Below, in pieces: positions 1 to 64,000 of a DNA stretch of 64,000 bases (the stretch's first letter is position 1; each line of letters begins with the position of its first letter). The notes under the pieces are model-generated. The model searched no databases and was not told the origin of the DNA. It was given only the letters and a program-made list of their open reading frames with translations. A program made the position numbers and the translations under genes. The DNA comes from Frigidibacter sp. ROC022 (GTDB taxonomy: Bacteria; Pseudomonadota; Alphaproteobacteria; Rhodobacterales; Rhodobacteraceae), in NCBI RefSeq assembly GCF_024723735.1, contig NZ_JANQDU010000002.1:635001-699000 (forward strand), in the 5' to 3' direction.

Positions 1-484
1 GCACGAGGGCAACCTGCTGATCATCCTGCCCGATACCTATGGAACCGAAGGCTTCCTGCGCGATGCGCCGGACTGGCTGGCGAGCTGGACCGGGATTCGG
101 ATCGATTCGGGCGATCCGGCGGCCGGCGCCGAGACCGCGATCAACTGGTGGAAGAGCCGGGGCGAGGACCCGCGCGAAAAGCTGGTGATCTTTTCCGACG
201 GGCTGGATGTGGACAAGATCATCGATCTGCAAAAGCGGTTCCAGGGCCGGGTCAAGATCAGCTTCGGCTGGGGCACCAAGCTGACCAACGATTTCCGCGG
301 CCTGGTCAAGGACGACGCGCTGGCGCCCTTCTCGCTGGTCTGCAAGGCGATCTCGGCCAATGGCCGCCCGACGGTCAAGCTCAGCGACAATCCGGCCAAG
401 GCGATGGGCCCGGCCGAGGAGATCGCGCGTTACAAGAGGGTGTTCGGCGTCGGCGCCCAGGAAACGATCGCGGTCGAGGTCTAG
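1..484 (+). CDS. pncB: Nicotinate phosphoribosyltransferase, C-terminal part (5' end outside window)
   Basis: The reading frame is open from base 2 to the TAG at 482-484 and encodes about 160 C-terminal residues. The stretch [19 protein letters not shown] is characteristic of the nicotinate/quinolinate phosphoribosyltransferase fold, where the G-T-K-L-T-N-D segment lies at the phosphate-binding end of the barrel. The enzyme converts nicotinate and PRPP to nicotinate mononucleotide in cytoplasmic NAD salvage. The start codon lies upstream of the window. Downstream are a small hairpin and an unrelated gene, so pncB seems to end its transcription unit here. Confidence 0.93.
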
Positions 485-502
485 GGGCGGCCGAAACCGC
501 CC
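485..502 (+). terminator. Possible terminator hairpin after pncB
   Basis: GGGCGG (485-490) pairs with CCGCCC (497-502) around a 6-base loop directly after the pncB stop codon. It is followed by pyrimidine-rich sequence but no clean T-run, so termination is only likely. Confidence 0.4.
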
Positions 503-650
503 GACCTTCTGTTCATCAGGTCAAGGGGCGTCCGTGCAGGGTGCGGGCGGGTGCGGCATGGCCGGACCCGCAACCTTTGCGCGTGCAGGAAACAATGTGT
601 TCACCGGAAACGGCGCATCCAGCCAACTGAACTGTTGACAAGTAAGTTCG

Positions 651-667
651 CCTAATGCAGGATTAGG
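651..667. promoter_or_regulatory. lux-box-like inverted repeat
   Basis: CCTAAT-GCAGG-ATTAGG is a perfect 6-bp inverted repeat with a 5-bp spacer, upstream of the LuxR-type ligand-domain gene. A TTGACA hexamer lies at 635-640, so the dyad would overlap the -10 region. It resembles a lux box (CT and AG near the ends) but is one base pair shorter than the classical CT-N12-AG spacing. Function is inferred only from position and symmetry. Confidence 0.4.
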
Positions 668-756
668 TCAGTTAATAAGTGATTTCGGTGTGTCGCTTAC
701 CCAACCTTTCGTGGCCTCGGTTCCCCGGGGCCACCTGCGCGAAGAAGGCCAGGCAG

Positions 757-1269
757 ATGTTCGACGATGTTTCCTCTTTCCCGGTTCAAACTCCCGAAGA
801 CGGTGCCCAGTATCGTCTGCCGTGGACCCGCGCCGGCGGAACCACCTTCGACTTCGGCGAACTGGCCATTTCCGGATACCACATCGCCGCATGCGCCAGC
901 TTCGGCCTGCCGGCCGTCTCGCGCAGCACCCTGCCCGAGGCCTGGGTGTCGGAATATACCGAAGATGCTCTCATGTTGCGTGATCCGGTCATGCTCTGGA
1001 TCTACGCCCATTCCGGCGTCACGAGGTTGAGCCAGATCAAAGAAGACGACGATTCCGGCATCATGGCCCGCGCCGCACGGCACGGGCTGAAATACGGCGC
1101 CGTGGTCAGCCATGGCACCGAATCCAGCGGCAAGCTCCTGTCCTACGGGATTTTCTACCGCGATGACCGTGAATTCACCGACGACGAACTGGAATTGCTG
1201 CGGCTCCGCGTTCAGAGCCTGCACAATACCTCGGTGACATTCGCGGCGCGGAAAAAGACTTTCAAGTAA
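757..1269 (+). CDS. LuxR-type autoinducer-binding domain protein without HTH
   Basis: A 170-residue protein with the pattern of the N-terminal acyl-homoserine-lactone binding domain of LuxR regulators: WVSEY, then DPVMLW about ten residues later, and a Gly/Ser/Asp-rich second half. The usual C-terminal GerE-type helix-turn-helix (about 65 residues) is absent; the protein ends at the TTFK-like tail after the last domain helix, so it cannot bind DNA by that route. ATG 757 is preferred over an upstream in-frame ATG at 679 because it begins the recognisable domain and follows a purine-rich GAAGAAGG. Such stand-alone domains are known in Rhodobacterales and could sequester a signal or pair with another LuxR. 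The ligand is unknown. Confidence 0.75.
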   Translation: MFDDVSSFPVQTPEDGAQYRLPWTRAGGTTFDFGELAISGYHIAACASFGLPAVSRSTLPEAWVSEYTEDALMLRDPVMLWIYAHSGVTRLSQIKEDDDSGIMARAARHGLKYGAVVSHGTESSGKLLSYGIFYRDDREFTDDELELLRLRVQSLHNTSVTFAARKKTFK

Positions 1270-1364
1270 ATCATTGATGTGACCCGCGGCCGCCGATTTC
1301 CGGCATCAGGTCGCGGACAGGTAACGATCGGGGCCAGCCCTGGCCCTTCGCGTAAACAAAAAAG

Positions 1365-1397
1365 GAACCCCGCCCTGTGTCGGGCAGGGCGGGGTTC
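1365..1397 (-). terminator. Intrinsic terminator of the RES/Xre operon
   Basis: A perfect 13-bp stem (GAACCCCGCCCTG at 1365-1377, complement at 1385-1397) with a 7-base loop. Read on the minus strand the stem is followed by CCTTTTTTGTTT, a proper U-tract, so it terminates the toxin-antitoxin operon that ends at 1434. On the plus strand it may also stop read-through from the LuxR-like gene. Confidence 0.85.
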
Positions 1398-1433
1398 TGC
1401 GCTTTCTCCCCCCTGCCCTTTCACGAAGACGGT

Positions 1434-2135
1434 TCAGGCCACCGCCCGGATCGCGTAATCCGGCGTGCCTTCCCAGACCAGATCCCAGGACGCGCCCGGC
1501 CGGACGTTCTGGATCGCGTTCGGCTCGAAACAGACCAGGCAGTCCTTTCCCGCGACCGGGGCCCGGACCGAAGGGTAGATCAGCCCCCGCGACCCTTCCC
1601 GGCGCAAGCGGTCGGCCAGGGTCTGGCCCTCGGGATAGCCGAGCGCCGGCTCGGGGTTCAGCGCCGGATGCTCCGGCTCATCGGTGATGTCGTCGAAGAC
1701 GCCGATGAAATCGGCCAGCAGCTCGACATAGCGGGCGCTGTCGTGGAACGCGCCGGTGAAGCCCAGCTCGCGGGTCCGGTGCCAGGCCACCTCGGCGATC
1801 GAGACCATCGCCTCCCAGGCGCAATACCAGGCCCCCCGCTCTTCCGTGTTGAACCGGTTGCCGCCCCGCCGTGTATAGGTGAAGGCGGCGTTGACATGGC
1901 TGTCGCCATCGACCCGCAGGTCCCGGCTGCGCCGGTGCCAGGCCAGTTCGCGCGGGTCCAGATGCGGGTTGCGGCCGCGTTCGGCCTGCAACCGGCCGCT
2001 GGTCAGCCCCTCGATCTCGGCCAGGATCGCAAGCTCTTCCTCGGAATCGACCAGACCCCGCAGCGCCGGCGGCTTGTGATAGGTGGCGGGGATCAGCCGG
2101 ACCAGCCCCCGGTCCGAAAGCTCTCTCTGCCTCAT
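1434..2135 (-). CDS. RES-domain toxin
   Basis: A 233-residue protein with the three residues that name the RES family: an Arg in the N-terminal VRLIPATY segment, a Glu in NRFNTEERGAWYCAWEA, and a Ser in LIYPSVRAP. Characterised RES toxins degrade or phosphorolyse cytoplasmic NAD+. The start codon overlaps the stop of the preceding antitoxin gene in an ATGA arrangement, so the two are translationally coupled. The Xre/MbcA-type partner directly upstream is the standard context. Toxin activity in this strain is inferred. Confidence 0.85.
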   Translation of the reverse strand: MRQRELSDRGLVRLIPATYHKPPALRGLVDSEEELAILAEIEGLTSGRLQAERGRNPHLDPRELAWHRRSRDLRVDGDSHVNAAFTYTRRGGNRFNTEERGAWYCAWEAMVSIAEVAWHRTRELGFTGAFHDSARYVELLADFIGVFDDITDEPEHPALNPEPALGYPEGQTLADRLRREGSRGLIYPSVRAPVAGKDCLVCFEPNAIQNVRPGASWDLVWEGTPDYAIRAVA

Positions 2136-2521
2136 GCCCCGCCCCGCAGCGCGTCGAGATAGGCGCGCGTCGCGAGGATTTGCGGCAGGCCGCCGTCGAT
2201 GGCCGCATCCACCGGCCGGGCGCCGCCGAACAGCGGGCCGCCGTTGGGCCGGGTCATCCAGACCCGGGCCAGCGGTTCCGAGAAATAGAGCTCCAGCGAC
2301 TTGTAGATGCCGATCACCGCGCTGAGCCGCAGCAGCTGATCCTTCGTCAGCTCGCCGGTGAACCCGGGCTTCCGGGCCCGCTTCCAGGTGCTTTCCGACA
2401 TGTCGGCCAGGGCCGCCGCTTCCTTCTGGCTGAGCGACCAGGCGGCGGCGACACGCGCATAGGCTTTCAGCGCGACGGCGGCGGTGCGGGCGGGGTCCCG
2501 GGTTTCGACGGCAAGTTGCAT
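2132..2521 (-). CDS. Xre/MbcA/ParS-type (DUF2384) antitoxin of the RES toxin
   Basis: A 129-residue protein: helical N-terminal half with an HTH-like segment (LSQKEAAALADMSESTWKRA) and a C-terminal toxin-binding domain with GGPLFGGARPVDAAIDGG, as in the antitoxin partners of RES toxins. The start at 2521 is chosen because AGGAGG lies 5 bases upstream on the minus strand; an in-frame ATG at 2572 adds 17 residues but lacks such a site. The antitoxin blocks the RES active site and represses the operon. A candidate promoter, TTTACT-16 nt-TATATC, and a CCATATGG palindrome lie just upstream and may form the operator. Confidence 0.85.
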   Translation of the reverse strand: MQLAVETRDPARTAAVALKAYARVAAAWSLSQKEAAALADMSESTWKRARKPGFTGELTKDQLLRLSAVIGIYKSLELYFSEPLARVWMTRPNGGPLFGGARPVDAAIDGGLPQILATRAYLDALRGGA

Positions 2522-2736
2522 GGCGGCCTCCTGATCCTGATATAGACCATATGGCCCAATAGTAAAGCTCAAATGACCCGCACGGGCGGCATGACCCCCC
2601 GTGATTCGGCAGATCGCCCCCCCTGCCCCGTTTGCGCGACCTGGCGGGACAGCCGGCCGGCAGAGCGCGGGAACGAAACGGGGCGGGCAGCGGCGGGTCG
2701 GAGAAGAGCCAGTTCAGAATGGGGCCGGCGGGGGTT

Positions 2737-3601
2737 AGGTTCTGAACCCATAAGCGGGATTCCCATGCTGACGTTGTTCTGATTCACTTTCGACAAGGAG
2801 GTGGAACATGGCGCGTTTCGATCTGACCGATTTCGAGTGGGAGCTGATCCGGCCGCTGCTGCCGAACAAGCCGCGCGGGGTGCCTCGGGTGGACGACCGG
2901 CGCGTACTCAACGGGATCTTCTGGGTGCTGCGGACCGGCTCTCCCTGGCGCGACCTGCCCGAGAGATACGGCCCGCACACCACCGTCTACAACCGGTTCA
3001 ACCGATGGGCCAAGGCCGGTGTCTGGGTCTTCGAGGAACTGGCCGAGAAATCTCCTGATTCCATGCAGTTCATCGACAGCACGATCATCCACGCTCACCA
3101 GCATGCGGCGAGGGAAAAAAAAGCGGGCGAGGATCACGCCATCGGTCGCTCTCGTGGAGGACTGAGCACCAAGATCAACGCGATGGTGGATCATCGCGGC
3201 CTGCCGGTGGCGCTGGCGCTCTCGCCGGGGCAGGCCTCGGACAAGGCGGCTGTGGGCGACCTGCTGGCGGCCCATCCCGCGCCCGGGGACGTGGTGGCCG
3301 ACCGTGGCTATGACGCGCGCGCGATCCTCGACCTGATCGCCACCCATGGCGGACGGGGCCACATCCCTACGCAGCGCGATCGCAAGGTGCAGCGCTCGGT
3401 GGACCCCGCACTGTATCGCCAGCGGAACCTGGTAGAGCGGTTCTTCAACAAACTCAAACACTTCCGCAAGATCGCGACCAGATACGAGAAAACGGCACGG
3501 AACTACCTTGCCGCCGTCCTCATCGCATCGTCCAGAATATGGATGCGGTATTATGAGTCCGCGGCCTAGTGGCGGCCGTCCTCCCGCAGGGCGCTGACAA
3601 C
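2737..3601 (+). mobile_element. IS5-family (IS427-like) insertion sequence
   Basis: An 865-bp element around the transposase gene. The left end (2737-2759, AGGTTCTGAACCC...GCGGGA) and the reverse complement of the right end (3580-3601, AGGTTGTCAGCGCC...GCGGGA) form an imperfect inverted repeat with one gap. Length and gene position (about 70 bp from the left end, about 30 bp from the right end) fit the IS427 group. A target duplication is not visible: TTA precedes the left end but the right end is followed by TCG, which suggests a later rearrangement or diverged ends. Confidence 0.65.
2808..3569 (+). CDS. IS5-family DDE transposase
   Basis: A 253-residue transposase with an N-terminal DUF4096-type domain (DLTDFEWELIRPLLP) and a catalytic DDE triad readable at D90 (FIDSTI), D165 (VVADRGYDA) and E210 (RNLVERFFNKLKHFR). 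AAGGAGGTGGAAC precedes the ATG at a good distance. IS427-group elements often split this protein into two frames joined by ribosomal frameshifting at an A-run; here an A8 tract at 3115-3122 is present, but the whole protein is encoded in one frame, so the copy may be active or locked in the full-length form. Confidence 0.9.
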   Translation: MARFDLTDFEWELIRPLLPNKPRGVPRVDDRRVLNGIFWVLRTGSPWRDLPERYGPHTTVYNRFNRWAKAGVWVFEELAEKSPDSMQFIDSTIIHAHQHAAREKKAGEDHAIGRSRGGLSTKINAMVDHRGLPVALALSPGQASDKAAVGDLLAAHPAPGDVVADRGYDARAILDLIATHGGRGHIPTQRDRKVQRSVDPALYRQRNLVERFFNKLKHFRKIATRYEKTARNYLAAVLIASSRIWMRYYESAA

Positions 3602-3929
3602 CTCGGACCAAGGAACGGGCCGTTCAGGTGGACAGGCCCGGGTTTCGGGATTCCTCAAACATGCGACGGTGTTTTCTTTTCGTGCATATCCGTGGCGGAT
3701 AACTGGCACGACTGATGACGATCCCGACCAAGGCGAGACCATAGGCTTGTCCGACCCCATGATGTTATCGAACGGCGCCTCGTTCGGGCGGGTTTGGACA
3801 ATCTCGCGTTCGATCGCGCAGAGAAACCCGCCGCCTTTCACAGTAGCTGGCCAGGGTCCATCTCCGAGAAGCTCGCCGATCTTTGCAAGGCCTGCATCAA
3901 GCTGCATCCCTTAAAGCCGACGTGGCTCC
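3602..3929. other. Gene-free stretch between the IS and lacI
   Basis: About 330 bp with no recognisable gene. A minus-strand frame (start near 3907, running into the IS end) is open for about 113 codons directly downstream of the LacI gene, but it matches no family I recognise and has no normally spaced ribosome binding site. It could be the remnant of a gene truncated when the IS end arrived, or chance. No terminator-like hairpin was seen. Confidence 0.35.
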
Positions 3930-5033
3930 CTACATCTCCTGTCCCGCAAGTGTTTCGAGCTTCATGGTGCTCGCGCGAACCATGACTTGGACGCCAAGGT
4001 CCATGACCCGTTCGCCCCCGTCCCGTCCTTCAAGCACCTTGATGATCTCCTGGACTGCCCGAAGGCCGATTTCGTAGCGCGGTGTGCGCACACTGGTGAG
4101 GCTCGGGTGAGACGCGCTGACTACTTCTGTGTCGTTGAAGCCCACGATCCCAAGTCCTTCGGGAACCGCGATTCCACGTGCATGGGCTTCGAACAGCACG
4201 CCGAGCGCCAGAATGTCATTGTTGCAGAACATCGCGTCTAGCCTCGGTTCCCGTTCTAGCAGGTCGCAAAGGTATTTTCGGCCATTCAAGGCACTTGTGC
4301 TTTCGCCCAAATGCTTGTTCGTCGGAGCGACAGGCACATCTTCTGGGCGGGTACTCTGTACGATCGACACCGCCGCCAAATCGGGGTTAAATATCCCGGC
4401 CTCTTCCAGGGCACGACGCCAGCCCTTCATCCGGCCGCTAGAGCGTTGGTTCACCCAGCCAGCACCGAAGCCAATATGTCGGTAGCCCTGTTCGATCAGG
4501 TGCCGGGTCGCCAAGTATCCAGCTTGGAAATGAGAAAACCCCACGATGCGGTCAATGGGATCGTCAGTCAGATCCATTATCTGGATAACGGGCTGGTCAA
4601 ATTGCTCCAGCATTTTCCGCGTCGCAGGTCTCTGCTCGATCCCCGACACAATCATGGCTGACGGCTTCTGGCCTAGGAACTCTCCGACCAAACGCTCTTC
4701 TTCAGCGTCGTCATAATGGGTATTGCCCAGTAGAACTCTCAACTTGGTCGGCTGCAAACCGTCGTAAATCCCGCGCAGCACATCGGTAAAGATGTGTTGG
4801 GTCAAGGAGGGCACAAGGACACCCACCACATTGGTCCGGATCGAAGCCAGGGCTCTGGCATTGAGGTTCGGTCGATAGCCGATCTCTGCCACCGCCTTGG
4901 CGACGCGCTGGCGCAGGTCAGGAGAGACCATGTCCGGCGTGTTCAATGCTCTCGACGCACTGATCGGACTGCAGCCAGCGATTCGCGCTACGTCGGCCAA
5001 GGTCGGCCCGCGATCTGACTTTCTGGCGGCCAT
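3930..5033 (-). CDS. LacI-family transcriptional regulator
   Basis: A 367-residue LacI/GalR regulator. The N-terminal HTH (PTLADVARIAGCSPISASRAL) and hinge (YRPNLNARALAS) are intact, followed by a periplasmic-binding-protein-like effector domain (VVGVLVPSL..., IGFGAGW, VPEGLGIVGFND). The start at 5033 is chosen over an in-frame ATG at 5072 because AAGGA lies about 10 bases upstream and the HTH then begins near residue 10, as is usual. It is divergent from the ABC/glycosidase operon, with a double LacI operator in between, so it very probably represses that operon until an oligosaccharide-derived inducer binds. Confidence 0.92.
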   Translation of the reverse strand: MAARKSDRGPTLADVARIAGCSPISASRALNTPDMVSPDLRQRVAKAVAEIGYRPNLNARALASIRTNVVGVLVPSLTQHIFTDVLRGIYDGLQPTKLRVLLGNTHYDDAEEERLVGEFLGQKPSAMIVSGIEQRPATRKMLEQFDQPVIQIMDLTDDPIDRIVGFSHFQAGYLATRHLIEQGYRHIGFGAGWVNQRSSGRMKGWRRALEEAGIFNPDLAAVSIVQSTRPEDVPVAPTNKHLGESTSALNGRKYLCDLLEREPRLDAMFCNNDILALGVLFEAHARGIAVPEGLGIVGFNDTEVVSASHPSLTSVRTPRYEIGLRAVQEIIKVLEGRDGGERVMDLGVQVMVRASTMKLETLAGQEM

Positions 5034-5108
5034 ATGGTTTGTTCGTCCTTTCAATACGTTGTCACAAAACACCCATTATCACGTCAATTGTTTGTTGACT
5101 ATGACGGG

Positions 5109-5146
5109 ATGACAGCGCTACCAATATTGCATGGTAGCGCTGTCAT
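5109..5146. promoter_or_regulatory. Paired LacI-family operators
   Basis: Two 14-bp LacI-type boxes, TGACAGCGCTACCA (5110-5123) and its exact reverse complement TGGTAGCGCTGTCA (5132-5145), each centred on AGCGCT, lie in the divergent region between lacI and the ABC operon. Centres are 22 bp apart, about two helical turns, so repressors would sit on the same face. Together they form a perfect 15-bp inverted repeat with an 8-bp spacer. LacI-family operators are commonly 14-20 bp palindromes with a central CG, as here. Confidence 0.8.
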
Positions 5147-5233
5147 CGACTGGGTGAGCCATATGGACGGACCTTGAGATCGCAGGACAAGCATTCCGTC
5201 TTACTGAACTGTCGCACAGCTAGGGAGGATTCA

Positions 5234-6853
5234 ATGAAACTTACCAGACGCGGTTTCGTCGGGCGTACGGGCGCAGCGATTGCGGGGGCGACCTTTGCTT
5301 CAGGTATCGGCAAGTCGGCTCTTGCCCAGGATACCGACACACTCAGGGTTGCCTACTCGGCGCGGGGATTGCGCACGATCGATCCGCAAAAGTCGATCCA
5401 GGGCGTGGACAATAATGCTATCATTCACATCTACGACAAGCTCGTTGATCTGCCGAACTGGCACTTCCCGAAAACAATAGAAGAGCTGGTGCCCCGTCTT
5501 GCCACTAGCTGGACCTCAACCCCGGATGCCAAGAGTTGGACGCTGCAGTTGCGCAAGGGCGTCAAGTTTCACAAGGGCTACGGGGAACTCACTTCGGACG
5601 ATGTCAAATTTACCTTCGATCGGGTTCGCGACTCGGATCGTGTCGGCGGGGTTCGGCCCAAGTTCAAGAACATCGAGGAAGTGACTGTCGATGGTCCCTA
5701 CAGCGTGACCTTCAAGCTGAAACGGACCGACCCGTTGTTCCTGCTCGGCGTCCTGAGCGACTACGACGGGGCCATCATGTCGCGCAAGGCAGTCGAGGAC
5801 AAAGGCGAAGAGGCGATCGGTATGGATCCAATCGGATCAGGTCCATACATGCTGGAAACCGTGCACACGGATCCCGGACAAGGCATCACCGTCGTTGCCA
5901 ATCCCGACTACTGGGACGAAGCTCCGGCAACACCGCGCATCCAGTTCATGTACATCGCGGATACGACTGCGCGGACGTTGGCGATCCTGTCCGGCGACGT
6001 TCACATGATCGATGGTGTGCGGGCCCCCGGTTGGGCCGATTCGATCAAGTCGCAAGCCCCGGACCTGCTCTTCGACGTGGTGAGCCCCGGCAGCTTCTTC
6101 ACCGTACACTTCAATCTGACGGTGAAGCCCTTCGATGATGTCCGTGTCCGACAGGCCTTCTTCTACGGTATTGACCGAGACGAGATTACCCAGGCCTTGG
6201 CGCCGTTTGGCAAGCGGACATATGGCCTGAACCCTCCCTCGTTTCCGGGAGGCTTCAATGCGGACACCATCCCGGCGGACGTTGCCTATGTCTATAATCC
6301 GGACAAGGCCAAGGAACTGCTTGCAGAGGCCGGCTATCCCGACGGGTTCACTTTCCAAAACGACACGTCCCAGCGCGAGGACTATTCGTCCATCATGCTG
6401 ATGATTCAGGATCAGTTGCGTCGAATTGGCGTGAATATGGAACTGAACATCAAGGACCATACTGCATTCCACGCTGGTCAGAATGCGGCGACGAATACCC
6501 TGTCGCAGATGTCTTCTGCATTGCCGCCGGTTCCGACCCAACCGTTCATTCGGTACCTGACACCCGAGGCCGTGGTCAAACCTGACGGCAACGGCGGACA
6601 GAACTTCAGCCGATATGGCGTGGCGATGCCGGGAATCGACGACCTGCTGAACAAGGCACTGGATGAATCCGATCTGACGGAGCGTTTGAGGCTTGTTCAG
6701 GAGATTGATGCGAAAATGCTTCGCGATGCCGTACTGCTGCCGATTTCGGACAACGGCTGGATGATGGTTCGGTCGCCGAAGCTCGATCTCGGGTTCGAGG
6801 TCGTTTCCGGTTACGTGAACTGGCCTCTGACCAAGGCCCGGATCATCGGCTGA
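5234..6853 (+). CDS. ABC transporter substrate-binding protein, family 5 (Dpp/Opp type), Tat-exported
   Basis: A 539-residue periplasmic binding protein. The N-terminus has a twin-arginine signal (LTRRGFVGR, then an Ala-rich core and a SALAQ-type cleavage region). The mature part has family-5 hallmarks (TLRVAYSARGLRTIDPQKS, WTLQLRKGVKFHKG, DDVKFTFDRV, PIGSGPYML). Family-5 proteins bind peptides, nickel or oligosaccharides; the glycosidase neighbours favour an oligosaccharide. The ATG at 5234 has GGGAGGAT just upstream; an in-frame ATG at 5174 would precede the Tat signal by 20 residues and lacks such a site. First gene of the operon, directly after the LacI operators. Confidence 0.92.
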   Translation: MKLTRRGFVGRTGAAIAGATFASGIGKSALAQDTDTLRVAYSARGLRTIDPQKSIQGVDNNAIIHIYDKLVDLPNWHFPKTIEELVPRLATSWTSTPDAKSWTLQLRKGVKFHKGYGELTSDDVKFTFDRVRDSDRVGGVRPKFKNIEEVTVDGPYSVTFKLKRTDPLFLLGVLSDYDGAIMSRKAVEDKGEEAIGMDPIGSGPYMLETVHTDPGQGITVVANPDYWDEAPATPRIQFMYIADTTARTLAILSGDVHMIDGVRAPGWADSIKSQAPDLLFDVVSPGSFFTVHFNLTVKPFDDVRVRQAFFYGIDRDEITQALAPFGKRTYGLNPPSFPGGFNADTIPADVAYVYNPDKAKELLAEAGYPDGFTFQNDTSQREDYSSIMLMIQDQLRRIGVNMELNIKDHTAFHAGQNAATNTLSQMSSALPPVPTQPFIRYLTPEAVVKPDGNGGQNFSRYGVAMPGIDDLLNKALDESDLTERLRLVQEIDAKMLRDAVLLPISDNGWMMVRSPKLDLGFEVVSGYVNWPLTKARIIG

Positions 6854-6870
6854 GGCCGATCCTCTGGCAC

Positions 6871-6902
6871 CGAGTGCGGCGAATCTCTCAACGCCGCACT
6901 CG
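6871..6902 (+). terminator. Hairpin after the binding-protein gene
   Basis: A perfect 11-bp stem (CGAGTGCGGCG at 6871-6881 with its complement at 6892-6902) and a 10-base loop lie 17 bp after the stop codon. Only a weak pyrimidine tract follows, so partial termination or 3'-end protection of the abundant binding-protein mRNA is more likely than full stop. Confidence 0.6.
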
Positions 6903-6950
6903 TATCTCTCCCTCTTGACAACAACTGGCCCGCGTCGCGGCCTGTAACGT

Positions 6951-9500
6951 ATGGATGTAACGATGAATTTCGATCCTGAGCTTCACATTGATGATATCGC
7001 CGGCTTGACCGCGACCGGAGCTCCACTTTGGGCCAAAGAGGAGATCATGACAGCGCTATCCTCGCGCAGATTGAAGGCGGGGACCAGGATCAATGTTGTA
7101 TCCGAACCGGAAAATGCGCCGGTTGAGGTGGCGCGTGTTGCAGAAGCATTTGCCATCTGGCGCGATGACACGGGTATCAACATCTGGGGCGAGGATGAGC
7201 GCGGGCTGGCATATGCCTTGACCGAGTTGGCCGACCGCGCGCGCCATTGCATCGGCACCGATCCTTTTGCCGGCCCCATGCCCTTGGCTGAAAAGCCAAG
7301 CGCTCGCATCCGTTCGATTGCGCGACTGTTCTGCTCCGAGGAGGAGGACATGGAGTGGTTCCACGATCGCCAGGGTTGGCGTGACTATCTGACGACGCTG
7401 GCGACCAATCGCTTCAACCGTTTCGCTCTAACTCTTGGGATGGGCTACAACTACCCCTATCACAATCCCTGGATCCGCGATGTCTACTTCTATTTTCCTT
7501 ATCCCTTCTTGTTTGACGTTCCGGGCCATAACGTCCAAGTACGTGGGTTGCCGATAGAAGAACGGGACCGAAATTACGAGACCCTGAAGTTCATCGCCCG
7601 GGAGGCTGCGCGGCGAGGCCTCGACTTCCAATTGGCGCTTTGGACGCAGAACTATGATTTTGACGATGTGGCGAACGCGAATTACCACATCGACGGCATC
7701 GGAAACGACAACCTGTCGGCCTATTGCCGTGCCGCAATCACCAAGTTGCTGGTTGAAGTGCCTGAGATCACCGGACTGACGTTCCGTGTTCACGTCGAAG
7801 GCGGTATTGCGGAAGGCGACTATGATTTCTGGCAAGAGGCATTCGCGGGTGTTGCGGATGCTGGACGCCCGGTCGAAATAGACCAGCATGGCAAGGGTTT
7901 GGACCACAAGCTGATTGGCATGGCGCGCGACACCGGCATGCCAATCACGGTGTCGCCGAAATACCTCGCCGAGCATATGGGGCTGGCCTATCACCAGTCT
8001 TCGATCCGAAACAAGGAATACCCGCCCGAGAAGCCGCGGGCCGAGTGGGAGAAACTATCGGAGGGCTCGCGCAAGTTCCTTCGCTACAGCTACGGCGACC
8101 TTCTCACCAAGGATAAGGATTACTCCGTCCTCTATCGGATCTGGGCCGGGACACAGCGGGTGCTGGTTTGGGGCGACCCAGAACTTGCAGGAGGCTATGG
8201 CCGGCTGTCGATGTTCGCAGGTTCTGATGGGGTAGAGTGGTGCGAACCGCTCAGCTTTAAGGGTCGTATGGGCACCGGTGTTCCCGGCCAACGCTTCAAC
8301 TACAAAGAGCAGGGGCTTGCTCCGAAACGCGACTGGGAAAAATACGCCTACACTTACCGGGTGTGGGGCCGCGGATTGTATAACCCTGAGGGGCCGCGCG
8401 ATGGATGGATGCGGCACCTGCACGCCACCTGTGGTGATGCCGCCGATGTATGCGAAACTGGCCTGGCCTTTGCCAGCCGCGTCCTACCTTTGGTGACGCT
8501 TACACATGCCCCGTCGGCTTCGAACAACCATTACTGGCCCGAGATCTACTCTAACATCGGACTTCTTGGGGGTGCCGGAGAACTTGCCGTGGGTCGCGAC
8601 ATGGAAGGCCCGGTACGGTTCGGAAATGCACCGACCTTTGACAGTGAACTGTTCGCAACAGCAAGAGAATGGGCCGAGAAACTCCTGGCCGGCGAAGCCG
8701 AGCATCGCTACACGCCGCTTGATGTTGCAGACTGGCTCGTCGACCTGTCCGAGGGCTGTGAAAAGGCGGTCATGCAGTCGAGAAATTGCGCAGACCAATT
8801 GCTCCCCGAGGCGCGCCGTATCCTGATCGATGTTGAGATCTGCTCCGGAATTGCGCGCTTCTTCGCCGAACGCTACCGCGCCGCAGTCTGGGCGGAGCTC
8901 TTCCTCGCGACCAAGGCCACGCATCTGATTGAACCGCTGCTCGATCACGCCAAGCGGTCAGTGATGGCCTGGGACAGGATCGCCGATCTCAGCCGCGATA
9001 TCTACCACGATGACCTGACATATGGCCCTGAAAGTTGGCTACGCGGTTCTTGGCAGCAGAGACAAGCCGAGATGAGGGCTGAATTGCAGGATATCGAAGG
9101 CCGCCGTGGTATGCGCCTCACAAAGAGCTTGGCGCTATCGACTGAGGGTGAGGCGGCCGTGGCGGCGCTGAAGGCACGGGTTCCTGTCCAGAGAACGGAC
9201 TGCGTCGACGCGCCAGAAACTTTCACCCGCGGCAAGAACTTTACGGTTCGCTACAATGGTTCAGCAGACTCTGCCCCCGTTCTACACTATCGCGTCGTCG
9301 ATCAGTCGCAGCGCTGGTGCAAGGCGCCGATGACGGCGCAGGATAAGGGTTTTGCGGCTACGATCCCGGGCGACTATCTGGAAACTCCGTTCCACCTCCA
9401 GTTTTTTGTTTCCCTGACTGAGGCTGGAGTTCCAAAGCTTGCGCCTGGCTTGGCCGAATCCTTGTCCAACCAGCCCTATTACTTGGCCTTGCAGGTGTGA
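6951..9500 (+). CDS. Large cytoplasmic glycosidase-like protein, family not assigned
   Basis: An 849-residue protein without signal peptide. Residues about 20-105 resemble the small alpha/beta domain found before the catalytic domain in GH20, GH67 and related hydrolases (GINIWGEDERGLAYALTEL). Residues about 115-430 look like a TIM barrel (ARIRSIARLF..., NRFALTLGMGYNYPY, LDFQLALWTQNY, LTFRVHVEGG with a candidate acidic residue near 283). A long helical region and a C-terminal beta segment follow. The alpha-glucuronidase/hexosaminidase clan is my best guess but catalytic residues cannot be fixed by eye. It sits second in a LacI-controlled oligosaccharide import operon, so it probably acts on the imported glycan. 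A second start at 6963 is equally possible. Confidence 0.7.
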   Translation: MDVTMNFDPELHIDDIAGLTATGAPLWAKEEIMTALSSRRLKAGTRINVVSEPENAPVEVARVAEAFAIWRDDTGINIWGEDERGLAYALTELADRARHCIGTDPFAGPMPLAEKPSARIRSIARLFCSEEEDMEWFHDRQGWRDYLTTLATNRFNRFALTLGMGYNYPYHNPWIRDVYFYFPYPFLFDVPGHNVQVRGLPIEERDRNYETLKFIAREAARRGLDFQLALWTQNYDFDDVANANYHIDGIGNDNLSAYCRAAITKLLVEVPEITGLTFRVHVEGGIAEGDYDFWQEAFAGVADAGRPVEIDQHGKGLDHKLIGMARDTGMPITVSPKYLAEHMGLAYHQSSIRNKEYPPEKPRAEWEKLSEGSRKFLRYSYGDLLTKDKDYSVLYRIWAGTQRVLVWGDPELAGGYGRLSMFAGSDGVEWCEPLSFKGRMGTGVPGQRFNYKEQGLAPKRDWEKYAYTYRVWGRGLYNPEGPRDGWMRHLHATCGDAADVCETGLAFASRVLPLVTLTHAPSASNNHYWPEIYSNIGLLGGAGELAVGRDMEGPVRFGNAPTFDSELFATAREWAEKLLAGEAEHRYTPLDVADWLVDLSEGCEKAVMQSRNCADQLLPEARRILIDVEICSGIARFFAERYRAAVWAELFLATKATHLIEPLLDHAKRSVMAWDRIADLSRDIYHDDLTYGPESWLRGSWQQRQAEMRAELQDIEGRRGMRLTKSLALSTEGEAAVAALKARVPVQRTDCVDAPETFTRGKNFTVRYNGSADSAPVLHYRVVDQSQRWCKAPMTAQDKGFAATIPGDYLETPFHLQFFVSLTEAGVPKLAPGLAESLSNQPYYLALQV
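7048..7061. promoter_or_regulatory. LacI-operator-like site inside the glycosidase gene
   Basis: TGACAGCGCTATCC matches the upstream operator box at 12 of 14 positions, including the first 11 in a row. It lies about 1.9 kb downstream of the main pair. It may be an auxiliary operator for looping or chance coding sequence. Confidence 0.3.
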
Positions 9501-9543
9501 CGTGCAAAGGATCTAGTCAGCAATTCCAGAGTAGGGGCACTGG

Positions 9544-10479
9544 ATGATACGCTACTTACTAATCCGGCTACTGGATGCCGTTCCGACAGTGTTGTTGGTG
9601 CTCACCCTCGTCTTTATCGCCATGCGCATTTTGCCCGGGGATCCGGCGATTTCAGCGCTTGGGGATATGGCGACAGCCGAACAGCTCCAAGTGTTCCGCG
9701 ACAAGATGGGGCTCAACGACCCTTTGTGGCAGCAGTATTTCTCGTTCCTCGGCAAGATGCTGACACTGGACTTCGGCAAGTCCCTGATGAACGGGCGCGA
9801 GGTCGTTGACCTGATCGCTTTCAATCTGCCCTACACCATCGAACTGACACTGGCGGCTGTCTTTATGGGCATATTCGTCGGAGTACCTTTCGGTGTCTGG
9901 GCCGCGACGAATCCGAACCGAACACCGGACGCTGCCATGCGTGGTTTCTCGTTAATCGGCTACGCGGTGCCTGACTTCTACCTGGGCGCATTGCTACTGA
10001 TCACGTTCTCACTGAACCTTGGTTGGTTTCCAATCAACGGCGGTGGTGAGGGGCTAATCGATCGCCTGTACCATGTATTCCTGCCGGCTTTGACACTGGC
10101 GTTCATAAAAGCGGCGTTTCTCGGTCGCCTGACACGAACGGCTTTGCTGGAAGTATTGGGCAAGGATTATGTCCGCACCGCACGGGCCAAAGGCGCTCGT
10201 GAGCCACGGGTTGTCTATCGTCACGGTCTGCGGAACGCGCTTTTGCCGATAACGACAGGCCTTGGGCTTTCTACCCTTGCCGCGTTGTCCGGATCAGTCG
10301 CCGTGGAAATGGTGTTCAACCGTCCGGGCATCGGGAAACTCCTGATCTCGGCGATTGCCGAACGGGACTACGCAGTGATCCAGGCCGGCGTCACGGTGTT
10401 CGCGATGTTCGTGGTCGCCATCAACCTGCTGATGGATCTCGTTTACGTTCTTGTTGATCCGAGGATTCGCGTGAAATGA
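9544..10479 (+). CDS. ABC transporter permease, DppB type
   Basis: A 311-residue inner-membrane permease with the classical N-terminus of DppB/OppB proteins (an RLL...VPTVLLVLTLVF membrane segment followed by LPGDPA) and the EAA-type loop that contacts the ATPases (VRTARAKGAREPRVVYRHGLRN). About six membrane segments. The stop overlaps the next gene's start in ATGA, so the two permeases are translationally coupled and form the heterodimeric channel for the binding protein at 5234. Confidence 0.93.
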   Translation: MIRYLLIRLLDAVPTVLLVLTLVFIAMRILPGDPAISALGDMATAEQLQVFRDKMGLNDPLWQQYFSFLGKMLTLDFGKSLMNGREVVDLIAFNLPYTIELTLAAVFMGIFVGVPFGVWAATNPNRTPDAAMRGFSLIGYAVPDFYLGALLLITFSLNLGWFPINGGGEGLIDRLYHVFLPALTLAFIKAAFLGRLTRTALLEVLGKDYVRTARAKGAREPRVVYRHGLRNALLPITTGLGLSTLAALSGSVAVEMVFNRPGIGKLLISAIAERDYAVIQAGVTVFAMFVVAINLLMDLVYVLVDPRIRVK

Positions 10480-11372
10480 CCGAACCTGTTGATCCTGCAA
10501 CCACCGAGACCATGGAACCAGTGCCGCCGCCTGTATCGGTGGTCTCGACACTCATTCATGTAATCTTCAGCAGGCCGGCAACCATTGTCGCGGTGGCGAT
10601 TATCGTTGCCTTCATTTTCCTGGCGGTCTTTGCGCCCTGGATCGCGCCCTATGATCCGGTGCAGCAGAGCATTCTCGCTACGAACTTGTCGCCGACGGCA
10701 GATCACCTCGTAGGAACCGACCAATTCGGCCGAGATGTATTGAGCCGCTTGATCTATGGGTCGCGCAACTCTTTGATATTTGGGCTTGTTTCACCCGTTC
10801 TTGCGGCCTTCTTCGGCACGATCCTTGGAGTTACTGCCGGCTACTTTGGCGGAATTCCGGACCGGCTCATCTCTCGGGTGATAGATCTTCTTCTGGCATT
10901 TCCGGAGTTGCTTCTAGCGATCCTTATTGCCGCGGCCCTGGGAGGAGGTTTCTGGAACATCGTTGCCGTGCTGACCGTCGCCTTTATCCCTGGCTTCGCC
11001 CGCGTCGCCCGCGCCACGACTTTGGCAGTCAAGCAGGAACCCTATGTCGAAGCGGCCGTCGCCGTCGGGCTGCGCACACCGATGATCATTTTCCGCCACG
11101 TGATCCCGAATATCGCAGCTCCCATCGTGGTACTGATCACACTATGGGTCGCTTCGGCGATCCGCCTGGAAGCTTCGTTGTCATTTCTGGGAATGGGAAC
11201 GCAGGCCCCCAACCCGTCATGGGGTAACATCATCCGTGACGGACTAAACAATCTCTTCGGCTCGCCTTGGCCGATCGTCGGGGCAGGGTTGCTGATCACC
11301 CTGATCGTGCTTTCCTTCAACCTTGTCGGTGACGCTCTCCGCGATGCCCTTGATCCGGATACGTCGAAATGA
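10476..11372 (+). CDS. ABC transporter permease, DppC type
   Basis: A 298-residue permease with DppC/OppC features: N-terminal membrane segment, then the conserved GTDQFGRDVLSRLIYGSRNSL stretch, and the EAA loop (EAAVAVGLRTPMIIFRHVIPN). Five to six membrane segments. Overlaps both neighbours by ATGA junctions, so dppB-, dppC- and dppD-like genes are translated as one coupled unit. Confidence 0.93.
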   Translation: MTEPVDPATTETMEPVPPPVSVVSTLIHVIFSRPATIVAVAIIVAFIFLAVFAPWIAPYDPVQQSILATNLSPTADHLVGTDQFGRDVLSRLIYGSRNSLIFGLVSPVLAAFFGTILGVTAGYFGGIPDRLISRVIDLLLAFPELLLAILIAAALGGGFWNIVAVLTVAFIPGFARVARATTLAVKQEPYVEAAVAVGLRTPMIIFRHVIPNIAAPIVVLITLWVASAIRLEASLSFLGMGTQAPNPSWGNIIRDGLNNLFGSPWPIVGAGLLITLIVLSFNLVGDALRDALDPDTSK

Positions 11373-12370
11373 GCGCACTTCTTAGCCTCCGTAGTGTTTC
11401 GGTCAATTTCGGCCGCGGGGAAAAGGCGCTGCGCGTCGTCGATGGAGTCAGCTTTGACATCGACGTTGGTGGAACTCTTGGCTTGGTCGGAGAAAGCGGA
11501 TCGGGAAAGTCCGTCACGTCGCTGGCAGTTCTGCGGCTCATTCCCGAGCGGCTCGGTTGGTCCACGAGAGGTCGCATCGAGTTCGAAGGCCAAAATCTGC
11601 TGGACCTACCTGCCGACAAAATGCCCGAGATTCGTGGGCGCGACATTGCCATGATCTTTCAGGAACCGATGTCGTCGCTGAATCCGGTGATGACCATCGG
11701 GAGCCAGATCAGCGAAGCCTTGTTTCTGCACGGTTGGCCGAACCGGGCCAAACGTCATGCCCGAGTTGTCGAGATGCTGCGTCTGGTCGGAATCCCTGAT
11801 CCCGAGGGTCGTCTGGGCGCCTATCCGCATCAGTTCTCGGGTGGGATGCGTCAGCGTGTCATGATTGCGATGGCCCTGGCCTGTTCGCCCAAGCTCTTGA
11901 TCGCTGATGAGGCAACGACGGCCCTGGATGTAACAATCCAGGCGCAGGTACTTGAACTGATGAAGAAAATCCGGAGCGATACCGGAACGGCAATCCTGAT
12001 GATCTCGCATGATCTCGGTGTCATCGCCGACATCTGCGATCGGGTCGTCGTGATGTACTCGGGCCGTGTTGTCGAAGTGGCCGACATTCGTTCGCTCCTG
12101 CAGCGGCCTGCGCATCCCTATACTCGGGGACTGTTGGAAAGCGTTCCGCGCAAAGGGCAGGAACGCGAGCGCCTGTATCAGGTCCCAGGGTCTGTTCCGA
12201 TGGCGGGGTCAGTTCGACAAGGCTGCCCCTTCCGCGCACGCTGTTCGGTGGCCGTCGACAAGTGTGCCGTTAAAATGCCGCCAATGTTCCGTTTTGCCGA
12301 AGATCAAAGGGCGGCCTGTTGGGTGTCCGCCGAACAATCCAACGCCCCTGTCATCGAGGACTTGAAATGA
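11369..12370 (+). CDS. ABC transporter ATP-binding protein, DppD type
   Basis: A 333-residue ATPase: Walker [10 protein letters not shown]-loop [11 protein letters not shown], signature FSGGMRQR, Walker [13 protein letters not shown] and switch His in MISHDLG. The C-terminal oligopeptide/dipeptide extension with a Cys cluster (CPFRARC...DKC) typical of DppD/OppD is present. Coupled by ATGA overlaps to the permease before and the second ATPase after it. Powers the importer together with the DppF-like protein. Confidence 0.94.
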
Positions 12371-13356
12371 GCGGGTTGATTAGGGCCGAGGGGCTCGGCA
12401 AGACATTCGGCGGTACAACTGGATGGCTTTCGGGCAAATCCGATTCAGTGCGTGCTGTCGATGGAGTCAGCCTCGAAGTGGCCAGGGGCGAGACGCTGGC
12501 CCTGGTCGGGGAGTCTGGTTGTGGCAAGTCCACGCTCGGGAGGCTGCTATTGCGTCTGATCGATCCGACGGAAGGGTCGGTTTGGTTTGAAGGCAGGGAC
12601 ATTGCTTCACTTGGGGCCTCCGAAATGCGCCGCATGCGGCAGCGTCTACAGATCATATTCCAAGACCCGTTCGGGTCGCTCAGTCCGCGCCGGACAATAA
12701 ACCAGATCATTTCGGAACCGCTGGAAGTCTTTAATGTCGTCAAGGGCCGCAAGGCGAGGCGGGAGCGCGTGGCCGAGTTGCTGACCAAGGTAGGTCTACC
12801 TCCGGGTTACATGGATCGGCTGCCGCGCCAGTTTTCGGGCGGCCAACGTCAGCGTATTGGTATCGCAAGGGCAATTGCACTAAACCCGGCTTTTATCGTC
12901 GCTGATGAGCCGGTGTCGGCGCTTGATGTCTCGATCCAGGCGCAGATCATCAACCTCATGCAGGACCTTCAGCGCGATGCAGGGTTCAGCTACTTGTTTA
13001 TTTCGCACGACCTCGCCGTGGTCCGCCATATCGCTGATCGGGTGGCTGTGATGTATCTCGGTCGTATTGTCGAAATTGGTTCAAAGCGTCAGATATACAG
13101 CGTTCCCCAGCATCCATATACGCAGGCTCTGCTCTCTGCGGCGCCAGAACCTGAAGTCGATACTGTTTCGAGTCGGATCATTCTTGAAGGTGACGTCCCC
13201 AATCCATCGGCGCTGCCGACCGGCTGTACGTTTCATACGCGGTGTCCCATCGCGCAGGAGGTATGCCGGGTTAAGCGTCCCTCGCTCGATGAGGTCGCAC
13301 CAAATCAGTTTGCAGCCTGCCATTTCGCAAAACCCAATCCGATTCCCATTGGCTGA
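12367..13356 (+). CDS. ABC transporter ATP-binding protein, DppF type
   Basis: A 329-residue ATPase with Walker [10 protein letters not shown], signature FSGGQRQR, Walker [13 protein letters not shown], switch FISHDLAVV and the C-terminal [15 protein letters not shown] motif of DppF/OppF proteins. The start at 12367 overlaps the previous stop (ATGA); an upstream in-frame ATG at 12319 lies inside the previous gene and is rejected. Forms the ATPase heterodimer with the preceding protein. Confidence 0.94.
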
Positions 13357-13400
13357 TCCGATCAGCCGTCGGTGGCACAAGAGTTGAAAGGAAGAACGCC

Positions 13401-15587
13401 ATGGGCGCAGTGCCTTGGTATCGAACCACTGTCCGGTGGGGGCAGACCAACCTGACGGAGGTCGATCCGACACGCTATGACCACGAGTTCTGGCGATTGC
13501 ACTGGAAAAAAACGAATATTCAGGGTGTTATTGTAAACGCCGGCGGCATTGTTGCCTATTATCCGTCCAAGTACCCGCTGCATCACAGAGCCGAGACACT
13601 TGGTGATCGTGATCTCTTCGGTGAAATCGTCACCGTCGCACGTGAGGAAGGCCTCTCAATCATCGCACGCATGGACTCGAACCGCGTCGCAGTAGACTTC
13701 TTCCATGCGCACCCGGAGTGGGTTTGCCGGGATGAAAATGGCGATCCCAGGATGCAGGCCGATAAGTATATTACCTGCATCAATTCGCCGTATTATTCCG
13801 AGTATCTTCCCGGCGTCATGCGGGAGATCATTGACCGGAACCAGCCGGATGGTTTCGCGGACAACTCCTGGGCTGGGCTTCCGCGCGACAAGATATGCTA
13901 CTGCATCCACTGTCGTGAGCAATTCGGGGCCAGCGGCAATGATCTTCCAAAAGCGCATGACTGGGACGATCCGAGCTATCGTGCCTGGATTGCCTGGAAT
14001 TATCGCCGGCGAACGGAATTGTGGGACGCCAACAATGCGGTGACGATGGCGGCTGGCGGCGAACACTGCCGCTGGATGGGAATGCTGTCAGGCGACCTGT
14101 TGAACAACTGCAACCGGTTCATCGACCTGCGCGCCATTTTGAAGCGGTCAGAGATAGTGATGCTCGATCATCAACGCCGCTCGCCGGAAGACGGGTTTGA
14201 ACAGAATGCCGAGGCTGGTCGACGTTTGCATGAGTTGCTGGGCTGGGAAAAACTCATCCCGGAGTCGATGCCGCAGTACCAATTGGGAAGGCCCGCCTTC
14301 CGCTTGGCTTCGATGCCTGCTGCCGAGGTTCGCCTCTGGTCATCGTCCGGGTTTGCGGGCGGCATCCAGCCATGGTGGCACCACATCAGTGCCAGCCATG
14401 AGGATCGCCGCCAGTATCAGACTGCGGCGCCGATTTTTGCTTGGCACAAGGCGAATGAGGACATCCTGCTCAATCGTCGCCCGACTGCACGGATCGGCGT
14501 GGTCTGGAGCCAAGCCAACCACGACCTTCATGGTCGTGACCGTGGCGCCGAAATAACCCTCGGCCCGTACCGTGGTACAGTGCGCGCTCTCGCGCGCGGC
14601 GGGCTGGACTGGCTGCCGGTGGAGGTTTCGGACATTGCCGCCGCCGTGGAACGTTTCGACGTTCTCGTTCTGCCAAACATAGCAATTCTGTCCGACCAAG
14701 ATGTGTCGGCGATCCGGACATTTGTCGAACATGGCGGCTCGCTTGTCATGACTGGCGAAACCGGCTGCTTCGATGCTGCGGGGCAACGCCGTGACCGTCC
14801 CGCGCTGGCGGGAATGTTTGGACTAGAGCCGCAGGCGGGGGGAGATCTTGGTGATATCGGCGTACCGGACCCAAACATCGAGGTGCCACTGCGTCACAGT
14901 TATCTTCGGCTTTCGCCCGAAAACCGGGCGGCATTCTATGGACCCGTCGACAAGACCGCGACGGCCGACAGAGCGTATCGTCACCCGGTCCTGAATGGAT
15001 TGGACAGCACCGATATAGTCCCTTTTGGCGGTTTCCTTCCGCGAATGCGCGCACTTCCCGAGACCGAGGTGCTGGCAACTTGGGTGCCCGCATTTCCGAT
15101 CTATCCACCCGAGACCTCCTGGATGCGCCAGCCTCGAAGTGATATTCCGGCGCTGACTGTGTGCGAGAAGGGGGCATCCCGCCTGGTGGCCGTGCTCGCC
15201 GATTTAGATCGCTGCTATGCCCGAGAGGAATCTTTCGAACATGCTCAAATACTATCGAATGCCGTCACTTGGTGCCTTGGGGATCGCCCCCATATCACGG
15301 TATCAGGAGCCGGCGGGCTGTTGTCGGTGGCAGGTTACGCTCAAGGCGAACGTCGAATAGTCCACCTGAACAGCCGACTTGTGACCTCGCCAACGCCTGG
15401 TCGACAAGAGGTCCTGGTTCCGATTGGCCCGGCCCGCCTGTGTGTTCCTTGGACCGGTCCCGGAAAGGTCACCCTGCGAGTGTCCGGTGGAGAGCCTGCC
15501 GTTGAGCAAGAAGACGATCGTATTGTTGTGACGGTCCCGGCGGTTTCAGATCACGAAGTGGTCGTCATCGAACCCGCGCCGCAGTGA
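13401..15587 (+). CDS. GHL6-like glycoside hydrolase with beta-galactosidase trimerisation-type domain
   Basis: A 728-residue cytoplasmic protein. Residues about 1-370 form a TIM-barrel-like region (NIQGVIVNAGGIVAYYPSKY, GLSIIARMDSNRV, YYSEYLPGVMREII, PDGFADNSWAGLP), which I liken to the hypothetical glycosyl hydrolase 6 group. Residues about 375-620 resemble the glutamine-amidotransferase-like trimerisation domain of GH42 enzymes (RFDVLVLPNIAILSDQDV, FVEHGGSLVMTGETG). A beta-rich tail follows. AAGGAAGAACGCC precedes the ATG. It closes the LacI-controlled operon; as it has no export signal it should act on oligosaccharides after import. Substrate unknown; related proteins are often mislabelled alpha-L-fucosidase or beta-galactosidase. 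Confidence 0.72.
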   Translation: MGAVPWYRTTVRWGQTNLTEVDPTRYDHEFWRLHWKKTNIQGVIVNAGGIVAYYPSKYPLHHRAETLGDRDLFGEIVTVAREEGLSIIARMDSNRVAVDFFHAHPEWVCRDENGDPRMQADKYITCINSPYYSEYLPGVMREIIDRNQPDGFADNSWAGLPRDKICYCIHCREQFGASGNDLPKAHDWDDPSYRAWIAWNYRRRTELWDANNAVTMAAGGEHCRWMGMLSGDLLNNCNRFIDLRAILKRSEIVMLDHQRRSPEDGFEQNAEAGRRLHELLGWEKLIPESMPQYQLGRPAFRLASMPAAEVRLWSSSGFAGGIQPWWHHISASHEDRRQYQTAAPIFAWHKANEDILLNRRPTARIGVVWSQANHDLHGRDRGAEITLGPYRGTVRALARGGLDWLPVEVSDIAAAVERFDVLVLPNIAILSDQDVSAIRTFVEHGGSLVMTGETGCFDAAGQRRDRPALAGMFGLEPQAGGDLGDIGVPDPNIEVPLRHSYLRLSPENRAAFYGPVDKTATADRAYRHPVLNGLDSTDIVPFGGFLPRMRALPETEVLATWVPAFPIYPPETSWMRQPRSDIPALTVCEKGASRLVAVLADLDRCYAREESFEHAQILSNAVTWCLGDRPHITVSGAGGLLSVAGYAQGERRIVHLNSRLVTSPTPGRQEVLVPIGPARLCVPWTGPGKVTLRVSGGEPAVEQEDDRIVVTVPAVSDHEVVVIEPAPQ

Positions 15588-15625
15588 CACCAAATGCATC
15601 CGACGGCTCTATTGGTGGCATTCAT

Positions 15626-16839
15626 GGGAGTGGACAGGACCTGGGGTCAGGCAGCGGATCTGCGGTAGGCGCTGGTCAACCTTCGATCGAGAACGACAGC
15701 CCGTATGACGGCAACTTGGTGGGCACCTTTGGGTGACCATCTCATGCACCGGCGTTTTCGCATGCATGTGTCGCCAATGTCATTCACGCAGCCTTCCGCA
15801 CGGGACGATGAGATCGGAAGACCATTACGGTATCGCCGACCATAGTCTGTCAGGTTGTCCGTATTGTTTGTCAGATAGGCATAAGGTTCCTGGCAACACG
15901 CTCGAACACGTGTGGCCGCGTCACGCACCGCAGTCTCATCTTTGTTGAGACGTGTGCAATCGGTCATCAGCCATCGAAGGTCAGTCGCGGCGGTTCGAAT
16001 TTCTCCACGCCGCCGATTCCATCGCAACCTTGCTGCAGAGCGCCCGAAGAGCACCGGGATGCCTGGGAAGTTCGTAGTTTGCAACAACCCCGTCACCGCG
16101 TTCTCTACATGATTGACCCGCATCGAGATGCCGCTTCTGGTAGTCCGGCCTGCACCGAACATGCGTACCATCCAGAAATACCGTCGCCGGAACTGCGCTC
16201 TTGTCCGCGGACGAGACAGTCGGCCTGAAACCCTGACCGTCGCTGATTTCCTTGGCAATCTTGATGAGGCGACTACGCACCGGGGTGTTCATCTGCTTTG
16301 CGCATGGCAAGAAGGCTTCCATGGTAGGGGCCGCTTCACGGAATGAATGTCGCGCCCCGGGTTCGGCTTGAGGGCGCTGCAGTTCTGGTGTCGAGCGGTC
16401 CGGGAAGAAACGGGCAAGCGGCGGGAATGGCCACCGATGGCGACATCGGACTTGGCGCTGCAGGCGCCGCGGCGAATGCGTGGTGCCTTGACCTGGAACC
16501 GACCAAGCAATGTGTCCAGAACTCTGGATCGATAGTCATGGATGGCTCTGACTTGGTTGCAGTCGGGACAAACCCTGCTTGCTTCAGAGATCCCCTCGAC
16601 CTGGTCAAGGAGGATTGCTTGCTGCACAATTGCCAAAGCATCGATCTCGCATCTTCCAGCAGCAGTCCGAGGCCCTCTGGCTGCGTTCTCCGTAACGGGC
16701 GGGAGAAGCGTCCCAAGCGTAGCGTTTTCGTGGTTCCGCTCTCAAATGTCGCCTCGACGATGATCCGCACATTCATGTGCAGTTCCTCGGCGGTGAAATC
16801 ACCATCATAGACAAAGACCCCCAGGTTTTGCCCACTCCC
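15626..16839 (-). mobile_element. Decayed ISKra4-family insertion sequence
   Basis: The boundaries are set by 21-bp terminal inverted repeats: positions 15626-15646 (beginning GGGAGTGG and ending ACCTGGGG) and the reverse complement of 16819-16839 differ at 3 positions. Between them a transposase of ISKra4 type is encoded on the minus strand but broken by frameshifts. About 1.2 kb, somewhat short for the family, so an internal deletion is possible. No target duplication was recognised. Confidence 0.75.
15647..16776 (-). pseudogene. ISKra4-family transposase, multiply frameshifted
   Basis: Read on the minus strand, recognisable pieces follow in order but in different frames: an N-terminal part (MNVRIIVEATFESG), then the zinc-ribbon-like segment (CPDCNQVRAIHDYRSRVLDT, near 16450-16570), then a central part (FLPCAKQMNTPVR and ATVFLDGTHVRCRPDYQKRH, near 16150-16320), then the C-terminus (LTDYGRRYRNGLPISSSRAE, and MRWSPKGAHQ, near 15680-15820). 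At least three frame changes separate them. No functional protein can be made; any relic activity would need a complete copy elsewhere. Confidence 0.85.
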
Positions 16840-17023
16840 CCTGCGGCCTGTCCCTGGTTCGATCCAGCCCCATGGTGAAACAATAGCCTGACTTGCGCGC
16901 GGGATGCCAGCGACCGGACCTGCCGCGACCGGCGGCGTGGTCGGTCCCGATCCTCCTCAACCAGAGCGCGGCTGGTGGCTGTTGGCCATGGAAGGCGTGG
17001 GTGCCGGTTCCCGTCGCCGGACC

Positions 17024-17239
17024 CTAGCGGAACCCCTCGCCGCCGCAGGCCGAGCAACGGGACGACTTGAGGCCGAAGCAGCCGCGGCAGGTCACGTATT
17101 GGGTTGCGCCGGTGCGATCCACGCCCGAGACCACGCGGCCCTGACCTCCGCAGACCATGCAGGGCATCCGCCCGCTGGTCCGGCAGCGATGGCAGCCCCG
17201 CCTGACCGTTGCAGTCTGTTTCCGGATCGGAAAACTCAT
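17024..17239 (-). CDS. Small Cys-rich protein with DnaJ-type zinc-finger motifs
   Basis: A 71-residue protein with four Cys pairs: CHRC, CMVCGGQG, CRGC and CSACGGEG. This is the CxxCxGxG spacing of the central zinc-binding domain of DnaJ, without J-domain or substrate-binding domains. GGAG lies 8 bases upstream of the chosen ATG; in-frame upstream ATGs exist, so the N-terminus may be longer. It sits between the ISKra4 remnant and a GntR gene on the same strand. Likely two zinc sites; the role (chaperone-like, redox or nucleic-acid contact) cannot be told. Confidence 0.5.
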   Translation of the reverse strand: MSFPIRKQTATVRRGCHRCRTSGRMPCMVCGGQGRVVSGVDRTGATQYVTCRGCFGLKSSRCSACGGEGFR

Positions 17240-17397
17240 CCCTGATTCTCCACGTCTTGCCCGTAGGTCCGCCACATTGCACGCGGACTTTGTCTTTCCT
17301 GTGGCCATGGCCGCCTTTGCCGCAGGCTCCATTCCCTGAATCGGGTGGCGCGGGTGAGCGCCCGAGACCGGGAAGGCATGGGTCAGGCGCGCCGAGG

Positions 17398-18090
17398 TCA
17401 GGCGTCTTCGGGTTCGAAGTAGTCCTCGTTGGTTGCCGAGATCCGTTCGATCGTTTCGTCGAGACGCGACAGATGCACCATTCCGATGGCGATGGCGCGG
17501 TCCGGGTCGTGGTCCTTGACAGCCTCGGCAATCGCCCGGTGGTCGTCCAGAAGTTCCGGCATGCGGTCCTCTTTCGACAGGCTCAGCAGGCACAGGCGGT
17601 CCACCTTGGATTTCTCGACCATGATGACGTCGAAGGCGAAATCGGCCCGGGCGATCGCGCAGAGCGTCTTGTGGAACTGGTAGTCCAGCGCCCCGAAGCC
17701 ATCGACGTCGCGGTCGCGGATCACCACTTCCTGCTCGGCAAGGGCCGCGTCGAGGCTGGCTGCATCCTCGGCGTCGCAATACTGGGCCGCGCGCCGAAGG
17801 ACTTCGCGCTCCACCGCGGCGCGCACGAAACGGGATTTCTCGATCTCGCGGGCCGAGAAACGCTTTACTTCGGTCGCGCGCTGCGGCCGGATCAACAGCA
17901 GGTCCTGATTGGCAAGTCGGCTGAAGGCATCGCGCACCGGTTGCCGCGACACGCCGAAGCGGGCGGCAATCTCGGCCTCGGAAATCTTGTCGCCGGGGCG
18001 CAGCCGCAAGGACAGGATCTCCTGGCGGAGAAAGTCGAAGATGTCATCGACGCTGGTCCGCCGTTCGCTGGGTTGGGGTACCTGTATCAT
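17398..18090 (-). CDS. GntR-family regulator (FadR/FCD subfamily)
   Basis: A 230-residue regulator: winged HTH at about residues 12-75 (IFDFLRQEILSLRLRPGDKI, AEIAARFGVSRQPVRDAFSRL), then an all-helical FCD ligand domain (RFVRAAVEREVLRRAAQ, YQFHKTLCAIA, LLDDHRAIAEAV, MVHLSRLDETI) with the Asp/His residues that usually bind a metal for carboxylate effectors. Divergent from the SDR/TRAP genes whose upstream regions carry ACTAGT repeats, so it likely controls sugar-acid uptake and oxidation by that cluster. A short TTGGTCCAA palindrome at 18111-18119 lies near its own start. Confidence 0.9.
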   Translation of the reverse strand: MIQVPQPSERRTSVDDIFDFLRQEILSLRLRPGDKISEAEIAARFGVSRQPVRDAFSRLANQDLLLIRPQRATEVKRFSAREIEKSRFVRAAVEREVLRRAAQYCDAEDAASLDAALAEQEVVIRDRDVDGFGALDYQFHKTLCAIARADFAFDVIMVEKSKVDRLCLLSLSKEDRMPELLDDHRAIAEAVKDHDPDRAIAIGMVHLSRLDETIERISATNEDYFEPEDA

Positions 18091-18283
18091 CGCATCCTCG
18101 CCTATTTGTCTTGGTCCAATATCTCAATCCGAATGCACCGGATGGGCGTCCGGCGCGACGCGCCGGGGTGAACAGTAGCTCCGGTCGGGAGCGCACCCGG
18201 CAGGGTCGGATTCCCGAGGTCCCCGATCCCGAGCTCGACCGTCCCGCCGCCACTCATCCTCTGTGCAGCATAGGTCGGTTTCG

Positions 18284-18317
18284 ACTAGTCTGCCAGAAAG
18301 ATTACTAGTATGCCAGA
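18284..18317. promoter_or_regulatory. Tandem operator repeats upstream of the SDR gene
   Basis: ACTAGTCTGCCAGA (18284-18297) and ACTAGTATGCCAGA (18304-18317) are 13/14 identical direct repeats spaced 20 bp start to start, about two helical turns. The same ACTAGT core recurs upstream of the TRAP genes at 19287-19298. The rest of the intergenic region 18091-18499 shows no gene. Confidence 0.6.
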
Positions 18318-18499
18318 TGAAGTATCGAGACGAATCACGGATCGGCCCCGGCGCGCCGGAACGATGGTTCGGACTCGTGCGGCAGGCAAAGACAGGCTTG
18401 GCCGGCCCTGACGGTCCGAACCCGGGCGTGACGCAGCCCAGACCCGATGGGGCGCCTCGGCCCGAGCCGGGTCGGCCAATTGAAACGGAAGGAAATACC

Positions 18500-19243
18500 A
18501 TGGAATTCAAGGGGAAAACCGCCATCGTGACGGGCGGGGGCCGCGATATCGGGCGGGCCTGTGCCTTGCGGCTTGCCCAGGCCGGGGCGAATGTCGCGAT
18601 CAACTATTTCTCGAGCAGCGCCGGCGCCACGGCCACGGTCGAGGAGATCGTCGCCGCCGGTGGCAATGCCTTCGCGCTGCAAGGTGATCTCAGCCGCCCC
18701 GACCAGGTTCAGGCGCTGGTCGCGCAGACGGTCGAGACATTCGGTGGCATCGATATCCTGGTGAACAACGCCGGCGGGCTTCTGGCCCGCAAGACCGTTT
18801 CCGAGATGTCGCTGGAACATTGGCAGGCGGTGATGGATGTGAACCTGACCAGCACCTTCCTGATGATCAAGGCCTGCCTGCCGCATATGACCGAAGGCGC
18901 CATCATCAATCTTGCCAGCCAGGCCGGGCGGGATGGCGGCGGCCCCGGCGCGGTTGCCTATGCCACCTCGAAAGGGGCGGTGATGACCCTGACCCGCGGC
19001 CTGGCCAAGGAGCTCGGCCCGGGCATCCGGGTGAACGCGCTCTGCCCCGGCATGATCGACACCGACTTCCACAACATCTTCACCAAGGACGAGGTGCGCC
19101 GGAACGTTGCGGCCGCCACGCCGCTGAAGCGCGAGGGAACGCCCGAGGATATCGCCGCGCTGGTCTGCTTCCTGGCCAGCAAGGACGCCGCCTTCATCAC
19201 CGGCGCGAATGTCGACATCAATGGCGGCATGCTCTTCAGCTGA
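18500..19243 (+). CDS. SDR-family oxidoreductase
   Basis: A 247-residue classical short-chain dehydrogenase: NAD(P) motif TGGGRDIGRA, NNAG (LVNNAGG), catalytic Ser (NLASQAG), YATSK, and the C-terminal ITGANVDINGG. ATG 18500 is preceded by AAGGAAATACC; upstream in-frame ATGs precede the domain and are rejected. Between the GntR regulator and the TRAP transporter it probably oxidises or reduces a hydroxyl of the imported sugar acid. Annotation as a fatty-acid beta-ketoacyl reductase would be a family-level guess only. Confidence 0.88.
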   Translation: MEFKGKTAIVTGGGRDIGRACALRLAQAGANVAINYFSSSAGATATVEEIVAAGGNAFALQGDLSRPDQVQALVAQTVETFGGIDILVNNAGGLLARKTVSEMSLEHWQAVMDVNLTSTFLMIKACLPHMTEGAIINLASQAGRDGGGPGAVAYATSKGAVMTLTRGLAKELGPGIRVNALCPGMIDTDFHNIFTKDEVRRNVAAATPLKREGTPEDIAALVCFLASKDAAFITGANVDINGGMLFS

Positions 19244-19286
19244 TGGCCGGATCAGCGGTTTCCCGTTGACCGAAGCGCAATTCTGG

Positions 19287-19298
19287 AATACTAGTATT
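19287..19298. promoter_or_regulatory. Palindromic operator upstream of the TRAP transporter
   Basis: AATACTAGTATT is a perfect 12-bp palindrome containing the ACTAGT core seen upstream of the SDR gene. It lies 292 bp before the TRAP binding-protein gene, in a 346-bp gene-free region that otherwise contains only a GC hairpin (GGGGGGC 19310-19316 with GCCCCCC 19327-19333). Predicted binding site of the GntR/FCD regulator at 17398. Confidence 0.55.
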
Positions 19299-19589
19299 TT
19301 ACAGGCCGTGGGGGGCTGCCTGACATGCCCCCCGGTTAACGAGGGCTCGTCCATGACAGGGACTGTCGACCCAATGGTGCCGCGACCGGGATGCGCTTTG
19401 GCCGTCATGCGCTGCGGGGCGATGACATTGCCGGCCGGCACAATGCCCGAGGATGCGCTGCAGCGCCGGGACCATCGCATGGGACTGGTGATTGCCCGCG
19501 TGCCGCAGCGCGGTCCGTCTTCGAGGAGGGACGGACGCCAGGGCGCCAAGGGACACACGTTTCACTAACTGACGATCAGGGAGGATCGC

Positions 19590-20585
19590 ATGAAAATGTT
19601 CTCAATCACAGGCTCCAAGGTTCTGGGGGTTGCCGTTGCCGGCTGCGTGGCACTGGGTGCGACGGTGGCCGGGGCGACCGAATGGCGCGGCTGGAATATC
19701 CATGTCGACGACTATCCGGTCTCGATCGCCATGAAGGCCTTCATGGACGAGGTTGCGGAAAAGACCGGCGGCGAGCTGACCGGCAAGGTCTACAACAACG
19801 GCGTGCTGGGCGATCAGCCGGATGCGATCGAGCAGACCCGGCTCGGCATCATCGACTTCGGCGAATTCAGCCTTGGCCCGATGGGTCAGGCGATCCCCGA
19901 GACCAACGTCGTCTCGCTGCCCTTCATCTTCAAGAGCGTTCCGCAGATGTACCGGCTGATGGACGGCGCCGCGGGCGAGGCGATCGGCAAGGGCATGATC
20001 GCCAAGGGTCTGGTGCCCGTCGGCTGGTATGATGCCGGTGCGCGGTCGTTCTACAACACCAAGCACCCGATCAACACGCCGGCAGACGTCGAAGGTCTGA
20101 AGATGCGGGTGATGAGCAACGACCTGTTCGTGGACATGGTCAACTCGATGGGCGGCAATGCCACCCCGATGGCGTTTGCCGAGGTCTTCCAGTCGATCAA
20201 GACCGGGGTCGTGGACGGGGCCGAGAACAACCCGCCGTCCTATGAATCGACCAACCACTACGAGGTCGCCAAATACTATTCGCTGACCGAGCATCTGATC
20301 ATCCCCGAGTGCCTTTGCGTGTCGAAGGCGTCCTGGGACAAGCTGACGCCCGAGCAGCAGGCGATCGTGAAGGAAGCGGGCCACAACAGTGCCCTGTTGC
20401 AGCGTGAACTGTGGCAGGCGCGCGAGGCCGAGAGCATGGCCAAGGTCAAGGCCGGCGGCGTGATCGTGAACGAGGTCGCCGACAAGGCTGCGTTCCAGGC
20501 GGCGATGAAGCCTGTCTATGACAAGTTCCTTGCCGCCAACCCGGACCTGACCGATCTGGTCAACCTGATCCGCAACGCCGATTGA
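19590..20585 (+). CDS. TRAP transporter substrate-binding protein, DctP family
   Basis: A 331-residue periplasmic protein with a signal peptide (about residues 1-29, hydrophobic VLGVAVAGCVALGATVAG). The conserved carboxylate-binding Arg region is GLKMRVM (near residue 172) and the partner segment is GVVDGAENN. DctP-family receptors bind organic acids and sugar acids; the SDR and FCD regulator neighbours suggest a uronate- or aldonate-like ligand. GGGAGGATCGC precedes the ATG. First gene of the TRAP operon. Confidence 0.93.
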   Translation: MKMFSITGSKVLGVAVAGCVALGATVAGATEWRGWNIHVDDYPVSIAMKAFMDEVAEKTGGELTGKVYNNGVLGDQPDAIEQTRLGIIDFGEFSLGPMGQAIPETNVVSLPFIFKSVPQMYRLMDGAAGEAIGKGMIAKGLVPVGWYDAGARSFYNTKHPINTPADVEGLKMRVMSNDLFVDMVNSMGGNATPMAFAEVFQSIKTGVVDGAENNPPSYESTNHYEVAKYYSLTEHLIIPECLCVSKASWDKLTPEQQAIVKEAGHNSALLQRELWQAREAESMAKVKAGGVIVNEVADKAAFQAAMKPVYDKFLAANPDLTDLVNLIRNAD

Positions 20586-20594
20586 GCGGCGCTT

Positions 20595-20622
20595 GCCGGC
20601 TCCGCCATCCGGCGGGGCCGGC
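20595..20622 (+). terminator. Hairpin between dctP- and dctQ-like genes
   Basis: GCCGGCTCCGCC (20595-20606) pairs with GGCGGGGCCGGC (20611-20622), one G-U pair, loop ATCC. It follows the binding-protein gene by 9 bp. No U-run, so probable partial terminator or RNA-stabilising hairpin that raises receptor over membrane components. Confidence 0.6.
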
Positions 20623-20663
20623 CCCCTCGTTTCCCCGCATCCTATCTGCCGCGCAGGTGACAA

Positions 20664-21194
20664 ATGTCGGACTTGTCCACCGCCTTCCCTCGGGTCGAGG
20701 CGTTTCTTCATAGAATCGCAAAACTGTGCATCCTTCTGGCGTCGATCGCCCTGGTCGTCCTGATCCTGACGTTCGGCTGGCTGGTGTTCGGGCGCTATGT
20801 CCTGAACATGACGCCCACCTGGGTGGAGCAGCTGGCGCTGCTGCTGATCTGCTACATCACCTTTCTGGGGGCCGCCGCGGGGGTCTTTGAAGACACTCAC
20901 CTGGGCGTCACCCTGTTCCGCGACATGTTGCCGGTCACCGTGCAGAAGGTGCTGGTGATCCTGATCGACATCGTCCTGGCGGTCTTCGGCGGGGTGATGC
21001 TGGTTGCCGGCATCACGCTGATGCGCTTCGGCTGGACCACGATGCTGCCGATGCTGAACGTCTCCGAGGCCGTGCGCACCCTGGCCATCACCTCGTCCGG
21101 CGGGCTTCTGATGCTCTTCGCCGGAAGTCGCGCCGTGCTGCGGGTGCTGTCCTTCGGACGGCCCGCGCAAACCTCAAACGAAGAAGGTCGCTGA
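20664..21194 (+). CDS. TRAP transporter small permease, DctQ family
   Basis: A 176-residue inner-membrane protein with four predicted membrane segments (LCILLASIALVVLILTFGW, a WVEQLALLLICYITFLG segment, VLVILIDIVLAVFGGVML, and a short last one). The conserved W-x-E-E/Q-L pattern of DctQ is visible as TWVEQLAL. It joins the large subunit encoded 2 bases downstream. Confidence 0.92.
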   Translation: MSDLSTAFPRVEAFLHRIAKLCILLASIALVVLILTFGWLVFGRYVLNMTPTWVEQLALLLICYITFLGAAAGVFEDTHLGVTLFRDMLPVTVQKVLVILIDIVLAVFGGVMLVAGITLMRFGWTTMLPMLNVSEAVRTLAITSSGGLLMLFAGSRAVLRVLSFGRPAQTSNEEGR

Positions 21195-21196
21195 TC

Positions 21197-22477
21197 ATGG
21201 GTTTGGCTATCCTGCTGGGTGTCTTCGGCATTGCCGTCGTCATCGGGTTTCCGGTGGCGTTCGCGATGGGCATCGCCGCCGCCAGTGCCTTCATGTACGA
21301 AGGCTTCCCGATGCTGCTGACCTTTCAGCGCGCGACGGCCGGGATCACGGTGTTTTCGCTGCTGGCGATCCCGTTCTTCGTCTTCGCCGGCGAGGTCATG
21401 CTGCACGGAGGCATCGCGCGGCGGCTGGTCGGGCTGGCCTCGGCCCTGGTCGGCCATTTCAAGGGCGGGCTGGCGCTGGTCAACATCTTCGCAAGCATGC
21501 TGTTCGGCGGCATCTCGGGGTCGGCGGTGGCCGATATCTCGGCGCTCGGTTCGCTGTTGATCCCGGTCATGAAGGAACGCGGCTACCGCGCCGACTATGC
21601 GGTGAACGTGACGGTCACCTCGTCTCTGGCCGGCATCGTCATCCCGCCCAGCCACAACATGATCATCTTCGCCGTGGCGGCGGGCGGCGGCATCTCGGTT
21701 TCGAAGCTGTTCCTCGCCGGGGTCGTGCCGGGCATGCTGATGTGCATCTGCCTGGCGGTGGCGGCCTATGTCATTGCCGTCAAGCACAACTATCCGGCCG
21801 AGGCCTTTCCCGGCTGGCGCGCGGTCGGGCGCACCGCGCTGGATGCCGTGCCGGGGCTGATCACGGCCGTCATCATCGTCGGCGGCACCCTGTCGGGGGT
21901 GTTCACGGTCACGGAATCGGGGGCGTTCGGGGCGATCTACGCGCTTCTCCTGACCACCTTCTACTATCGCAGCCTCAGCTGGCAGGGTTTCGTGACATCG
22001 GTCGCCGGAGCCGTCAGGACCACCTCGATGGTCATGGTGCTGATCGCCTTTGCCAGTTCCTTTGCCTATCTGCTGGCGCTCTATCAGGTGCCGGGCAAGC
22101 TCAGCGACCTGCTGGTGTCGATTTCGGACAACCCGATTGTCATCCTGCTGATGATCAACGTGATCCTGCTGATCCTCGGGATGATCATGGACATGGCGGC
22201 GCTGATCCTGATCTGCACGCCGATCTTCCTGCCGATCGTCAAGGGTCTGGGCATGGATCCGGTGCAGTTCGGAATCATGTTGCTGGTGAACCTCGGGCTG
22301 GGGCTTTGCACCCCGCCGGTCGGAACCTGCCTGTTCGTGGGCTGCGCGGTCGGCAGGATCAAGATCGAGCAATCGCTGAGATCGATCTGGCCGTTCTACC
22401 TGGCGATCCTGGTTGCGCTGCTTCTGGTCACCTATGTGCCGCAGGTGTCGCTGTTCCTGCCGTCGTTTCTGAACTAG
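21197..22477 (+). CDS. TRAP transporter large permease, DctM family
   Basis: A 426-residue membrane protein with about 12 hydrophobic segments and DctM signatures: FFVFAGEVMLHGGIARRLV, NIFASMLFGGISGSAVADIS, GIVIPPSHNMIIFA, and the C-terminal GLCTPPVGTCLFVG. It forms the sodium-coupled channel with DctQ and takes ligand from the DctP protein. Last gene of the operon; the next gene is convergent. Confidence 0.94.
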   Translation: MGLAILLGVFGIAVVIGFPVAFAMGIAAASAFMYEGFPMLLTFQRATAGITVFSLLAIPFFVFAGEVMLHGGIARRLVGLASALVGHFKGGLALVNIFASMLFGGISGSAVADISALGSLLIPVMKERGYRADYAVNVTVTSSLAGIVIPPSHNMIIFAVAAGGGISVSKLFLAGVVPGMLMCICLAVAAYVIAVKHNYPAEAFPGWRAVGRTALDAVPGLITAVIIVGGTLSGVFTVTESGAFGAIYALLLTTFYYRSLSWQGFVTSVAGAVRTTSMVMVLIAFASSFAYLLALYQVPGKLSDLLVSISDNPIVILLMINVILLILGMIMDMAALILICTPIFLPIVKGLGMDPVQFGIMLLVNLGLGLCTPPVGTCLFVGCAVGRIKIEQSLRSIWPFYLAILVALLLVTYVPQVSLFLPSFLN

Positions 22478-22535
22478 GCGGGGATCGGCCGCCCGGCGCG
22501 GGGAGACCCACCTGGCCTCCAACGGCCCGGCGCGA

Positions 22536-23279
22536 TCAGCGGCGGATCAGGGACGCCGCGGCGGGGTCGAGGAGAAGATGCACCTGCCGGTGCCGGAGCA
22601 GGAAGGACGCGGGGCAGTCGCTGCGGGGCACGCCTTCGAGCAGGGAAGCGATTGCCTGCGCCTTGCCTGACCCGGTGGCCAGAAGCACGATCCGCCGCGC
22701 CGCGAGGATCGTTGCGATGCCCATGGTTATGGCATGGGTCGGGACCGGCTCGCCCGGGGCGAAATAGCGGGCGTTGTCCCGGCGGGTCCGGGCGGTCAGT
22801 TCCACGACGCGTGTTCGACTGTCTCCCGGGCTGCCCGGTTCGTTGAAGCCGATATGCCCGTTTGCCCCGATGCCAAGCAGTTGGAGGTCGATCGGTCCCT
22901 GACGGGCGATCATCGCCTCGTAACGGGCCGCCTCGGCGTCCGGGTCAGGCGCGGCGCCATCGGGCAGGTGCATCCTGGCCGGGTTCATGTCGCTCTGATT
23001 GACCAGATGTTCGGTCATGAAGTGATGGTAGCTCTGCCTGTGCCGGGGCGGGAGCCCGACATATTCGTCGAGGTTGAAGGTCGTGGTTCGGGCAAGGCTC
23101 ATCCGCGAGGCCGCGCAGCCTTCGGCAATCCTGCGATAGACCGGGATCATGGTGCCGCCCGTGGCCAGGCCCAGCACCGCCGAGGGGGTCTCGTCGAGCA
23201 ATGCCGAGATTTCCTCTGCGGCCGCGCGCGCGGGATCGTCGAGGATCGTGATCCGTGGCGTCGTGAGAATGTCAGCCAT
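22536..23279 (-). CDS. nagB: Glucosamine-6-phosphate deaminase
   Basis: A 247-residue enzyme of the NagB/6-phosphogluconolactonase fold: GLATGGTMIPVY phosphate site, FNLDEYVGLP with the catalytic Asp, and GIGANGHIGFNEPGS with the His/Glu relay. Converts glucosamine-6-phosphate to fructose-6-phosphate and ammonia. The start overlaps the nagA stop by 8 bases on the minus strand, so nagA and nagB are co-translated, and the pair is divergent from the amino-sugar ABC operon. Confidence 0.94.
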   Translation of the reverse strand: MADILTTPRITILDDPARAAAEEISALLDETPSAVLGLATGGTMIPVYRRIAEGCAASRMSLARTTTFNLDEYVGLPPRHRQSYHHFMTEHLVNQSDMNPARMHLPDGAAPDPDAEAARYEAMIARQGPIDLQLLGIGANGHIGFNEPGSPGDSRTRVVELTARTRRDNARYFAPGEPVPTHAITMGIATILAARRIVLLATGSGKAQAIASLLEGVPRSDCPASFLLRHRQVHLLLDPAAASLIRR

Positions 23280-24363
23280 GCAGCGCCCGCCCCCGCAGCA
23301 GCACCTCGGTCAGCGACAGATCGGGCGCAAGGATGACAAGGTCCGCCACCGCGCCCGGCACGATGCGCCCACGGTCGGGCAGTCCGAGATAGTCGGCCTG
23401 GACCGTGGCGCAGCGGCGGGCGGCCTCGGCCATGGGCAGACCGATCTCGACAAGATTGCGGAAGGCCTGGAGCATGGACAGGCAGGACCCGGCCAATGTG
23501 CCGTCTTCCAGCCGAAGCCCGTTTCCGCATTTCCGGGCGGTGACATCCCCGAAAGGGTATTCGCCGTCGGGCATCCCGGTGGCCCGGGTGGCATCCGTCA
23601 CGGCATAGAGACCGGGGATCGCCCGAAGGGCCGCCTTGATGGCGCCGGGGTGAACATGCAGGAGGTCCGGGATCAGTTCTGCATGTTCGGCATGTGCCAG
23701 TGCCGCCCCGACCAGGCCGGGTTTGCGATGATGCAGGCCCGACATGGCGTTGAAGAGGTGGGTCGTGCCGGAGGCGCCTTCGCGGAAGGCCCTTTCCGCC
23801 ATTTCGTAGGTGCAGGGGCTGTGCCCCAGCTGGGCCAGAATTCCGTTTCTGCGGGCAAAAGCCGGGAAATCTCCGTCGGGGTCGGCTTCCGGCGCATAGG
23901 TCAGCACCCGGATGGGCGCGATGGCATTCAGCTCTGCCAGCAGTTCGATGTCGATCTCACGGGCATAGGCGGGTTGTGCGCCGAGCAAGTCGGGACTGAT
24001 GAACGGGCCTTCCAGATGCACGCCCAGGAGTTCGGCAGAGTTCGGGTCCGGCCGCGCCATGGCGTGTGCGACATCGGCCAGCACCGAGCGTATCTGCTGC
24101 ACGGGGGCTGTCATGGTCGTGGCCAGCATGGCGGTGGTTCCGTTGCCGGCATGAAGGGCGGCGATCCGCCCGACGGCACCATCGCCATCCATCACATCGT
24201 CGCCGGCGCCGCCATGGCAATGAAGGTCGATGAACCCCGGCAAGATGATCGGGCCATCGATCGAATCGTCGGCCTGGACGGACGAGATTCGACCGCCTTC
24301 GTGAGCAATGCGCACGCCCTTGGGGCCCAGGGGCGTCATTGCGATTCCACTGATTTCCTGCAT
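23272..24363 (-). CDS. nagA: N-acetylglucosamine-6-phosphate deacetylase
   Basis: An amidohydrolase-superfamily enzyme: GFIDLHCHGGAGDDVMDGD metal site, HLEGPFISPDLLGAQP, GHSPCTYEMAERA, HLFNAMSGLHHR, and VTDATRATGMPDG with the catalytic Asp. Removes the acetyl group from GlcNAc-6-phosphate, feeding NagB. The chosen start gives 363 residues; an in-frame ATG at 24393 adds 10 residues but lies against the operator dyad and has no better ribosome site. The upstream operator at 24395-24414 is shared with the ABC operon. Confidence 0.93.
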   Translation of the reverse strand: MQEISGIAMTPLGPKGVRIAHEGGRISSVQADDSIDGPIILPGFIDLHCHGGAGDDVMDGDGAVGRIAALHAGNGTTAMLATTMTAPVQQIRSVLADVAHAMARPDPNSAELLGVHLEGPFISPDLLGAQPAYAREIDIELLAELNAIAPIRVLTYAPEADPDGDFPAFARRNGILAQLGHSPCTYEMAERAFREGASGTTHLFNAMSGLHHRKPGLVGAALAHAEHAELIPDLLHVHPGAIKAALRAIPGLYAVTDATRATGMPDGEYPFGDVTARKCGNGLRLEDGTLAGSCLSMLQAFRNLVEIGLPMAEAARRCATVQADYLGLPDRGRIVPGAVADLVILAPDLSLTEVLLRGRALHG

Positions 24364-24394
24364 TTCCACGCCCGAGTTTCGCGTTCTTGACATA

Positions 24395-24414
24395 AGGATA
24401 TGTTGTTATATCCT
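24395..24414. promoter_or_regulatory. Inverted-repeat operator between nagA and the ABC operon
   Basis: AGGATAT-GTTGTT-ATATCCT, 7-bp arms with a 6-bp spacer, in the divergent region of nagA (minus) and the sugar-binding protein gene (plus). It stands out as an AT-rich patch and overlaps the likely promoters. Predicted site of the GntR/UTRA regulator encoded at 28414. Confidence 0.6.
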
Positions 24415-24460
24415 ATTTTTCAAGCGGCAGCAGGGTCGCTGTTCAACAGGAGTCGAGAAA

Positions 24461-25741
24461 ATGAAGACATGGAAGGTATTGCCAGCCCTCATTCTGGGCC
24501 TCGCCGCAGGCGCGGCCGATGCTGAGCCGGTTGAAGTCAGCTATCTGACCCACTGGTCGCCCGAGACCGTGGCGCTGCTCGAGTCGGCGGCTGCCAGATA
24601 TTCGGAAGAACACCCGGACGTGACCATCTCGGTCCGGGCGGTGCCTTTCGGCGACCTGCTGACCACGATCCGCTCTTCGGCCGGCACCTCGGCCCCCACG
24701 ATCGCCGGCATCTATGATCTCTGGCTGCCGGAACTGGTTCGTGACGGCCTGGTGGCTCCGGCGCCCGAAGCCGTCGCCGAGGATGTCCTTGCCGGCTGGC
24801 CGTCGGGGATCGCGGCCGCCGCGCAGGTTGACGGCACGCTCTACGGCATCCCCAACGAAGTGAACGTCTATGCGCTGAACTACAACAAGGCGCTGTTTGC
24901 CGAGGCTGGCATCGATGGCCCGCCCGCGAACTGGGAGGAGTTCCTTGCCGACGCCGAGGCGCTGACGGACAAGGGCGCCGGGCAGCAGGGCTTCGGCCTC
25001 ATCAACTCGTGGTCCGCGGGGGTCGTTCATCCCTTCGCTTCCTTCCTCGCCTCGAACGGCGGGACGCTGATTTCCGACGGGGTCCCGGCACTGGACAGCC
25101 CGCAGGCCGGGGAGGTCTTCGATCTCTACGAAAAGCTGGTTTCCAACGGGTGGTCGGTGCCCGCCATGGGGACGGCGGACGCGAATACCACCGGGCCGTT
25201 CCTTGACAACTTCGTGTCCGGAAAGACCGGCATGATCGTCATGGCGAACTGGTGGGAAAGCGCCCTGAAGGCCGGCATGGGCGACGCTTTCGAGAATGTC
25301 GGCACCGCGCCGATCCCGGTCGGGCCCTCCGGCGAGGTTTCGAGCTCCATTTCCTATACCTGGCAAACCGTCGTCAGTGCTTCCGCCAGCCCGGAAGAGC
25401 AGGCCGCGGCCTGGGATTTCCTTGCCTGGCTGAACGGCGAGGGCACGGGCGAGGGTGGCGGCTCGGCCATGTCCGATATCCTGATGTCGATGGGCATCCT
25501 GCCGTCGCGCAGCTCGGACGTTGCGGCCAACGAGGACGTTCTGGGGCGTGACTTCCTGGCGGGCTATGTCAGCGTGCTGGAAAATGCCAAGGCGTTCCCG
25601 ATCGTCCTGGGCGGACAGGAGTTCACCGAGGCCCTGCAACAGACGCTCGAATCGCTCGAATACGGCCAGATCAGTGCCGATGAGGCCCAGGCCGCCGCGC
25701 AGGCGGATGCGGTCTCGATCCTCGAGCGCGCCGCGCGCTGA
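24461..25741 (+). CDS. Sugar ABC transporter substrate-binding protein (family 1)
   Basis: A 426-residue periplasmic binding protein: signal peptide about residues 1-21 (LPALILGLAAGAADA), then VEVSYLTHWSPETV and the solute-binding family 1 pattern GIPNEVNVYALNYNKALF, and SGKTGMIVMANWW. CAGGAGTCGAG lies just upstream of ATG 24461, and the signal peptide starts there; an in-frame ATG at 24308 lies inside the divergent nagA gene. With nagA and nagB next to it, the ligand is probably N-acetylglucosamine or a chitobiose-like sugar. Confidence 0.92.
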   Translation: MKTWKVLPALILGLAAGAADAEPVEVSYLTHWSPETVALLESAAARYSEEHPDVTISVRAVPFGDLLTTIRSSAGTSAPTIAGIYDLWLPELVRDGLVAPAPEAVAEDVLAGWPSGIAAAAQVDGTLYGIPNEVNVYALNYNKALFAEAGIDGPPANWEEFLADAEALTDKGAGQQGFGLINSWSAGVVHPFASFLASNGGTLISDGVPALDSPQAGEVFDLYEKLVSNGWSVPAMGTADANTTGPFLDNFVSGKTGMIVMANWWESALKAGMGDAFENVGTAPIPVGPSGEVSSSISYTWQTVVSASASPEEQAAAWDFLAWLNGEGTGEGGGSAMSDILMSMGILPSRSSDVAANEDVLGRDFLAGYVSVLENAKAFPIVLGGQEFTEALQQTLESLEYGQISADEAQAAAQADAVSILERAAR

Positions 25742-25770
25742 CCCGGCAAGGGTTCTTCACGACACCACGG

Positions 25771-25790
25771 TGCGCTCCGGTCGGGGCGCA
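25771..25790 (+). terminator. Hairpin after the binding-protein gene
   Basis: TGCGCTCC (25771-25778) pairs with GGGGCGCA (25783-25790), one G-U pair, loop GGTC, in the 83-bp gap before the first permease gene. No U-run follows. Confidence 0.45.
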
Positions 25791-25824
25791 TCGTCATCCC
25801 CGAAAGACCGGATCCGGTTACGCA

Positions 25825-26712
25825 ATGTCTCGCCCACGTCCGTCAACAGTTCTGATGATCGCCCCCGCGGCGGGTCTCATAGGCATCTTCATACTGGTGC
25901 CGATGGGTCTTACCGTCTGGCTTTCATTCCACGACTGGTCGACCCAGACCCCTTTCCACACCGCCAGATGGGTGGGTTTGAGAAATTACGAGGACATTTT
26001 CAGCAACATCTCGGTGGGGCGCGACTTCAAGACCGCGCTACGCAACACGGCGATCTACACCGCGCTTTCGGTGGTCATTCTGCTGCCCCTTTCGGTGCTG
26101 CTGGGGCTTCTTGTCTACCAGCGCAATGTCCGGGGCGGGCAGTTCCTGCGCACGATCCTGTTCGCAAGCTACATGGTGCCGATGATTGCCGTCGCCCTGG
26201 TCTGGTCCAAGCTTTATGCACCGACCGAGGGCCCCCTGAACCAGATTCTCGGCTGGGTCGGGATCGGGCCGCAGACCTGGCTCGCCGCGCCGCAGACCGC
26301 GCTCTACTCGCTCGTTCTGCTGAACGTCTGGCAGCAGATCGGCTATTTCACCGTCCTGGCGGTGGCCGGGCTGACACAGATTCCCGGCGCACTCTACGAA
26401 GCGGCGCGGATCGACGGCGCCAACCCCGTTCAGTCCTTCTTCGGTGTCACCCTTCCGCTGCTGCGCCGGACGCTTCTGTTCTCGACGGTCATCGCCATCA
26501 TCAATGCGGTGCAGGTCTTCGAACCGGTGGCGCTGATAACGCAGGGGGGGCCGGCCGGTTCGACCAACGTTCTGACATTCCACATTCGTCGCATCGGGAT
26601 CGACCGTTCCCAGGGCGGGCTCAGCTCGGCCATGGCGGTCACGCTGATGCTGGCGCTGATCGTCACCGTGATGGCGATCTTCGCGATGAACCGGAGGGCC
26701 GAGAAGCAATGA
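25825..26712 (+). CDS. Sugar ABC transporter permease, MalF/UgpA type
   Basis: A 295-residue membrane protein, six predicted membrane segments starting with the IAPAAGLIGIFILVPMGLTV segment. The EAA loop is YEAARIDGANPVQSFFGVTLPLL. Overlaps the second permease gene by ATGA. Forms the translocation pore for the amino-sugar importer. Confidence 0.93.
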   Translation: MSRPRPSTVLMIAPAAGLIGIFILVPMGLTVWLSFHDWSTQTPFHTARWVGLRNYEDIFSNISVGRDFKTALRNTAIYTALSVVILLPLSVLLGLLVYQRNVRGGQFLRTILFASYMVPMIAVALVWSKLYAPTEGPLNQILGWVGIGPQTWLAAPQTALYSLVLLNVWQQIGYFTVLAVAGLTQIPGALYEAARIDGANPVQSFFGVTLPLLRRTLLFSTVIAIINAVQVFEPVALITQGGPAGSTNVLTFHIRRIGIDRSQGGLSSAMAVTLMLALIVTVMAIFAMNRRAEKQ

Positions 26713-27545
26713 TCCGGGTATCCGCGTTCAGCCGATCGCTCATCGTCCTGCTGATTGTCGCGCTTGCGGTCGTCTCTGCCTTTCCCTTCCTCTGGATGGT
26801 GCTGTCGAGCTTCAAGACCGCAGAGGAATCGATGCAGACTCCGCCGGTCTGGATCCCCGGCACGTTCGATCTCTCGGCCTATTCCTCGGTGTCGGAAGTC
26901 ATCCAGACCGGCCGCTCGCTTTGGAATTCCGCGGTCATCGCCTCGGTCACGACCGCGGGGATTCTCGTCACCTCGCTGATGGCCGGTTTCGCCTTTGCGA
27001 AATACAGTTTCCGGGGCCGTAACACGCTGTTCGCGGTGATGATCGCGACGATGTTCCTGCCGCCGATCGTGACCCTGATCCCGCTCTATCGGATGGTGAG
27101 CGAGATGGGTCTGTCGGGCAGTCTCGTCGGCGTCATCCTTCCCAATCTCGCCAATGCCTTCGGGATATTCCTCATGCGCCAGTTCATCGCCGGCGTGCCC
27201 GATGACCTGATCGACGCCGCCCGCGTTGACGGCGCATCCGAGCTGCGGGTGGTCTTCTCGGTGGTCGCGCCCGCGGTGGTGCCCGCGATCGCGGCGCTGG
27301 CGCTGTTCGCCTTCGTCTATCACTGGAACACCTATCTCTGGCCGCTCACCGTCCTTCAGGGCGCGACCGACGAATATCCGATCGTCCTCAGCCTCGGGCG
27401 GCTGCTCAGCTACAACCGCGGCGCCATGAACACGCCACTGGTCATGGCCGGGGCGACGATGGCCGTCCTGCCGCCCCTTGTCCTCTTCGTGTTCCTCCAG
27501 CGTTTCTTCGTGGACAGCATGATCAGCGCGGCGGTGAAGGGATGA
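26709..27545 (+). CDS. Sugar ABC transporter permease, MalG/UgpE type
   Basis: A 278-residue permease: N-terminal segment LIVLLIVALAVVSAFPFLWM, the conserved MVLSSFK motif, EAA loop DAARVDGASELRVVFSVV. The ATG at 26709 overlaps the preceding stop and the next gene starts within its own stop codon at 27542, so translation of permeases and kinase is coupled. Confidence 0.93.
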   Translation: MIRVSAFSRSLIVLLIVALAVVSAFPFLWMVLSSFKTAEESMQTPPVWIPGTFDLSAYSSVSEVIQTGRSLWNSAVIASVTTAGILVTSLMAGFAFAKYSFRGRNTLFAVMIATMFLPPIVTLIPLYRMVSEMGLSGSLVGVILPNLANAFGIFLMRQFIAGVPDDLIDAARVDGASELRVVFSVVAPAVVPAIAALALFAFVYHWNTYLWPLTVLQGATDEYPIVLSLGRLLSYNRGAMNTPLVMAGATMAVLPPLVLFVFLQRFFVDSMISAAVKG

Positions 27546-28417
27546 GCGTGCTGGCCCTCGATCTCGGCGGAACCAATTTCCGCGCCATGCTGGCCGATGC
27601 GTCGGATCTCCGTCCCGGGGCGCTGCCCGACCCGGTGATGCAGGGCCCCGCGCCATCGACCCATGCCCGTTTCATCGAGATCCTCGATGCCCTGGTCGAG
27701 GAACATCGACCGGACGCCATCGGGCTTGCCATCCCCGGGCTGGCGACGGGAACGGTCTGCCAGTGGGTGCCGAACCTGCCCTGGCTGAACGGAACCGACC
27801 TGGCCGCGCAGTTCCCGGCGCTTCGGGTCCGGGTCGCCAACGATGCCCATATGGCACTGCTGGCCGAGGCCGTTGCCGGTGCCGCGCAGGAGCCGGACAG
27901 CGCCATCCTCATTGCCGTCGGGACGGGCATCGGCTCGGCCCTGATGGTGGATCGCCGCGTCGCGCGAAACGGCGCGACATCCTTCGGCTGGGCCTGTGCC
28001 GATGTCACGGCGCCGGGACAGGAAAGGGACGGCTGGCTTGAGAGCGTGGCCGCCGGGCGGGCGCTCGACCGCGCGGCGCAGGGCGTCGGCCTGCCGGATG
28101 GCCCCGCATTGATCGAAGCCGCCCGCAAGGGCGAGGCGGCGGCCCGCGCGGCCCTTGCCCCGGCCCAGGACGCGCTTGGCACGACACTTGCCGGAGCGGT
28201 CGCCCTGACCGGGGCCGAACGGGTCATCGTTTCCGGGGGTGTTGCCCGCGCGCTTGACGTGATCGGTCCGCCCGTTCTCGATCGTCTGCGCGCGCATCTG
28301 CCGCCGCACCTTCGCGGTGTGACCATCGTTGCTGCCGCGTTCGGCGCCTCGGCCAGCCTTGCCGGGGCCGCAATCGCCTGCACCGACCATCCTGTCTGGG
28401 AGGACAAGAGCCGATGA
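27542..28417 (+). CDS. ROK-family sugar kinase, probable amino-sugar kinase
   Basis: A 291-residue kinase of the actin-like ATPase fold: phosphate-1 ALDLGGTNFRA, substrate region LPWLNGTDL, catalytic VANDAH, phosphate-2 AVGTGIGSALM, adenosine ISGGVA-like segment (VIVSGGVARAL). The usual ROK zinc motif (CxCGxxGCxE) is replaced by GWACADVTAPGQERDGWLES, which has one Cys only, so structural zinc is likely lost. Between the importer and the NagR-like regulator it probably phosphorylates incoming GlcNAc, giving the NagA substrate. BadF-type kinases are an alternative family but the motifs favour ROK. Confidence 0.82.
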   Translation: MSVLALDLGGTNFRAMLADASDLRPGALPDPVMQGPAPSTHARFIEILDALVEEHRPDAIGLAIPGLATGTVCQWVPNLPWLNGTDLAAQFPALRVRVANDAHMALLAEAVAGAAQEPDSAILIAVGTGIGSALMVDRRVARNGATSFGWACADVTAPGQERDGWLESVAAGRALDRAAQGVGLPDGPALIEAARKGEAAARAALAPAQDALGTTLAGAVALTGAERVIVSGGVARALDVIGPPVLDRLRAHLPPHLRGVTIVAAAFGASASLAGAAIACTDHPVWEDKSR

Positions 28418-29160
28418 GTTCCAACATAAAGCTGCGCCGTCCCGATCGGAACCGGCCGGAGCCGCTGTGGCATCAGACAGAGCAGGCCCTGCGCGACATG
28501 ATCCTGCGCGGCGAATGGCAGGACGGGGACAAGCTGCCCAACGAGACGCGGCTGACCGAAATGCTGGGCGTGAGCCGGATTACCCTGCGCCATGCCCTGC
28601 GCCGGCTCGAGGAAAGCGGCCATCTGCGCCGCGAACACGGGCGCGGAACATTCGTGCGGCGCTCGACCATCGTGGCCGGCATTCGGGGTCTGACCAGCTT
28701 CACGCAGGAAATGGCCTATCTCGGCGAGGAGGTCGGGACCAGCGGCACCCGTGCCGTCGAGGTGCCCGCCGAGGACGATATCGCCGAGGCGCTGAACATC
28801 GAGCCCGGGGCCCCGGTCATCAAGCTGCGCCGCATCCGGCTGGCCAACGGCAATCCCATCGGCGTCCAGACGGCCTATCTTCCGTCCGAGCGCGTGCCCG
28901 GTTTCCTGCCGATCTCGGGTGAGCTGGCATCGCTCTACGACCTGCTGCGGCAGAGATGGTCGATCACGCCGGAATCCGCCGAAGAGCTCTACCGTGTCGG
29001 GACCGTCGCCCCCGAGGATGCCGCGGATATTGCCGTCGCCGCGGGCAGCCCGGCCTTCGAGGTGCATCGGACCACCTCGGACAGCCTCGGCCCCTTCGAA
29101 TACGTCCAGTCCACCATGCGGGCGGATCGCTACGAGATCCGGTCGAAACTCTTTTACTGA
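28414..29160 (+). CDS. GntR-family regulator with UTRA domain (NagR/HutC type)
   Basis: A 248-residue regulator: winged HTH at about residues 12-80 (LWHQTEQALRDMILRGEW, NETRLTEMLGVSRITLRHAL, GRGTFV) and UTRA effector domain (LTSFTQEMAYLGEEVGTSG, IKLRRIRLANGNPIG, AYLPSERVPGF, FEVHRTTSD). UTRA regulators such as NagR respond to sugar phosphates, GlcNAc-6-P or GlcN-6-P. Start overlaps the kinase stop by ATGA. Predicted to bind the dyad at 24395-24414 and so control both nagAB and the ABC operon. Confidence 0.93.
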   Translation: MSSNIKLRRPDRNRPEPLWHQTEQALRDMILRGEWQDGDKLPNETRLTEMLGVSRITLRHALRRLEESGHLRREHGRGTFVRRSTIVAGIRGLTSFTQEMAYLGEEVGTSGTRAVEVPAEDDIAEALNIEPGAPVIKLRRIRLANGNPIGVQTAYLPSERVPGFLPISGELASLYDLLRQRWSITPESAEELYRVGTVAPEDAADIAVAAGSPAFEVHRTTSDSLGPFEYVQSTMRADRYEIRSKLFY

Positions 29161-29191
29161 ACTCGCACAAACGAACACGAAAGGAACTGCA

Positions 29192-29983
29192 ATGTCGCTG
29201 TACATCAGCCGCGTCACCGAGCTTGCCACCAAGGCGGCCGAAATCAATGATGCGGCCCTCTCCGAAGCCGCCGGGATGATGGCCGAGACCGTCGCAAACG
29301 GTGGCCTGATCCACCTCTACGGTTCGGGCCATTCCGTTCTGCCGGCGCAGGAGACCTTCCCGCGCTATGGCGCCTTCATCGCGTTCCACCCGCTGACGGA
29401 CCCGCGCCTGATGTGGCATTCGGTCCTTGCCGCCGGCGGTGTGCGCGAGCTTCTCTGGCTCGAACGCACCGAAGGCTATGCCGAGAAGTTCCTCGACCAC
29501 CAGCCGATCAACCCGGGCGACACGCTTGTCGTCTTCGGCCATTCCGGCACCAATTCCTCGGGCATCGACACGGCGCTCTACTGCAAGAAGCGTGGGGTCA
29601 AGGTGATCGCCGTCAATTCCGCCGCCAACCGCAACAAGCCGGCCAAGCACTCCTCCGGAAAGAACCTGGCCGATTGCGCCGATGTCGCCATCGACACCTG
29701 TTCGCCGGTCGAGGATGCGGTTGTTCCGATCGACGGCTGGTCGCGTCCGGTCGGCGGCAGCTCGACGGTGCTTGCCATGATGCTGATGCACGAAATGGCG
29801 GCACGCACCGCACAGAACCTGGCCGATCGGGGCATCGAGCTTCCGGTGTTCGCCTCGCCCACGATTCCCGGCGTCACCCTGCATGACACCGACGAAGCCT
29901 ATGCCGAGTACAAGAAGAAGCTGATCGAGGCGCAGCAGAAGCATCTCTCCTTCTTTGCCGACCGGATGAGCGGCAAGGTCTGA
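29192..29983 (+). CDS. SIS-domain sugar isomerase/deaminase-like protein
   Basis: A 263-residue SIS protein: [17 protein letters not shown] phosphosugar loop, [40 protein letters not shown], and a C-terminal helical tail. It belongs to the uncharacterised sugar-isomerase-domain (UPF0309-like) group, not to GlmS or AgaS. AAGGAACTGC precedes the ATG. Because nagB already supplies the deaminase step, this protein may handle another amino-sugar phosphate (for example a MurNAc-6-P-type or epimeric substrate) or act with the kinase. Confidence 0.8.
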
Positions 29984-30001
29984 GCGCGGGGTTCTGCGAC
30001 C

Positions 30002-30027
30002 GTCGCCCCGGAACCGACCGGGGCGAC
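30002..30027 (+). terminator. Hairpin between the SIS gene and the ATPase gene
   Basis: GTCGCCCCGG (30002-30011) and CCGGGGCGAC (30018-30027) form a perfect 10-bp stem with loop AACCGA. No U-tract; probably processing or attenuation within the operon. Confidence 0.5.
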
Positions 30028-30048
30028 ATCCCGACCAGAGGAACGGAC

Positions 30049-31113
30049 ATGACTGACGTACGGCTCGACAAGATCTGCAAGACCTACGGAACCGTGGAGG
30101 TTCTGAAGGACATCGACCTCTCCATCGAGGATGGCGAATTCTGTGTCTTCGTCGGTCCTTCGGGCTGCGGGAAATCCACCCTGTTGCGGATGATCGCGGG
30201 GCTGGAAGAGATCACCTCGGGTGATCTCTCGATCGGCGACCGTCGGGTGAACAGCCTGTCCCCGAAAGAGCGTGGCATCGCCATGGTCTTTCAGAGCTAT
30301 GCGCTCTATCCGCACCGCACCGTGCGCGGCAACATGGAGTTCGGCCTGAAGCTGTCGCGGATGGACCGGCGCGAGATCGACGCGCGAATTGCGCGGGCGG
30401 CGAAGATGCTGCAGATCGAACCGCTTCTCGACCGCCGTCCGGCGCAGCTGTCAGGCGGGCAACGTCAGCGTGTGGCCATCGGCCGTGCGATCGTTCGGGA
30501 CCCGACGGTCTTCCTGTTCGACGAACCGCTCTCGAATCTCGACGCGGCGCTGCGGGTCGAGACCCGCCGCGAGATTGCCGCCCTGCACGAGAAACTCGGC
30601 ACCACGATGATCTATGTCACGCATGACCAGGTCGAGGCGATGACCCTGGCGGACAAGATCGTGGTGCTGAACGATGGCGCCGTGCAGCAGGTCGGCACGC
30701 CGCTGGAGCTCTACGATACGCCCGCCAACCTGTTCGTTGCCGGGTTCATCGGTTCTCCGCGAATGAATCTCTTCGCCGGGGAAGCCGGCCCGGAGGGCAT
30801 CGTCACCGCTTCCTTCGGCACCCTTCCGCGCCCCGACGGGCCCCTGCCGGAGGGGAATGTGACAATCGGCATCCGTCCCGAGAATCTCCACCTGACAAGC
30901 GAGGGCGGCGCGCGGGCCCGCGTGACCCTGGTCGAGCATCTCGGGAACGAGATTCTGGTGGAGCTGGCCCTGGCGGATGGTCAGAAGGCCGTCGCGCAAG
31001 GGCCGCGAAACCACTGCCCGACGCCCGGCGACAGCGTCGGAGTCACCATCGGGTCCGAGCCGCTGCACCTGTTCGACGGGCTCGGGCGGCGCATCGAGAC
31101 CCGGTCTCCGTAA
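30049..31113 (+). CDS. Sugar ABC transporter ATP-binding protein, UgpC/MalK type
   Basis: A 354-residue ATPase: Walker [11 protein letters not shown]-loop [10 protein letters not shown], signature LSGGQRQR, Walker [17 protein letters not shown], switch VTHDQVEAM, and a C-terminal TOBE domain ([12 protein letters not shown]). It energises the importer encoded at 24461-27545, from which it is separated by kinase, regulator and SIS genes on the same strand. Last gene of the amino-sugar operon. Confidence 0.93.
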
Positions 31114-31167
31114 GACAGCGCAATGGATGCCCCGACCCTGCCTTTCCCGCGCGCGCGTGATCCGCGA

Positions 31168-31201
31168 GCCCCTGGGCGGGAAGCGACGCCGCGCCAGGGG
31201 C
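31168..31201. terminator. Hairpin between convergent ATPase and SDR genes
   Basis: GCCCCTGG (31168-31175) pairs perfectly with CCAGGGGC (31194-31201). It lies in the 112-bp gap where the two transcripts converge. The loop is long (18 bases) and no U-run is present, so strength is uncertain. Confidence 0.45.
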
Positions 31202-31225
31202 CGCGGGGCGCTGAATGCAGATCCG

Positions 31226-31966
31226 TCAATAGGTGGCCCGGCCTCCGGAAAGATCGAAGACGGCGCCTGTCGTGAAAGAGTTTTCCGACGTGCATAGCCA
31301 GCAAATCATCGAGGCGGCCTCACCCAGTTCGAGGAACCGGCCCCTCGGGATTTTCGAGAGCATGAAATCGATATGTTCCTGCGACATCTGCTCGAAGATC
31401 CTTGTTCGTGCGGCCGCAGGCGTGACGGTGTTGATCGCGATATCGAGGTCGGCGTTTTCCTTGCCCATGGATTTGGTCATCCCGATGACGGCCGCCTTCG
31501 AGGCGGAATAGGCACTCGCGCCCGGGTTGCCTTCCTTGCCGGCGACCGAGGCGATGGTCACGATGCGGCCATAGTTCCTTGCCCGCATGTGGGGCAGGAC
31601 GGCCTGGCAACAGTTCAGGGTGCCATCGACATTGACGGCCATGATGCGCTGCCAGTCGGAGACCGGGTATTCGTGCAGTGGCGCATTGGGGCCTGCAAGC
31701 CCCGCGCTGGTCACGAGCGCGTCCAGTCTGCCGCCGTCTTCGCAAACTTTGCGGGCCGCTTCGACGACCGCGGCGCGATCCGTCACGTCAAGTGCGATGC
31801 CGGTTGCTCCCAGCCTGGCGGCGGCGTCGGAAACGAGCGCCGCGTCCATGTCCCACAGGAAGACCGTCGCGCCGCTCTGCCTGAGCCGCTCGGCAACCGC
31901 ATAGCCAATGCCCTGAGCGCCCCCGGTCACAACCGCAACCTGACCGTTCATGTCATAGGTGTTCAT
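31226..31966 (-). CDS. SDR-family oxidoreductase
   Basis: A 246-residue short-chain dehydrogenase: TGGAQGIGYA cofactor loop, TSAG in place of NNAG, TIASVAG catalytic Ser, YSASK, and the closing TGAVFDLSGG. On the minus strand GGAG lies 6 bases before ATG 31966; longer in-frame starts run into the operator region. Divergent from the enolase-superfamily gene at 32251 and with the AAGTAATACT operator 44 bp upstream. Probably the sugar (acid) dehydrogenase of this locus. Confidence 0.9.
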   Translation of the reverse strand: MNTYDMNGQVAVVTGGAQGIGYAVAERLRQSGATVFLWDMDAALVSDAAARLGATGIALDVTDRAAVVEAARKVCEDGGRLDALVTSAGLAGPNAPLHEYPVSDWQRIMAVNVDGTLNCCQAVLPHMRARNYGRIVTIASVAGKEGNPGASAYSASKAAVIGMTKSMGKENADLDIAINTVTPAAARTRIFEQMSQEHIDFMLSKIPRGRFLELGEAASMICWLCTSENSFTTGAVFDLSGGRATY

Positions 31967-32009
31967 TCTCGTCTCCAGTCGATTTCCGCCTTGAACATCG
32001 GGGCGAATA

Positions 32010-32025
32010 ATAAGTAATACTATTA
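32010..32025. promoter_or_regulatory. GntR/FCD-type operator upstream of the SDR
   Basis: ATAAGTAATACT (32010-32021) is repeated exactly at 38598-38609 upstream of the ABC operon. It contains the 9-bp palindrome AGTA-A-TACT and overlaps a second one, TAATA-C-TATTA (32015-32025). The GT-N3-AC core fits known FadR/FCD-type sites. Likely bound by the regulator at 33431. Confidence 0.65.
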
Positions 32026-32056
32026 CGGATGCGGATCGGAAATGGAAGGGGAACGC

Positions 32057-32254
32057 ATGGAATTTTCCAGAATCGGCACATGGAGAGGCGAAGCGCCGGC
32101 GGTCTTGCCCGGCGACGGGTCCTTGCGGAGCCATCCGTCCGCGACGCCGGATATCGACGGCCGGTGTCTGTCCCGGCTCGGAGTCGGTCAACCCGGATTT
32201 GATGGGCCGGAACAGCAGAAACACCCTCTGCGCGCATCGGGGTCAAGGGCATGA
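32057..32254 (+). CDS. Possible small upstream ORF coupled to the enolase-superfamily gene
   Basis: A 65-codon frame that starts with GGAAGGGGAACGC-ATG, a strong ribosome site, and whose stop overlaps the next start in ATGA. The protein (starting MEFSRIGTWRGE) matches no family I know and is rich in Gly, Pro and Ser, with no membrane segment. The main gene has a poor site of its own, so translation of this frame may drive it by coupling. It may equally be only a leader with no functional product. Confidence 0.3.
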   Translation: MEFSRIGTWRGEAPAVLPGDGSLRSHPSATPDIDGRCLSRLGVGQPGFDGPEQQKHPLRASGSRA

Positions 32255-33423
32255 AGATCGAGGCGGTCGATTTCTGGTACCTGAGAATGCCCGTCGTCGA
32301 GGATATCGGCGATGGTAGCCAGGATGCCTTGCTCGTGCGGGTTTCCGGCGGCGGGCAGGAGGGCTGGGGCGAATGCGAGGCGGCCCCCGTCACCTCCATC
32401 GCGGCGGCCTACGCACCGATGTCCCACGAAGCCTGCAAGCCGGTGCTGGACGGCGTGATCGGCGCAACGCTCGATGACCCGGACGACATCCTGCGCCTGA
32501 GCCGGCGCCAGCGCCGCATCTGCATGGACCATCTGCAGGCGCCGCACACCTGGTCCGGCATCGAGATCGCGCTTTGGGACTTGCTCGGCAAGGCCCGTTC
32601 CGCACCGGTGTGGTCTCTCCTCGGACACAGGAAGGTCTTCCCCAAGCGCGCCTATGCATCCGTCTTGTTCGGCGCCTCCCCGCAAGACACCTTGCAGAAC
32701 GCCAGACAGGCCGTCGCCGCCGGCTTCACCGCGGCGAAGTTCGGATGGGGACCCTTCGGGACCGCTGGTGTCGAGGCGGACCGCGACCATCTGCTGGCCG
32801 CGCGGGAAGGCCTGGGGCCGGAGGCGATGCTGCTGGTCGATGCCGGCCAGATATTCGACCGCGATGTCGAGGCTGCCGCAGAGCGCATGGCCGCACTCGA
32901 GGACGTGCGGGCCGGGTGGTTCGAAGAGCCGTTCGGGGGCGAATGCCACAAGCAGTATGCCGCGTTGAAGGCCCGCTTCCCCAACGTGCCGATCGCAGGA
33001 GGCGAGGCGGCTCACTCCGTCGAAATGGCCGAGCACGCAATGGAATTCGGCCGGGTCGATTTCATCCAGATAGACACCGGGCGCATCGGCGGGATCGGCC
33101 CGGCGTCGGCCGTCGCGGAGATGGCAAGACAAGGCGGCATCCAGTTCGTCAATCATACATTCACCTCGCATCTGGCCTTGAGCGCATCGCTTCAGCCGTT
33201 CGCCGGATATGAGGCGTTTGACCTGTGCGAATATCCAGCCAATCCCAAACAACTCGCCCGTGACATTTCGGCATCCCTGCAATGCGATGCCGACGGACTC
33301 ATTTCTGCTTCGGAAAAACCGGGTCTCGGCGTGGACGTGGACCTCGCAAAGTTGAAGAAGTATCTTCAACAGGTGGAAATCTCAGTGAACGGCAAAATCC
33401 TCTACTCGACACCACCAATCTAG
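32251..33423 (+). CDS. Enolase-superfamily (mandelate racemase/muconate lactonizing type) enzyme
   Basis: A 390-residue enzyme: N-terminal capping domain, then the barrel with a Lys (FTAAKFGWGPF), metal ligands in LVDAGQIF, WFEEPFGG and IAGGEAAHS, and a late acid/base His in FVNHTF. This is the pattern of sugar-acid dehydratases of the mandelate racemase subgroup. It likely turns an aldonate into a 2-keto-3-deoxy acid. It stands between a divergent SDR and an FCD regulator, 7 bases before the latter. The substrate cannot be read from sequence alone. Confidence 0.88.
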   Translation: MKIEAVDFWYLRMPVVEDIGDGSQDALLVRVSGGGQEGWGECEAAPVTSIAAAYAPMSHEACKPVLDGVIGATLDDPDDILRLSRRQRRICMDHLQAPHTWSGIEIALWDLLGKARSAPVWSLLGHRKVFPKRAYASVLFGASPQDTLQNARQAVAAGFTAAKFGWGPFGTAGVEADRDHLLAAREGLGPEAMLLVDAGQIFDRDVEAAAERMAALEDVRAGWFEEPFGGECHKQYAALKARFPNVPIAGGEAAHSVEMAEHAMEFGRVDFIQIDTGRIGGIGPASAVAEMARQGGIQFVNHTFTSHLALSASLQPFAGYEAFDLCEYPANPKQLARDISASLQCDADGLISASEKPGLGVDVDLAKLKKYLQQVEISVNGKILYSTPPI

Positions 33424-33430
33424 GATCCAA

Positions 33431-34168
33431 ATGAGACAACTAGGTCAGAGGACTCCGAGTCTTCATGCCCGCATCGCGGAACAGCTCGGGCGGGACATCG
33501 TGAATGGATGTTATGAGGAAGGAGCACTTCTGCCTGGTGTCGAGGATCTGAGAGAGAAATTCGGAGCCTCTCGCGTGATTGTCCGCGAAGCGATCCGAAC
33601 CCTGGGGGCCAAGGGTCTGGTCTACAGTCGGCGCAAGATGGGCACGCGCGTCGCCAACCGGCAGGGCTGGAACATCTTCGACGAGGACGTATTGGCCTGG
33701 CTGATGGCGGAAGGAAGGGCCGGTGAATACCTTCTGGCCTTCATTGAATTCCGGCTGTTCGTCGAACCGGAAGCCGCGTCGATGGCGGCCAAACGGTCCA
33801 CCAAGGAACTGCTCCAGCCCCTGCGTGACAGCGTGGCAAAGATCGTTGCCTCGGACGGCGATCTGGTGCTGTTTCACGAGGGCGACATGCAGTTTCACCT
33901 TGCCCTGCTGAATGCCAGCGGAAATCCGTTCTTTGCCGGCCTGGGGCGCGCGGCGCAGACCTATCTGGACACGTCCTTCAGTCTTCAGGAGGCCGGCGTG
34001 GACAGGGCCGCCATCCGCAAGGAAATCGAGATGCACCAGAGACTTCTCGAAGCCATCGAGAACGGCGATGCAGACGGCGCGCGCAGGGAATGCCGGCGGA
34101 TCATCCTGAGCGGCAAGGAGGATCTGGAAAGCGAGATCGGGCAGGAGAGTGGCCGCAACGCCCGTTGA
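33431..34168 (+). CDS. GntR-family regulator (FadR/FCD subfamily)
   Basis: A 245-residue regulator: winged HTH (ARIAEQLGRDIVNGCYEEGA, DLREKFGASRVIVREAIRTL, KMGTRVANR) and FCD domain (FIEFRLFVEPEAASMAAKRS, FHEGDMQFHLALLNASGN, EIEMHQRLLEAIENGDADGA). The metal-binding D/H residues are kept. The W-N-x-x-D-x-D-V-L-x-W motif after the HTH is typical of galactonate-type (DgoR-like) members. Seven bases after the dehydratase gene. Expected to bind the ATAAGTAATACT sites at 32010 and 38598 and respond to a sugar acid or its keto product. Confidence 0.92.
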   Translation: MRQLGQRTPSLHARIAEQLGRDIVNGCYEEGALLPGVEDLREKFGASRVIVREAIRTLGAKGLVYSRRKMGTRVANRQGWNIFDEDVLAWLMAEGRAGEYLLAFIEFRLFVEPEAASMAAKRSTKELLQPLRDSVAKIVASDGDLVLFHEGDMQFHLALLNASGNPFFAGLGRAAQTYLDTSFSLQEAGVDRAAIRKEIEMHQRLLEAIENGDADGARRECRRIILSGKEDLESEIGQESGRNAR

Positions 34169-34228
34169 CCGAAACCCTGCCTGCCGGCCCGGGCTGAATC
34201 GACGCAATCCGGTCGCGAAGACGCGGCT

Positions 34229-34378
34229 TCAGAAGGTGACGGTAGGACCGCCATCCACCGTCAGCACCGTGCCGGTGACATAGCTTGCCGCATCCGAAAG
34301 CAGGAATCCGATACCGCGGCTCGCCCCGGTCACCACGGCGGCGCGCCCGGCGAAGCTTTCCGGGAGGGTGTCGTTCAT
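34229..34378 (-). pseudogene. SDR oxidoreductase reduced by an in-frame internal deletion
   Basis: A 49-codon frame on the minus strand. Residues 1-24 are a normal SDR N-terminus (AAVVTGASRGIG) and residues 25-49 a normal SDR C-terminus (LLSDAASYVTGTVLTVDGG). About 200 residues that should hold the NNAG, catalytic Ser and YxxxK segments are missing, yet frame and stop are intact. Its ATG overlaps the stop of the ABC ATPase gene (ATGA), showing it was the last gene of that operon. No catalytic activity is possible. Confidence 0.88.
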
Positions 34379-35457
34379 GGCGTGGCATCCACGCGCGGAA
34401 TCGCAACGTCCCGGTCATCGAAGAGATGGGACTCGCTGAAATCGAGTTGCAGCCCGACCAGATCGCCCGGTTCGGCGCGGGCGGTTCCCTGGGAAACCGA
34501 GACCAGCGAATGGCCACCAGCGCTTTCAAGATGGACATGCGTCTGGCTGCCGAGCCGCTCGACGGCCGAAACGCTCGCCCGCATTCCGGTGTCGCCGTCG
34601 TAGTCGATCGAAATGTTCTCGGGCCGCACGCCGATGTATTTTGCCCGACCGACTTGCCGCTGGTCCCAGGCGCTTACGTCAACGGCCTTGTGTCCGTCGA
34701 TATACAGCGCACCATCCTCGATCCGGACAGGAATGAAGTTCATCGTCGGCGCCCCCAGGAAACCGGCGACGAAACGGTTTGCCGGCCTGTGAAACAGATC
34801 CAGCGGCGCGCCGACCTGCTCGACGCGGCCGCCATTCAGGACAACGATACGATCCGCCATCGTCATCGCCTCGACCTGATCATGGGTAACATAGATCATC
34901 GTCGCGCCGAGCTCGCGTTGCAGCCGGGCCAGTTCGATCCGCATCTTGCCGCGCAGGGCCGCATCGAGGTTGGACAGGGGCTCGTCGAACAGGAAAAGCT
35001 CGGGATGCCGGACGATCGACCGGCCGATGGCCACACGCTGACGCTGTCCGCCAGACAACGCCCCGGGCTTGCGCTCCAGAAGCTCGCTCAGCGACAGCAT
35101 GGACGCGGCTTCCTTGACCTCCCGTTCACGCTTCTCCTTCGGCGCCCGATTGATGCGAAGTCCGAAGTCCATGTTCTCGCGAACATTCATGTGCGGGTAG
35201 AGCGCGTAGGTCTGGAACACCATGCTCACACGCCGGTCGGCAGGTTCGAGCAGGTCGATTCTCCTGCCGTTGAGGTCGATCCGACCCGATGAAATCGTCT
35301 CGAGTCCGGCAATCATCCGCAGGAGCGTGGACTTTCCGCAACCGGAGGGGCCGACGAATACGACGAACTCGCCCGGTTCGATCTCGAGATCGACAGACTT
35401 GATCACATTCGTTGTGCCAAAGCTTTTTGACACCGACTGGATATGGAGCCCTTGCAT
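34375..35457 (-). CDS. Sugar ABC transporter ATP-binding protein, UgpC/MalK type
   Basis: A 360-residue ATPase: Walker [11 protein letters not shown]-loop VFQTYALYPH, signature LSGGQRQR, Walker [17 protein letters not shown], switch [10 protein letters not shown]-terminal TOBE region (YIGVRPENISI). Fourth gene of a minus-strand operon, 12 bases after the second permease gene. Drives the importer encoded at 35470-38528. Confidence 0.93.
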   Translation of the reverse strand: MQGLHIQSVSKSFGTTNVIKSVDLEIEPGEFVVFVGPSGCGKSTLLRMIAGLETISSGRIDLNGRRIDLLEPADRRVSMVFQTYALYPHMNVRENMDFGLRINRAPKEKREREVKEAASMLSLSELLERKPGALSGGQRQRVAIGRSIVRHPELFLFDEPLSNLDAALRGKMRIELARLQRELGATMIYVTHDQVEAMTMADRIVVLNGGRVEQVGAPLDLFHRPANRFVAGFLGAPTMNFIPVRIEDGALYIDGHKAVDVSAWDQRQVGRAKYIGVRPENISIDYDGDTGMRASVSAVERLGSQTHVHLESAGGHSLVSVSQGTARAEPGDLVGLQLDFSESHLFDDRDVAIPRVDATP

Positions 35458-35469
35458 GGGAATTTCTTT

Positions 35470-36279
35470 CTACTTGACGGCGCCAGCCATGAGTCCGCGG
35501 ATGAAATATCGCTGAAAGGCGACATACAGGATCAGCATCGGAACGCTGGCCAGGGTGAGGCCTGCCATCGTCAGCGGGACATTGTTGTTGTAGCGGCCCT
35601 GGAAGACGCTGATCCCCGCCATCAGCGTGCGCCGGGAATCGTCCTGCAGGAAGATGATGGCGATCAGCAGGTCGTTCCAGACATAGAGCGCGTTCACCAC
35701 GATCAGCGAAAGCAGGGCTGGAAGCGACAGCGGCAGGACCACGTTGGTCAGGATCCGGAATGAGCCGGCTCCATCGAGCCTGGCAGCTTCGAAGAGCTCG
35801 TCCGGCAGCGTCCGGAAGAACGTCGTCAGAAGGAACACGCCGAAGGGCGTGATCAGCCCGGCATAGATGAGGATCGTTCCGCCGAAGGTGTTGATGAGGC
35901 CGAGCTGGGTATAGAGCACGAACAGGGGCACGATCATCGTCACGGGGGGCACCACCATCAGCGATGTGCTGACGCCCAGGATGACGCTGCGGCCCGCAAA
36001 ACGCATTCGCGCCAGTGCATAGGCCGCCAGAACCGCCACGATCGTGCTGAGCAGGACCGAGCCGGCGGTCAGCAGCAGGCTGTTGAAACCCCATTTGACA
36101 AAGGGGTGTTCGACAAGCGCCGAAACATAGTTCGACAGCCCGGGCGACTCGGGCCAGGCAACCTTGTCCGCGGCGTAGTCTTCGAGATTGCGGAACGAGG
36201 TCACGACCATGAAGACGGAAGGTGCCAGCGCGGCGACGGCGATCAGCGAGAGTGGAACATGTGTCCAAGACGGTCGCAT
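35470..36279 (-). CDS. Sugar ABC transporter permease, MalG/UgpE type
   Basis: A 269-residue permease with six predicted membrane segments (VPLSLIAVAALAPSVFMVV first), VVTSFRN, and EAA loop EAARLDGAGSFRILTNVVLP. The start at 36279 overlaps the preceding stop by one base (TAATG); an apparently longer frame reads back into the other permease and is rejected. Confidence 0.92.
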   Translation of the reverse strand: MRPSWTHVPLSLIAVAALAPSVFMVVTSFRNLEDYAADKVAWPESPGLSNYVSALVEHPFVKWGFNSLLLTAGSVLLSTIVAVLAAYALARMRFAGRSVILGVSTSLMVVPPVTMIVPLFVLYTQLGLINTFGGTILIYAGLITPFGVFLLTTFFRTLPDELFEAARLDGAGSFRILTNVVLPLSLPALLSLIVVNALYVWNDLLIAIIFLQDDSRRTLMAGISVFQGRYNNNVPLTMAGLTLASVPMLILYVAFQRYFIRGLMAGAVK

Positions 36280-37142
36280 TACCGATCTCCTCTCTGACGA
36301 AGCATGAAATACGGCACCATGATGAGCAGGCAGAGCCCGAGCAGCATGACACATACCGTGGCGGCGATGCCGGGCAGGCTCATCCGTGTCAGCGCATTGA
36401 ACACATAGAGTTCGACCACCATGGTCGAGGTGCCCGGTCCGCCGCGTCCGCCGCCGATCATGTACACATAGGCAAAGATCGCGGAGACCATCGTGATGAT
36501 CCCGAGGACGCCGACGAACTCGATCACGCTGGCACTCTGGGGCAGCTGGACATGGCGCAATCGCTGCCACCAGCTCGCCCCTTCCAGGCGCGCGGCCTCG
36601 GTATGGCTTTCGTCGATGCTCATCATGCGCGCCAGGATGAGGATCGTTCCTAGCGCCGCCTCACGCCAGATGATGACCCCGGCCAGGGTGAAGAGCGCGA
36701 CGTCCGGCGAGCCCAGCCAGTCCAGAGCCAGACCATCGAGACCGGCCCCCCGGAGCGTTTCGTTCACGGGACCGTCAAGCTGAAGCATCTGTTTGGCGAT
36801 CACCGCCACGACCGGAATCGCCAGGATGTAGGGCAGGAAGACAATCGATCGCATCGTCTTCCATCCGGCAGGCTGCTCGTTGAGCAGCGCGGCGGCAAAG
36901 ATCGAGAGAACCAGCAGAACCGGAATGGCCAGAAGCAGCTGGATGTTGTGCCCGACGGAGGTCCAGAACAAGTCCTGCCCCAGGACGAGTTCGTAATTCC
37001 GCCAACCGACCCAGGGCCCGTCGATGCCGCGTACCATCTTGAAACTGAACTCGACCATCTTCGCGACGGGGTAGCCGAACACGAAGAGGAGAAGGAGGAT
37101 CAATGGCGCCACATAGAGATATGGCTCGATCTTTTTGCGCAT
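36279..37142 (-). CDS. Sugar ABC transporter permease, MalF/UgpA type
   Basis: A 287-residue permease: first membrane segment LYVAPLILLLLFVFGYPVA, later EAA loop TEAARLEGASWWQRLRHVQLP. Six predicted membrane segments. Second gene of the operon, separated from the binding-protein gene by a strong hairpin. Pairs with the MalG-type permease. Confidence 0.92.
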   Translation of the reverse strand: MRKKIEPYLYVAPLILLLLFVFGYPVAKMVEFSFKMVRGIDGPWVGWRNYELVLGQDLFWTSVGHNIQLLLAIPVLLVLSIFAAALLNEQPAGWKTMRSIVFLPYILAIPVVAVIAKQMLQLDGPVNETLRGAGLDGLALDWLGSPDVALFTLAGVIIWREAALGTILILARMMSIDESHTEAARLEGASWWQRLRHVQLPQSASVIEFVGVLGIITMVSAIFAYVYMIGGGRGGPGTSTMVVELYVFNALTRMSLPGIAATVCVMLLGLCLLIMVPYFMLRQRGDR

Positions 37143-37153
37143 TTCACTTCCAG

Positions 37154-37179
37154 GAGCCGGCGCAGTCCTGCGCCGGCTC
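37154..37179 (-). terminator. Hairpin between binding-protein and permease genes
   Basis: GAGCCGGCGCAG and its exact complement form a 12-bp stem around a 2-base loop (in practice a 10-bp stem with a larger loop). It follows the binding-protein stop by about 20 bases on the minus strand. No U-run, so likely mRNA protection or partial termination. Confidence 0.6.
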
Positions 37180-37199
37180 GAAGTCAGGGTTTGACGGGT

Positions 37200-38528
37200 T
37201 CAGGTGAGGTCTTCGGCCCATTTCTCGTAGGACTCGAGAAGGTCCGGATTGAAGGCGCGCCATTCCTCGACGACACCTGCGGCGATTTCACCGGCCTCTT
37301 CGCCTCCGATCTCGTTGGCGAGAATCCGCTGCGCCACCGGCACCATCGCCTGTTCGTAGAACTGGCCCGGCGTCAGGTTGGCGACATGCGGGATGTTCTC
37401 CGACAGCCCCCACCTTTGCCAGAGATCGGCAACGGCGGGGTCTTCGATGACCGAGGCGTCGAAGTTCGCGTTCGAGGGAAGCCAGCCGGTTTCCTCCCAG
37501 AAGAGCGCCAGCTGTTCCGGGGCATGAAGGTGCTCGAGGAAGCGGGCGGCAAGTTCCGGGTTCTCGGTCCCGGCAGAGATACCGAGCCCCTGAACATCGA
37601 GGATCGGTTTGCCGGCCATGGCGCCCGTTCCGTAGACGGGCATCGTCATGACCCCGATCTGACCGGATGTCGCGGCGCTGTCGGCCGGCAACCGCGTACC
37701 GATCGACGGGCCCATGGCGATCTCTCCGGCCACGATCAGGTCGATCCCCGGGTAGAGCTCGATCGACGAAATGCTCGGATTGATGAAACCGGCGTCCCGC
37801 AGTTCGGCAAGGCGGCTCCAGTGCTCGTAGAACCTGGGCTCGCGGAAATCGAGCCCTCCGGTGAAGAGCTGCAGGGCCTGGCCGGCATTGTCGAGGTTCT
37901 GCACCAGCGCATGGGCCAGGTACCATTCGCCGAAGTAGCCGTCCTGGATACCGCCGCCGAACGGGACCTTGCCGATGGAACGGATCGCTTCGCATGCGGC
38001 AAGGAACGCGTCCCAGGTCGTCGGGGGATTCTCGGGGTCGAGCCCGGCCGCCTCGAAGACCGCCTTGTTGTAATACCACAGCATCGGAATCGGGTACCAA
38101 CCGACACGGTAGGTCTCGCCGCCATAACGCGAGAGGATCGTGGGGGACGAGGCATCGATGACGTCCTGAGACACCAGGCCCGAGACCGGTTGGACATACC
38201 CCAGCCACACGCTTTCCATATGATAGATGCCGTTCCAGAAATACTGGACGTCGGGCGCTTCTTTCGCCGCCGCCGCGGTCTGGAACTGCGTGATCACGGC
38301 ACTGGTGTCTTGCAGCAGCGGGGTAACGGTTCCGCCTTCAAAGGACGCAACGGCCTTCTTGACGAAGGACTGGAGCCCGGGAAGCTCCTGCTCACCCCAC
38401 CACCAGAAATCCAGCTCGCCGTCTTGTGCAAACGACATGCGCGGCATGGCCAATGACCCGGCACCGGCACCCAGCCCGGCAAGCACCGAGCGGCGGTCCA
38501 GCGTGAACGACTTTCTCGAAGACATCAC
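37200..38528 (-). CDS. Sugar ABC transporter substrate-binding protein (family 1), Tat-type signal
   Basis: A 442-residue binding protein: twin-arginine signal (LDRRSVLAGLGAGAG, cleavage region SFAQ-D), then LDFWWWGEQELPG and family-1 features (YFWNGIYHMESVW, PMLWYYNKAVFEAAGLDP, NPELAARFLEHLHAPEQ). First gene of a minus-strand operon with the ATAAGTAATACT operator about 70 bp upstream. The dehydratase, SDR and DgoR-like regulator that share the operator suggest a sugar or sugar-acid ligand. Confidence 0.92.
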   Translation of the reverse strand: MMSSRKSFTLDRRSVLAGLGAGAGSLAMPRMSFAQDGELDFWWWGEQELPGLQSFVKKAVASFEGGTVTPLLQDTSAVITQFQTAAAAKEAPDVQYFWNGIYHMESVWLGYVQPVSGLVSQDVIDASSPTILSRYGGETYRVGWYPIPMLWYYNKAVFEAAGLDPENPPTTWDAFLAACEAIRSIGKVPFGGGIQDGYFGEWYLAHALVQNLDNAGQALQLFTGGLDFREPRFYEHWSRLAELRDAGFINPSISSIELYPGIDLIVAGEIAMGPSIGTRLPADSAATSGQIGVMTMPVYGTGAMAGKPILDVQGLGISAGTENPELAARFLEHLHAPEQLALFWEETGWLPSNANFDASVIEDPAVADLWQRWGLSENIPHVANLTPGQFYEQAMVPVAQRILANEIGGEEAGEIAAGVVEEWRAFNPDLLESYEKWAEDLT

Positions 38529-38597
38529 GTTCCTCTCACGTTGGTGAATCCATTCTAGGACGATGCCCTATGAGGCATGCATCGCTCGGCCTTGTCA

Positions 38598-38610
38598 ATA
38601 AGTAATACTT
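38598..38610. promoter_or_regulatory. GntR/FCD-type operator upstream of the ABC operon
   Basis: ATAAGTAATACTT includes the 11-bp palindrome AAGTA-A-TACTT and shares a 12-bp stretch with the site upstream of the SDR at 32010. It makes the ABC operon part of the predicted regulon of the regulator at 33431. Confidence 0.65.
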
Positions 38611-38968
38611 AAGTTTCAACCCGCGGCGCCGAACAGCATTGCCCCGCGCGACCCGACCGCCTGAATCCGGAAGCCGGACGGCCATGAAAACACCAGCAGC
38701 GGAGCCATGCCGGCATGAATTTTTTCGGGGGGGGTGTCCCGGCCTTTGGATTGCATGTGTCACGCCAGAGAACGGAACACCCCGTGGGACGAGCGGCAGT
38801 GACCCGGGGGGTGTAGTTCCCTCCGGTGGCGCGGGCTGAGCAGAGCATTCGCCCCCGGATGTCCGGGGCGCGTGGGGAAGGCTCCCTGTTCGGCAGGGGG
38901 CCGGAATCAAGCCTTGGCGGCCAGGAGCTCGACTATGAATTCGGCACGGCTGCGCGGGTGCGGCGGTG
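38611..38968. other. Gene-free region between two outward/inward sugar loci
   Basis: About 360 bp without a recognisable gene. It has a short hairpin, CCCCGGA (38853-38859) with TCCGGGG (38862-38868), about 100 bp beyond the stop of the minus-strand dehydratase gene, which could end that transcript. The remainder shows no repeat or conserved frame. Confidence 0.4.
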
Positions 38969-40168
38969 TCAGACGGCTTCGGCCAGCAGTGCTTCGGGCA
39001 GGATCTCGATGCCCAGCCCGTCGCCATCGGGGGCGCGCAGCCGTCCGTCGCGCAGCTCCAGCGGGGTTTTCAGCACCGTGTCGCCCAGCGGATTCATCCC
39101 GATCCAGTATTCGCAGGTCATCGTGTTCGGCATCGCCGCGCCCAGATGGGCCGAGGCGGCGACGGCAATGGCCGATCCGATGCTGACATGGGGGGCGAAG
39201 GCGACGCCGAAGCTGTCGGCCAGTTCCGCGATCCGGCGGCATTCGGTGATCCCGCCGGCGCGGCAGACATCCGGCTGCACCAGGTGCAGGGCGTCGCGGC
39301 GCAGGAAGTCCAGGGTTTCCCAGCGGGTCATCAGCGAATCCAGCGCCATCGGGATCGACAGCTGGCTGGCCAGCCGGGCATAGCCCTGCTTGTCCTCGGG
39401 CGGGATCGGCATTTCGAGGAAACCGAACTCCAGTTCCTCCAGCGCCTTGCCGATCTTCAGCGCCTGCGGCACGTCATAGCAGCCGGCGGCGTCGGCAAAG
39501 AGGTCGAAGCCTTCGCCCAGGGTGTCGCGCAGGGTCCGGGCGCTGCGGATGTCGCCCGGGATGTCGCGGCCGAGGGCCAGCTTGATGGCGGTGAAGCCCC
39601 GCGCCCGCAATTCGCGCGCCTGTTCGGCCAGGTCGGCATAGGCCTCTTCCGGCGCATCGCCGGCCAGCGCCGGCAGGCCGCTGGCATAGACCCGGACCGG
39701 GTTGCGGAAGGCGCCGCCGAGAAGCTGGTGGATCGGCTGCCCCGTGGCCTTGCCCAGGATGTCCCACAGCGCGATGTCCACCCCGGCGATCGCTTCCAGC
39801 CAGAACCCCGCCTGATGCCCGCGCACCCGCATCCCGGCATACATCTTTTCCCACAGCAGCGTGGTGTCGCGCGGGTCGGCCCCGATCAACAGCGGCGCCA
39901 GCAGGGAATCGATGATCTGCCTGGTCGCGATCGCCGCCACCGGGGCCTTGGCCTCGCCCCAGCCGACCAGGCCATCGTTGGTGGTGATGCGGACGATGAC
40001 GGTTTCGATCCGGTCCGAATAGATGAAGGTGCGGCGCTGCTTCGGCGGGTATTCGGCCGAGATCGTCATCGTCTTCGGCGCCATCTTCCAGGCCCTGGCG
40101 CCCCAGTACTCCTTGGTGTCGATCGGTTTGGCCCGGATCGCGAAGGTTTCCACGGTCTCGATCTTCAT
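38969..40168 (-). CDS. Enolase-superfamily (mandelate racemase type) sugar-acid dehydratase
   Basis: A 399-residue enzyme: capping domain (IETVIVRITTNDGLVGWGE), barrel Lys in FTAIKLALG, metal ligands in LFADAAGCYD, LEMPIPPED and the Asp of MALDSLMTRW, and late His in FAPHVSIGS. The third ligand is Asp where Glu is more usual. The start at 40168 overlaps the upstream hydrolase stop (ATGA); an in-frame ATG 9 bases earlier is also possible. Last gene of a minus-strand operon with GH105, a DMT exporter-like protein, an esterase, a VOC protein and a keto-deoxy-sugar kinase; likely makes a 2-keto-3-deoxy acid. Confidence 0.88.
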   Translation of the reverse strand: MKIETVETFAIRAKPIDTKEYWGARAWKMAPKTMTISAEYPPKQRRTFIYSDRIETVIVRITTNDGLVGWGEAKAPVAAIATRQIIDSLLAPLLIGADPRDTTLLWEKMYAGMRVRGHQAGFWLEAIAGVDIALWDILGKATGQPIHQLLGGAFRNPVRVYASGLPALAGDAPEEAYADLAEQARELRARGFTAIKLALGRDIPGDIRSARTLRDTLGEGFDLFADAAGCYDVPQALKIGKALEELEFGFLEMPIPPEDKQGYARLASQLSIPMALDSLMTRWETLDFLRRDALHLVQPDVCRAGGITECRRIAELADSFGVAFAPHVSIGSAIAVAASAHLGAAMPNTMTCEYWIGMNPLGDTVLKTPLELRDGRLRAPDGDGLGIEILPEALLAEAV

Positions 40169-41124
40169 TCTGTGCATTCCATCATCAATAGGGGGCCCTG
40201 GCCCCAGGGAAATCGGCCGAAGGGCCGGGTGGCATAGGTGGAGTATTGTCCGACGGGTGTCGCTTCGCTGACCCGGCCGAGAACGCCCCGCGCATCGGTC
40301 AGGCCGCGAACCCCCCGGACCGCCGCGGCCAGCGGGGCGGCGTCGGCCACCGGATCCGGGGCGTGGCGCAGCGCGATCACGAACATCGCCGCAAGGGTCG
40401 GCTCGGCATGGCTCTCGGGCCGGTCCACCACCATGTGCCAGAGCCCGTCCTCGCGTTGCAGCGGCAGCAGGGCCGCGACCATGGAGGTGAAGCGGTCGCG
40501 CAGCTCGGCCCAGCCCTCGGTCGAACGTGGCGCCAGGGCCAGCACATCGGCCATGCCCATCAGCGCCCAGCCCATGCCGCGCGACCACAGATGTCCGTTG
40601 CGGCCGGCGTGGGTGTCGTAGCCATGCGATGCCAGCCCGCCTTCACCCTGCAGGCAACGCAGATGCGCCAGGGTCAGCGCGACGGCGGTCCGGTGCCGGT
40701 CGGGATCGCCGGTCACGGCGCCCAGATGCGCGAACAGCGGCCCGATCAGATCGACCGAGTCGATCCAGATCTGATGCTTCCACCCCGCCTGATGGGCCCG
40801 CACCAGCAGCGCGCCCTCCGGATTGCGCGGCATCCGCAGGTGCATCTCGGCCAGGGCTTCGGCGGCGGCCAGATAGCGCGGGTCGCCCCGCCGCCGGTAG
40901 AGCGCCAACAGGGCCCGGCCCGGAGCCGGATGATGCTCAGGGCTGGAACCGAGCCCGTTGCCGATGGAAGACAGGCAGAGGGCCGCGACATGCTGTTCCC
41001 ATTGCGGCGCATCAAGGCGGCGGGCGGCTTCGAGCAGCGCGTCGAGGGCGATCGCCTCGCCAAAGCTCCATTGGCGGAACGGCCAGTCCGCGGTCGCGGC
41101 GGCGATGGTGGCCAGATCGGTCAT
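40165..41124 (-). CDS. GH105/GH88-type unsaturated uronyl hydrolase-like protein
   Basis: A 319-residue alpha/alpha-toroid hydrolase: HQIWIDSVDLIGPLFAHLG carries the catalytic-type Asp of the unsaturated rhamnogalacturonyl hydrolase family, with HLWSRGMGWALMGMADVL and DGLWHMVVDRPES typical of GH105. These enzymes remove the unsaturated 4-deoxy-uronate left by polysaccharide lyases. No signal peptide, so it acts on imported oligomers. The start overlaps the stop of the gene before it (ATGA). Confidence 0.85.
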   Translation of the reverse strand: MTDLATIAAATADWPFRQWSFGEAIALDALLEAARRLDAPQWEQHVAALCLSSIGNGLGSSPEHHPAPGRALLALYRRRGDPRYLAAAEALAEMHLRMPRNPEGALLVRAHQAGWKHQIWIDSVDLIGPLFAHLGAVTGDPDRHRTAVALTLAHLRCLQGEGGLASHGYDTHAGRNGHLWSRGMGWALMGMADVLALAPRSTEGWAELRDRFTSMVAALLPLQREDGLWHMVVDRPESHAEPTLAAMFVIALRHAPDPVADAAPLAAAVRGVRGLTDARGVLGRVSEATPVGQYSTYATRPFGRFPWGQGPLLMMECTE

Positions 41125-42002
41125 GTGGCGGCTCCGGGTGTGCCGAGGGTGCGGGAGCCGGGCAGGAACAGCGCCAGCCCCGCCGCGACGATCAGGCCGA
41201 TCCCTGCCCATCCGGCGGCGTTCGGATAGACGCCCCAGATTGCCGCATCGAAGAACAGCGCCCAGAGGATGCTGGAATAGCGCAATGGCGCGATGGTCGC
41301 GACACTGGCGCGGCGGAAGGCGAAGAGGATCAGGGTATTGGCCCCCAGAAAGCCCAGTGTCGAGATCGCGATCAGGCCCAGGTCACGCGGGGCCGGGGTG
41401 CTCCAGACCGTGTTCCGGGCCAGCACCAGCGCGATGACGCCGATCAGCATCGAGGACAGAAAGACCGATTTCAGCGGATCGGCGGCGGTCGGCATCGCGC
41501 GGGTCACGATGTCACGCGCCGCATAGGCCAGGGTCGAGATCACCGCCAGGACCAGCCCCGGGGCCGAGACCGCCCCGCCGGGCTGCAGGATCAGCGCCAC
41601 GCCGACAAAGCCGGTCGCCAGCGCCGCCCAGGTGATGCGCCGCATCGGTTCGCGCAGCACCAGCGCCGAAAGGGCGGTGGTGACAAGCGGCAGGGTCGCG
41701 TGGATCGTGGCCAGTGTCGCCAGAGGCAGGCGAAACACCGCCAGTGCAAAGGTCAGCCCGGCCAGGGCATCGACGCCGGCCCGCATTGCGCCGTGCCGGC
41801 CCAGGGGCCCCCGGATGCCGTGCCGGTAGCGCAGGCCCAGGATCAGCGCCAGCAGCGCCATGACCGCCATCGCGCGCATCGCGATGGCTTCGGCACTGGC
41901 CAGCCCCTCGGCCAGCTTCAGGAACACGCTGGCCAGCACCCCGGACAGCAGCGCCGTCAGCGCCAGCGGGATGCCGTGGCGGGAGGGCGCTGCGGGGGTC
42001 AC
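41121..42002 (-). CDS. EamA/DMT-family membrane transporter
   Basis: A 293-residue protein with about ten hydrophobic segments in two EamA repeats (LALTALLSGVLASVFLKLAE, ITWAALATGFVGVALILQPG, LGLIAISTLGFLGANTLILF). No ATG fits; a GTG at 42002 with AGGCAGGA about 12 bases upstream gives the standard family length, whereas longer frames run into the preceding esterase gene. Probably exports or exchanges a small metabolite of the pathway. Confidence 0.82.
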   Translation of the reverse strand: MTPAAPSRHGIPLALTALLSGVLASVFLKLAEGLASAEAIAMRAMAVMALLALILGLRYRHGIRGPLGRHGAMRAGVDALAGLTFALAVFRLPLATLATIHATLPLVTTALSALVLREPMRRITWAALATGFVGVALILQPGGAVSAPGLVLAVISTLAYAARDIVTRAMPTAADPLKSVFLSSMLIGVIALVLARNTVWSTPAPRDLGLIAISTLGFLGANTLILFAFRRASVATIAPLRYSSILWALFFDAAIWGVYPNAAGWAGIGLIVAAGLALFLPGSRTLGTPGAAT

Positions 42003-42039
42003 GCCGGGGGGTGTCCTGCCTGATCGGCACGCATCGGGA

Positions 42040-42948
42040 TCATTCTCCGTCCAGATGCCGGCGCAGGAATGCGGCGGCATTGCGGGCGGCATCGACGGCC
42101 TCCGGCAGCGCCGCGCCCAGGTTCTGCCAGCCGTGCCAGGCCTTGTCATAGATGTCGAGCTGCGCCGTCAGGCCGGCTTTCGTGGCCGCCTCGACGACGC
42201 GCCGCGCATCGTCGAACAGGATTTCCTCGGAGCCGACCTGGACCAGCATGGCGGATGTCACGCCGCGCCAGTCCGCGAAGACTGGCGAGATCGTCGGCAG
42301 CCGCGGGTCGGTGCGGCCGGCATAGTCGGCGGCGAAACGGTCGAGATAGGGTTTGGTCAGTTCCGGATCGCGGTCGGCCCGTGTCTGCATCGACTCGCCC
42401 GATTGGGTCAGGTCGGCCCAGGGAGAGATCGGTACCAGCGCGCCGGGCTGCGGCCCGCCGGCATCGCGGCAGGCGATGGCAAGGGCCAGCGCCAGCCCGC
42501 CCCCGGCGGAACTGCCGCTGACCACGATCCGCCCGGGCGGGTGGCCCTGTTGCAGCAGATAGGCCCAGGCCATGCGGGCATCGTCCAGCGCCGCGGGATA
42601 GGGATGTTCCGGTGCCACCCGGTAATCGACCGACAGCGCCCGCGCTCCCGAGGCCCTGCAGAGCCCGGACAGCGCTCCGTGGCTGGCGGCGACATTGCCC
42701 TTCACATAGGCGCCGCCGTGGAAGAACAGCCAGACGATGTCGGTCGTCACCTCGGGCGGGGTCAGCCAGACCGCAGGGACGCCGCCCGCATCGACCGTTT
42801 CCAGCCCGACCGAAGGGTCCAGCACCTGATCCCGCACCCCCGCGTCCAGCTTGGCGCGCATCTCGGCGAGAGACTGGGTCTGTTTGGCGATCTTCTCGGA
42901 CTCCGCGTGTTTCTGCGCCAGAGCCGCCTCGATTTCCCTGCTTGCCAA
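42040..42948 (-). CDS. Alpha/beta hydrolase, hormone-sensitive-lipase type esterase
   Basis: A 302-residue cytoplasmic esterase: oxyanion motif FFHGGAYVKG, nucleophile elbow VSGSSAGGG, acid Asp in EEILFDDARR and His in KAWHGWQ. Family IV carboxylesterase. In this operon it may deacylate sugars or open a lactone. Preceded by a VOC gene 12 bases upstream. Confidence 0.87.
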   Translation of the reverse strand: MASREIEAALAQKHAESEKIAKQTQSLAEMRAKLDAGVRDQVLDPSVGLETVDAGGVPAVWLTPPEVTTDIVWLFFHGGAYVKGNVAASHGALSGLCRASGARALSVDYRVAPEHPYPAALDDARMAWAYLLQQGHPPGRIVVSGSSAGGGLALALAIACRDAGGPQPGALVPISPWADLTQSGESMQTRADRDPELTKPYLDRFAADYAGRTDPRLPTISPVFADWRGVTSAMLVQVGSEEILFDDARRVVEAATKAGLTAQLDIYDKAWHGWQNLGAALPEAVDAARNAAAFLRRHLDGE

Positions 42949-42960
42949 CTTGCCGTCCTT

Positions 42961-43329
42961 TCAGCTGGTGAACTCGATCCGGTTTCCGTCCGGATCGGAG
43001 ATGAAGAAATAGCGCACGCCGCTGGCCCCGGTCTGCGGGGCCTCTGCCGCCAGGCCCATCGAAATGAGCTGCGCGTGGGTCCGGTCGGCATCCGGGACCG
43101 AAAGGCCGATATGGCCGCCGCCGGGGACAGGGTCGGCACCGCGGATCAATTCGATGAAGAAGTCTCCCAGCCCCATCTGCTGCAGCACCGGTCGCCCCCG
43201 ATCGTCGGGCTTTCCGAACCCGCGACGGAAGCCGAGCCGTTCATAGAACCGGATCGCGGGTTCCAGCTCGCGGCAGGGAACTGCGACATGGCGCAGCGCG
43301 ACCGATCCGGGGGCAAGCAGAGCCGTCAT
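42961..43329 (-). CDS. VOC-family (glyoxalase-like) protein
   Basis: A 122-residue single VOC-fold protein: LRHVAVPCRELEPAIRFYE, GDFFIELIRG, GGHIGLSVPDAD, and FFISDPDGNRIEF. Metal-type His and Glu residues are present at the expected places (RHVAV, GHIGLS, NRIEF). It lies 3 bases after the kinase gene. Could be an isomerase or lyase acting on a keto-sugar acid; function not assigned. Confidence 0.75.
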   Translation of the reverse strand: MTALLAPGSVALRHVAVPCRELEPAIRFYERLGFRRGFGKPDDRGRPVLQQMGLGDFFIELIRGADPVPGGGHIGLSVPDADRTHAQLISMGLAAEAPQTGASGVRYFFISDPDGNRIEFTS

Positions 43330-43332
43330 GCC

Positions 43333-44235
43333 TCAACCCGGGATCGCACGGGCGAGGGCGGCAAGCCCGGCCAGCCGGGCGGCCGAGGCGTCGATCACCT
43401 CATGCGCGATGCCGCGATGTCGCAGCGCCAGACCATAGCGTTCGGCGGCTCCGCCGCCGGCAATCAGAAGCACCCGGTCCTGATCGCGGAACCGCGCGGC
43501 ATCCGTGATTTCCGCCCCGATCACGACGCCGGACAGATAGGCGCCCACATCCTCGGGCTTCAGCCGTTCCAGCAGCACGGCGGCGCGGGCGGTGAAAGCG
43601 GCGTTCGACAGTCCGAGCCCGGCCACCCGGTCCAGTCCCGCGGTGAAGGCCGCCGCGTCGAAACCCTCGCCCTCGGCCAGGGCGCCGACGAGGCTGCGGT
43701 TGCGCAGGTGGTCGTAGAGATCGCCGGTCACATAGGTGGCAAAGCCTGTCATCCGGCCCCGCTCGGCCCGGGCCCATTTGGCGTTGGTTCCCGGGATGCA
43801 GAAGGCCGCCGAGTCGATCCCTGCCACGGCCAGTGCGCCCAGCACCTGGACTTCCTCGCCGCGCATCACGTCGCAGTCGATCCCCTGACGCCGGACCGAT
43901 CCGCCCGGCACGATGGTGACGCTGTGGCCGGCGGCTTCGACCCGTTCGGCCCTGGACACCAGATCGGCGATTTCGAAAGGGCAGGGCACATAGTCGGTCT
44001 CGACCCAGTTGCCGCGTCCGCCGACCATGCCGGACAGCAGCACCGGTGCATCCGGATAACGCGCCAGCCAGGCGCCGCAGCCTTCGGTCAGGACATCTGC
44101 ATGGCGCCCCCGGGCCTCGGCCAGGCCGGTGGGGCAATGGTGCCTGGCCTGCACCTCGGCCGTCCGGCCATCGATCGCGGCGAGGTCCAGCCCGCCTTTG
44201 CCCCAGCTTCCCGCGATCACGGTTGTCGCTGTCAT
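43333..44235 (-). CDS. dgoK: 2-keto-3-deoxy-galactonokinase family kinase
   Basis: A 300-residue enzyme of the DgoK family: SGMVGGRGNWVETDYVPCP and the family-typical CDVMRGEEVQVLGAL, followed by FCIPGTNAKWA. DgoK phosphorylates 2-keto-3-deoxy-D-galactonate for cleavage by an aldolase. First gene of the minus-strand operon, divergent from the DHDPS-family gene with the IclR-type operator between them. A dgoA-type aldolase is not seen in the window; the DHDPS-family protein may fill that place. Confidence 0.88.
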   Translation of the reverse strand: MTATTVIAGSWGKGGLDLAAIDGRTAEVQARHHCPTGLAEARGRHADVLTEGCGAWLARYPDAPVLLSGMVGGRGNWVETDYVPCPFEIADLVSRAERVEAAGHSVTIVPGGSVRRQGIDCDVMRGEEVQVLGALAVAGIDSAAFCIPGTNAKWARAERGRMTGFATYVTGDLYDHLRNRSLVGALAEGEGFDAAAFTAGLDRVAGLGLSNAAFTARAAVLLERLKPEDVGAYLSGVVIGAEITDAARFRDQDRVLLIAGGGAAERYGLALRHRGIAHEVIDASAARLAGLAALARAIPG

Positions 44236-44310
44236 GTTGTCCTCCCGATCCCGGCCTCTCCCGCAGCCGAGCGTATTGACAGGCTACCGAGTCGGCAGAT
44301 ACGCTTCAAG

Positions 44311-44330
44311 TATGAAAACCAGTTCTCATA
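44311..44330. promoter_or_regulatory. IclR-type operator palindrome
   Basis: TATGAAAAC-CA-GTTCTCATA is a 20-bp inverted repeat with a single mismatch, in the 109-bp divergent region between the dgoK-like and DHDPS-like genes. Its length and A/T-rich ends with internal AAC/GTT resemble known IclR-family sites. Predicted target of the IclR domain of the protein at 50650. Confidence 0.65.
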
Positions 44331-44344
44331 TATAGGGAAAACAG

Positions 44345-45265
44345 ATGGCATTTGCTGGCGTCCTGCCCATCGTCCCGACACCTTTTCTGCGCGATGGCCA
44401 ACCCGACCATGCCGGTCTGCGGGCCATCGTGGATGATGCGATTGCGGCCGGGACTTCGGCGCTGGTCTACCCCGGGGTGGCGAGCGAGGACGTGCATCTG
44501 ACCGCCGAGGAGCGGGCCGACTGCATTCGCCTGGTGGCCGAGGCCGCCGCAGGTGCCGTGCCCCTGATCGCGGGCGTCAACAGTGCCGATCCGGCCGAGA
44601 TGGTGAAGCTGGCGGAAACCGCCGCCGGCCTGGGCGCAGGCGGGATCATGGCCATGGCGGTGCCGAGCATGGCGCCGGATTTCGCGGGCTGGTTCAACAG
44701 GATCGGCGCGGCGACCGGCGGTCTGCCGATCATCCTGCAGAACATGGCCGGGCCACGCGGCGCGGCGCTGAGCGTCGAGGCGATGATCGACCTGGCCAAG
44801 GCGGTGCCGGCGATCCGCTATGTCAAGGAAGAGACCGTGCCCTCGGGGCCCGGCGTCTCGGGCCTGGTGGCCGGGGCGAGCGGTGCGCTGGACGGGGTGA
44901 TCGGCGGCGGCGGTGCGCGCTATCTCTTCGAAGAGCTTGAGCGCGGCGTCATCGGCACGATGCCGGCGATCGAGCTGTTGCGCCTGCATGTCGCCCTGAT
45001 GCGGGCCCATGCGGCCGGGGATCGGGCCCGGGCGCTTGACCTGTGGGAGCGTTCGGTGCCGCTGCTGCTGATCCAGGCGCCCTACCGGATGCGGCTGACC
45101 AAGCTGATCCTGAAGCATCGCGGCCTGATCTCGCATGACGGCGTGCGCGAGCCGCTGCCGGAAATGGATGACCGGCTCGAACGGCTGGTGATCGAGCTCT
45201 ACGAAAGGCTGCCGGCCGAGGCCCGCGAGTTATCCGCGGCGGCAGGGACGGTGGCGCATGGCTGA
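44345..45265 (+). CDS. Dihydrodipicolinate synthase (DHDPS)/NAL-family lyase
   Basis: A 306-residue class I lyase or dehydratase: FAGVLPIVPTPF start, active Schiff-base Lys at K161 (YVKEET), and the GGGGARYLFEEL phosphate/keto-acid end. The usual catalytic Tyr (YN.P) is replaced: the segment reads LPIILQNMAGP, with Gln at 132. In the family, 2-keto-3-deoxy sugar acids are cleaved or dehydrated, so this protein may finish the pathway begun by the dehydratases. First gene of the plus-strand operon. Confidence 0.85.
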   Translation: MAFAGVLPIVPTPFLRDGQPDHAGLRAIVDDAIAAGTSALVYPGVASEDVHLTAEERADCIRLVAEAAAGAVPLIAGVNSADPAEMVKLAETAAGLGAGGIMAMAVPSMAPDFAGWFNRIGAATGGLPIILQNMAGPRGAALSVEAMIDLAKAVPAIRYVKEETVPSGPGVSGLVAGASGALDGVIGGGGARYLFEELERGVIGTMPAIELLRLHVALMRAHAAGDRARALDLWERSVPLLLIQAPYRMRLTKLILKHRGLISHDGVREPLPEMDDRLERLVIELYERLPAEARELSAAAGTVAHG

Positions 45266-46427
45266 CCGGATCACCTCCCTGGACTGCTTCTTCTTCGAGC
45301 GGCCGCGCGACACCCCCTATCTGGGTGCCCTGGCGCCGGACGATCTGAAGCTGGGCGACCATTACATCGTCCGGGCCTTCAACGGCACCGTCTATCCGCA
45401 CAACGACCGTTCGGTGGTGGTCCGGGTGCGCGACAGTCAGGGCCGCGAAGGCTGGGGAGAGACCTATGGGCTTGTCGCGGCCAAGGCGACGGTCGAGATC
45501 ATCCGCGACATCTTCGCCCCCTATGTGATGCAGGTCGATGTGGATGATCCGGCCCGGGTCTGGGACGGGTTCTACAACCTGATGCGGGTGCGGGGTTATT
45601 GGGGCGGCTACTATGCCGATGCGATGGCGGCCGTCGATACCGCGCTGTGGGATCTCAAGGGCCGCCGCGAGGGCCGGACCCTGCGCGCGCTTTTGTCCGA
45701 CAGGCCGCTGGACAGCCTTCCGGCCTATATCTCGGGCCTGCCCGGCGATACGGCCGAGGCCCGCGACGAGATGGCGACGGGCTTCCGCGATCAGGGGTTC
45801 GACAGTCTCAAGCTGCCGATCTCGGTGGCCCCCGACAGCATCGTGGACGAGGTCGCGCGGCTGCGGCAGCTGCTGGGCGAGGAGCACCGCATCGCGGTGG
45901 ACATGCATTGGGCCTTCGAGGTGGACACCGCCATTGCCTTGATCGAGGGGCTTTCCCGGCACGGGCTGTGGTTTGCCGAAGCGCCGATCATGCCCGAGGA
46001 TGTCGTCGGCCAGTCCGCCGTTGCCGCCGGGATCGGCGTGCCCCTGGCCCTGGGCGAGGAATGGCGCACCGAATGGGACATCCGACCCCGGATCACGGGT
46101 CGGGCCTGCTCGATCGTGCAGCCCGAGATGGGCCATACCGGCGTCACCCAGTTCATGCGGATCGGCAGGCTGGCGAAGGGCGCGGGCATGCAGGTCGTAC
46201 CGCATGCCACCGTCGGTCTCGGCATCTTCATGTCGGCCAGCCTGAACGCGGCGGCGGCCCTGGGCGCCGAAGCCCATGAATATCAGCACTCGATCTACGA
46301 CCGGAATGCGGCCCTGCTGGATGGCGCCGCCGCCTGCACGACGGGACGATACGCAATGCCCGAGGCCGCCGGACACGGAGTCACGCCGAACGAGGAAGCA
46401 TTCCGCTTTCTCGAACTGATACACTAG
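45258..46427 (+). CDS. Enolase-superfamily (mandelate racemase type) dehydratase
   Basis: A 389-residue enzyme: capping domain (VVVRVRDSQGREGWGE), barrel Lys in FDSLKLPIS, metal ligands in VDMHW, FAEAPI and LGEEW, and late His in VVPHATVG. A second dehydratase of this locus, not close to the one at 38969 (the two differ through most of the barrel). Overlaps the preceding lyase gene by 8 bases. It may act on a different epimer of the aldonate. Confidence 0.87.
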   Translation: MADRITSLDCFFFERPRDTPYLGALAPDDLKLGDHYIVRAFNGTVYPHNDRSVVVRVRDSQGREGWGETYGLVAAKATVEIIRDIFAPYVMQVDVDDPARVWDGFYNLMRVRGYWGGYYADAMAAVDTALWDLKGRREGRTLRALLSDRPLDSLPAYISGLPGDTAEARDEMATGFRDQGFDSLKLPISVAPDSIVDEVARLRQLLGEEHRIAVDMHWAFEVDTAIALIEGLSRHGLWFAEAPIMPEDVVGQSAVAAGIGVPLALGEEWRTEWDIRPRITGRACSIVQPEMGHTGVTQFMRIGRLAKGAGMQVVPHATVGLGIFMSASLNAAAALGAEAHEYQHSIYDRNAALLDGAAACTTGRYAMPEAAGHGVTPNEEAFRFLELIH

Positions 46428-46441
46428 GGAGGAACAAAGTC

Positions 46442-47704
46442 ATGAATCTGAAGGCTCTTGCAACCGCCGGGACGATGGCGCTGAGCACCTTGCTCGGCTC
46501 GACCGCGGTCAACGCCGAAACGCTGACCTTCGTGTCCTGGATGAAGGACGAGAAGGGCTATGGCGACTGGTGGAACGAGGTCATCGCCAAGTTCGAGGCC
46601 GACCATCCCGGCGTCACCATCGAGATGACCAAGGTGGCGCGCGCCGAATATGCCGACACGATGTTCACGATGTTCGCCGGCGGCAACCCGCCCGACATCG
46701 TCCATCTGGCCGCCTTCGAATATCAGCCCTTCGCTGATACCGGCTGGATGGAGGATCTCGGGCCGTGGTTCGAGAAGGCCAACTTCGACCTGACCGGCTG
46801 GGCCGGCCAGGGAACCTGCGAATGGAAGGGGCAGACCTACTGCCTGATGCTGCTCTACACCTCGTACATCCTTGCCTATAACGACAAGCTTCTGGCCGAT
46901 GGCGGTGCCGCCCTGCCGACCGACTGGGACAGCTTCCTGGATGCAGCCCGCAAGGCGACGCGGGACACCGACGGCGATGGCGTGACCGATGTCTATGGCG
47001 TCGCGCTGGATACCACCATCGGCACCACGATGATGGGTGACCTGCTGAACTTCGTGCTGGATGCCGGCGGCAGCTGGACCAAGGACGGTCAACCGACCTT
47101 CGACAGCCCCGGCGTGATCGAGGGCCTGCAACGCTGGAAGACGCTGGTGTCCGAAGGGCTGACGCCGAACAACACCGGCTCGGGCGACCTGCGCCAGCTG
47201 ATGAGCGAGGGCCGGATCGCCATGCGCATCGACGGACCCTGGATCTACAGCGCCACGCGCAAGGCCGGGCCGGATGTCATCGACCACCTGAAGCTCACCC
47301 AGTCGCCGCTGGACCCGCCGGTCGGCGGAACCTCGAACGTGATCGGGATGCCGTCGAGCCTCTCGCCCGAGAAGAAGGAACTCGTCTGGGACTTCATCAT
47401 GCTGGCCGGCAGTGCCGAGATGCAGGACCGCTTTGCCACGCTGGGCCTGTCCCCGGCGCCGCGCCCGGGTCTCGACTACACCGAGCAGGAGAAGTCAGTT
47501 CCCTATTTCGATCTCTATGCCGCAGCCAACAAGCGGGCCGCGGATGCCGGGATCGACCGGATGCCCAAAGGTCTGGAACTGGAGTATAACCAGGTTGCCA
47601 AGATCGTCGGCGAGGAAGTCCAGCGGATGGTGATCGAGGATCTCGATCCGGCCGCAACGGCCGCGACCATCCAGAAGCGCGTCGAAGAACTGGTCGCCGG
47701 CTGA
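46442..47704 (+). CDS. Sugar ABC transporter substrate-binding protein (family 1)
   Basis: A 420-residue periplasmic binding protein with a Sec signal (ATAGTMALSTLLGSTAVNA, cleavage near residue 25), then LTFVSWMKDEKGYGDWWNEV and FAGGNPPDIVHLAAFEYQPF. Family-1 fold. GAGGAACAAAGTC precedes the ATG and the gene follows the dehydratase by 14 bases, so enzymes and importer are one operon under the operator at 44311. Confidence 0.93.
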   Translation: MNLKALATAGTMALSTLLGSTAVNAETLTFVSWMKDEKGYGDWWNEVIAKFEADHPGVTIEMTKVARAEYADTMFTMFAGGNPPDIVHLAAFEYQPFADTGWMEDLGPWFEKANFDLTGWAGQGTCEWKGQTYCLMLLYTSYILAYNDKLLADGGAALPTDWDSFLDAARKATRDTDGDGVTDVYGVALDTTIGTTMMGDLLNFVLDAGGSWTKDGQPTFDSPGVIEGLQRWKTLVSEGLTPNNTGSGDLRQLMSEGRIAMRIDGPWIYSATRKAGPDVIDHLKLTQSPLDPPVGGTSNVIGMPSSLSPEKKELVWDFIMLAGSAEMQDRFATLGLSPAPRPGLDYTEQEKSVPYFDLYAAANKRAADAGIDRMPKGLELEYNQVAKIVGEEVQRMVIEDLDPAATAATIQKRVEELVAG

Positions 47705-47720
47705 GCCGCGCGTCACGACG

Positions 47721-47748
47721 ACCCCGGCCGGAGCGATCCGGCCGCGGT
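47721..47748 (+). terminator. Hairpin after the binding-protein gene
   Basis: ACCCCGGCCGGA pairs with TCCGGCCGCGGT around loop GCGA (one mismatch in the arms) and is followed by CCCCTTTTC. The most terminator-like of the hairpins after the binding-protein genes. Confidence 0.6.
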
Positions 47749-47771
47749 CCCCTTTTCGACCGGGAGTTCCA

Positions 47772-48662
47772 ATGATCGACTTCAGCAGTCCGCGACACCG
47801 AGCGAAGTTCGGCTACATGTTGCTGGCACCGGCGACGATCCTGATGGCGGTGATCGTCGTCTATCCGATCCTGCTGTCGGTCAACATCAGCATGCAGGAC
47901 GTGCGCATCGCGGATATCGCGAAATCGGAGCCCTGGACCTGGAAGAACTATCGCTGGCTGGTCAAGTCGGGCGAGTTCTGGAACGCGATCAGCGTCACCT
48001 TCTGGCTGGTCCTCTTCGTCGCCTCGGTGTCGCTGGCGATCGGGCTTTCGACGGCGTTGCTGGTGAACCAGCGCTTCAAGGGGCGGACCCTTGCGCGGTT
48101 GCTGGTCGCATTGCCCTGGGCGGTGCCGGAAGTCGTCGCCGCGGTGATCTGGGCCTGGATCTATGACGGGTCCTTCGGCATCCTGAACTGGTTCCTGCTC
48201 CAGCTGCATGTCGTCAAGTCCCCGGTGGAATTCCTGGCGGACCCGACGAGCGCCTTTTTTGCCGTCGGCGGGGCGATGATCTGGAAGGGCTATCCCTTCA
48301 TGTCGATCATGCTGCTGGCCGGCCTGCAATCCATCCCCGAGGAACAATACCAGGCGGCCAAGGTCGATGGCGCCTCGACCTGGGCGCGCTTCGTCTATGT
48401 CACCCTGCCGGGCATCGCGCCGGTGGTCGGCGTCACCGTGGTGATGACGACCCTATGGGTGTTCCGCGACTTCTCGATCATCTACGTGCTGACCAAGGGC
48501 GGCCCGCTGGGCTCGACCAGCACCCTTTCGATCCTGACCTGGGAGCAGTCCTTCGCCTTCTTCCGCATGGGGCACGGCGCGGCGGTCGGCGTCGTCACGA
48601 TGGTGCTCTGCCTGCTGATCAGCCGGGCGCTGGTCGGACGTTTCGCCCAGAACGTGCATTAG
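47772..48662 (+). CDS. Sugar ABC transporter permease, MalF/UgpA type
   Basis: A 296-residue permease: first segment FGYMLLAPATILMAVIVVYP, EAA loop YQAAKVDGASTWARFVYVTLP, six predicted membrane segments. A 6-base gap separates it from the next permease gene. Confidence 0.93.
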   Translation: MIDFSSPRHRAKFGYMLLAPATILMAVIVVYPILLSVNISMQDVRIADIAKSEPWTWKNYRWLVKSGEFWNAISVTFWLVLFVASVSLAIGLSTALLVNQRFKGRTLARLLVALPWAVPEVVAAVIWAWIYDGSFGILNWFLLQLHVVKSPVEFLADPTSAFFAVGGAMIWKGYPFMSIMLLAGLQSIPEEQYQAAKVDGASTWARFVYVTLPGIAPVVGVTVVMTTLWVFRDFSIIYVLTKGGPLGSTSTLSILTWEQSFAFFRMGHGAAVGVVTMVLCLLISRALVGRFAQNVH

Positions 48663-48668
48663 GGGGCG

Positions 48669-49502
48669 ATGATGAAACAGAGCATTCTGGGCAGGTTCGG
48701 TATCTACGCAACCCTGACGGTGATCTGCGGCATCCTGCTGTTTCCGGTCTACTGGATGGCGATCACCGCGCTTCAGCCGGTCAACAAGCTGCGCCAGTAT
48801 CCGCCGGAACTGTTCCCCTCGGACCCGCAATGGGGGGTGTTCCGCGAGCTGCTGGCCCGCCAGCCCTTCGGGTTGTGGATGTGGAACTCGACGCTGGTCG
48901 CGCTTGCCACGATGATCCTCTCGCTGTCGGTCTCGGTTCTGGCGGCCTATGCCCTGTCGCGCTACCGGCTGCGTGCCGGCGCCTCGATGGGGCTGTTCAT
49001 CCTCACCTCGAAGATGCTGCCTTCGACGCTGCTGGTGATCCCGTTGTTCGCGGTCTTCACCAAGCTGGGGCTGGTCGGGTCGCTGTGGTCGGTGGTGATC
49101 GCGCAGGCGACCCTGATTGCGCCCTTCGCCACCTGGATGCTCAAGGGCTATTTCGACACCATCTCGCCCGAGCTGGAACAGGCCGCTCTGGTTGACGGTT
49201 GCAGCCCGTTCGGCACGATCTGGCGGATCATCCTGCCGGTCTCGGCGCCCGGTCTGGCGGCGACCGCGCTCTATGCCTTCGTGCTGTCGTGGTCGGATTT
49301 CCTGTTTGCCCGCACCTTCCTGGCCACGTCGCAATCGACCTGGACGCTGAATGTGGGCATCGCGACGCTGAAGGGCGAATATGAAACCGATTGGAACGTG
49401 ATCATGGCGGCCTCGCTGCTGGCTTCGATTCCGATCATCATCGTCTACCTTGTCCTCGAGCGGTTCCTGGTTTCAGGTCTCGCTTCGGGGTCCGAGAAAT
49501 AG
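48669..49502 (+). CDS. Sugar ABC transporter permease, MalG/UgpE type
   Basis: A 277-residue permease: first segment FGIYATLTVICGILLFPVYW, EAA loop EQAALVDGCSPFGTIWRIILP. Two adjacent ATGs at 48669 and 48672 are possible starts, GGGGC before them. Partners the permease at 47772. Confidence 0.92.
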   Translation: MMKQSILGRFGIYATLTVICGILLFPVYWMAITALQPVNKLRQYPPELFPSDPQWGVFRELLARQPFGLWMWNSTLVALATMILSLSVSVLAAYALSRYRLRAGASMGLFILTSKMLPSTLLVIPLFAVFTKLGLVGSLWSVVIAQATLIAPFATWMLKGYFDTISPELEQAALVDGCSPFGTIWRIILPVSAPGLAATALYAFVLSWSDFLFARTFLATSQSTWTLNVGIATLKGEYETDWNVIMAASLLASIPIIIVYLVLERFLVSGLASGSEK

Positions 49503-49511
49503 GGGCCGCGC

Positions 49512-50648
49512 GTGGCAACCATCGAATTTCGCAATGTGTCCAAGACCTACGGCGGCGGGGCCGTCGCGCTGAGCGATTTCAGCCTGTCGGTCGCCGATGG
49601 CGAGTTCTGCGTCTTTGTCGGCCCCTCGGGCTGCGGCAAGTCCACGGCGCTGAAACTCCTGGCTGGGCTGGAGGCAACCAGCGGCGGAGAAATCCATATC
49701 GGCGGCGAGAATGTCACCGACCATGGACCCGGCAAGCGCGACATCGCCATGGTGTTCCAGAACTACGCGCTCTATCCGCACATGTCGGTGCGCTCGAACA
49801 TCGGCTTCGGGCTGAAGATGCACGGCGTGCCGCGGGCCGAGGTGGCCCGCAAGGTGGAGGAGGCGGCGGCGCTGCTGGAGCTGACCGACTATCTCGACCG
49901 CAAACCGCGGGCGCTGTCGGGCGGGCAGCGGCAGCGGGTCGCGCTCGGCCGGGCCATCGTGCGCGAACCGAAGGCCTTCCTGATGGACGAGCCTCTGTCC
50001 AACCTCGACGCCAAGCTGAGGGTCCAGACCCGGTCCCAGATCGTCATGCTGCAAAGGCGGCTCGGCGTGACGGCGATCTATGTCACCCATGACCAGACCG
50101 AGGCGCTGACCATGGCGGACCGGATCGTGGTGATGCGGAAGGGCCTGATCCAGCAGGTCGGCAGCCCGGACGAGCTGTTTCACCATCCCGCCAACATGTT
50201 CGTCGCCGGTTTCATCGGATCGCCCGGGATGAACTTCTTCCGCGCTCCGATCGAACGCGACGGCGAACAGGTCTTCCTGACCTTCTGCGGCGCCCGGATG
50301 TCGCTGAACCCCGCCGCCGACCTGTCGGGGCTGGGCGACGAGGCGGTCTTCGGCATCCGGCCCGAGCATGTTGTGATCGGCGAGGCCGCCGGCGGCCCGG
50401 CCCTGACCGTCGATCTGGTGGAGAGCCTCGGGACCGAAAAGGTCTTGCACCTGGCCCTGCCCGACGCCTATCGGATGTCTCTGGCGGGAACCGATCTGGG
50501 CGGAGAGAAAGGCGATGTGCAGCGCGAGGGGCTTCTGGTCCGGGTCATCGACGACCGCAGCTTCCGCGCCGGCGAGTCGCTGCCGGTGCGTTTCCCGGCC
50601 GACAAGATCCATGTCTTCGACCCGCGTAGTCACCAGACGGTAGGTTGA
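49512..50648 (+). CDS. Sugar ABC transporter ATP-binding protein, UgpC/MalK type
   Basis: A 378-residue ATPase starting at GTG 49512: Walker [11 protein letters not shown]-loop VFQNYALYPH, signature LSGGQRQR, Walker [16 protein letters not shown], switch VTHDQTEAL, and C-terminal TOBE (VFGIRPEHVVI). Energises the importer encoded at 46442-49502. Its stop is followed one base later by the next start, so ATPase and IclR fusion are co-translated. Confidence 0.93.
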   Translation: MATIEFRNVSKTYGGGAVALSDFSLSVADGEFCVFVGPSGCGKSTALKLLAGLEATSGGEIHIGGENVTDHGPGKRDIAMVFQNYALYPHMSVRSNIGFGLKMHGVPRAEVARKVEEAAALLELTDYLDRKPRALSGGQRQRVALGRAIVREPKAFLMDEPLSNLDAKLRVQTRSQIVMLQRRLGVTAIYVTHDQTEALTMADRIVVMRKGLIQQVGSPDELFHHPANMFVAGFIGSPGMNFFRAPIERDGEQVFLTFCGARMSLNPAADLSGLGDEAVFGIRPEHVVIGEAAGGPALTVDLVESLGTEKVLHLALPDAYRMSLAGTDLGGEKGDVQREGLLVRVIDDRSFRAGESLPVRFPADKIHVFDPRSHQTVG

Positions 50649-50649
50649 C

Positions 50650-52323
50650 GTGAACGACCCGAGGTTCGAGCAGATCGCCGAGACCTGGCCCGGTGCCGGG
50701 ACGCTGGTGAAGGGCATCCAGATCATCGAGGAACTGGCCCGCGCCGCCCGGCCGATGAGTTACAGCGAGCTGATGCGGGCGACCGGCCTGTCGAAGGCGA
50801 CGCTCTATCGGCTGCTCGGGGCGCTGGTGGAGTTCCGCTACCTGCAGCAGGACAACAAGGCCTATCGGCTGGGCCCGCGCTGCATCGAACTGGGCCAGCA
50901 CGCGCTCTCGGCCTTCGATGTCCGCAGCGCCGCCGCGCATGAGGTGTCGCGGCTGGCGGAAGAGTTGGAAGAGACGGTCTCGCTGGTGGCGCTGGATGGC
51001 GCCAACGTCATGTATATCGACAGCCGCCGTGGCGCCAATCCGCTGTCGGTCGGCATCTCCATCGGCCGCACCCTGCCGCTGGCCCGCTCGGCCTCGGGCA
51101 AGGCGATCCTGTCGAACCTGCCGCCGCACCGGGTCAACAGCCTGCTCTCGGGCCTGCCCGAGTCCGAGCTGGCCGACCTGCTGGCCACGGTCGCGATCAG
51201 CCGCTCGCGCGGCTATGCGATCGGCCTCTCGCATACGCTGCCCGGGGTGACGGTGATCTCGGCGCCGATCCCGGGCCGCGACCACGAGGCCAGCGCGGCG
51301 CTTGTCGTCTCGGTGCTGACCGACCGCGCCCCGGCCGAGCGCCAGCACACCATCGGCCGCGACCTGATGGAAGCCGCGCGCCGCGTCACCGGCAGTATCG
51401 GAGCCGCGCCATTGAGCATCACCCCGAACCCGCGCCGCAGCCAGCATATCGAGGAGGGGCTGCAATGCATCCTCGCCTGCGGGGCGGTGCTGGGGGAAGG
51501 GCCGGTCTGGAACGCCGGCACCGGGACGCTCGACTGGGTGGATGCGCTGGCGCCGTCGATCCATGCCTTCGATCCGGCCAGCGGCGAGGACCGCCAGGTG
51601 AAGGCGCCGGGGCTGGTCTCGGCGGTGCTGCCCTCGCGGACATACGGCCGCGTCGCGTTGACCCAGAACGGGCTGGAGGCCTTCGATCTGGACAGCGGCA
51701 GCTTCACGCCCCTGCTGAACCCCGAAAGACATCTGCCCGGCAACCGCTTCAACGACGCCAAATGCGACCGGCGCGGGCGGCTCTGGTCGGGCAGCATGAG
51801 CCTCGACGCCTCGATGCCGACCGGCTCGCTCTATCGTTTCGACAGCGCCAGTGCCGCGGTGGCCCTGGACGGCGGGTTCCAGGTCTCGAACGGCATGGGC
51901 TGGAGCCCGGACGACAAGACCTACTACTTCGCCGACACCGGGCTGCACACGGTCTTCGCCTATGATTTCGACCTGGACGAGGGCCGCATCTCGAACCGGC
52001 GGGTCTTCCTGCAATTCGCACCCGATCAGGGGCGGCCGGACGGATTGTCGGTGGATTCGCAGGGCTACCTCTGGGTCGCGCTCTGGGATGGCTGGCGGGT
52101 GGCGCGCTATGCGCCCGACGGCCAGCTGGACCGGGTGATCGACATGCCGGTGCCGCGCCCGTCGAGCTGCTGTTTCGGCGGCCCGGACCTGAAGACGCTC
52201 TACATCACCAGCGGCCGGGTCCGGTTGTCGCGGCAGGATCTGGAAGAGGCACCGCTGTCGGGCGGCCTGTTCGCGATGCCGGTCGAGGTCGCCGGGCAGC
52301 CGACAACGGAGTTCCGGCCATGA
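50650..52323 (+). CDS. IclR-family regulator fused to SMP-30/gluconolactonase
   Basis: A 557-residue protein (GTG start) with two complete modules. Residues about 15-80: winged HTH of IclR (GIQIIEELARAARPMSYSEL, LMRATGLSKATLYRLLGAL). Residues about 90-255: IclR effector domain (ANVMYIDSRRGANPLSV, ARSASGKAILSNLPP, GYAIGLSHTLPGVTVISAPI). Residues about 270-550: six-bladed beta-propeller of the SMP-30 lactonases with all metal ligands readable: E283 (LGEGPVWN), N368 (NRFNDAKC), N414 (VSNGMGWSP) and D464 (PDGLSVD). There is no stop or frameshift at the junction. The lactonase step belongs between the SDR just downstream (ATGA overlap) and the dehydratases, so one chain both senses and processes the pathway. 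Confidence 0.9.
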   Translation: MNDPRFEQIAETWPGAGTLVKGIQIIEELARAARPMSYSELMRATGLSKATLYRLLGALVEFRYLQQDNKAYRLGPRCIELGQHALSAFDVRSAAAHEVSRLAEELEETVSLVALDGANVMYIDSRRGANPLSVGISIGRTLPLARSASGKAILSNLPPHRVNSLLSGLPESELADLLATVAISRSRGYAIGLSHTLPGVTVISAPIPGRDHEASAALVVSVLTDRAPAERQHTIGRDLMEAARRVTGSIGAAPLSITPNPRRSQHIEEGLQCILACGAVLGEGPVWNAGTGTLDWVDALAPSIHAFDPASGEDRQVKAPGLVSAVLPSRTYGRVALTQNGLEAFDLDSGSFTPLLNPERHLPGNRFNDAKCDRRGRLWSGSMSLDASMPTGSLYRFDSASAAVALDGGFQVSNGMGWSPDDKTYYFADTGLHTVFAYDFDLDEGRISNRRVFLQFAPDQGRPDGLSVDSQGYLWVALWDGWRVARYAPDGQLDRVIDMPVPRPSSCCFGGPDLKTLYITSGRVRLSRQDLEEAPLSGGLFAMPVEVAGQPTTEFRP

Positions 52324-53069
52324 CCATCTGCTATCCGGAATTCGACGGCCGAACCGTCGTCGTCACCGGGGCCGCCGCCGGGATCGGCCGGGCCACCGCG
52401 CTGGCCTTCGCGGCCCAGGGGGCGCAGGTGGCGGCACTCGACCGCGACGCCGCGGGGCTCGAGAGCCTGGTGTCCGAGGCCGAAGGCCGGGTTGCGACGG
52501 CCGTTGCCGACGTCGCCGATGCCGATGCGCTTCTGGCGGCGCTCGACCGGGCGCTCGAGGGGCTGGGGCCGGTCCGGGTGCTGGTCAACAACGCCGGGAT
52601 CGACGACCGCCGCGGCTTCGAGCAGATGACCCTGGCCGACTGGCGCCGGACCCTGGCGATCAACCTCGACCCGCATTTCGTGCTGAGCCAGCGACTGACA
52701 CCGCAGATGCGCGACGCCGGTGGCGGGGCCATCGTCAACCTGTCCTCGACAGCCTTCATGAAGCTGGCCGCCAACCTGACCAGCTATCACGCCGCCAAGG
52801 CGGGGATCGTCGGCCTGACCCGCGGGCTGGCCCGCGAACTGGGGCCGCAGGGCATCCGCGTGAACGCCATCGCGCCGGGACGGGTGGTGACCGAACGGGT
52901 CCGCGCCCATGTCGTCACGCCGGAATGGGAGCGCGAGACCAGGGCCCTGCAATGCCTGCCCGAGCTGATCCTGCCCGAGGACATCGCGCAAAGCGCCCTC
53001 TGGCTGGCCTCCTCCGGCGCACGGATGATGACCGGACAGGTGCTGATCGTGGATGGCGGCGTGGTCTGA
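52320..53069 (+). CDS. SDR-family oxidoreductase, probable sugar 1-dehydrogenase
   Basis: A 249-residue short-chain dehydrogenase: TGAAAGIGRA cofactor loop, NNAG (VLVNNAGID), catalytic Ser in NLSSTAF, YHAAK, and MTGQVLIVDGG at the end. It overlaps the lactonase-regulator gene by ATGA. Dehydrogenase, lactonase, dehydratase, keto-deoxy-kinase/lyase is the gene order of oxidative sugar pathways, so it likely oxidises an aldose to a lactone. Last gene of the operon. Confidence 0.9.
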   Translation: MTICYPEFDGRTVVVTGAAAGIGRATALAFAAQGAQVAALDRDAAGLESLVSEAEGRVATAVADVADADALLAALDRALEGLGPVRVLVNNAGIDDRRGFEQMTLADWRRTLAINLDPHFVLSQRLTPQMRDAGGGAIVNLSSTAFMKLAANLTSYHAAKAGIVGLTRGLARELGPQGIRVNAIAPGRVVTERVRAHVVTPEWERETRALQCLPELILPEDIAQSALWLASSGARMMTGQVLIVDGGVV

Positions 53070-53213
53070 CGGCCTGCCCCATGGCGGGGCCACGCTCGGC
53101 CGGGCTGGGCGGCGGCGCATGGAACAGGGCTTCGACCAGACCCTTGTCATCGCGGCGTATCGCGACGTAATTGGTCGGGCGGTCGGCAGGACGCAGGGGA
53201 AACCGGGGCAGGC

Positions 53214-54227
53214 ATGAAGAAGGTTCTCGTCACAGGCACGGCCGGTTTCATCGGCTTCCATCTGGCCCGGTTGCTGCTCTCGGAAGGCTTCCGGGTGCAT
53301 GGCTATGACGGGATGACGGATTACTACGATGTCCGGCTGAAGCAGCGCCGCCATGCCATGCTCCTGCAGCATGAGCATTTCTCGGCCACCGAGGGGATGC
53401 TCGAGGACCAGGCCCGGCTCGACGCGCTGGCCGACAGGTTCCGGCCCGACGTGATCGTCCATCTCGCCGCGCAGGCCGGGGTCCGCTACAGCCTGGAAAA
53501 TCCGCGCGCCTATCTCGAGTCCAATGTCATCGGGACCTTCAACGTGATGGAGGCGGCACGGCGGCTCGAGGTCGGGCATCTCCTCATGGCCTCGACCTCG
53601 TCGGTCTATGGCGCCAATGACGAGATGCCCTTCGTGGAGACCGAGAAGGCCGATACGCAGCTGACCATCTACGCCGCCACCAAGAAGGCGAACGAGAGCA
53701 TGGCCCATGCCTATGCGCATCTCTGGGGCCTGCCCACGACGATGTTCCGCTTCTTCACCGTCTACGGTCCCTGGGGGCGGCCCGACATGGCGCTGTTCAA
53801 ATTCGTCGAGGCGATCCTCGATGACCGCCCGATCGACATCTACAACCACGGCGAGATGTATCGCGACTTCACCTATGTCGAGGATCTGGTCCGCGGCATC
53901 CGCGGGCTGATCGACGCGGTGCCCGAGCGGCCGGCGTCGAAGGCCGACATCCTGCCGGGCGACAGCCTGTCGCCGGTCGCGCCGTTCCGGATCGTCAACA
54001 TCGGCAATTCGGAAAAGGTGCGGCTGCTCGATTTCATCGACGCGATCGAGGACAGCCTCGGCAAGAAGGCCAACCGGAACTACATCGAGATGCAGAAGGG
54101 CGACGTGCCGGCGACCTGGGCCAATGCAGAGCTCCTGCAGCGCCTGACCGGCTATCGCCCGCAAACCGATTTCAGGGACGGCATCGCAAGCTTCGTGGCC
54201 TGGTTCCGGGACTACTACGACAGGTGA
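53214..54227 (+). CDS. NAD-dependent epimerase, UDP-glucuronate 4-epimerase type
   Basis: A 337-residue extended SDR: GTAGFIGFHLARLL Rossmann motif, catalytic Ser/Thr (STSSVYG), YAATKKANE, and the segments GYDGMTDYYDVRLKQRR and FFTVYGPWGRPDMALFKF characteristic of UDP-glucuronate 4-epimerases (CapI/LpsL). Makes UDP-galacturonate for surface polysaccharides. It is 144 bp after the SDR gene and probably not part of the catabolic operon; AGGCATG alone precedes it. Confidence 0.87.
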   Translation: MKKVLVTGTAGFIGFHLARLLLSEGFRVHGYDGMTDYYDVRLKQRRHAMLLQHEHFSATEGMLEDQARLDALADRFRPDVIVHLAAQAGVRYSLENPRAYLESNVIGTFNVMEAARRLEVGHLLMASTSSVYGANDEMPFVETEKADTQLTIYAATKKANESMAHAYAHLWGLPTTMFRFFTVYGPWGRPDMALFKFVEAILDDRPIDIYNHGEMYRDFTYVEDLVRGIRGLIDAVPERPASKADILPGDSLSPVAPFRIVNIGNSEKVRLLDFIDAIEDSLGKKANRNYIEMQKGDVPATWANAELLQRLTGYRPQTDFRDGIASFVAWFRDYYDR

Positions 54228-54353
54228 GCCCGCCAGGATGCCTTGACCTTCAAGGAGGCACGGGCGCTGTCAGCATCCCGCCCGGTTTCGGGTGTCATGG
54301 CCGCCCGGATTTTCCCTGACTCCGGACCGGCCGAAACGCTTTCCGGCATTCGA

Positions 54354-55040
54354 TCAGAGCAGCGAAACGATACGCTCGGAAGTATCCCGGATGTGGTGCT
54401 CGATCAAGGCGACGGCCTTGTCCACGTCGTGGTCAAGGGCGGCATCCTTGATCCGGCCGTGCTCATCGAACTTGCTTGCTCCCAGACCCTCGGGCGCTCT
54501 CTTGGAAAGAAAACGGTAACGGTCGAGCTGGTCAAACATCAGGGAACGAAGCCGGACGAGCCATTTGCCGGGGCAGGCAATGACGAGGGCTTTGTGAAAC
54601 TCGCGGTGCCGCTGCACCCATTCCGAGTGACGCTCCATCCGTTCAGCCCAGGACAGCCGCTCGATGAGGGTCAGTCGATGGTGTGCCGCAACCAGATTGC
54701 TTTCCCAGTTCTCGTCGCCATGCTGGATCGACTCGGCGAGCGCACGTTTCTCGAGGTCGATGAAATGCGCGGTGATTTCCAGCAGCTCTTCCCGCGAGAC
54801 CGGAGACACCTTGAACCCCTTGCCCGCTTCCAGGGTCACGAACCCTTCCGAGGCCAGTTGCGTGAGCGCTTCGCGCAGCGTCCCGATCCCCACGTCGTAG
54901 CGCTTCGACAGATCCGCAAACTTCAGCTTCTCCATCGGCGCGAAAACGCTGCTGGTGATGTCGGACCGCAGCCGATCAACAAGGGCACGGCCCGCCGATG
55001 CATCATCGGTGGTCGATCTCGTGGGGTGTTCGGATGACAT
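54354..55040 (-). CDS. GntR-family regulator (FadR/FCD subfamily)
   Basis: A 228-residue regulator: HTH (ALVDRLRSDITSSVFAPMEK, DLSKRYDVGIGTLREALTQL, EGFVTLEAGKGFKV) and FCD domain (HFIDLEKRALAESIQHGDEN, HREFHKALVIACPGKWLVRL, EHGRIKDAALDHDVDKA, LIEHHIRDTSERIV). The start at 55040 gives the normal family length; an upstream frame extends further without domain content. Divergent from the aromatic-acid locus and its likely regulator. The gap 55041-55246 is AT-rich near 55195-55245 and holds both promoters. Confidence 0.9.
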   Translation of the reverse strand: MSSEHPTRSTTDDASAGRALVDRLRSDITSSVFAPMEKLKFADLSKRYDVGIGTLREALTQLASEGFVTLEAGKGFKVSPVSREELLEITAHFIDLEKRALAESIQHGDENWESNLVAAHHRLTLIERLSWAERMERHSEWVQRHREFHKALVIACPGKWLVRLRSLMFDQLDRYRFLSKRAPEGLGASKFDEHGRIKDAALDHDVDKAVALIEHHIRDTSERIVSLL

Positions 55041-55246
55041 GGACAGGGTGTGCTCTGCTTTCTGGTCGTGCGGGTTCGGGTCGGCGCGACAGTACCCCGT
55101 CCCGGTCATGTGTTCAATAAATCCACCCCATCTGAACGATCGGGGACCATCGACAATTGCCGCTTGCCATTGAATCCGAAGATGGCCGGTTGCACAAGTA
55201 TTTTTACAAAGATACCATAACTTTCGAAACATCATGGATATTCTAC

Positions 55247-56092
55247 ATGCGATACGTGTCTTTTGCGGTCGATGGCCAAGCATCCTGGGGAGTGTTGCGG
55301 GACGAAGGCATCGTTGATCTCGGCGCGGTGATGCCCGACCTGCGGTCCTTCATTGCGGAAGGGTGTCCGAACGCCGCCGAACTTGCCGCACGCCCGGTGA
55401 ACCACCTTCTCGCTGATGTCGAGTTGTCGCCGGTGATCCCGAATCCATCCAAGATCGTCATGGCAGCGGTCAACTACTTCAAAGCAGACGACGACAGGAC
55501 AAAGGCGCCTGACTATCCGGTGCTGTTCCTTCGCCTGGCGGAATCGCAAATCGGCCATGAAGCGCCGCTTGTCCTGCCGCGGTGTTCCTCGAAACTGGAT
55601 TTCGAGGGCGAGCTGGCCGTCGTGATCGGACAAGGCGGCCGGCACATCACGCGCGAAGAAGCGATGGATCACGTCTTCGGCTATGCGATCTACAATGATG
55701 GCAGCGTGCGGGACTGGCAGAAGCACAGTCACCAGTTCACGCCGGGCAAGAACTTCAGCGGAACCGGGGCGTTTGGCCCCTGGCTGGTCACGCCTGATGA
55801 AATGCCTGCGGCGCCATTGACGCTCGTCACCCGCGTCAACGGGGTCGAGAAGCAGCGTGCCGACACGTCCCAGATGATTTTCGATATCCCCTATCTCATC
55901 AACTACATCTCGACCTTCACGCGCCTCGTGCCGGGGGATGTGATCGTCACCGGTACCTGCACCGGCTTCGGATCCTCGCGCAGACCGCAGGAATTTCTCG
56001 CGCCGGGAGACGTGGTCGAGGTCGAGATTGACGGGCTCGGAGTTCTGCGCAACGAGGTGCGTGCAGAGGAAGATGCAGCCTTTTTCAACTAA
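55247..56092 (+). CDS. Fumarylacetoacetate hydrolase (FAH)-family protein
   Basis: A 281-residue enzyme: short N-terminal domain, then KIVMAAVNYFKADD, metal site LDFEGELAVVIGQGG, YNDGSVRDWQ, GKNFSGTGAFGPWLVTPDE, and VIVTGTCTGFG. FAH-family members hydrolyse or decarboxylate ring-cleavage products such as acylpyruvates or 2-oxohept-3-ene-dioates. First gene of the plus-strand locus; the next encodes an extradiol dioxygenase, so it likely handles the ring-opened product. Confidence 0.9.
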   Translation: MRYVSFAVDGQASWGVLRDEGIVDLGAVMPDLRSFIAEGCPNAAELAARPVNHLLADVELSPVIPNPSKIVMAAVNYFKADDDRTKAPDYPVLFLRLAESQIGHEAPLVLPRCSSKLDFEGELAVVIGQGGRHITREEAMDHVFGYAIYNDGSVRDWQKHSHQFTPGKNFSGTGAFGPWLVTPDEMPAAPLTLVTRVNGVEKQRADTSQMIFDIPYLINYISTFTRLVPGDVIVTGTCTGFGSSRRPQEFLAPGDVVEVEIDGLGVLRNEVRAEEDAAFFN

Positions 56093-56172
56093 CTGCCAAG
56101 TTTCGAATATCCTTGAAGGGTCGAAATTGACGTGCTAGTGAAGGGGCATGAAATGTGGAGGTCTGAATCCTG

Positions 56173-57075
56173 ATGGATTATCTTGTGAACGCGATCGGGC
56201 ATGTCCAACTGAACGTCGTGGACGTTGATGCGCTGGTCAAAGAGTCCACCGAGATTCTGGGGCTGCATGTCACGCATCAGACCGACAAGGAGGTCTGGTT
56301 GTCGTGTTCCGGCCGGAAGGCCGAGCTGGTGCTTCATGAATCGGATGAAAACTCTGTACGATCTGTCGGTTTCGACGCGGTATCGAAAGCCGCAGTAGCC
56401 GAGGCGGCATCCCGTGTTGAGGACGCCGGGTGCCGGATCGTGTCGAACGAGCCCACGCTCGCCTGTTGTGAAACCGGCGTCGTCTTCCACACCCCGCAGG
56501 GCCTGCAGATCGAAGTGCATTCTCCGATCGAGGACGACATCTATGGCCGGCGCCACGCCTCGCCAGGTGTCGGCGCACTGCGCCTCGATCACGTCAACCT
56601 GACGTCGCCGGACCCCGCCGAAACGCGGACCCAGTTCGAGCGGATCATGGGCCTGCGCCTGTCCGAGCGGATGGTGGACGACAGCCTCAGCTGGATGCGG
56701 GGGGCAAATCGCCTGCACCATTGCGTGGGCATCGTGAAGGGCGATGTCGGCCTGCATCACTACTCGTTCGAGATGGGCGAGTTCGCCGACTACTGCCGCC
56801 TTGGTGACCGGCTGGATACCATCGAAAAGAACTTCATCTGGGGTCCCGGCCGCCATCGTCCGGGGGACAACACCTACGCCTATTTCATCAATTCCTGCGG
56901 TGCGATGGTCGAATGCTCGGGTGGTATGGCGATGATCCTTGACGATGATCGCTACGAACCCAACGTGATCACGGCCCTCAAGCGCCCGGACAATGTCCGC
57001 GTCATGAATGTATGGGGCGAACCCGCGCCGCTGGTCTGGCGCGAGCACAAGTTCCCCTGGGCAAAGCTGGTCTGA
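56173..57075 (+). CDS. Type I extradiol ring-cleavage dioxygenase (VOC superfamily)
   Basis: A 300-residue two-module VOC protein. N-terminal module VNAIGHVQLNVVDVDAL; C-terminal module with the 2-His-1-carboxylate iron site at H140 (LRLDHVNLTSPD), H195 or H196 (GLHHYSFEM) and E247 (AMVECSGGM). Sequence and length fit the 2,3-dihydroxybiphenyl/catechol dioxygenase group. Cleaves a catecholic ring next to the hydroxyls. Preceded by an AT-rich 80-bp gap that may hold its own promoter. Confidence 0.88.
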   Translation: MDYLVNAIGHVQLNVVDVDALVKESTEILGLHVTHQTDKEVWLSCSGRKAELVLHESDENSVRSVGFDAVSKAAVAEAASRVEDAGCRIVSNEPTLACCETGVVFHTPQGLQIEVHSPIEDDIYGRRHASPGVGALRLDHVNLTSPDPAETRTQFERIMGLRLSERMVDDSLSWMRGANRLHHCVGIVKGDVGLHHYSFEMGEFADYCRLGDRLDTIEKNFIWGPGRHRPGDNTYAYFINSCGAMVECSGGMAMILDDDRYEPNVITALKRPDNVRVMNVWGEPAPLVWREHKFPWAKLV

Positions 57076-57089
57076 GCCGAGGGACCGAG

Positions 57090-57662
57090 ATGCCCAGAAT
57101 TGGAATACTGGAAGGGTCACTGCGCAAGGCTTCCCTGTCCAGGGCAATAGCGCGCAATGCGGCGCAGCTGGCACCGGAAGGCATGTCCGTCGTGACGCTG
57201 CCTTCCACGGACACGCTGCCGCACTTCAACCAGGACGTGCTGGATCGAGGCTTGCCCGATGCGGTCGCGGACTATGCCGCCGCCCTGGCCGAGGTGGATG
57301 CGCTGCTGGTCGTGACACCGGAATACAACTGGTCGATTCCGGGGACCCTGAAGAACGCGATCGACTGGATATCGCGCCTCAAGCCCAACCCGCTGGAGGG
57401 TATGCCGGCGGCAATCTGGTCGGTATCGCCCGGAATGCTGGGCGGAGCACGGGTGCACGAGGGGCTTCGGCATGTCCTGCTGTCACAAGGGATGCAGGTC
57501 ATGGCCAAACCCGAAGTGCAGGTCGCGCTTGCCAAGACCAGGATCGATTCCGCATCCGGCCGGATCACACACGAGGAAACCGCCAAGTTTCTTGGCGCGC
57601 ATCTTGCCGCATTCGACGTCTTTGCCCGCCGCTGGGCCGGCACTTCTTACCCGGAGAACTGA
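57090..57662 (+). CDS. NADPH-dependent FMN reductase
   Basis: A 190-residue flavodoxin-fold reductase: GILEGSLRKASLSRAIARNA phosphate loop, VVTPEYNWSIPGTLKNAIDW flavin loop, and VSPGMLGGARVHEGLRHVL. ATG 57090 follows GAGGGACCGAG and begins the domain. May supply reduced flavin to an oxygenase of this locus (a two-component monooxygenase would have to lie outside the window) or act as quinone reductase on catechol-derived quinones. Confidence 0.88.
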   Translation: MPRIGILEGSLRKASLSRAIARNAAQLAPEGMSVVTLPSTDTLPHFNQDVLDRGLPDAVADYAAALAEVDALLVVTPEYNWSIPGTLKNAIDWISRLKPNPLEGMPAAIWSVSPGMLGGARVHEGLRHVLLSQGMQVMAKPEVQVALAKTRIDSASGRITHEETAKFLGAHLAAFDVFARRWAGTSYPEN

Positions 57663-57665
57663 CAC

Positions 57666-58553
57666 ATGGAACATTCGCTTACCTTCATGTCGGACGGTCT
57701 GAAACTGGCCGGCGTCCTGCATGTCCCCGACGACCGCAAGCCCGGAGAGCGTTTGCCCACCTTTATCGTCCTGCACGGCTTCGTCGGCACGAAGGACAAA
57801 TCGCATGTCGAAATCATCTCGCGGATGATCGCGGATATGGGATATTGCGTCTTTCGCATGGACTTCCGCGGCTGCGGCGAAAGCGAGGGCGCACGCGGCG
57901 AGGTGCGTTGCTTCGACCAGGTCGCCGATACCCGGAACGCCGTTACCTTCCTGTCTGAACGTGAAGAGGTGGACCCGGCGCGTATCGGCGTCACGGGGCA
58001 CAGCTTCGGGGCGGCGGTGGCGATCTTTGCCGGCGGCGTCGATGAACGCATCGCCTGTGTCGTCTCGTTCTGCGGCTGGGGCGACGGCGAACGCAAGTTC
58101 CGCCGCCAGCACCCGACACCCGAAGCCTGGGAGAAATTCACCGGCATTCTGGAGAAGGGCCGCAAGCACAAGGCCGAAACCGGCGAGAGCCTGTGGGTAT
58201 CGCGCTTTGACGTCGTGCCGATCCCGCCCGAACTGCGGGGGAACCTGTCGCCGAAGGCGCAATTCGAGGTTCCGGTGGAAACCGCAATCAGCATGTACAG
58301 TTTCCGTGCCGATGACGTCGTCGGGTCCATCGCGCCGCGTCCGCTGCTTCTGTTCCACACCGCGCACGATGTCATCACCCCGATGGAAGAGTCCCTCCGT
58401 CTCTTCGAGAAGGCCGGCGCCAATGCCGAGCTGATGATCCCCACCGGCGTGTCGCATTTCCCGGTCTCGGACCAGGACCGGCCGCATACCCAGGCCCTGG
58501 TCGAGGCTTGGTTGAAGAAGTTCTTCCCCAGCCCGAAACTGGCAGCAGCATGA
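57666..58553 (+). CDS. Alpha/beta hydrolase
   Basis: A 295-residue hydrolase: oxyanion region VLHGFVGTKDKS, nucleophile elbow VTGHSFGAAV, acid in LFHTAHDVITPME, and His in GVSHFPVSD. The fold and position suggest a C-C hydrolase or esterase acting on meta-cleavage products. It starts 3 bases after the FMN reductase stop and its own stop overlaps the next start (ATGA). Confidence 0.87.
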   Translation: MEHSLTFMSDGLKLAGVLHVPDDRKPGERLPTFIVLHGFVGTKDKSHVEIISRMIADMGYCVFRMDFRGCGESEGARGEVRCFDQVADTRNAVTFLSEREEVDPARIGVTGHSFGAAVAIFAGGVDERIACVVSFCGWGDGERKFRRQHPTPEAWEKFTGILEKGRKHKAETGESLWVSRFDVVPIPPELRGNLSPKAQFEVPVETAISMYSFRADDVVGSIAPRPLLLFHTAHDVITPMEESLRLFEKAGANAELMIPTGVSHFPVSDQDRPHTQALVEAWLKKFFPSPKLAAA

Positions 58554-59587
58554 CCGTCCTGCCTGCTCAGACGCTCGAAAGCTATGCACGCGAGCTGCTC
58601 ACGGCGGGCGGCTTTGCTCCTGCGCACGCCGAGAATACGGCGCGGGTGCTGGTTTGGGCCAATGCGCGCGGGACGGACTCGCACGGGGTGCTGCGGATCC
58701 CGCGCTACATCGACATGATCGACGAGGGCAAGATCGACCCGGTTGCCGTGCCGGAGGTAGAGCGGAGCGAGGGTGCGGTGAGCATCCTCGAAGCTGCCCG
58801 TGCGCCCGGTGCATCGGCGATGATCGCGGCGATGGCGGAAGCGATCGCATCGGCCGGTCGCCAAGGCATCGGCTGGTGTTCCGCCCGCAACATCACCCAT
58901 GCCGGGGCGGTTGGCTATTACGCCCTGGAAGCTGCCAGGCAGGGCTGTCTCGGGATCATCATGACTGCGTCAGGGCCGCTGATGGCCTATCACGGCGCGC
59001 GGGTGTCGGGACTATCGACCAATCCGATCTCCATCGCCGTCCCCGCAGACCCGCATCCGATCCTGCTGGACATGTCGACCTCGACCGTGGCGCTTGGAAA
59101 GATCATGCATGCACGCGATGCAGGCAAGGCCATTCCCGAAGGCTGGGCCATCGACAAGGACGGCGGTGCCGCCACCGATCCGAACAACGTGGAAACGCTC
59201 ACCCCGATGAGTGGTCCGAAGGGGTCGGGCCTGTCGTTGATGATCGAGGTGCTGGCAAGTGTCCTGGTCGGCAATCCGGTAATCTCGGAGGCGCTTTCGG
59301 GACGCCCGGCGTCGATGAACGGGGTCGCGCTGGCGATCGACCTCCGCGCCTTCGGCGACACGCAGCGTTTTGCCAGGGACATCGCGGCGCTGGTCGCGAC
59401 GTTGAAAGGCCTGCCGAAGGCCCGAGGGGTCGAAGAGATACTGATGCCCGGCGAACGCGGGTTCGCGATGTCCGAAGCGCGCCTGCGGGATGGCATCCCG
59501 CTGGCTGCCGGAACCGTCAAGCGCCTGGGCGCGCTCGCCGGCCGGCTCGGCGTGGTTCCACCGTCAGAGGTGGCGGGAGGCGCCTAG
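58550..59587 (+). CDS. Ldh-family (malate/L-sulfolactate type) dehydrogenase
   Basis: A 345-residue NAD(P)-dependent dehydrogenase of the Ldh_2 family: GTDSHGVLRIPRYIDMI carries the catalytic His, NITHAGAVGYYALEAA, PISIAVPADPHPILLDMSTS, and SGPKGSGLSLMIEVLA-like segment near residue 225. It reduces or oxidises 2-hydroxy/2-keto acids such as those made by ring cleavage. The start at 58550 lies in an ATGA overlap. Confidence 0.9.
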   Translation: MTVLPAQTLESYARELLTAGGFAPAHAENTARVLVWANARGTDSHGVLRIPRYIDMIDEGKIDPVAVPEVERSEGAVSILEAARAPGASAMIAAMAEAIASAGRQGIGWCSARNITHAGAVGYYALEAARQGCLGIIMTASGPLMAYHGARVSGLSTNPISIAVPADPHPILLDMSTSTVALGKIMHARDAGKAIPEGWAIDKDGGAATDPNNVETLTPMSGPKGSGLSLMIEVLASVLVGNPVISEALSGRPASMNGVALAIDLRAFGDTQRFARDIAALVATLKGLPKARGVEEILMPGERGFAMSEARLRDGIPLAAGTVKRLGALAGRLGVVPPSEVAGGA

Positions 59588-59929
59588 CTGGGACAGGAAC
59601 GCAAGACTGCCGGCAGGAGGCCCTGGCGTGCCCTGCTTCCGATTTCGGTGGGCATCCCGTTCTTCGGGCTGCCCATCGTCTGCCATCTCGACGCGGCCAT
59701 CTCCTATGCCCCGCGCGGACGGGCTGGTCCGACATTGCGCGCGAACATGGAACGCCGCCTGCAGACGGCACGGACGGGACCATTCGCGCGACGCCCGGCC
59801 CCTGGGGGTGACGTCCACCGCAAGGCGGTCTCGTGACCCGCTTGGACATCCCCCCGAGCGCATGCAAGAGCACCGATACGACTGTCAAAACGGCCAATCC
59901 ATGGGCCAGAACCGGAAGGGAACAAGCAG
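59588..59929. other. Gene-free stretch between the Ldh-type and NIPSNAP genes
   Basis: About 340 bp with short open frames only; none matches a family I recognise and codon use is unremarkable. No strong repeat or promoter was seen. A small decayed gene cannot be excluded. Confidence 0.35.
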
Positions 59930-60262
59930 ATGATATACGAAATGCGGGTCTATACCTGTGCGCCGGGGCAGCTTCCGGTGCTCCTGAAGAGATTTGAAGA
60001 CACGACATTGAGGATCTGGAAACGACTGGGCATCCGTCCGGCGGGGTTTCTGACCACGGCCGTGGGCCCGAGAAATACGGATCTGACCTATTTTCTGGCC
60101 TGGGACAGCCTCGCCGAGCGCGAGGAAAAATGGGGCCAGTTCATGGCTGACGAGGAGTGGTGCAAGGCCCGCGCCGAGCATGTCGCGACCTACGGCGAGG
60201 TCGTGACCAATATCGCCACCAGCTTCATGCAGCCAACGGCGTTTTCGACGGGTCTTCTCTAG
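59930..60262 (+). CDS. NIPSNAP-family protein
   Basis: A 110-residue ferredoxin-like alpha/beta barrel protein: MIYEMRVYTCAPGQLPVLLK start, then TDLTYFLAWDSLAEREEKWGQF. NIPSNAP proteins are frequent next to catabolic and oxygenase genes; their function is not settled. GGAAGGGAACAAGCAG precedes the ATG. Ends in front of a terminator-like hairpin. Confidence 0.85.
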   Translation: MIYEMRVYTCAPGQLPVLLKRFEDTTLRIWKRLGIRPAGFLTTAVGPRNTDLTYFLAWDSLAEREEKWGQFMADEEWCKARAEHVATYGEVVTNIATSFMQPTAFSTGLL

Positions 60263-60298
60263 GACCGGGCCGAAAGGCGCGCAGACAACAGCCATTCG

Positions 60299-60322
60299 CA
60301 GGGGCCCGATGAAGGGCCCCTG
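60299..60322. terminator. Bidirectional terminator-like hairpin
   Basis: CAGGGGCCC (60299-60307) and GGGCCCCTG (60314-60322) form a perfect 9-bp stem with loop GATGAA, in the 150-bp gap between the convergent NIPSNAP and ketopantoate-reductase-like genes. A second dyad (GGAGGCT with AGCCTCC) follows within 50 bp. Confidence 0.6.
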
Positions 60323-60412
60323 CCTGGCGGAGGCTGGCCGGAGGGCTCATGCGGGCGGAGCCTCCGGATGACGAACCGCGCCGGCGGCGGGGCGACGACG
60401 CGAAGCGCGGGA

Positions 60413-61402
60413 TCACCGGGGCGCGGATTCACGGTAGGTTTCGACGAAAGCCTCGACGTCAGCGTCGGTGAGGCTTCCGGGAGCGATGTTCTCGAGAACC
60501 ATCTTCCGCGCGATCTGGGTGAAGGCAAGGTTCAGCGGGGTCGGCACACCGAACTGACGCCCCAGCAGCACGATCTCGCCGTTGAAATAGTCGGTCTCGG
60601 TCGTGCCGGTGCCGCGAGTCAGGCTTTGGACCGACGATGTGCCGACCATTTCGATCCCGGGGATCGGCGTGCCTTTCATGAGGGCGCGCCGGGGGCTGTC
60701 GGCATCCACATTCTCGATGGTGATCCCGGCCGCCTCATAGGCGGCCTCGGCTTCGGCACGCAGCTTGGCATACCACGGCCCGTGCTGTGCCTTTGCTCCG
60801 AGTGCGGCCCCGACGATGTTGGACAGGTTGAGCAACAGCTTGCCGTATTTCACCTGCATGACATCCGGCTTCGGCGTGCAGAGGAAGCCGGCGGCATCCA
60901 GCGCGGTCGCCAACGGTTCGACCGACGCATCGTAGCCGGTGGGATAGCGTCCGATGTCCAGAAGGCCCAGCTTCGGCTTTCCGAAGGCGACGACCGTGCC
61001 TGGCTCCGTGTATTGCGCGGGCATCAACATCGCCATTCCATGGACATTCGGAAAGAACCGAAGCGCCATGGGTTCGTTGGCAACGCCGTTCTGGGCACAG
61101 ATGATGGGCTGGCGATAGACCCCCGCCGCCAGGAGGCTTTGCAGCGCGTCGGCAGTGTCGTTGGTCTTCATCGTCAGAAGGATGATGTCGTCGGGGCGCC
61201 AATCGACCTCTCCGGCACTCGCCACGACCGGGACAGGCGCCAGCTCGGCGCCGAGATGTGAAACGACCCGAAGCCCGCCCTGCCGCCGGACCGCGTCCAG
61301 CATCCGACCCCGTGCGATCCCGATCACCTCGGTTCCGGTCAGGGCCAGCCGGGCGGCGATGGAACCACCGATGGCTCCGATTCCGAAAGCAACAACGCGC
61401 AT
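60413..61402 (-). CDS. 2-dehydropantoate 2-reductase (ApbA/PanE)-family protein
   Basis: A 329-residue NADPH-dependent reductase: FGIGAIGGSIAARLALTGTE loop, ILLTMKTNDT, AQNGVANE, and catalytic Lys region MQVKYGKLLLNLSNIVGA with C-terminal helices. ATG 61402 follows AGAAGGAAG on the minus strand. In this setting it probably reduces a branched 2-keto acid of the degradation route rather than serving pantothenate synthesis, but panE proper cannot be excluded. Confidence 0.85.
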   Translation of the reverse strand: MRVVAFGIGAIGGSIAARLALTGTEVIGIARGRMLDAVRRQGGLRVVSHLGAELAPVPVVASAGEVDWRPDDIILLTMKTNDTADALQSLLAAGVYRQPIICAQNGVANEPMALRFFPNVHGMAMLMPAQYTEPGTVVAFGKPKLGLLDIGRYPTGYDASVEPLATALDAAGFLCTPKPDVMQVKYGKLLLNLSNIVGAALGAKAQHGPWYAKLRAEAEAAYEAAGITIENVDADSPRRALMKGTPIPGIEMVGTSSVQSLTRGTGTTETDYFNGEIVLLGRQFGVPTPLNLAFTQIARKMVLENIAPGSLTDADVEAFVETYRESAPR

Positions 61403-61505
61403 GGAACTTCCTTCTACTTGTGGGTTTGGCTGGAAAGGGTGGCCTCGCTGCGGTGCTGTCCCGGACACCGTCCGTCGGGCAGGGCGCCGGGCGGACAACG
61501 AACCG

Positions 61506-63011
61506 TCATTTTCTCCGCTTCCGCAGGAAACCGGCAAACGAGAAAAGCCGCCGTCTGCCGGTCCAGACCAGCAAGAGGATCGTCGCGCCGTAGATCCCCA
61601 GTACCAGCGGCGTGTTGAAGAAGGCCGAAACATCACCGCGGGACAGCAGCAGAGTCCTGCGGAAGTTCTCTTCCATCATCGGGCCGAGAACGAAGCCCAG
61701 CAGCAGGGGCGGCGCATCGAGCCGGAACAGCCGCGCCAGATAGCCGAAGAGACCAAAGCCGGCGACCAGAAGGATGTCCACGGTTGAGTAGCGCACGCTG
61801 TAGACGCCGATGCAGCTGAACACGACAATGCAGGGAACCAGGACCGTATAGGGAATCGAAAGCACCCGGACCCAGAGCCCGATCATCGGCAGGTTCAGAA
61901 CCAGCAGCATCAGGTTGCCGATCAGAAAGCTGACGATGAGGCCCCAGAAGATGTCGGGATGTTCGATCGGAAAGTTCGGCCCGGGACTGATGCCATGAAA
62001 GATCAGGGCGGCCAGCACGATCGCCATCGTCGAATCGCCGGGAACACCAAGGCTGAGTGTCGGAATGAACGCGGTCTGAATCGCCGCATTGTTCGCGGTC
62101 TCGGGGCCGGCAACGCCTTCGATCGCGCCCTCGCCGAACTCTTCCGGCGTCTTCGAGCTGTTCCTCTCCACCGAATAGGAGATGAACGAGGCAATGAGAC
62201 TGCCGGCACCGGGCATGATGCCCATCACCGAGCCCACCGTCATGCCGCGCCCCATCGAGGGGACCGACCGGCGCCACTCGTCGCGTGACGGGAGGAAGTC
62301 CCGCATCCGTATCCTGACCTTCGGAGCCTTGGGCGGCGTGGGCAGGGCCAGGTTGCTCAGGACCTCGGGCAGACCGAACAGGCCGATGGCCAGCGCCACG
62401 ATGGGCATCCCGTCATAGAGCGACATCGCGCCGAAGGTGTAGCGTTCGACGCCGCTGTTGAGATCGATTCCGACCATGCCGATCAACAGGCCGATGGCGG
62501 TCATTGTCAGGGCCCGGACAAGCCCGTGATTGGCAAATGCCGATGCCGCGACGATCGCCATGACAATGACGGCGAAATACTCCTGCGCTCCGAAGCTGCG
62601 GGCGAAGGCCGCCAGTGGTATCGACAGCGTGGCCAGGACGATCGCCCCTGCGATGCTTCCCAGGAAGGAGGCGATTGTCGAGATGAACAGTGCCACGCCA
62701 CCGCGGCCCTTCTGCGACATCGGATAGCCGTCGAGACAGGTCACCGCCGTGTTCGCCGTCCCCGGCAGATTCAGCAGGATCGCGGTGGTCGAGCCGCCAT
62801 AGGCCGCCCCGTAGAAAACGCCGGACAGCATGATGAGCCCGATGGCCGGGGGATAGCCGTAGGTGAGCGGCAGGAGCAGGGACACCGCTGCCAGGACACC
62901 GACCCCGGGAAGGACGCCGATCAAGGTCCCGAGCATGACGCCGATCGCGCACATCAGGAGACCTTGCCACGACAGGGCGACTTCAAGACCGAGTTGAAAG
63001 CTCTCAAACAT
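61506..63011 (-). CDS. tctA: Tripartite tricarboxylate transporter large permease
   Basis: A 501-residue membrane protein of the TctA family, about 12 membrane segments: GLLMCAIGVMLGTLIGVLPG, FYGAAYGGSTTAILLNLPG (the conserved GGSTTAILLNxPG motif), and ALSLGVPGDSTMAI-like segment IPTLSLGVPGDSTMAIVL. Second gene after tctB, separated by 9 bases. Works with TctB and a periplasmic TctC-type receptor, which is not present in this window. Confidence 0.93.
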   Translation of the reverse strand: MFESFQLGLEVALSWQGLLMCAIGVMLGTLIGVLPGVGVLAAVSLLLPLTYGYPPAIGLIMLSGVFYGAAYGGSTTAILLNLPGTANTAVTCLDGYPMSQKGRGGVALFISTIASFLGSIAGAIVLATLSIPLAAFARSFGAQEYFAVIVMAIVAASAFANHGLVRALTMTAIGLLIGMVGIDLNSGVERYTFGAMSLYDGMPIVALAIGLFGLPEVLSNLALPTPPKAPKVRIRMRDFLPSRDEWRRSVPSMGRGMTVGSVMGIMPGAGSLIASFISYSVERNSSKTPEEFGEGAIEGVAGPETANNAAIQTAFIPTLSLGVPGDSTMAIVLAALIFHGISPGPNFPIEHPDIFWGLIVSFLIGNLMLLVLNLPMIGLWVRVLSIPYTVLVPCIVVFSCIGVYSVRYSTVDILLVAGFGLFGYLARLFRLDAPPLLLGFVLGPMMEENFRRTLLLSRGDVSAFFNTPLVLGIYGATILLLVWTGRRRLFSFAGFLRKRRK

Positions 63012-63020
63012 AGTCGATTC

Positions 63021-63473
63021 TCACCCGAACGCGGTGACGCGCAGCCCCAGACCGACCGCGAAGATCAGCCAGGTCATGAGCGGCAGAAGCAGGACAAGTG
63101 CGATGGTGTGGCGCCAGTTTATCCGGGCGGCCGCGATCGAGGAGACGAAGGCGCACAGCGCCACCGCCGGGATCAGGCCAAGCCGTTCGATGGTGAAGGC
63201 GAAAACGATGATTCCCCCGAACGTTCCTGCCGCGGCCCGCAGCAGCCCGGGGGGCACCGTCAGGGCAATCTCGCCCTTCCGGAAGCCGAACGAAATGATC
63301 GTCACACCGCCGAGAAGCACGAGGATCGAGACGATCGTCGGGAAGGCGCCGGCTCCCACTCTCGTCAAGTCACCGAAATCCAGCGACAGAGCCTGATTCA
63401 GTGCCACGACGCCGATCGTGGTGACCGCCAGTCCCGCAAGGACGCTTGGGTGCTGTCTGACAAAGTTCCGCAT
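63021..63473 (-). CDS. tctB: Tripartite tricarboxylate transporter small permease
   Basis: A 150-residue protein with four membrane segments (VLAGLAVTTIGVVALNQALS, FPTIVSILVLLGGVTIISFG, FGGIIVFAFTIERLGLIPAV, and IALVLLLPLMTWLIFAVGLG), the topology of TctB. GGGAGGTCACATCGA precedes the ATG on the minus strand. Opposite the monooxygenase gene, so the two share an AT-rich control region. Confidence 0.88.
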   Translation of the reverse strand: MRNFVRQHPSVLAGLAVTTIGVVALNQALSLDFGDLTRVGAGAFPTIVSILVLLGGVTIISFGFRKGEIALTVPPGLLRAAAGTFGGIIVFAFTIERLGLIPAVALCAFVSSIAAARINWRHTIALVLLLPLMTWLIFAVGLGLRVTAFG

Positions 63474-63539
63474 TCGATGTGACCTCCCGCCATCTGGGCA
63501 GTACCCCCCTCATGTCTACGGCGGTACCTGCCTGCCTGC

Positions 63540-63600
63540 CATATCGAATAAGTTTGGTATATTCAATAATATTTGGAAATCAGAAAATTATTGACATTCT
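63540..63600. promoter_or_regulatory. AT-rich divergent promoter region
   Basis: Between tctB and the monooxygenase gene lies a conspicuously AT-rich stretch with an imperfect dyad (ATATTCAATAATATT, near 63560-63574) and a TTGACA hexamer at 63591-63596. Likely holds both divergent promoters and a regulator site, possibly for the GntR/FCD protein at 54354. Confidence 0.4.
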
Positions 63601-63672
63601 CGTATCGTTGCTCCCCTCTACGGGCGAAGGGTGGACAGGGGTCCGCCATGAACTGTGACGAAGGAGGGGCCC

Positions 63673-64000
63673 ATGGCGGCAACAGAGCAAACTGAAGTCC
63701 TTATTTGCGGTGGCGGACCTATCGGGATGACTCTGGCCCTGGACCTTGCGGCGCGGGGGGTCCGGAGCACGATCCTCGAAAAGACCGACGGCCGCATCGA
63801 AACGCCCAAGCTGGGGCTGGTCAGCATTCGAACCATGGAGATTTTCCGCCGGCTGGGAATCTCTGGTTACGTGCGGGACACGACATTCCGTCGCGACTAC
63901 GGCCTGTCCATGGTCTACTGCACGACCATCGCAGGACACTTCCTTGGCCGTATTCCCTATCCGTCGCTCCAGGATGAGAAGCCGGTTCCGGAAAGCCCCG
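63673..64000 (+). CDS. FAD-dependent aromatic monooxygenase, N-terminal part (cut by window end)
   Basis: The frame is open from ATG 63673 to the end of the window (109 codons seen). TEVLICGGGPIGMTLALDLA is the dinucleotide-binding GxGxxG motif of class A flavin hydroxylases, followed by RGVRSTILEKTDG and the family-typical KLGLVSIRTMEIFRRLGI. AAGGAGGGGCCC precedes the ATG. Members hydroxylate phenols or 3-(3-hydroxyphenyl)propionate-type acids, supplying the catecholic substrate of the extradiol dioxygenase at 56173. Confidence 0.85.
   Translation, partial: MAATEQTEVLICGGGPIGMTLALDLAARGVRSTILEKTDGRIETPKLGLVSIRTMEIFRRLGISGYVRDTTFRRDYGLSMVYCTTIAGHFLGRIPYPSLQDEKPVPESP

Follow-up and report, generated by a model that had tools for sequence, protein, structure and literature searches.

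SDR genes beside sugar transporters and SDR pseudogenes

Classical SDRs are marked by three active-site motifs, namely NNAG, a catalytic Ser and Tyr-x3-Lys. Among the members of this family with which the gene considered here can be compared most directly are SDRs encoded next to sugar ABC transporters. Two of these, SDR1 and SDR2 of a single locus (L118) in the genome G455, reach the cutoff of the NCBIfam model NF005559, the 'glucose 1-dehydrogenase' subfamily, and a third, from the locus L161, which is also placed beside a sugar ABC transporter, reaches no NCBIfam cutoff among the matches listed. SDRs also have a record as decaying genes: a survey of prokaryotic pseudogenes (PMC522871), which sought matches with frameshifts or premature stops, names them among its top families.

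Against this background we describe a 49-residue ORF (34229-34378, minus strand; sequence MNDTLPESFAGRAAVVTGASRGIGFLLSDAASYVTGTVLTVDGGPTVTF), hereafter the stub, from a window of Frigidibacter sp. ROC022, i.e. the whole stretch of 64,000 nucleotides that was analysed. In all likelihood it is what an ordinary deletion has left of an SDR gene. Like the SDRs of L118 and L161 it has an N-terminal TGxxxG[IL]G, a C-terminal TG...VDGG...TF and a gene that adjoins an ABC transporter; unlike them, it has lost about 200 residues of the middle, including the whole active site. The stub is also comparable to the pseudogenes recorded in the above survey, being a disabled copy of the SDR family in a genome with many paralogues, but an in-frame internal deletion such as this one would probably escape a search of that design.

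Architecture of the stub

The stub consists of an SDR nucleotide-binding start, …GRAAVVTGASRGIG, fused directly to an SDR end, LLSDAASYVTGTVLTVDGGPTVTF. Residues 10-24 correspond to the standard SDR opening and residues 26-49 to the standard SDR ending, which gives the following division:

34307..34378, minus strand: N-terminal SDR remnant, residues 1-24 (beta1, TGxxxGIG loop), from motifs, phmmer and scoring
34304..34306, minus strand: codon TTC of Phe25, the deletion junction, which could belong to either flank; possible 3-nt microhomology
34229..34303, minus strand: C-terminal SDR remnant, residues 26-49 (LLSDAASYVTG...VDGG, ending TF), and stop, from Pfam, NCBIfam and scoring

The boundaries drawn in the original prediction, with 24 residues of SDR start and 25 of SDR end, are thus right, except that Phe25 is assignable to either side. 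Direct reading likewise bears out its statement that start overlap, frame and stop are preserved in the 49-codon ORF: the ATG of the stub and the stop codon of the ABC ATPase ORF (34375-35457) overlap as ATGA, in the context CCATGA.

Both ends of the stub show homology to those of an intact family member with the contiguous middle missing. The cofactor loop TGxxxGxG is present as TGASRGIG (residues 17-24) and the C-terminal [TS]G...DGG segment as VTGTVLTVDGG, in a protein whose 49 aa fall far short of the SDR domain size of ~250 residues. The Pfam profile PF13561 matches with an E-value of 4.2e-6 and 26.9 bits, just under its gathering score of 27, and in the best stretch stub residues 10-45 are placed on the C-terminal end of the profile (200-235 of 236). 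The N half is matched weakly by PF00106 (residues 13-31 on profile positions 2-20, E 0.071), and the NCBIfam profiles detect mainly the C half. A phmmer search against solved structures recovers the SDR chain 4j2h with a whole-sequence E-value of 1.8e-7, the N part of the stub aligning with residues 10-48 and the C part with residues 222-253 of one chain; taken singly, the two pieces are weak (E 0.041 and 0.32). NNAG, the catalytic Ser and Tyr-x3-Lys are absent from the stub on direct reading (the protein is without any lysine), and with these motifs missing the stub is predicted to be no enzyme.

The extent of the loss was gauged against 28 distinct intact SDRs, taken as ORFs of at least 200 residues fitting SDR motif patterns, whereby non-fitting SDRs were dropped, and with the omission of eight loci that duplicate others or contain the window. 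Between GIG and the C-terminal TG the stub has 10 residues and these SDRs have 210-234 (median 218), so that some 200-224 residues, the middle four-fifths of the gene, are gone, in good agreement with the roughly 200 that had been proposed from the sequence. In leave-one-out position-specific scoring against the intact SDRs, the N half ranks 5th of 23 (with 22 of the 28 SDRs, those of equal motif length) and the C half 16th of 29 (with all 28). Neither half appears visibly decayed. A chance ORF is ruled out by the Pfam and phmmer matches and by the scores of both halves, which lie within the range of intact SDRs.

Operon context and related loci

A minus-strand gene set ends with the stub; it comprises, in this order, a solute-binding protein, two permeases, an ATPase and the stub itself. 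This set and the genes next to it are as follows:

37200..38528, minus strand: extracellular solute-binding protein of the same operon, 62% identity to G455
36279..37142, minus strand: ABC permease (BPD_transp_1), 62% identity to L118
35470..36279, minus strand: ABC permease (BPD_transp_1), 66% identity to L118 over residues 104-366; the ORF as listed is 35470-36570, with the ATG start at 36279 inferred
34375..35457, minus strand: ABC ATPase of the UgpC/MalK type, intact and directly upstream of the stub (NF008653, 462.5 bits, cutoff 432)
33431..34168, plus strand: GntR/FCD regulator, convergent with the stub (family match)
32251..33423, plus strand: enolase-superfamily (MR/MLE) sugar-acid dehydratase-like gene, which reaches no NCBIfam cutoff
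31226..31966, minus strand: intact neighbouring SDR, 246 aa from an ATG at 31966 (start inferred), by family matches

The family names suggest that the setting is one of sugar-acid catabolism. A scan of 34050-34450 for terminators and promoters found none.

The operon of the binding protein and permeases looks rare. With the binding protein as query, the source genome is the sole match both in the family set (295 genomes, E <= 1e-60) and in the phylum set (398 genomes, E <= 1e-50), and the class set (385 genomes) yields one other match, G455, at 62% identity; these genome sets overlap, and 4-5 first-look candidates were scored per genome. The transporter operon is also carried by a MAG fragment (L030), and a plasmid search with the binding protein and one permease as queries returned only relatives under 60% identity. 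Comparison of the operon with relatives is confined to one other whole genome and one MAG fragment, the source genus itself being represented by one genome. In L118 of G455 there are two intact SDRs of 289 and 258 aa, both ending in ...TF like the stub, but they are encoded upstream of the binding protein and not after the ATPase, in a gene order unlike that of the window. No SDR is found in the 5.9-kb L030 fragment.

The comparison with operons of relatives that had been suggested as a check gives a divided answer when extended to the ATPase. The 80 loci that match the ATPase best are not true orthologous operons (the nearest operon, L118, having its SDRs elsewhere); in 18 of them the next gene is SDR-like by pattern. 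One of these, the 487-aa next gene of L091, was excluded by its length and its missing DGG end, which leaves 17 loci with an intact SDR (253-271 aa) as the next gene and 63 with no SDR recognised there. As in the stub, a 4-base start/stop overlap with the ATPase is seen in seven of the 17, with overlaps counted from the first start codon met by the script. By these gene orders an SDR after the ATPase recurs without being the general case, and the stub would be a shortened form of it. This may also have been the ancestral position; of the orthologous sets, L118 has its SDRs upstream of the binding protein and the L030 fragment shows none.

A further gene at about 2540-3526 of L118 (G455:C75), placed after the permeases, has a 54% identical counterpart in L030 and is presumably an aldose epimerase. 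The window has no room for such an epimerase-like gene between permease and ATPase.

Search for further stubs

As a protein query against 294 other genomes of the family (E <= 0.1, with up to 23 candidates scored in each), the stub retrieved no second stub among the matches listed. Each of the 295 genomes was matched, and the matches listed for genomes other than the source lie in frames of at least 233 aa. Against 384 other genomes of the class (E <= 5e-6, with up to 18 candidates scored in each), a set that partly overlaps the former, 18 genomes were matched, again with no second stub; a strongly diverged stub could escape these searches. Three of the class-genome matches fall in frames under 230 aa (52, 104 and 193 aa). 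The frames of 52 and 104 aa (G449 and G585) are SDR tails cut by contig ends, and that of 193 aa (G554) belongs to an SDR with its first and later parts in two frames. This last gene (L165, G554:C4, 1412-2257), split over two frames, is either a frameshifted pseudogene or a sequence error. The stub query also matched 2909 plasmid records, a count of matches in which stub and full-length forms are not distinguished. Among the literature matches listed, no title or abstract start deals with an SDR internal-deletion mini-protein.

Origin of the stub

The architecture described above gives good support to an SDR gene having undergone an internal deletion in frame, and we consider it very probable that the stub is an ordinary internal-deletion remnant of the gene that closed a sugar/sugar-acid ABC operon. 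The sequence, its missing middle and the repeated ATPase-SDR order near related ATPases are observed; how the deletion arose, which class of substrate is taken up, that function was lost and that other SDRs cover any need are what we infer from there. An intact SDR would once have ended an ABC uptake operon for a sugar or sugar acid (binding protein, two permeases, ATPase, SDR). One deletion inside the gene, of ~600-670 bp as judged from intact homologues, would then have brought the codon that follows the TGxxxGIG loop next to the one that precedes the C-terminal SDR motif. Slippage or illegitimate recombination between very short repeats, e.g. TTC, is the probable route. The outcome would be a pseudogene remnant whose frame was kept by chance (one in three), and any 49-residue product coupled to the ATPase could not be an enzyme. 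Start, overlap and stop would be kept simply because the deletion is internal. Of the 'precise in-frame deletion' originally proposed, the in-frame internal deletion holds, but it is not notably precise: since one third of internal deletions keep the frame, no selection is needed. The accompanying suggestion of a 'very recent' deletion is plausible in view of the scores of the two halves, neither of which falls outside the intact SDRs.

Breakpoints and microhomology are deduced from distant homologues and not from the intact parent gene. By summed N+C score, SDR1 of L118 is the best of the 29 SDRs compared, and it has TTC both after GIG and before LCSD, i.e. at both positions matching the junction; the three other SDRs compared at the junction have no TTC after the loop (one of four has TTC on both sides). 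If a 3-nt repeat was indeed involved, it would be of the kind often left by replication slippage or illegitimate recombination. Direct repeats linking both sides of the junction were not found within 33400-35500, as expected once the middle is gone. The construction of the stub from two neighbouring SDR genes is not supported, as the neighbour at 31226-31966 ends in ...LSGGRATY, unlike the stub.

The same short ORF would be read if the cell had an intact SDR, the middle of which was dropped by the assembler. Such an assembly or sequencing artefact could draw on the draft state of the genome, which is in 21 contigs, and on there being no second stub among the matches listed for other genomes, but we regard it as unlikely. 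At E <= 0.001 the stub DNA matches the genome nowhere else, the next-best match being of 22 bases with an E-value of 0.007 (40 of 75 candidates scored). With no second DNA match, no repeat was found by which a short-read assembler could be misled. Of the 53 SDR matches in the genome, none resembles an orphan SDR middle, though a divergent middle could be missed, and the partial SDR matches begin at query residue 41 or earlier, including the N-terminal end, in frames of at least 228 aa. The sequence shared at the junction, likely of ~3 nt, would moreover be too short for assembly collapse. Nothing seen favours misassembly. Nor was a duplicate or repeat of another SDR found in the genome at the DNA level, also with longer queries (40 of 184 and 40 of 326 candidates scored); matches of the stub elsewhere have E-values of 0.007 or worse, and include the end of an SDR on contig C15 (73% over 56 bases).

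Retention of the stub as a translated mini-protein with an acquired role, e.g. interfering with SDR oligomers via its C-terminal segment, would accord with the intact frame, start overlap and stop and with the two undegraded halves, but any internal deletion that is recent and in frame would show the same. Undamaged halves would fit a retained function too; a recent deletion explains them equally well. The short form is, further, seen in no other genome, either among the matches listed for the 294 family genomes or in the 18 matching of 384 class genomes, and a single-sequence AlphaFold2 model of the stub predicts one helix (residues 8-35, pTM 0.44) and no Rossmann piece, a weak indication as it was made with no alignment. 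We hence hold this retention to be very improbable. Fainter still is the prospect of a 49-residue product made at a fixed ratio to the ABC ATPase and acting as an SDR microprotein that modulates other SDRs. If true, it would be a cofactor loop plus a C-terminal interface fragment binding other SDR enzymes of the cell. The mini-protein made in step with the ATPase, as the original prediction had it, could conceivably arise by coupling to that gene.

Read as a deletion remnant, the stub looks like ordinary gene decay and not a new kind of small protein. It captures cleanly the loss of a gene from the end of a transporter operon, the remaining genes of which are intact, and would have larger importance only if it were translated and conserved. 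Its main value is as a caution for annotation, where such a gene would either be missed or be labelled a small 'SDR family oxidoreductase' when no enzyme is left.

Redundancy and neighbouring sugar-acid genes

The genome holds 53 SDR matches (E <= 1e-8), among which the C15 SDR, found in another operon of the source genome, is of the same type and 68% identical to SDR1 of L118. These suggest that redundancy is plausible and that the loss of the enzyme would be tolerable. The operon of the C15 SDR has an MR/MLE gene, an ABC ATPase and, nearby, a gene like one in G455 that we take to be of the SMP-30 type.

Within the window, two MalK-type ABC ATPases (30049-31113 and 34375-35457) lie ~3 kb apart on opposite strands, and a single permease pair was seen among the genes scanned there. 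A second MR/MLE (enolase superfamily) gene at 38969-40588 abuts or overlaps a gene of glycosyl hydrolase family 88 at 40165-41211, a pair that may point to the use of unsaturated sugar-acid oligomers.
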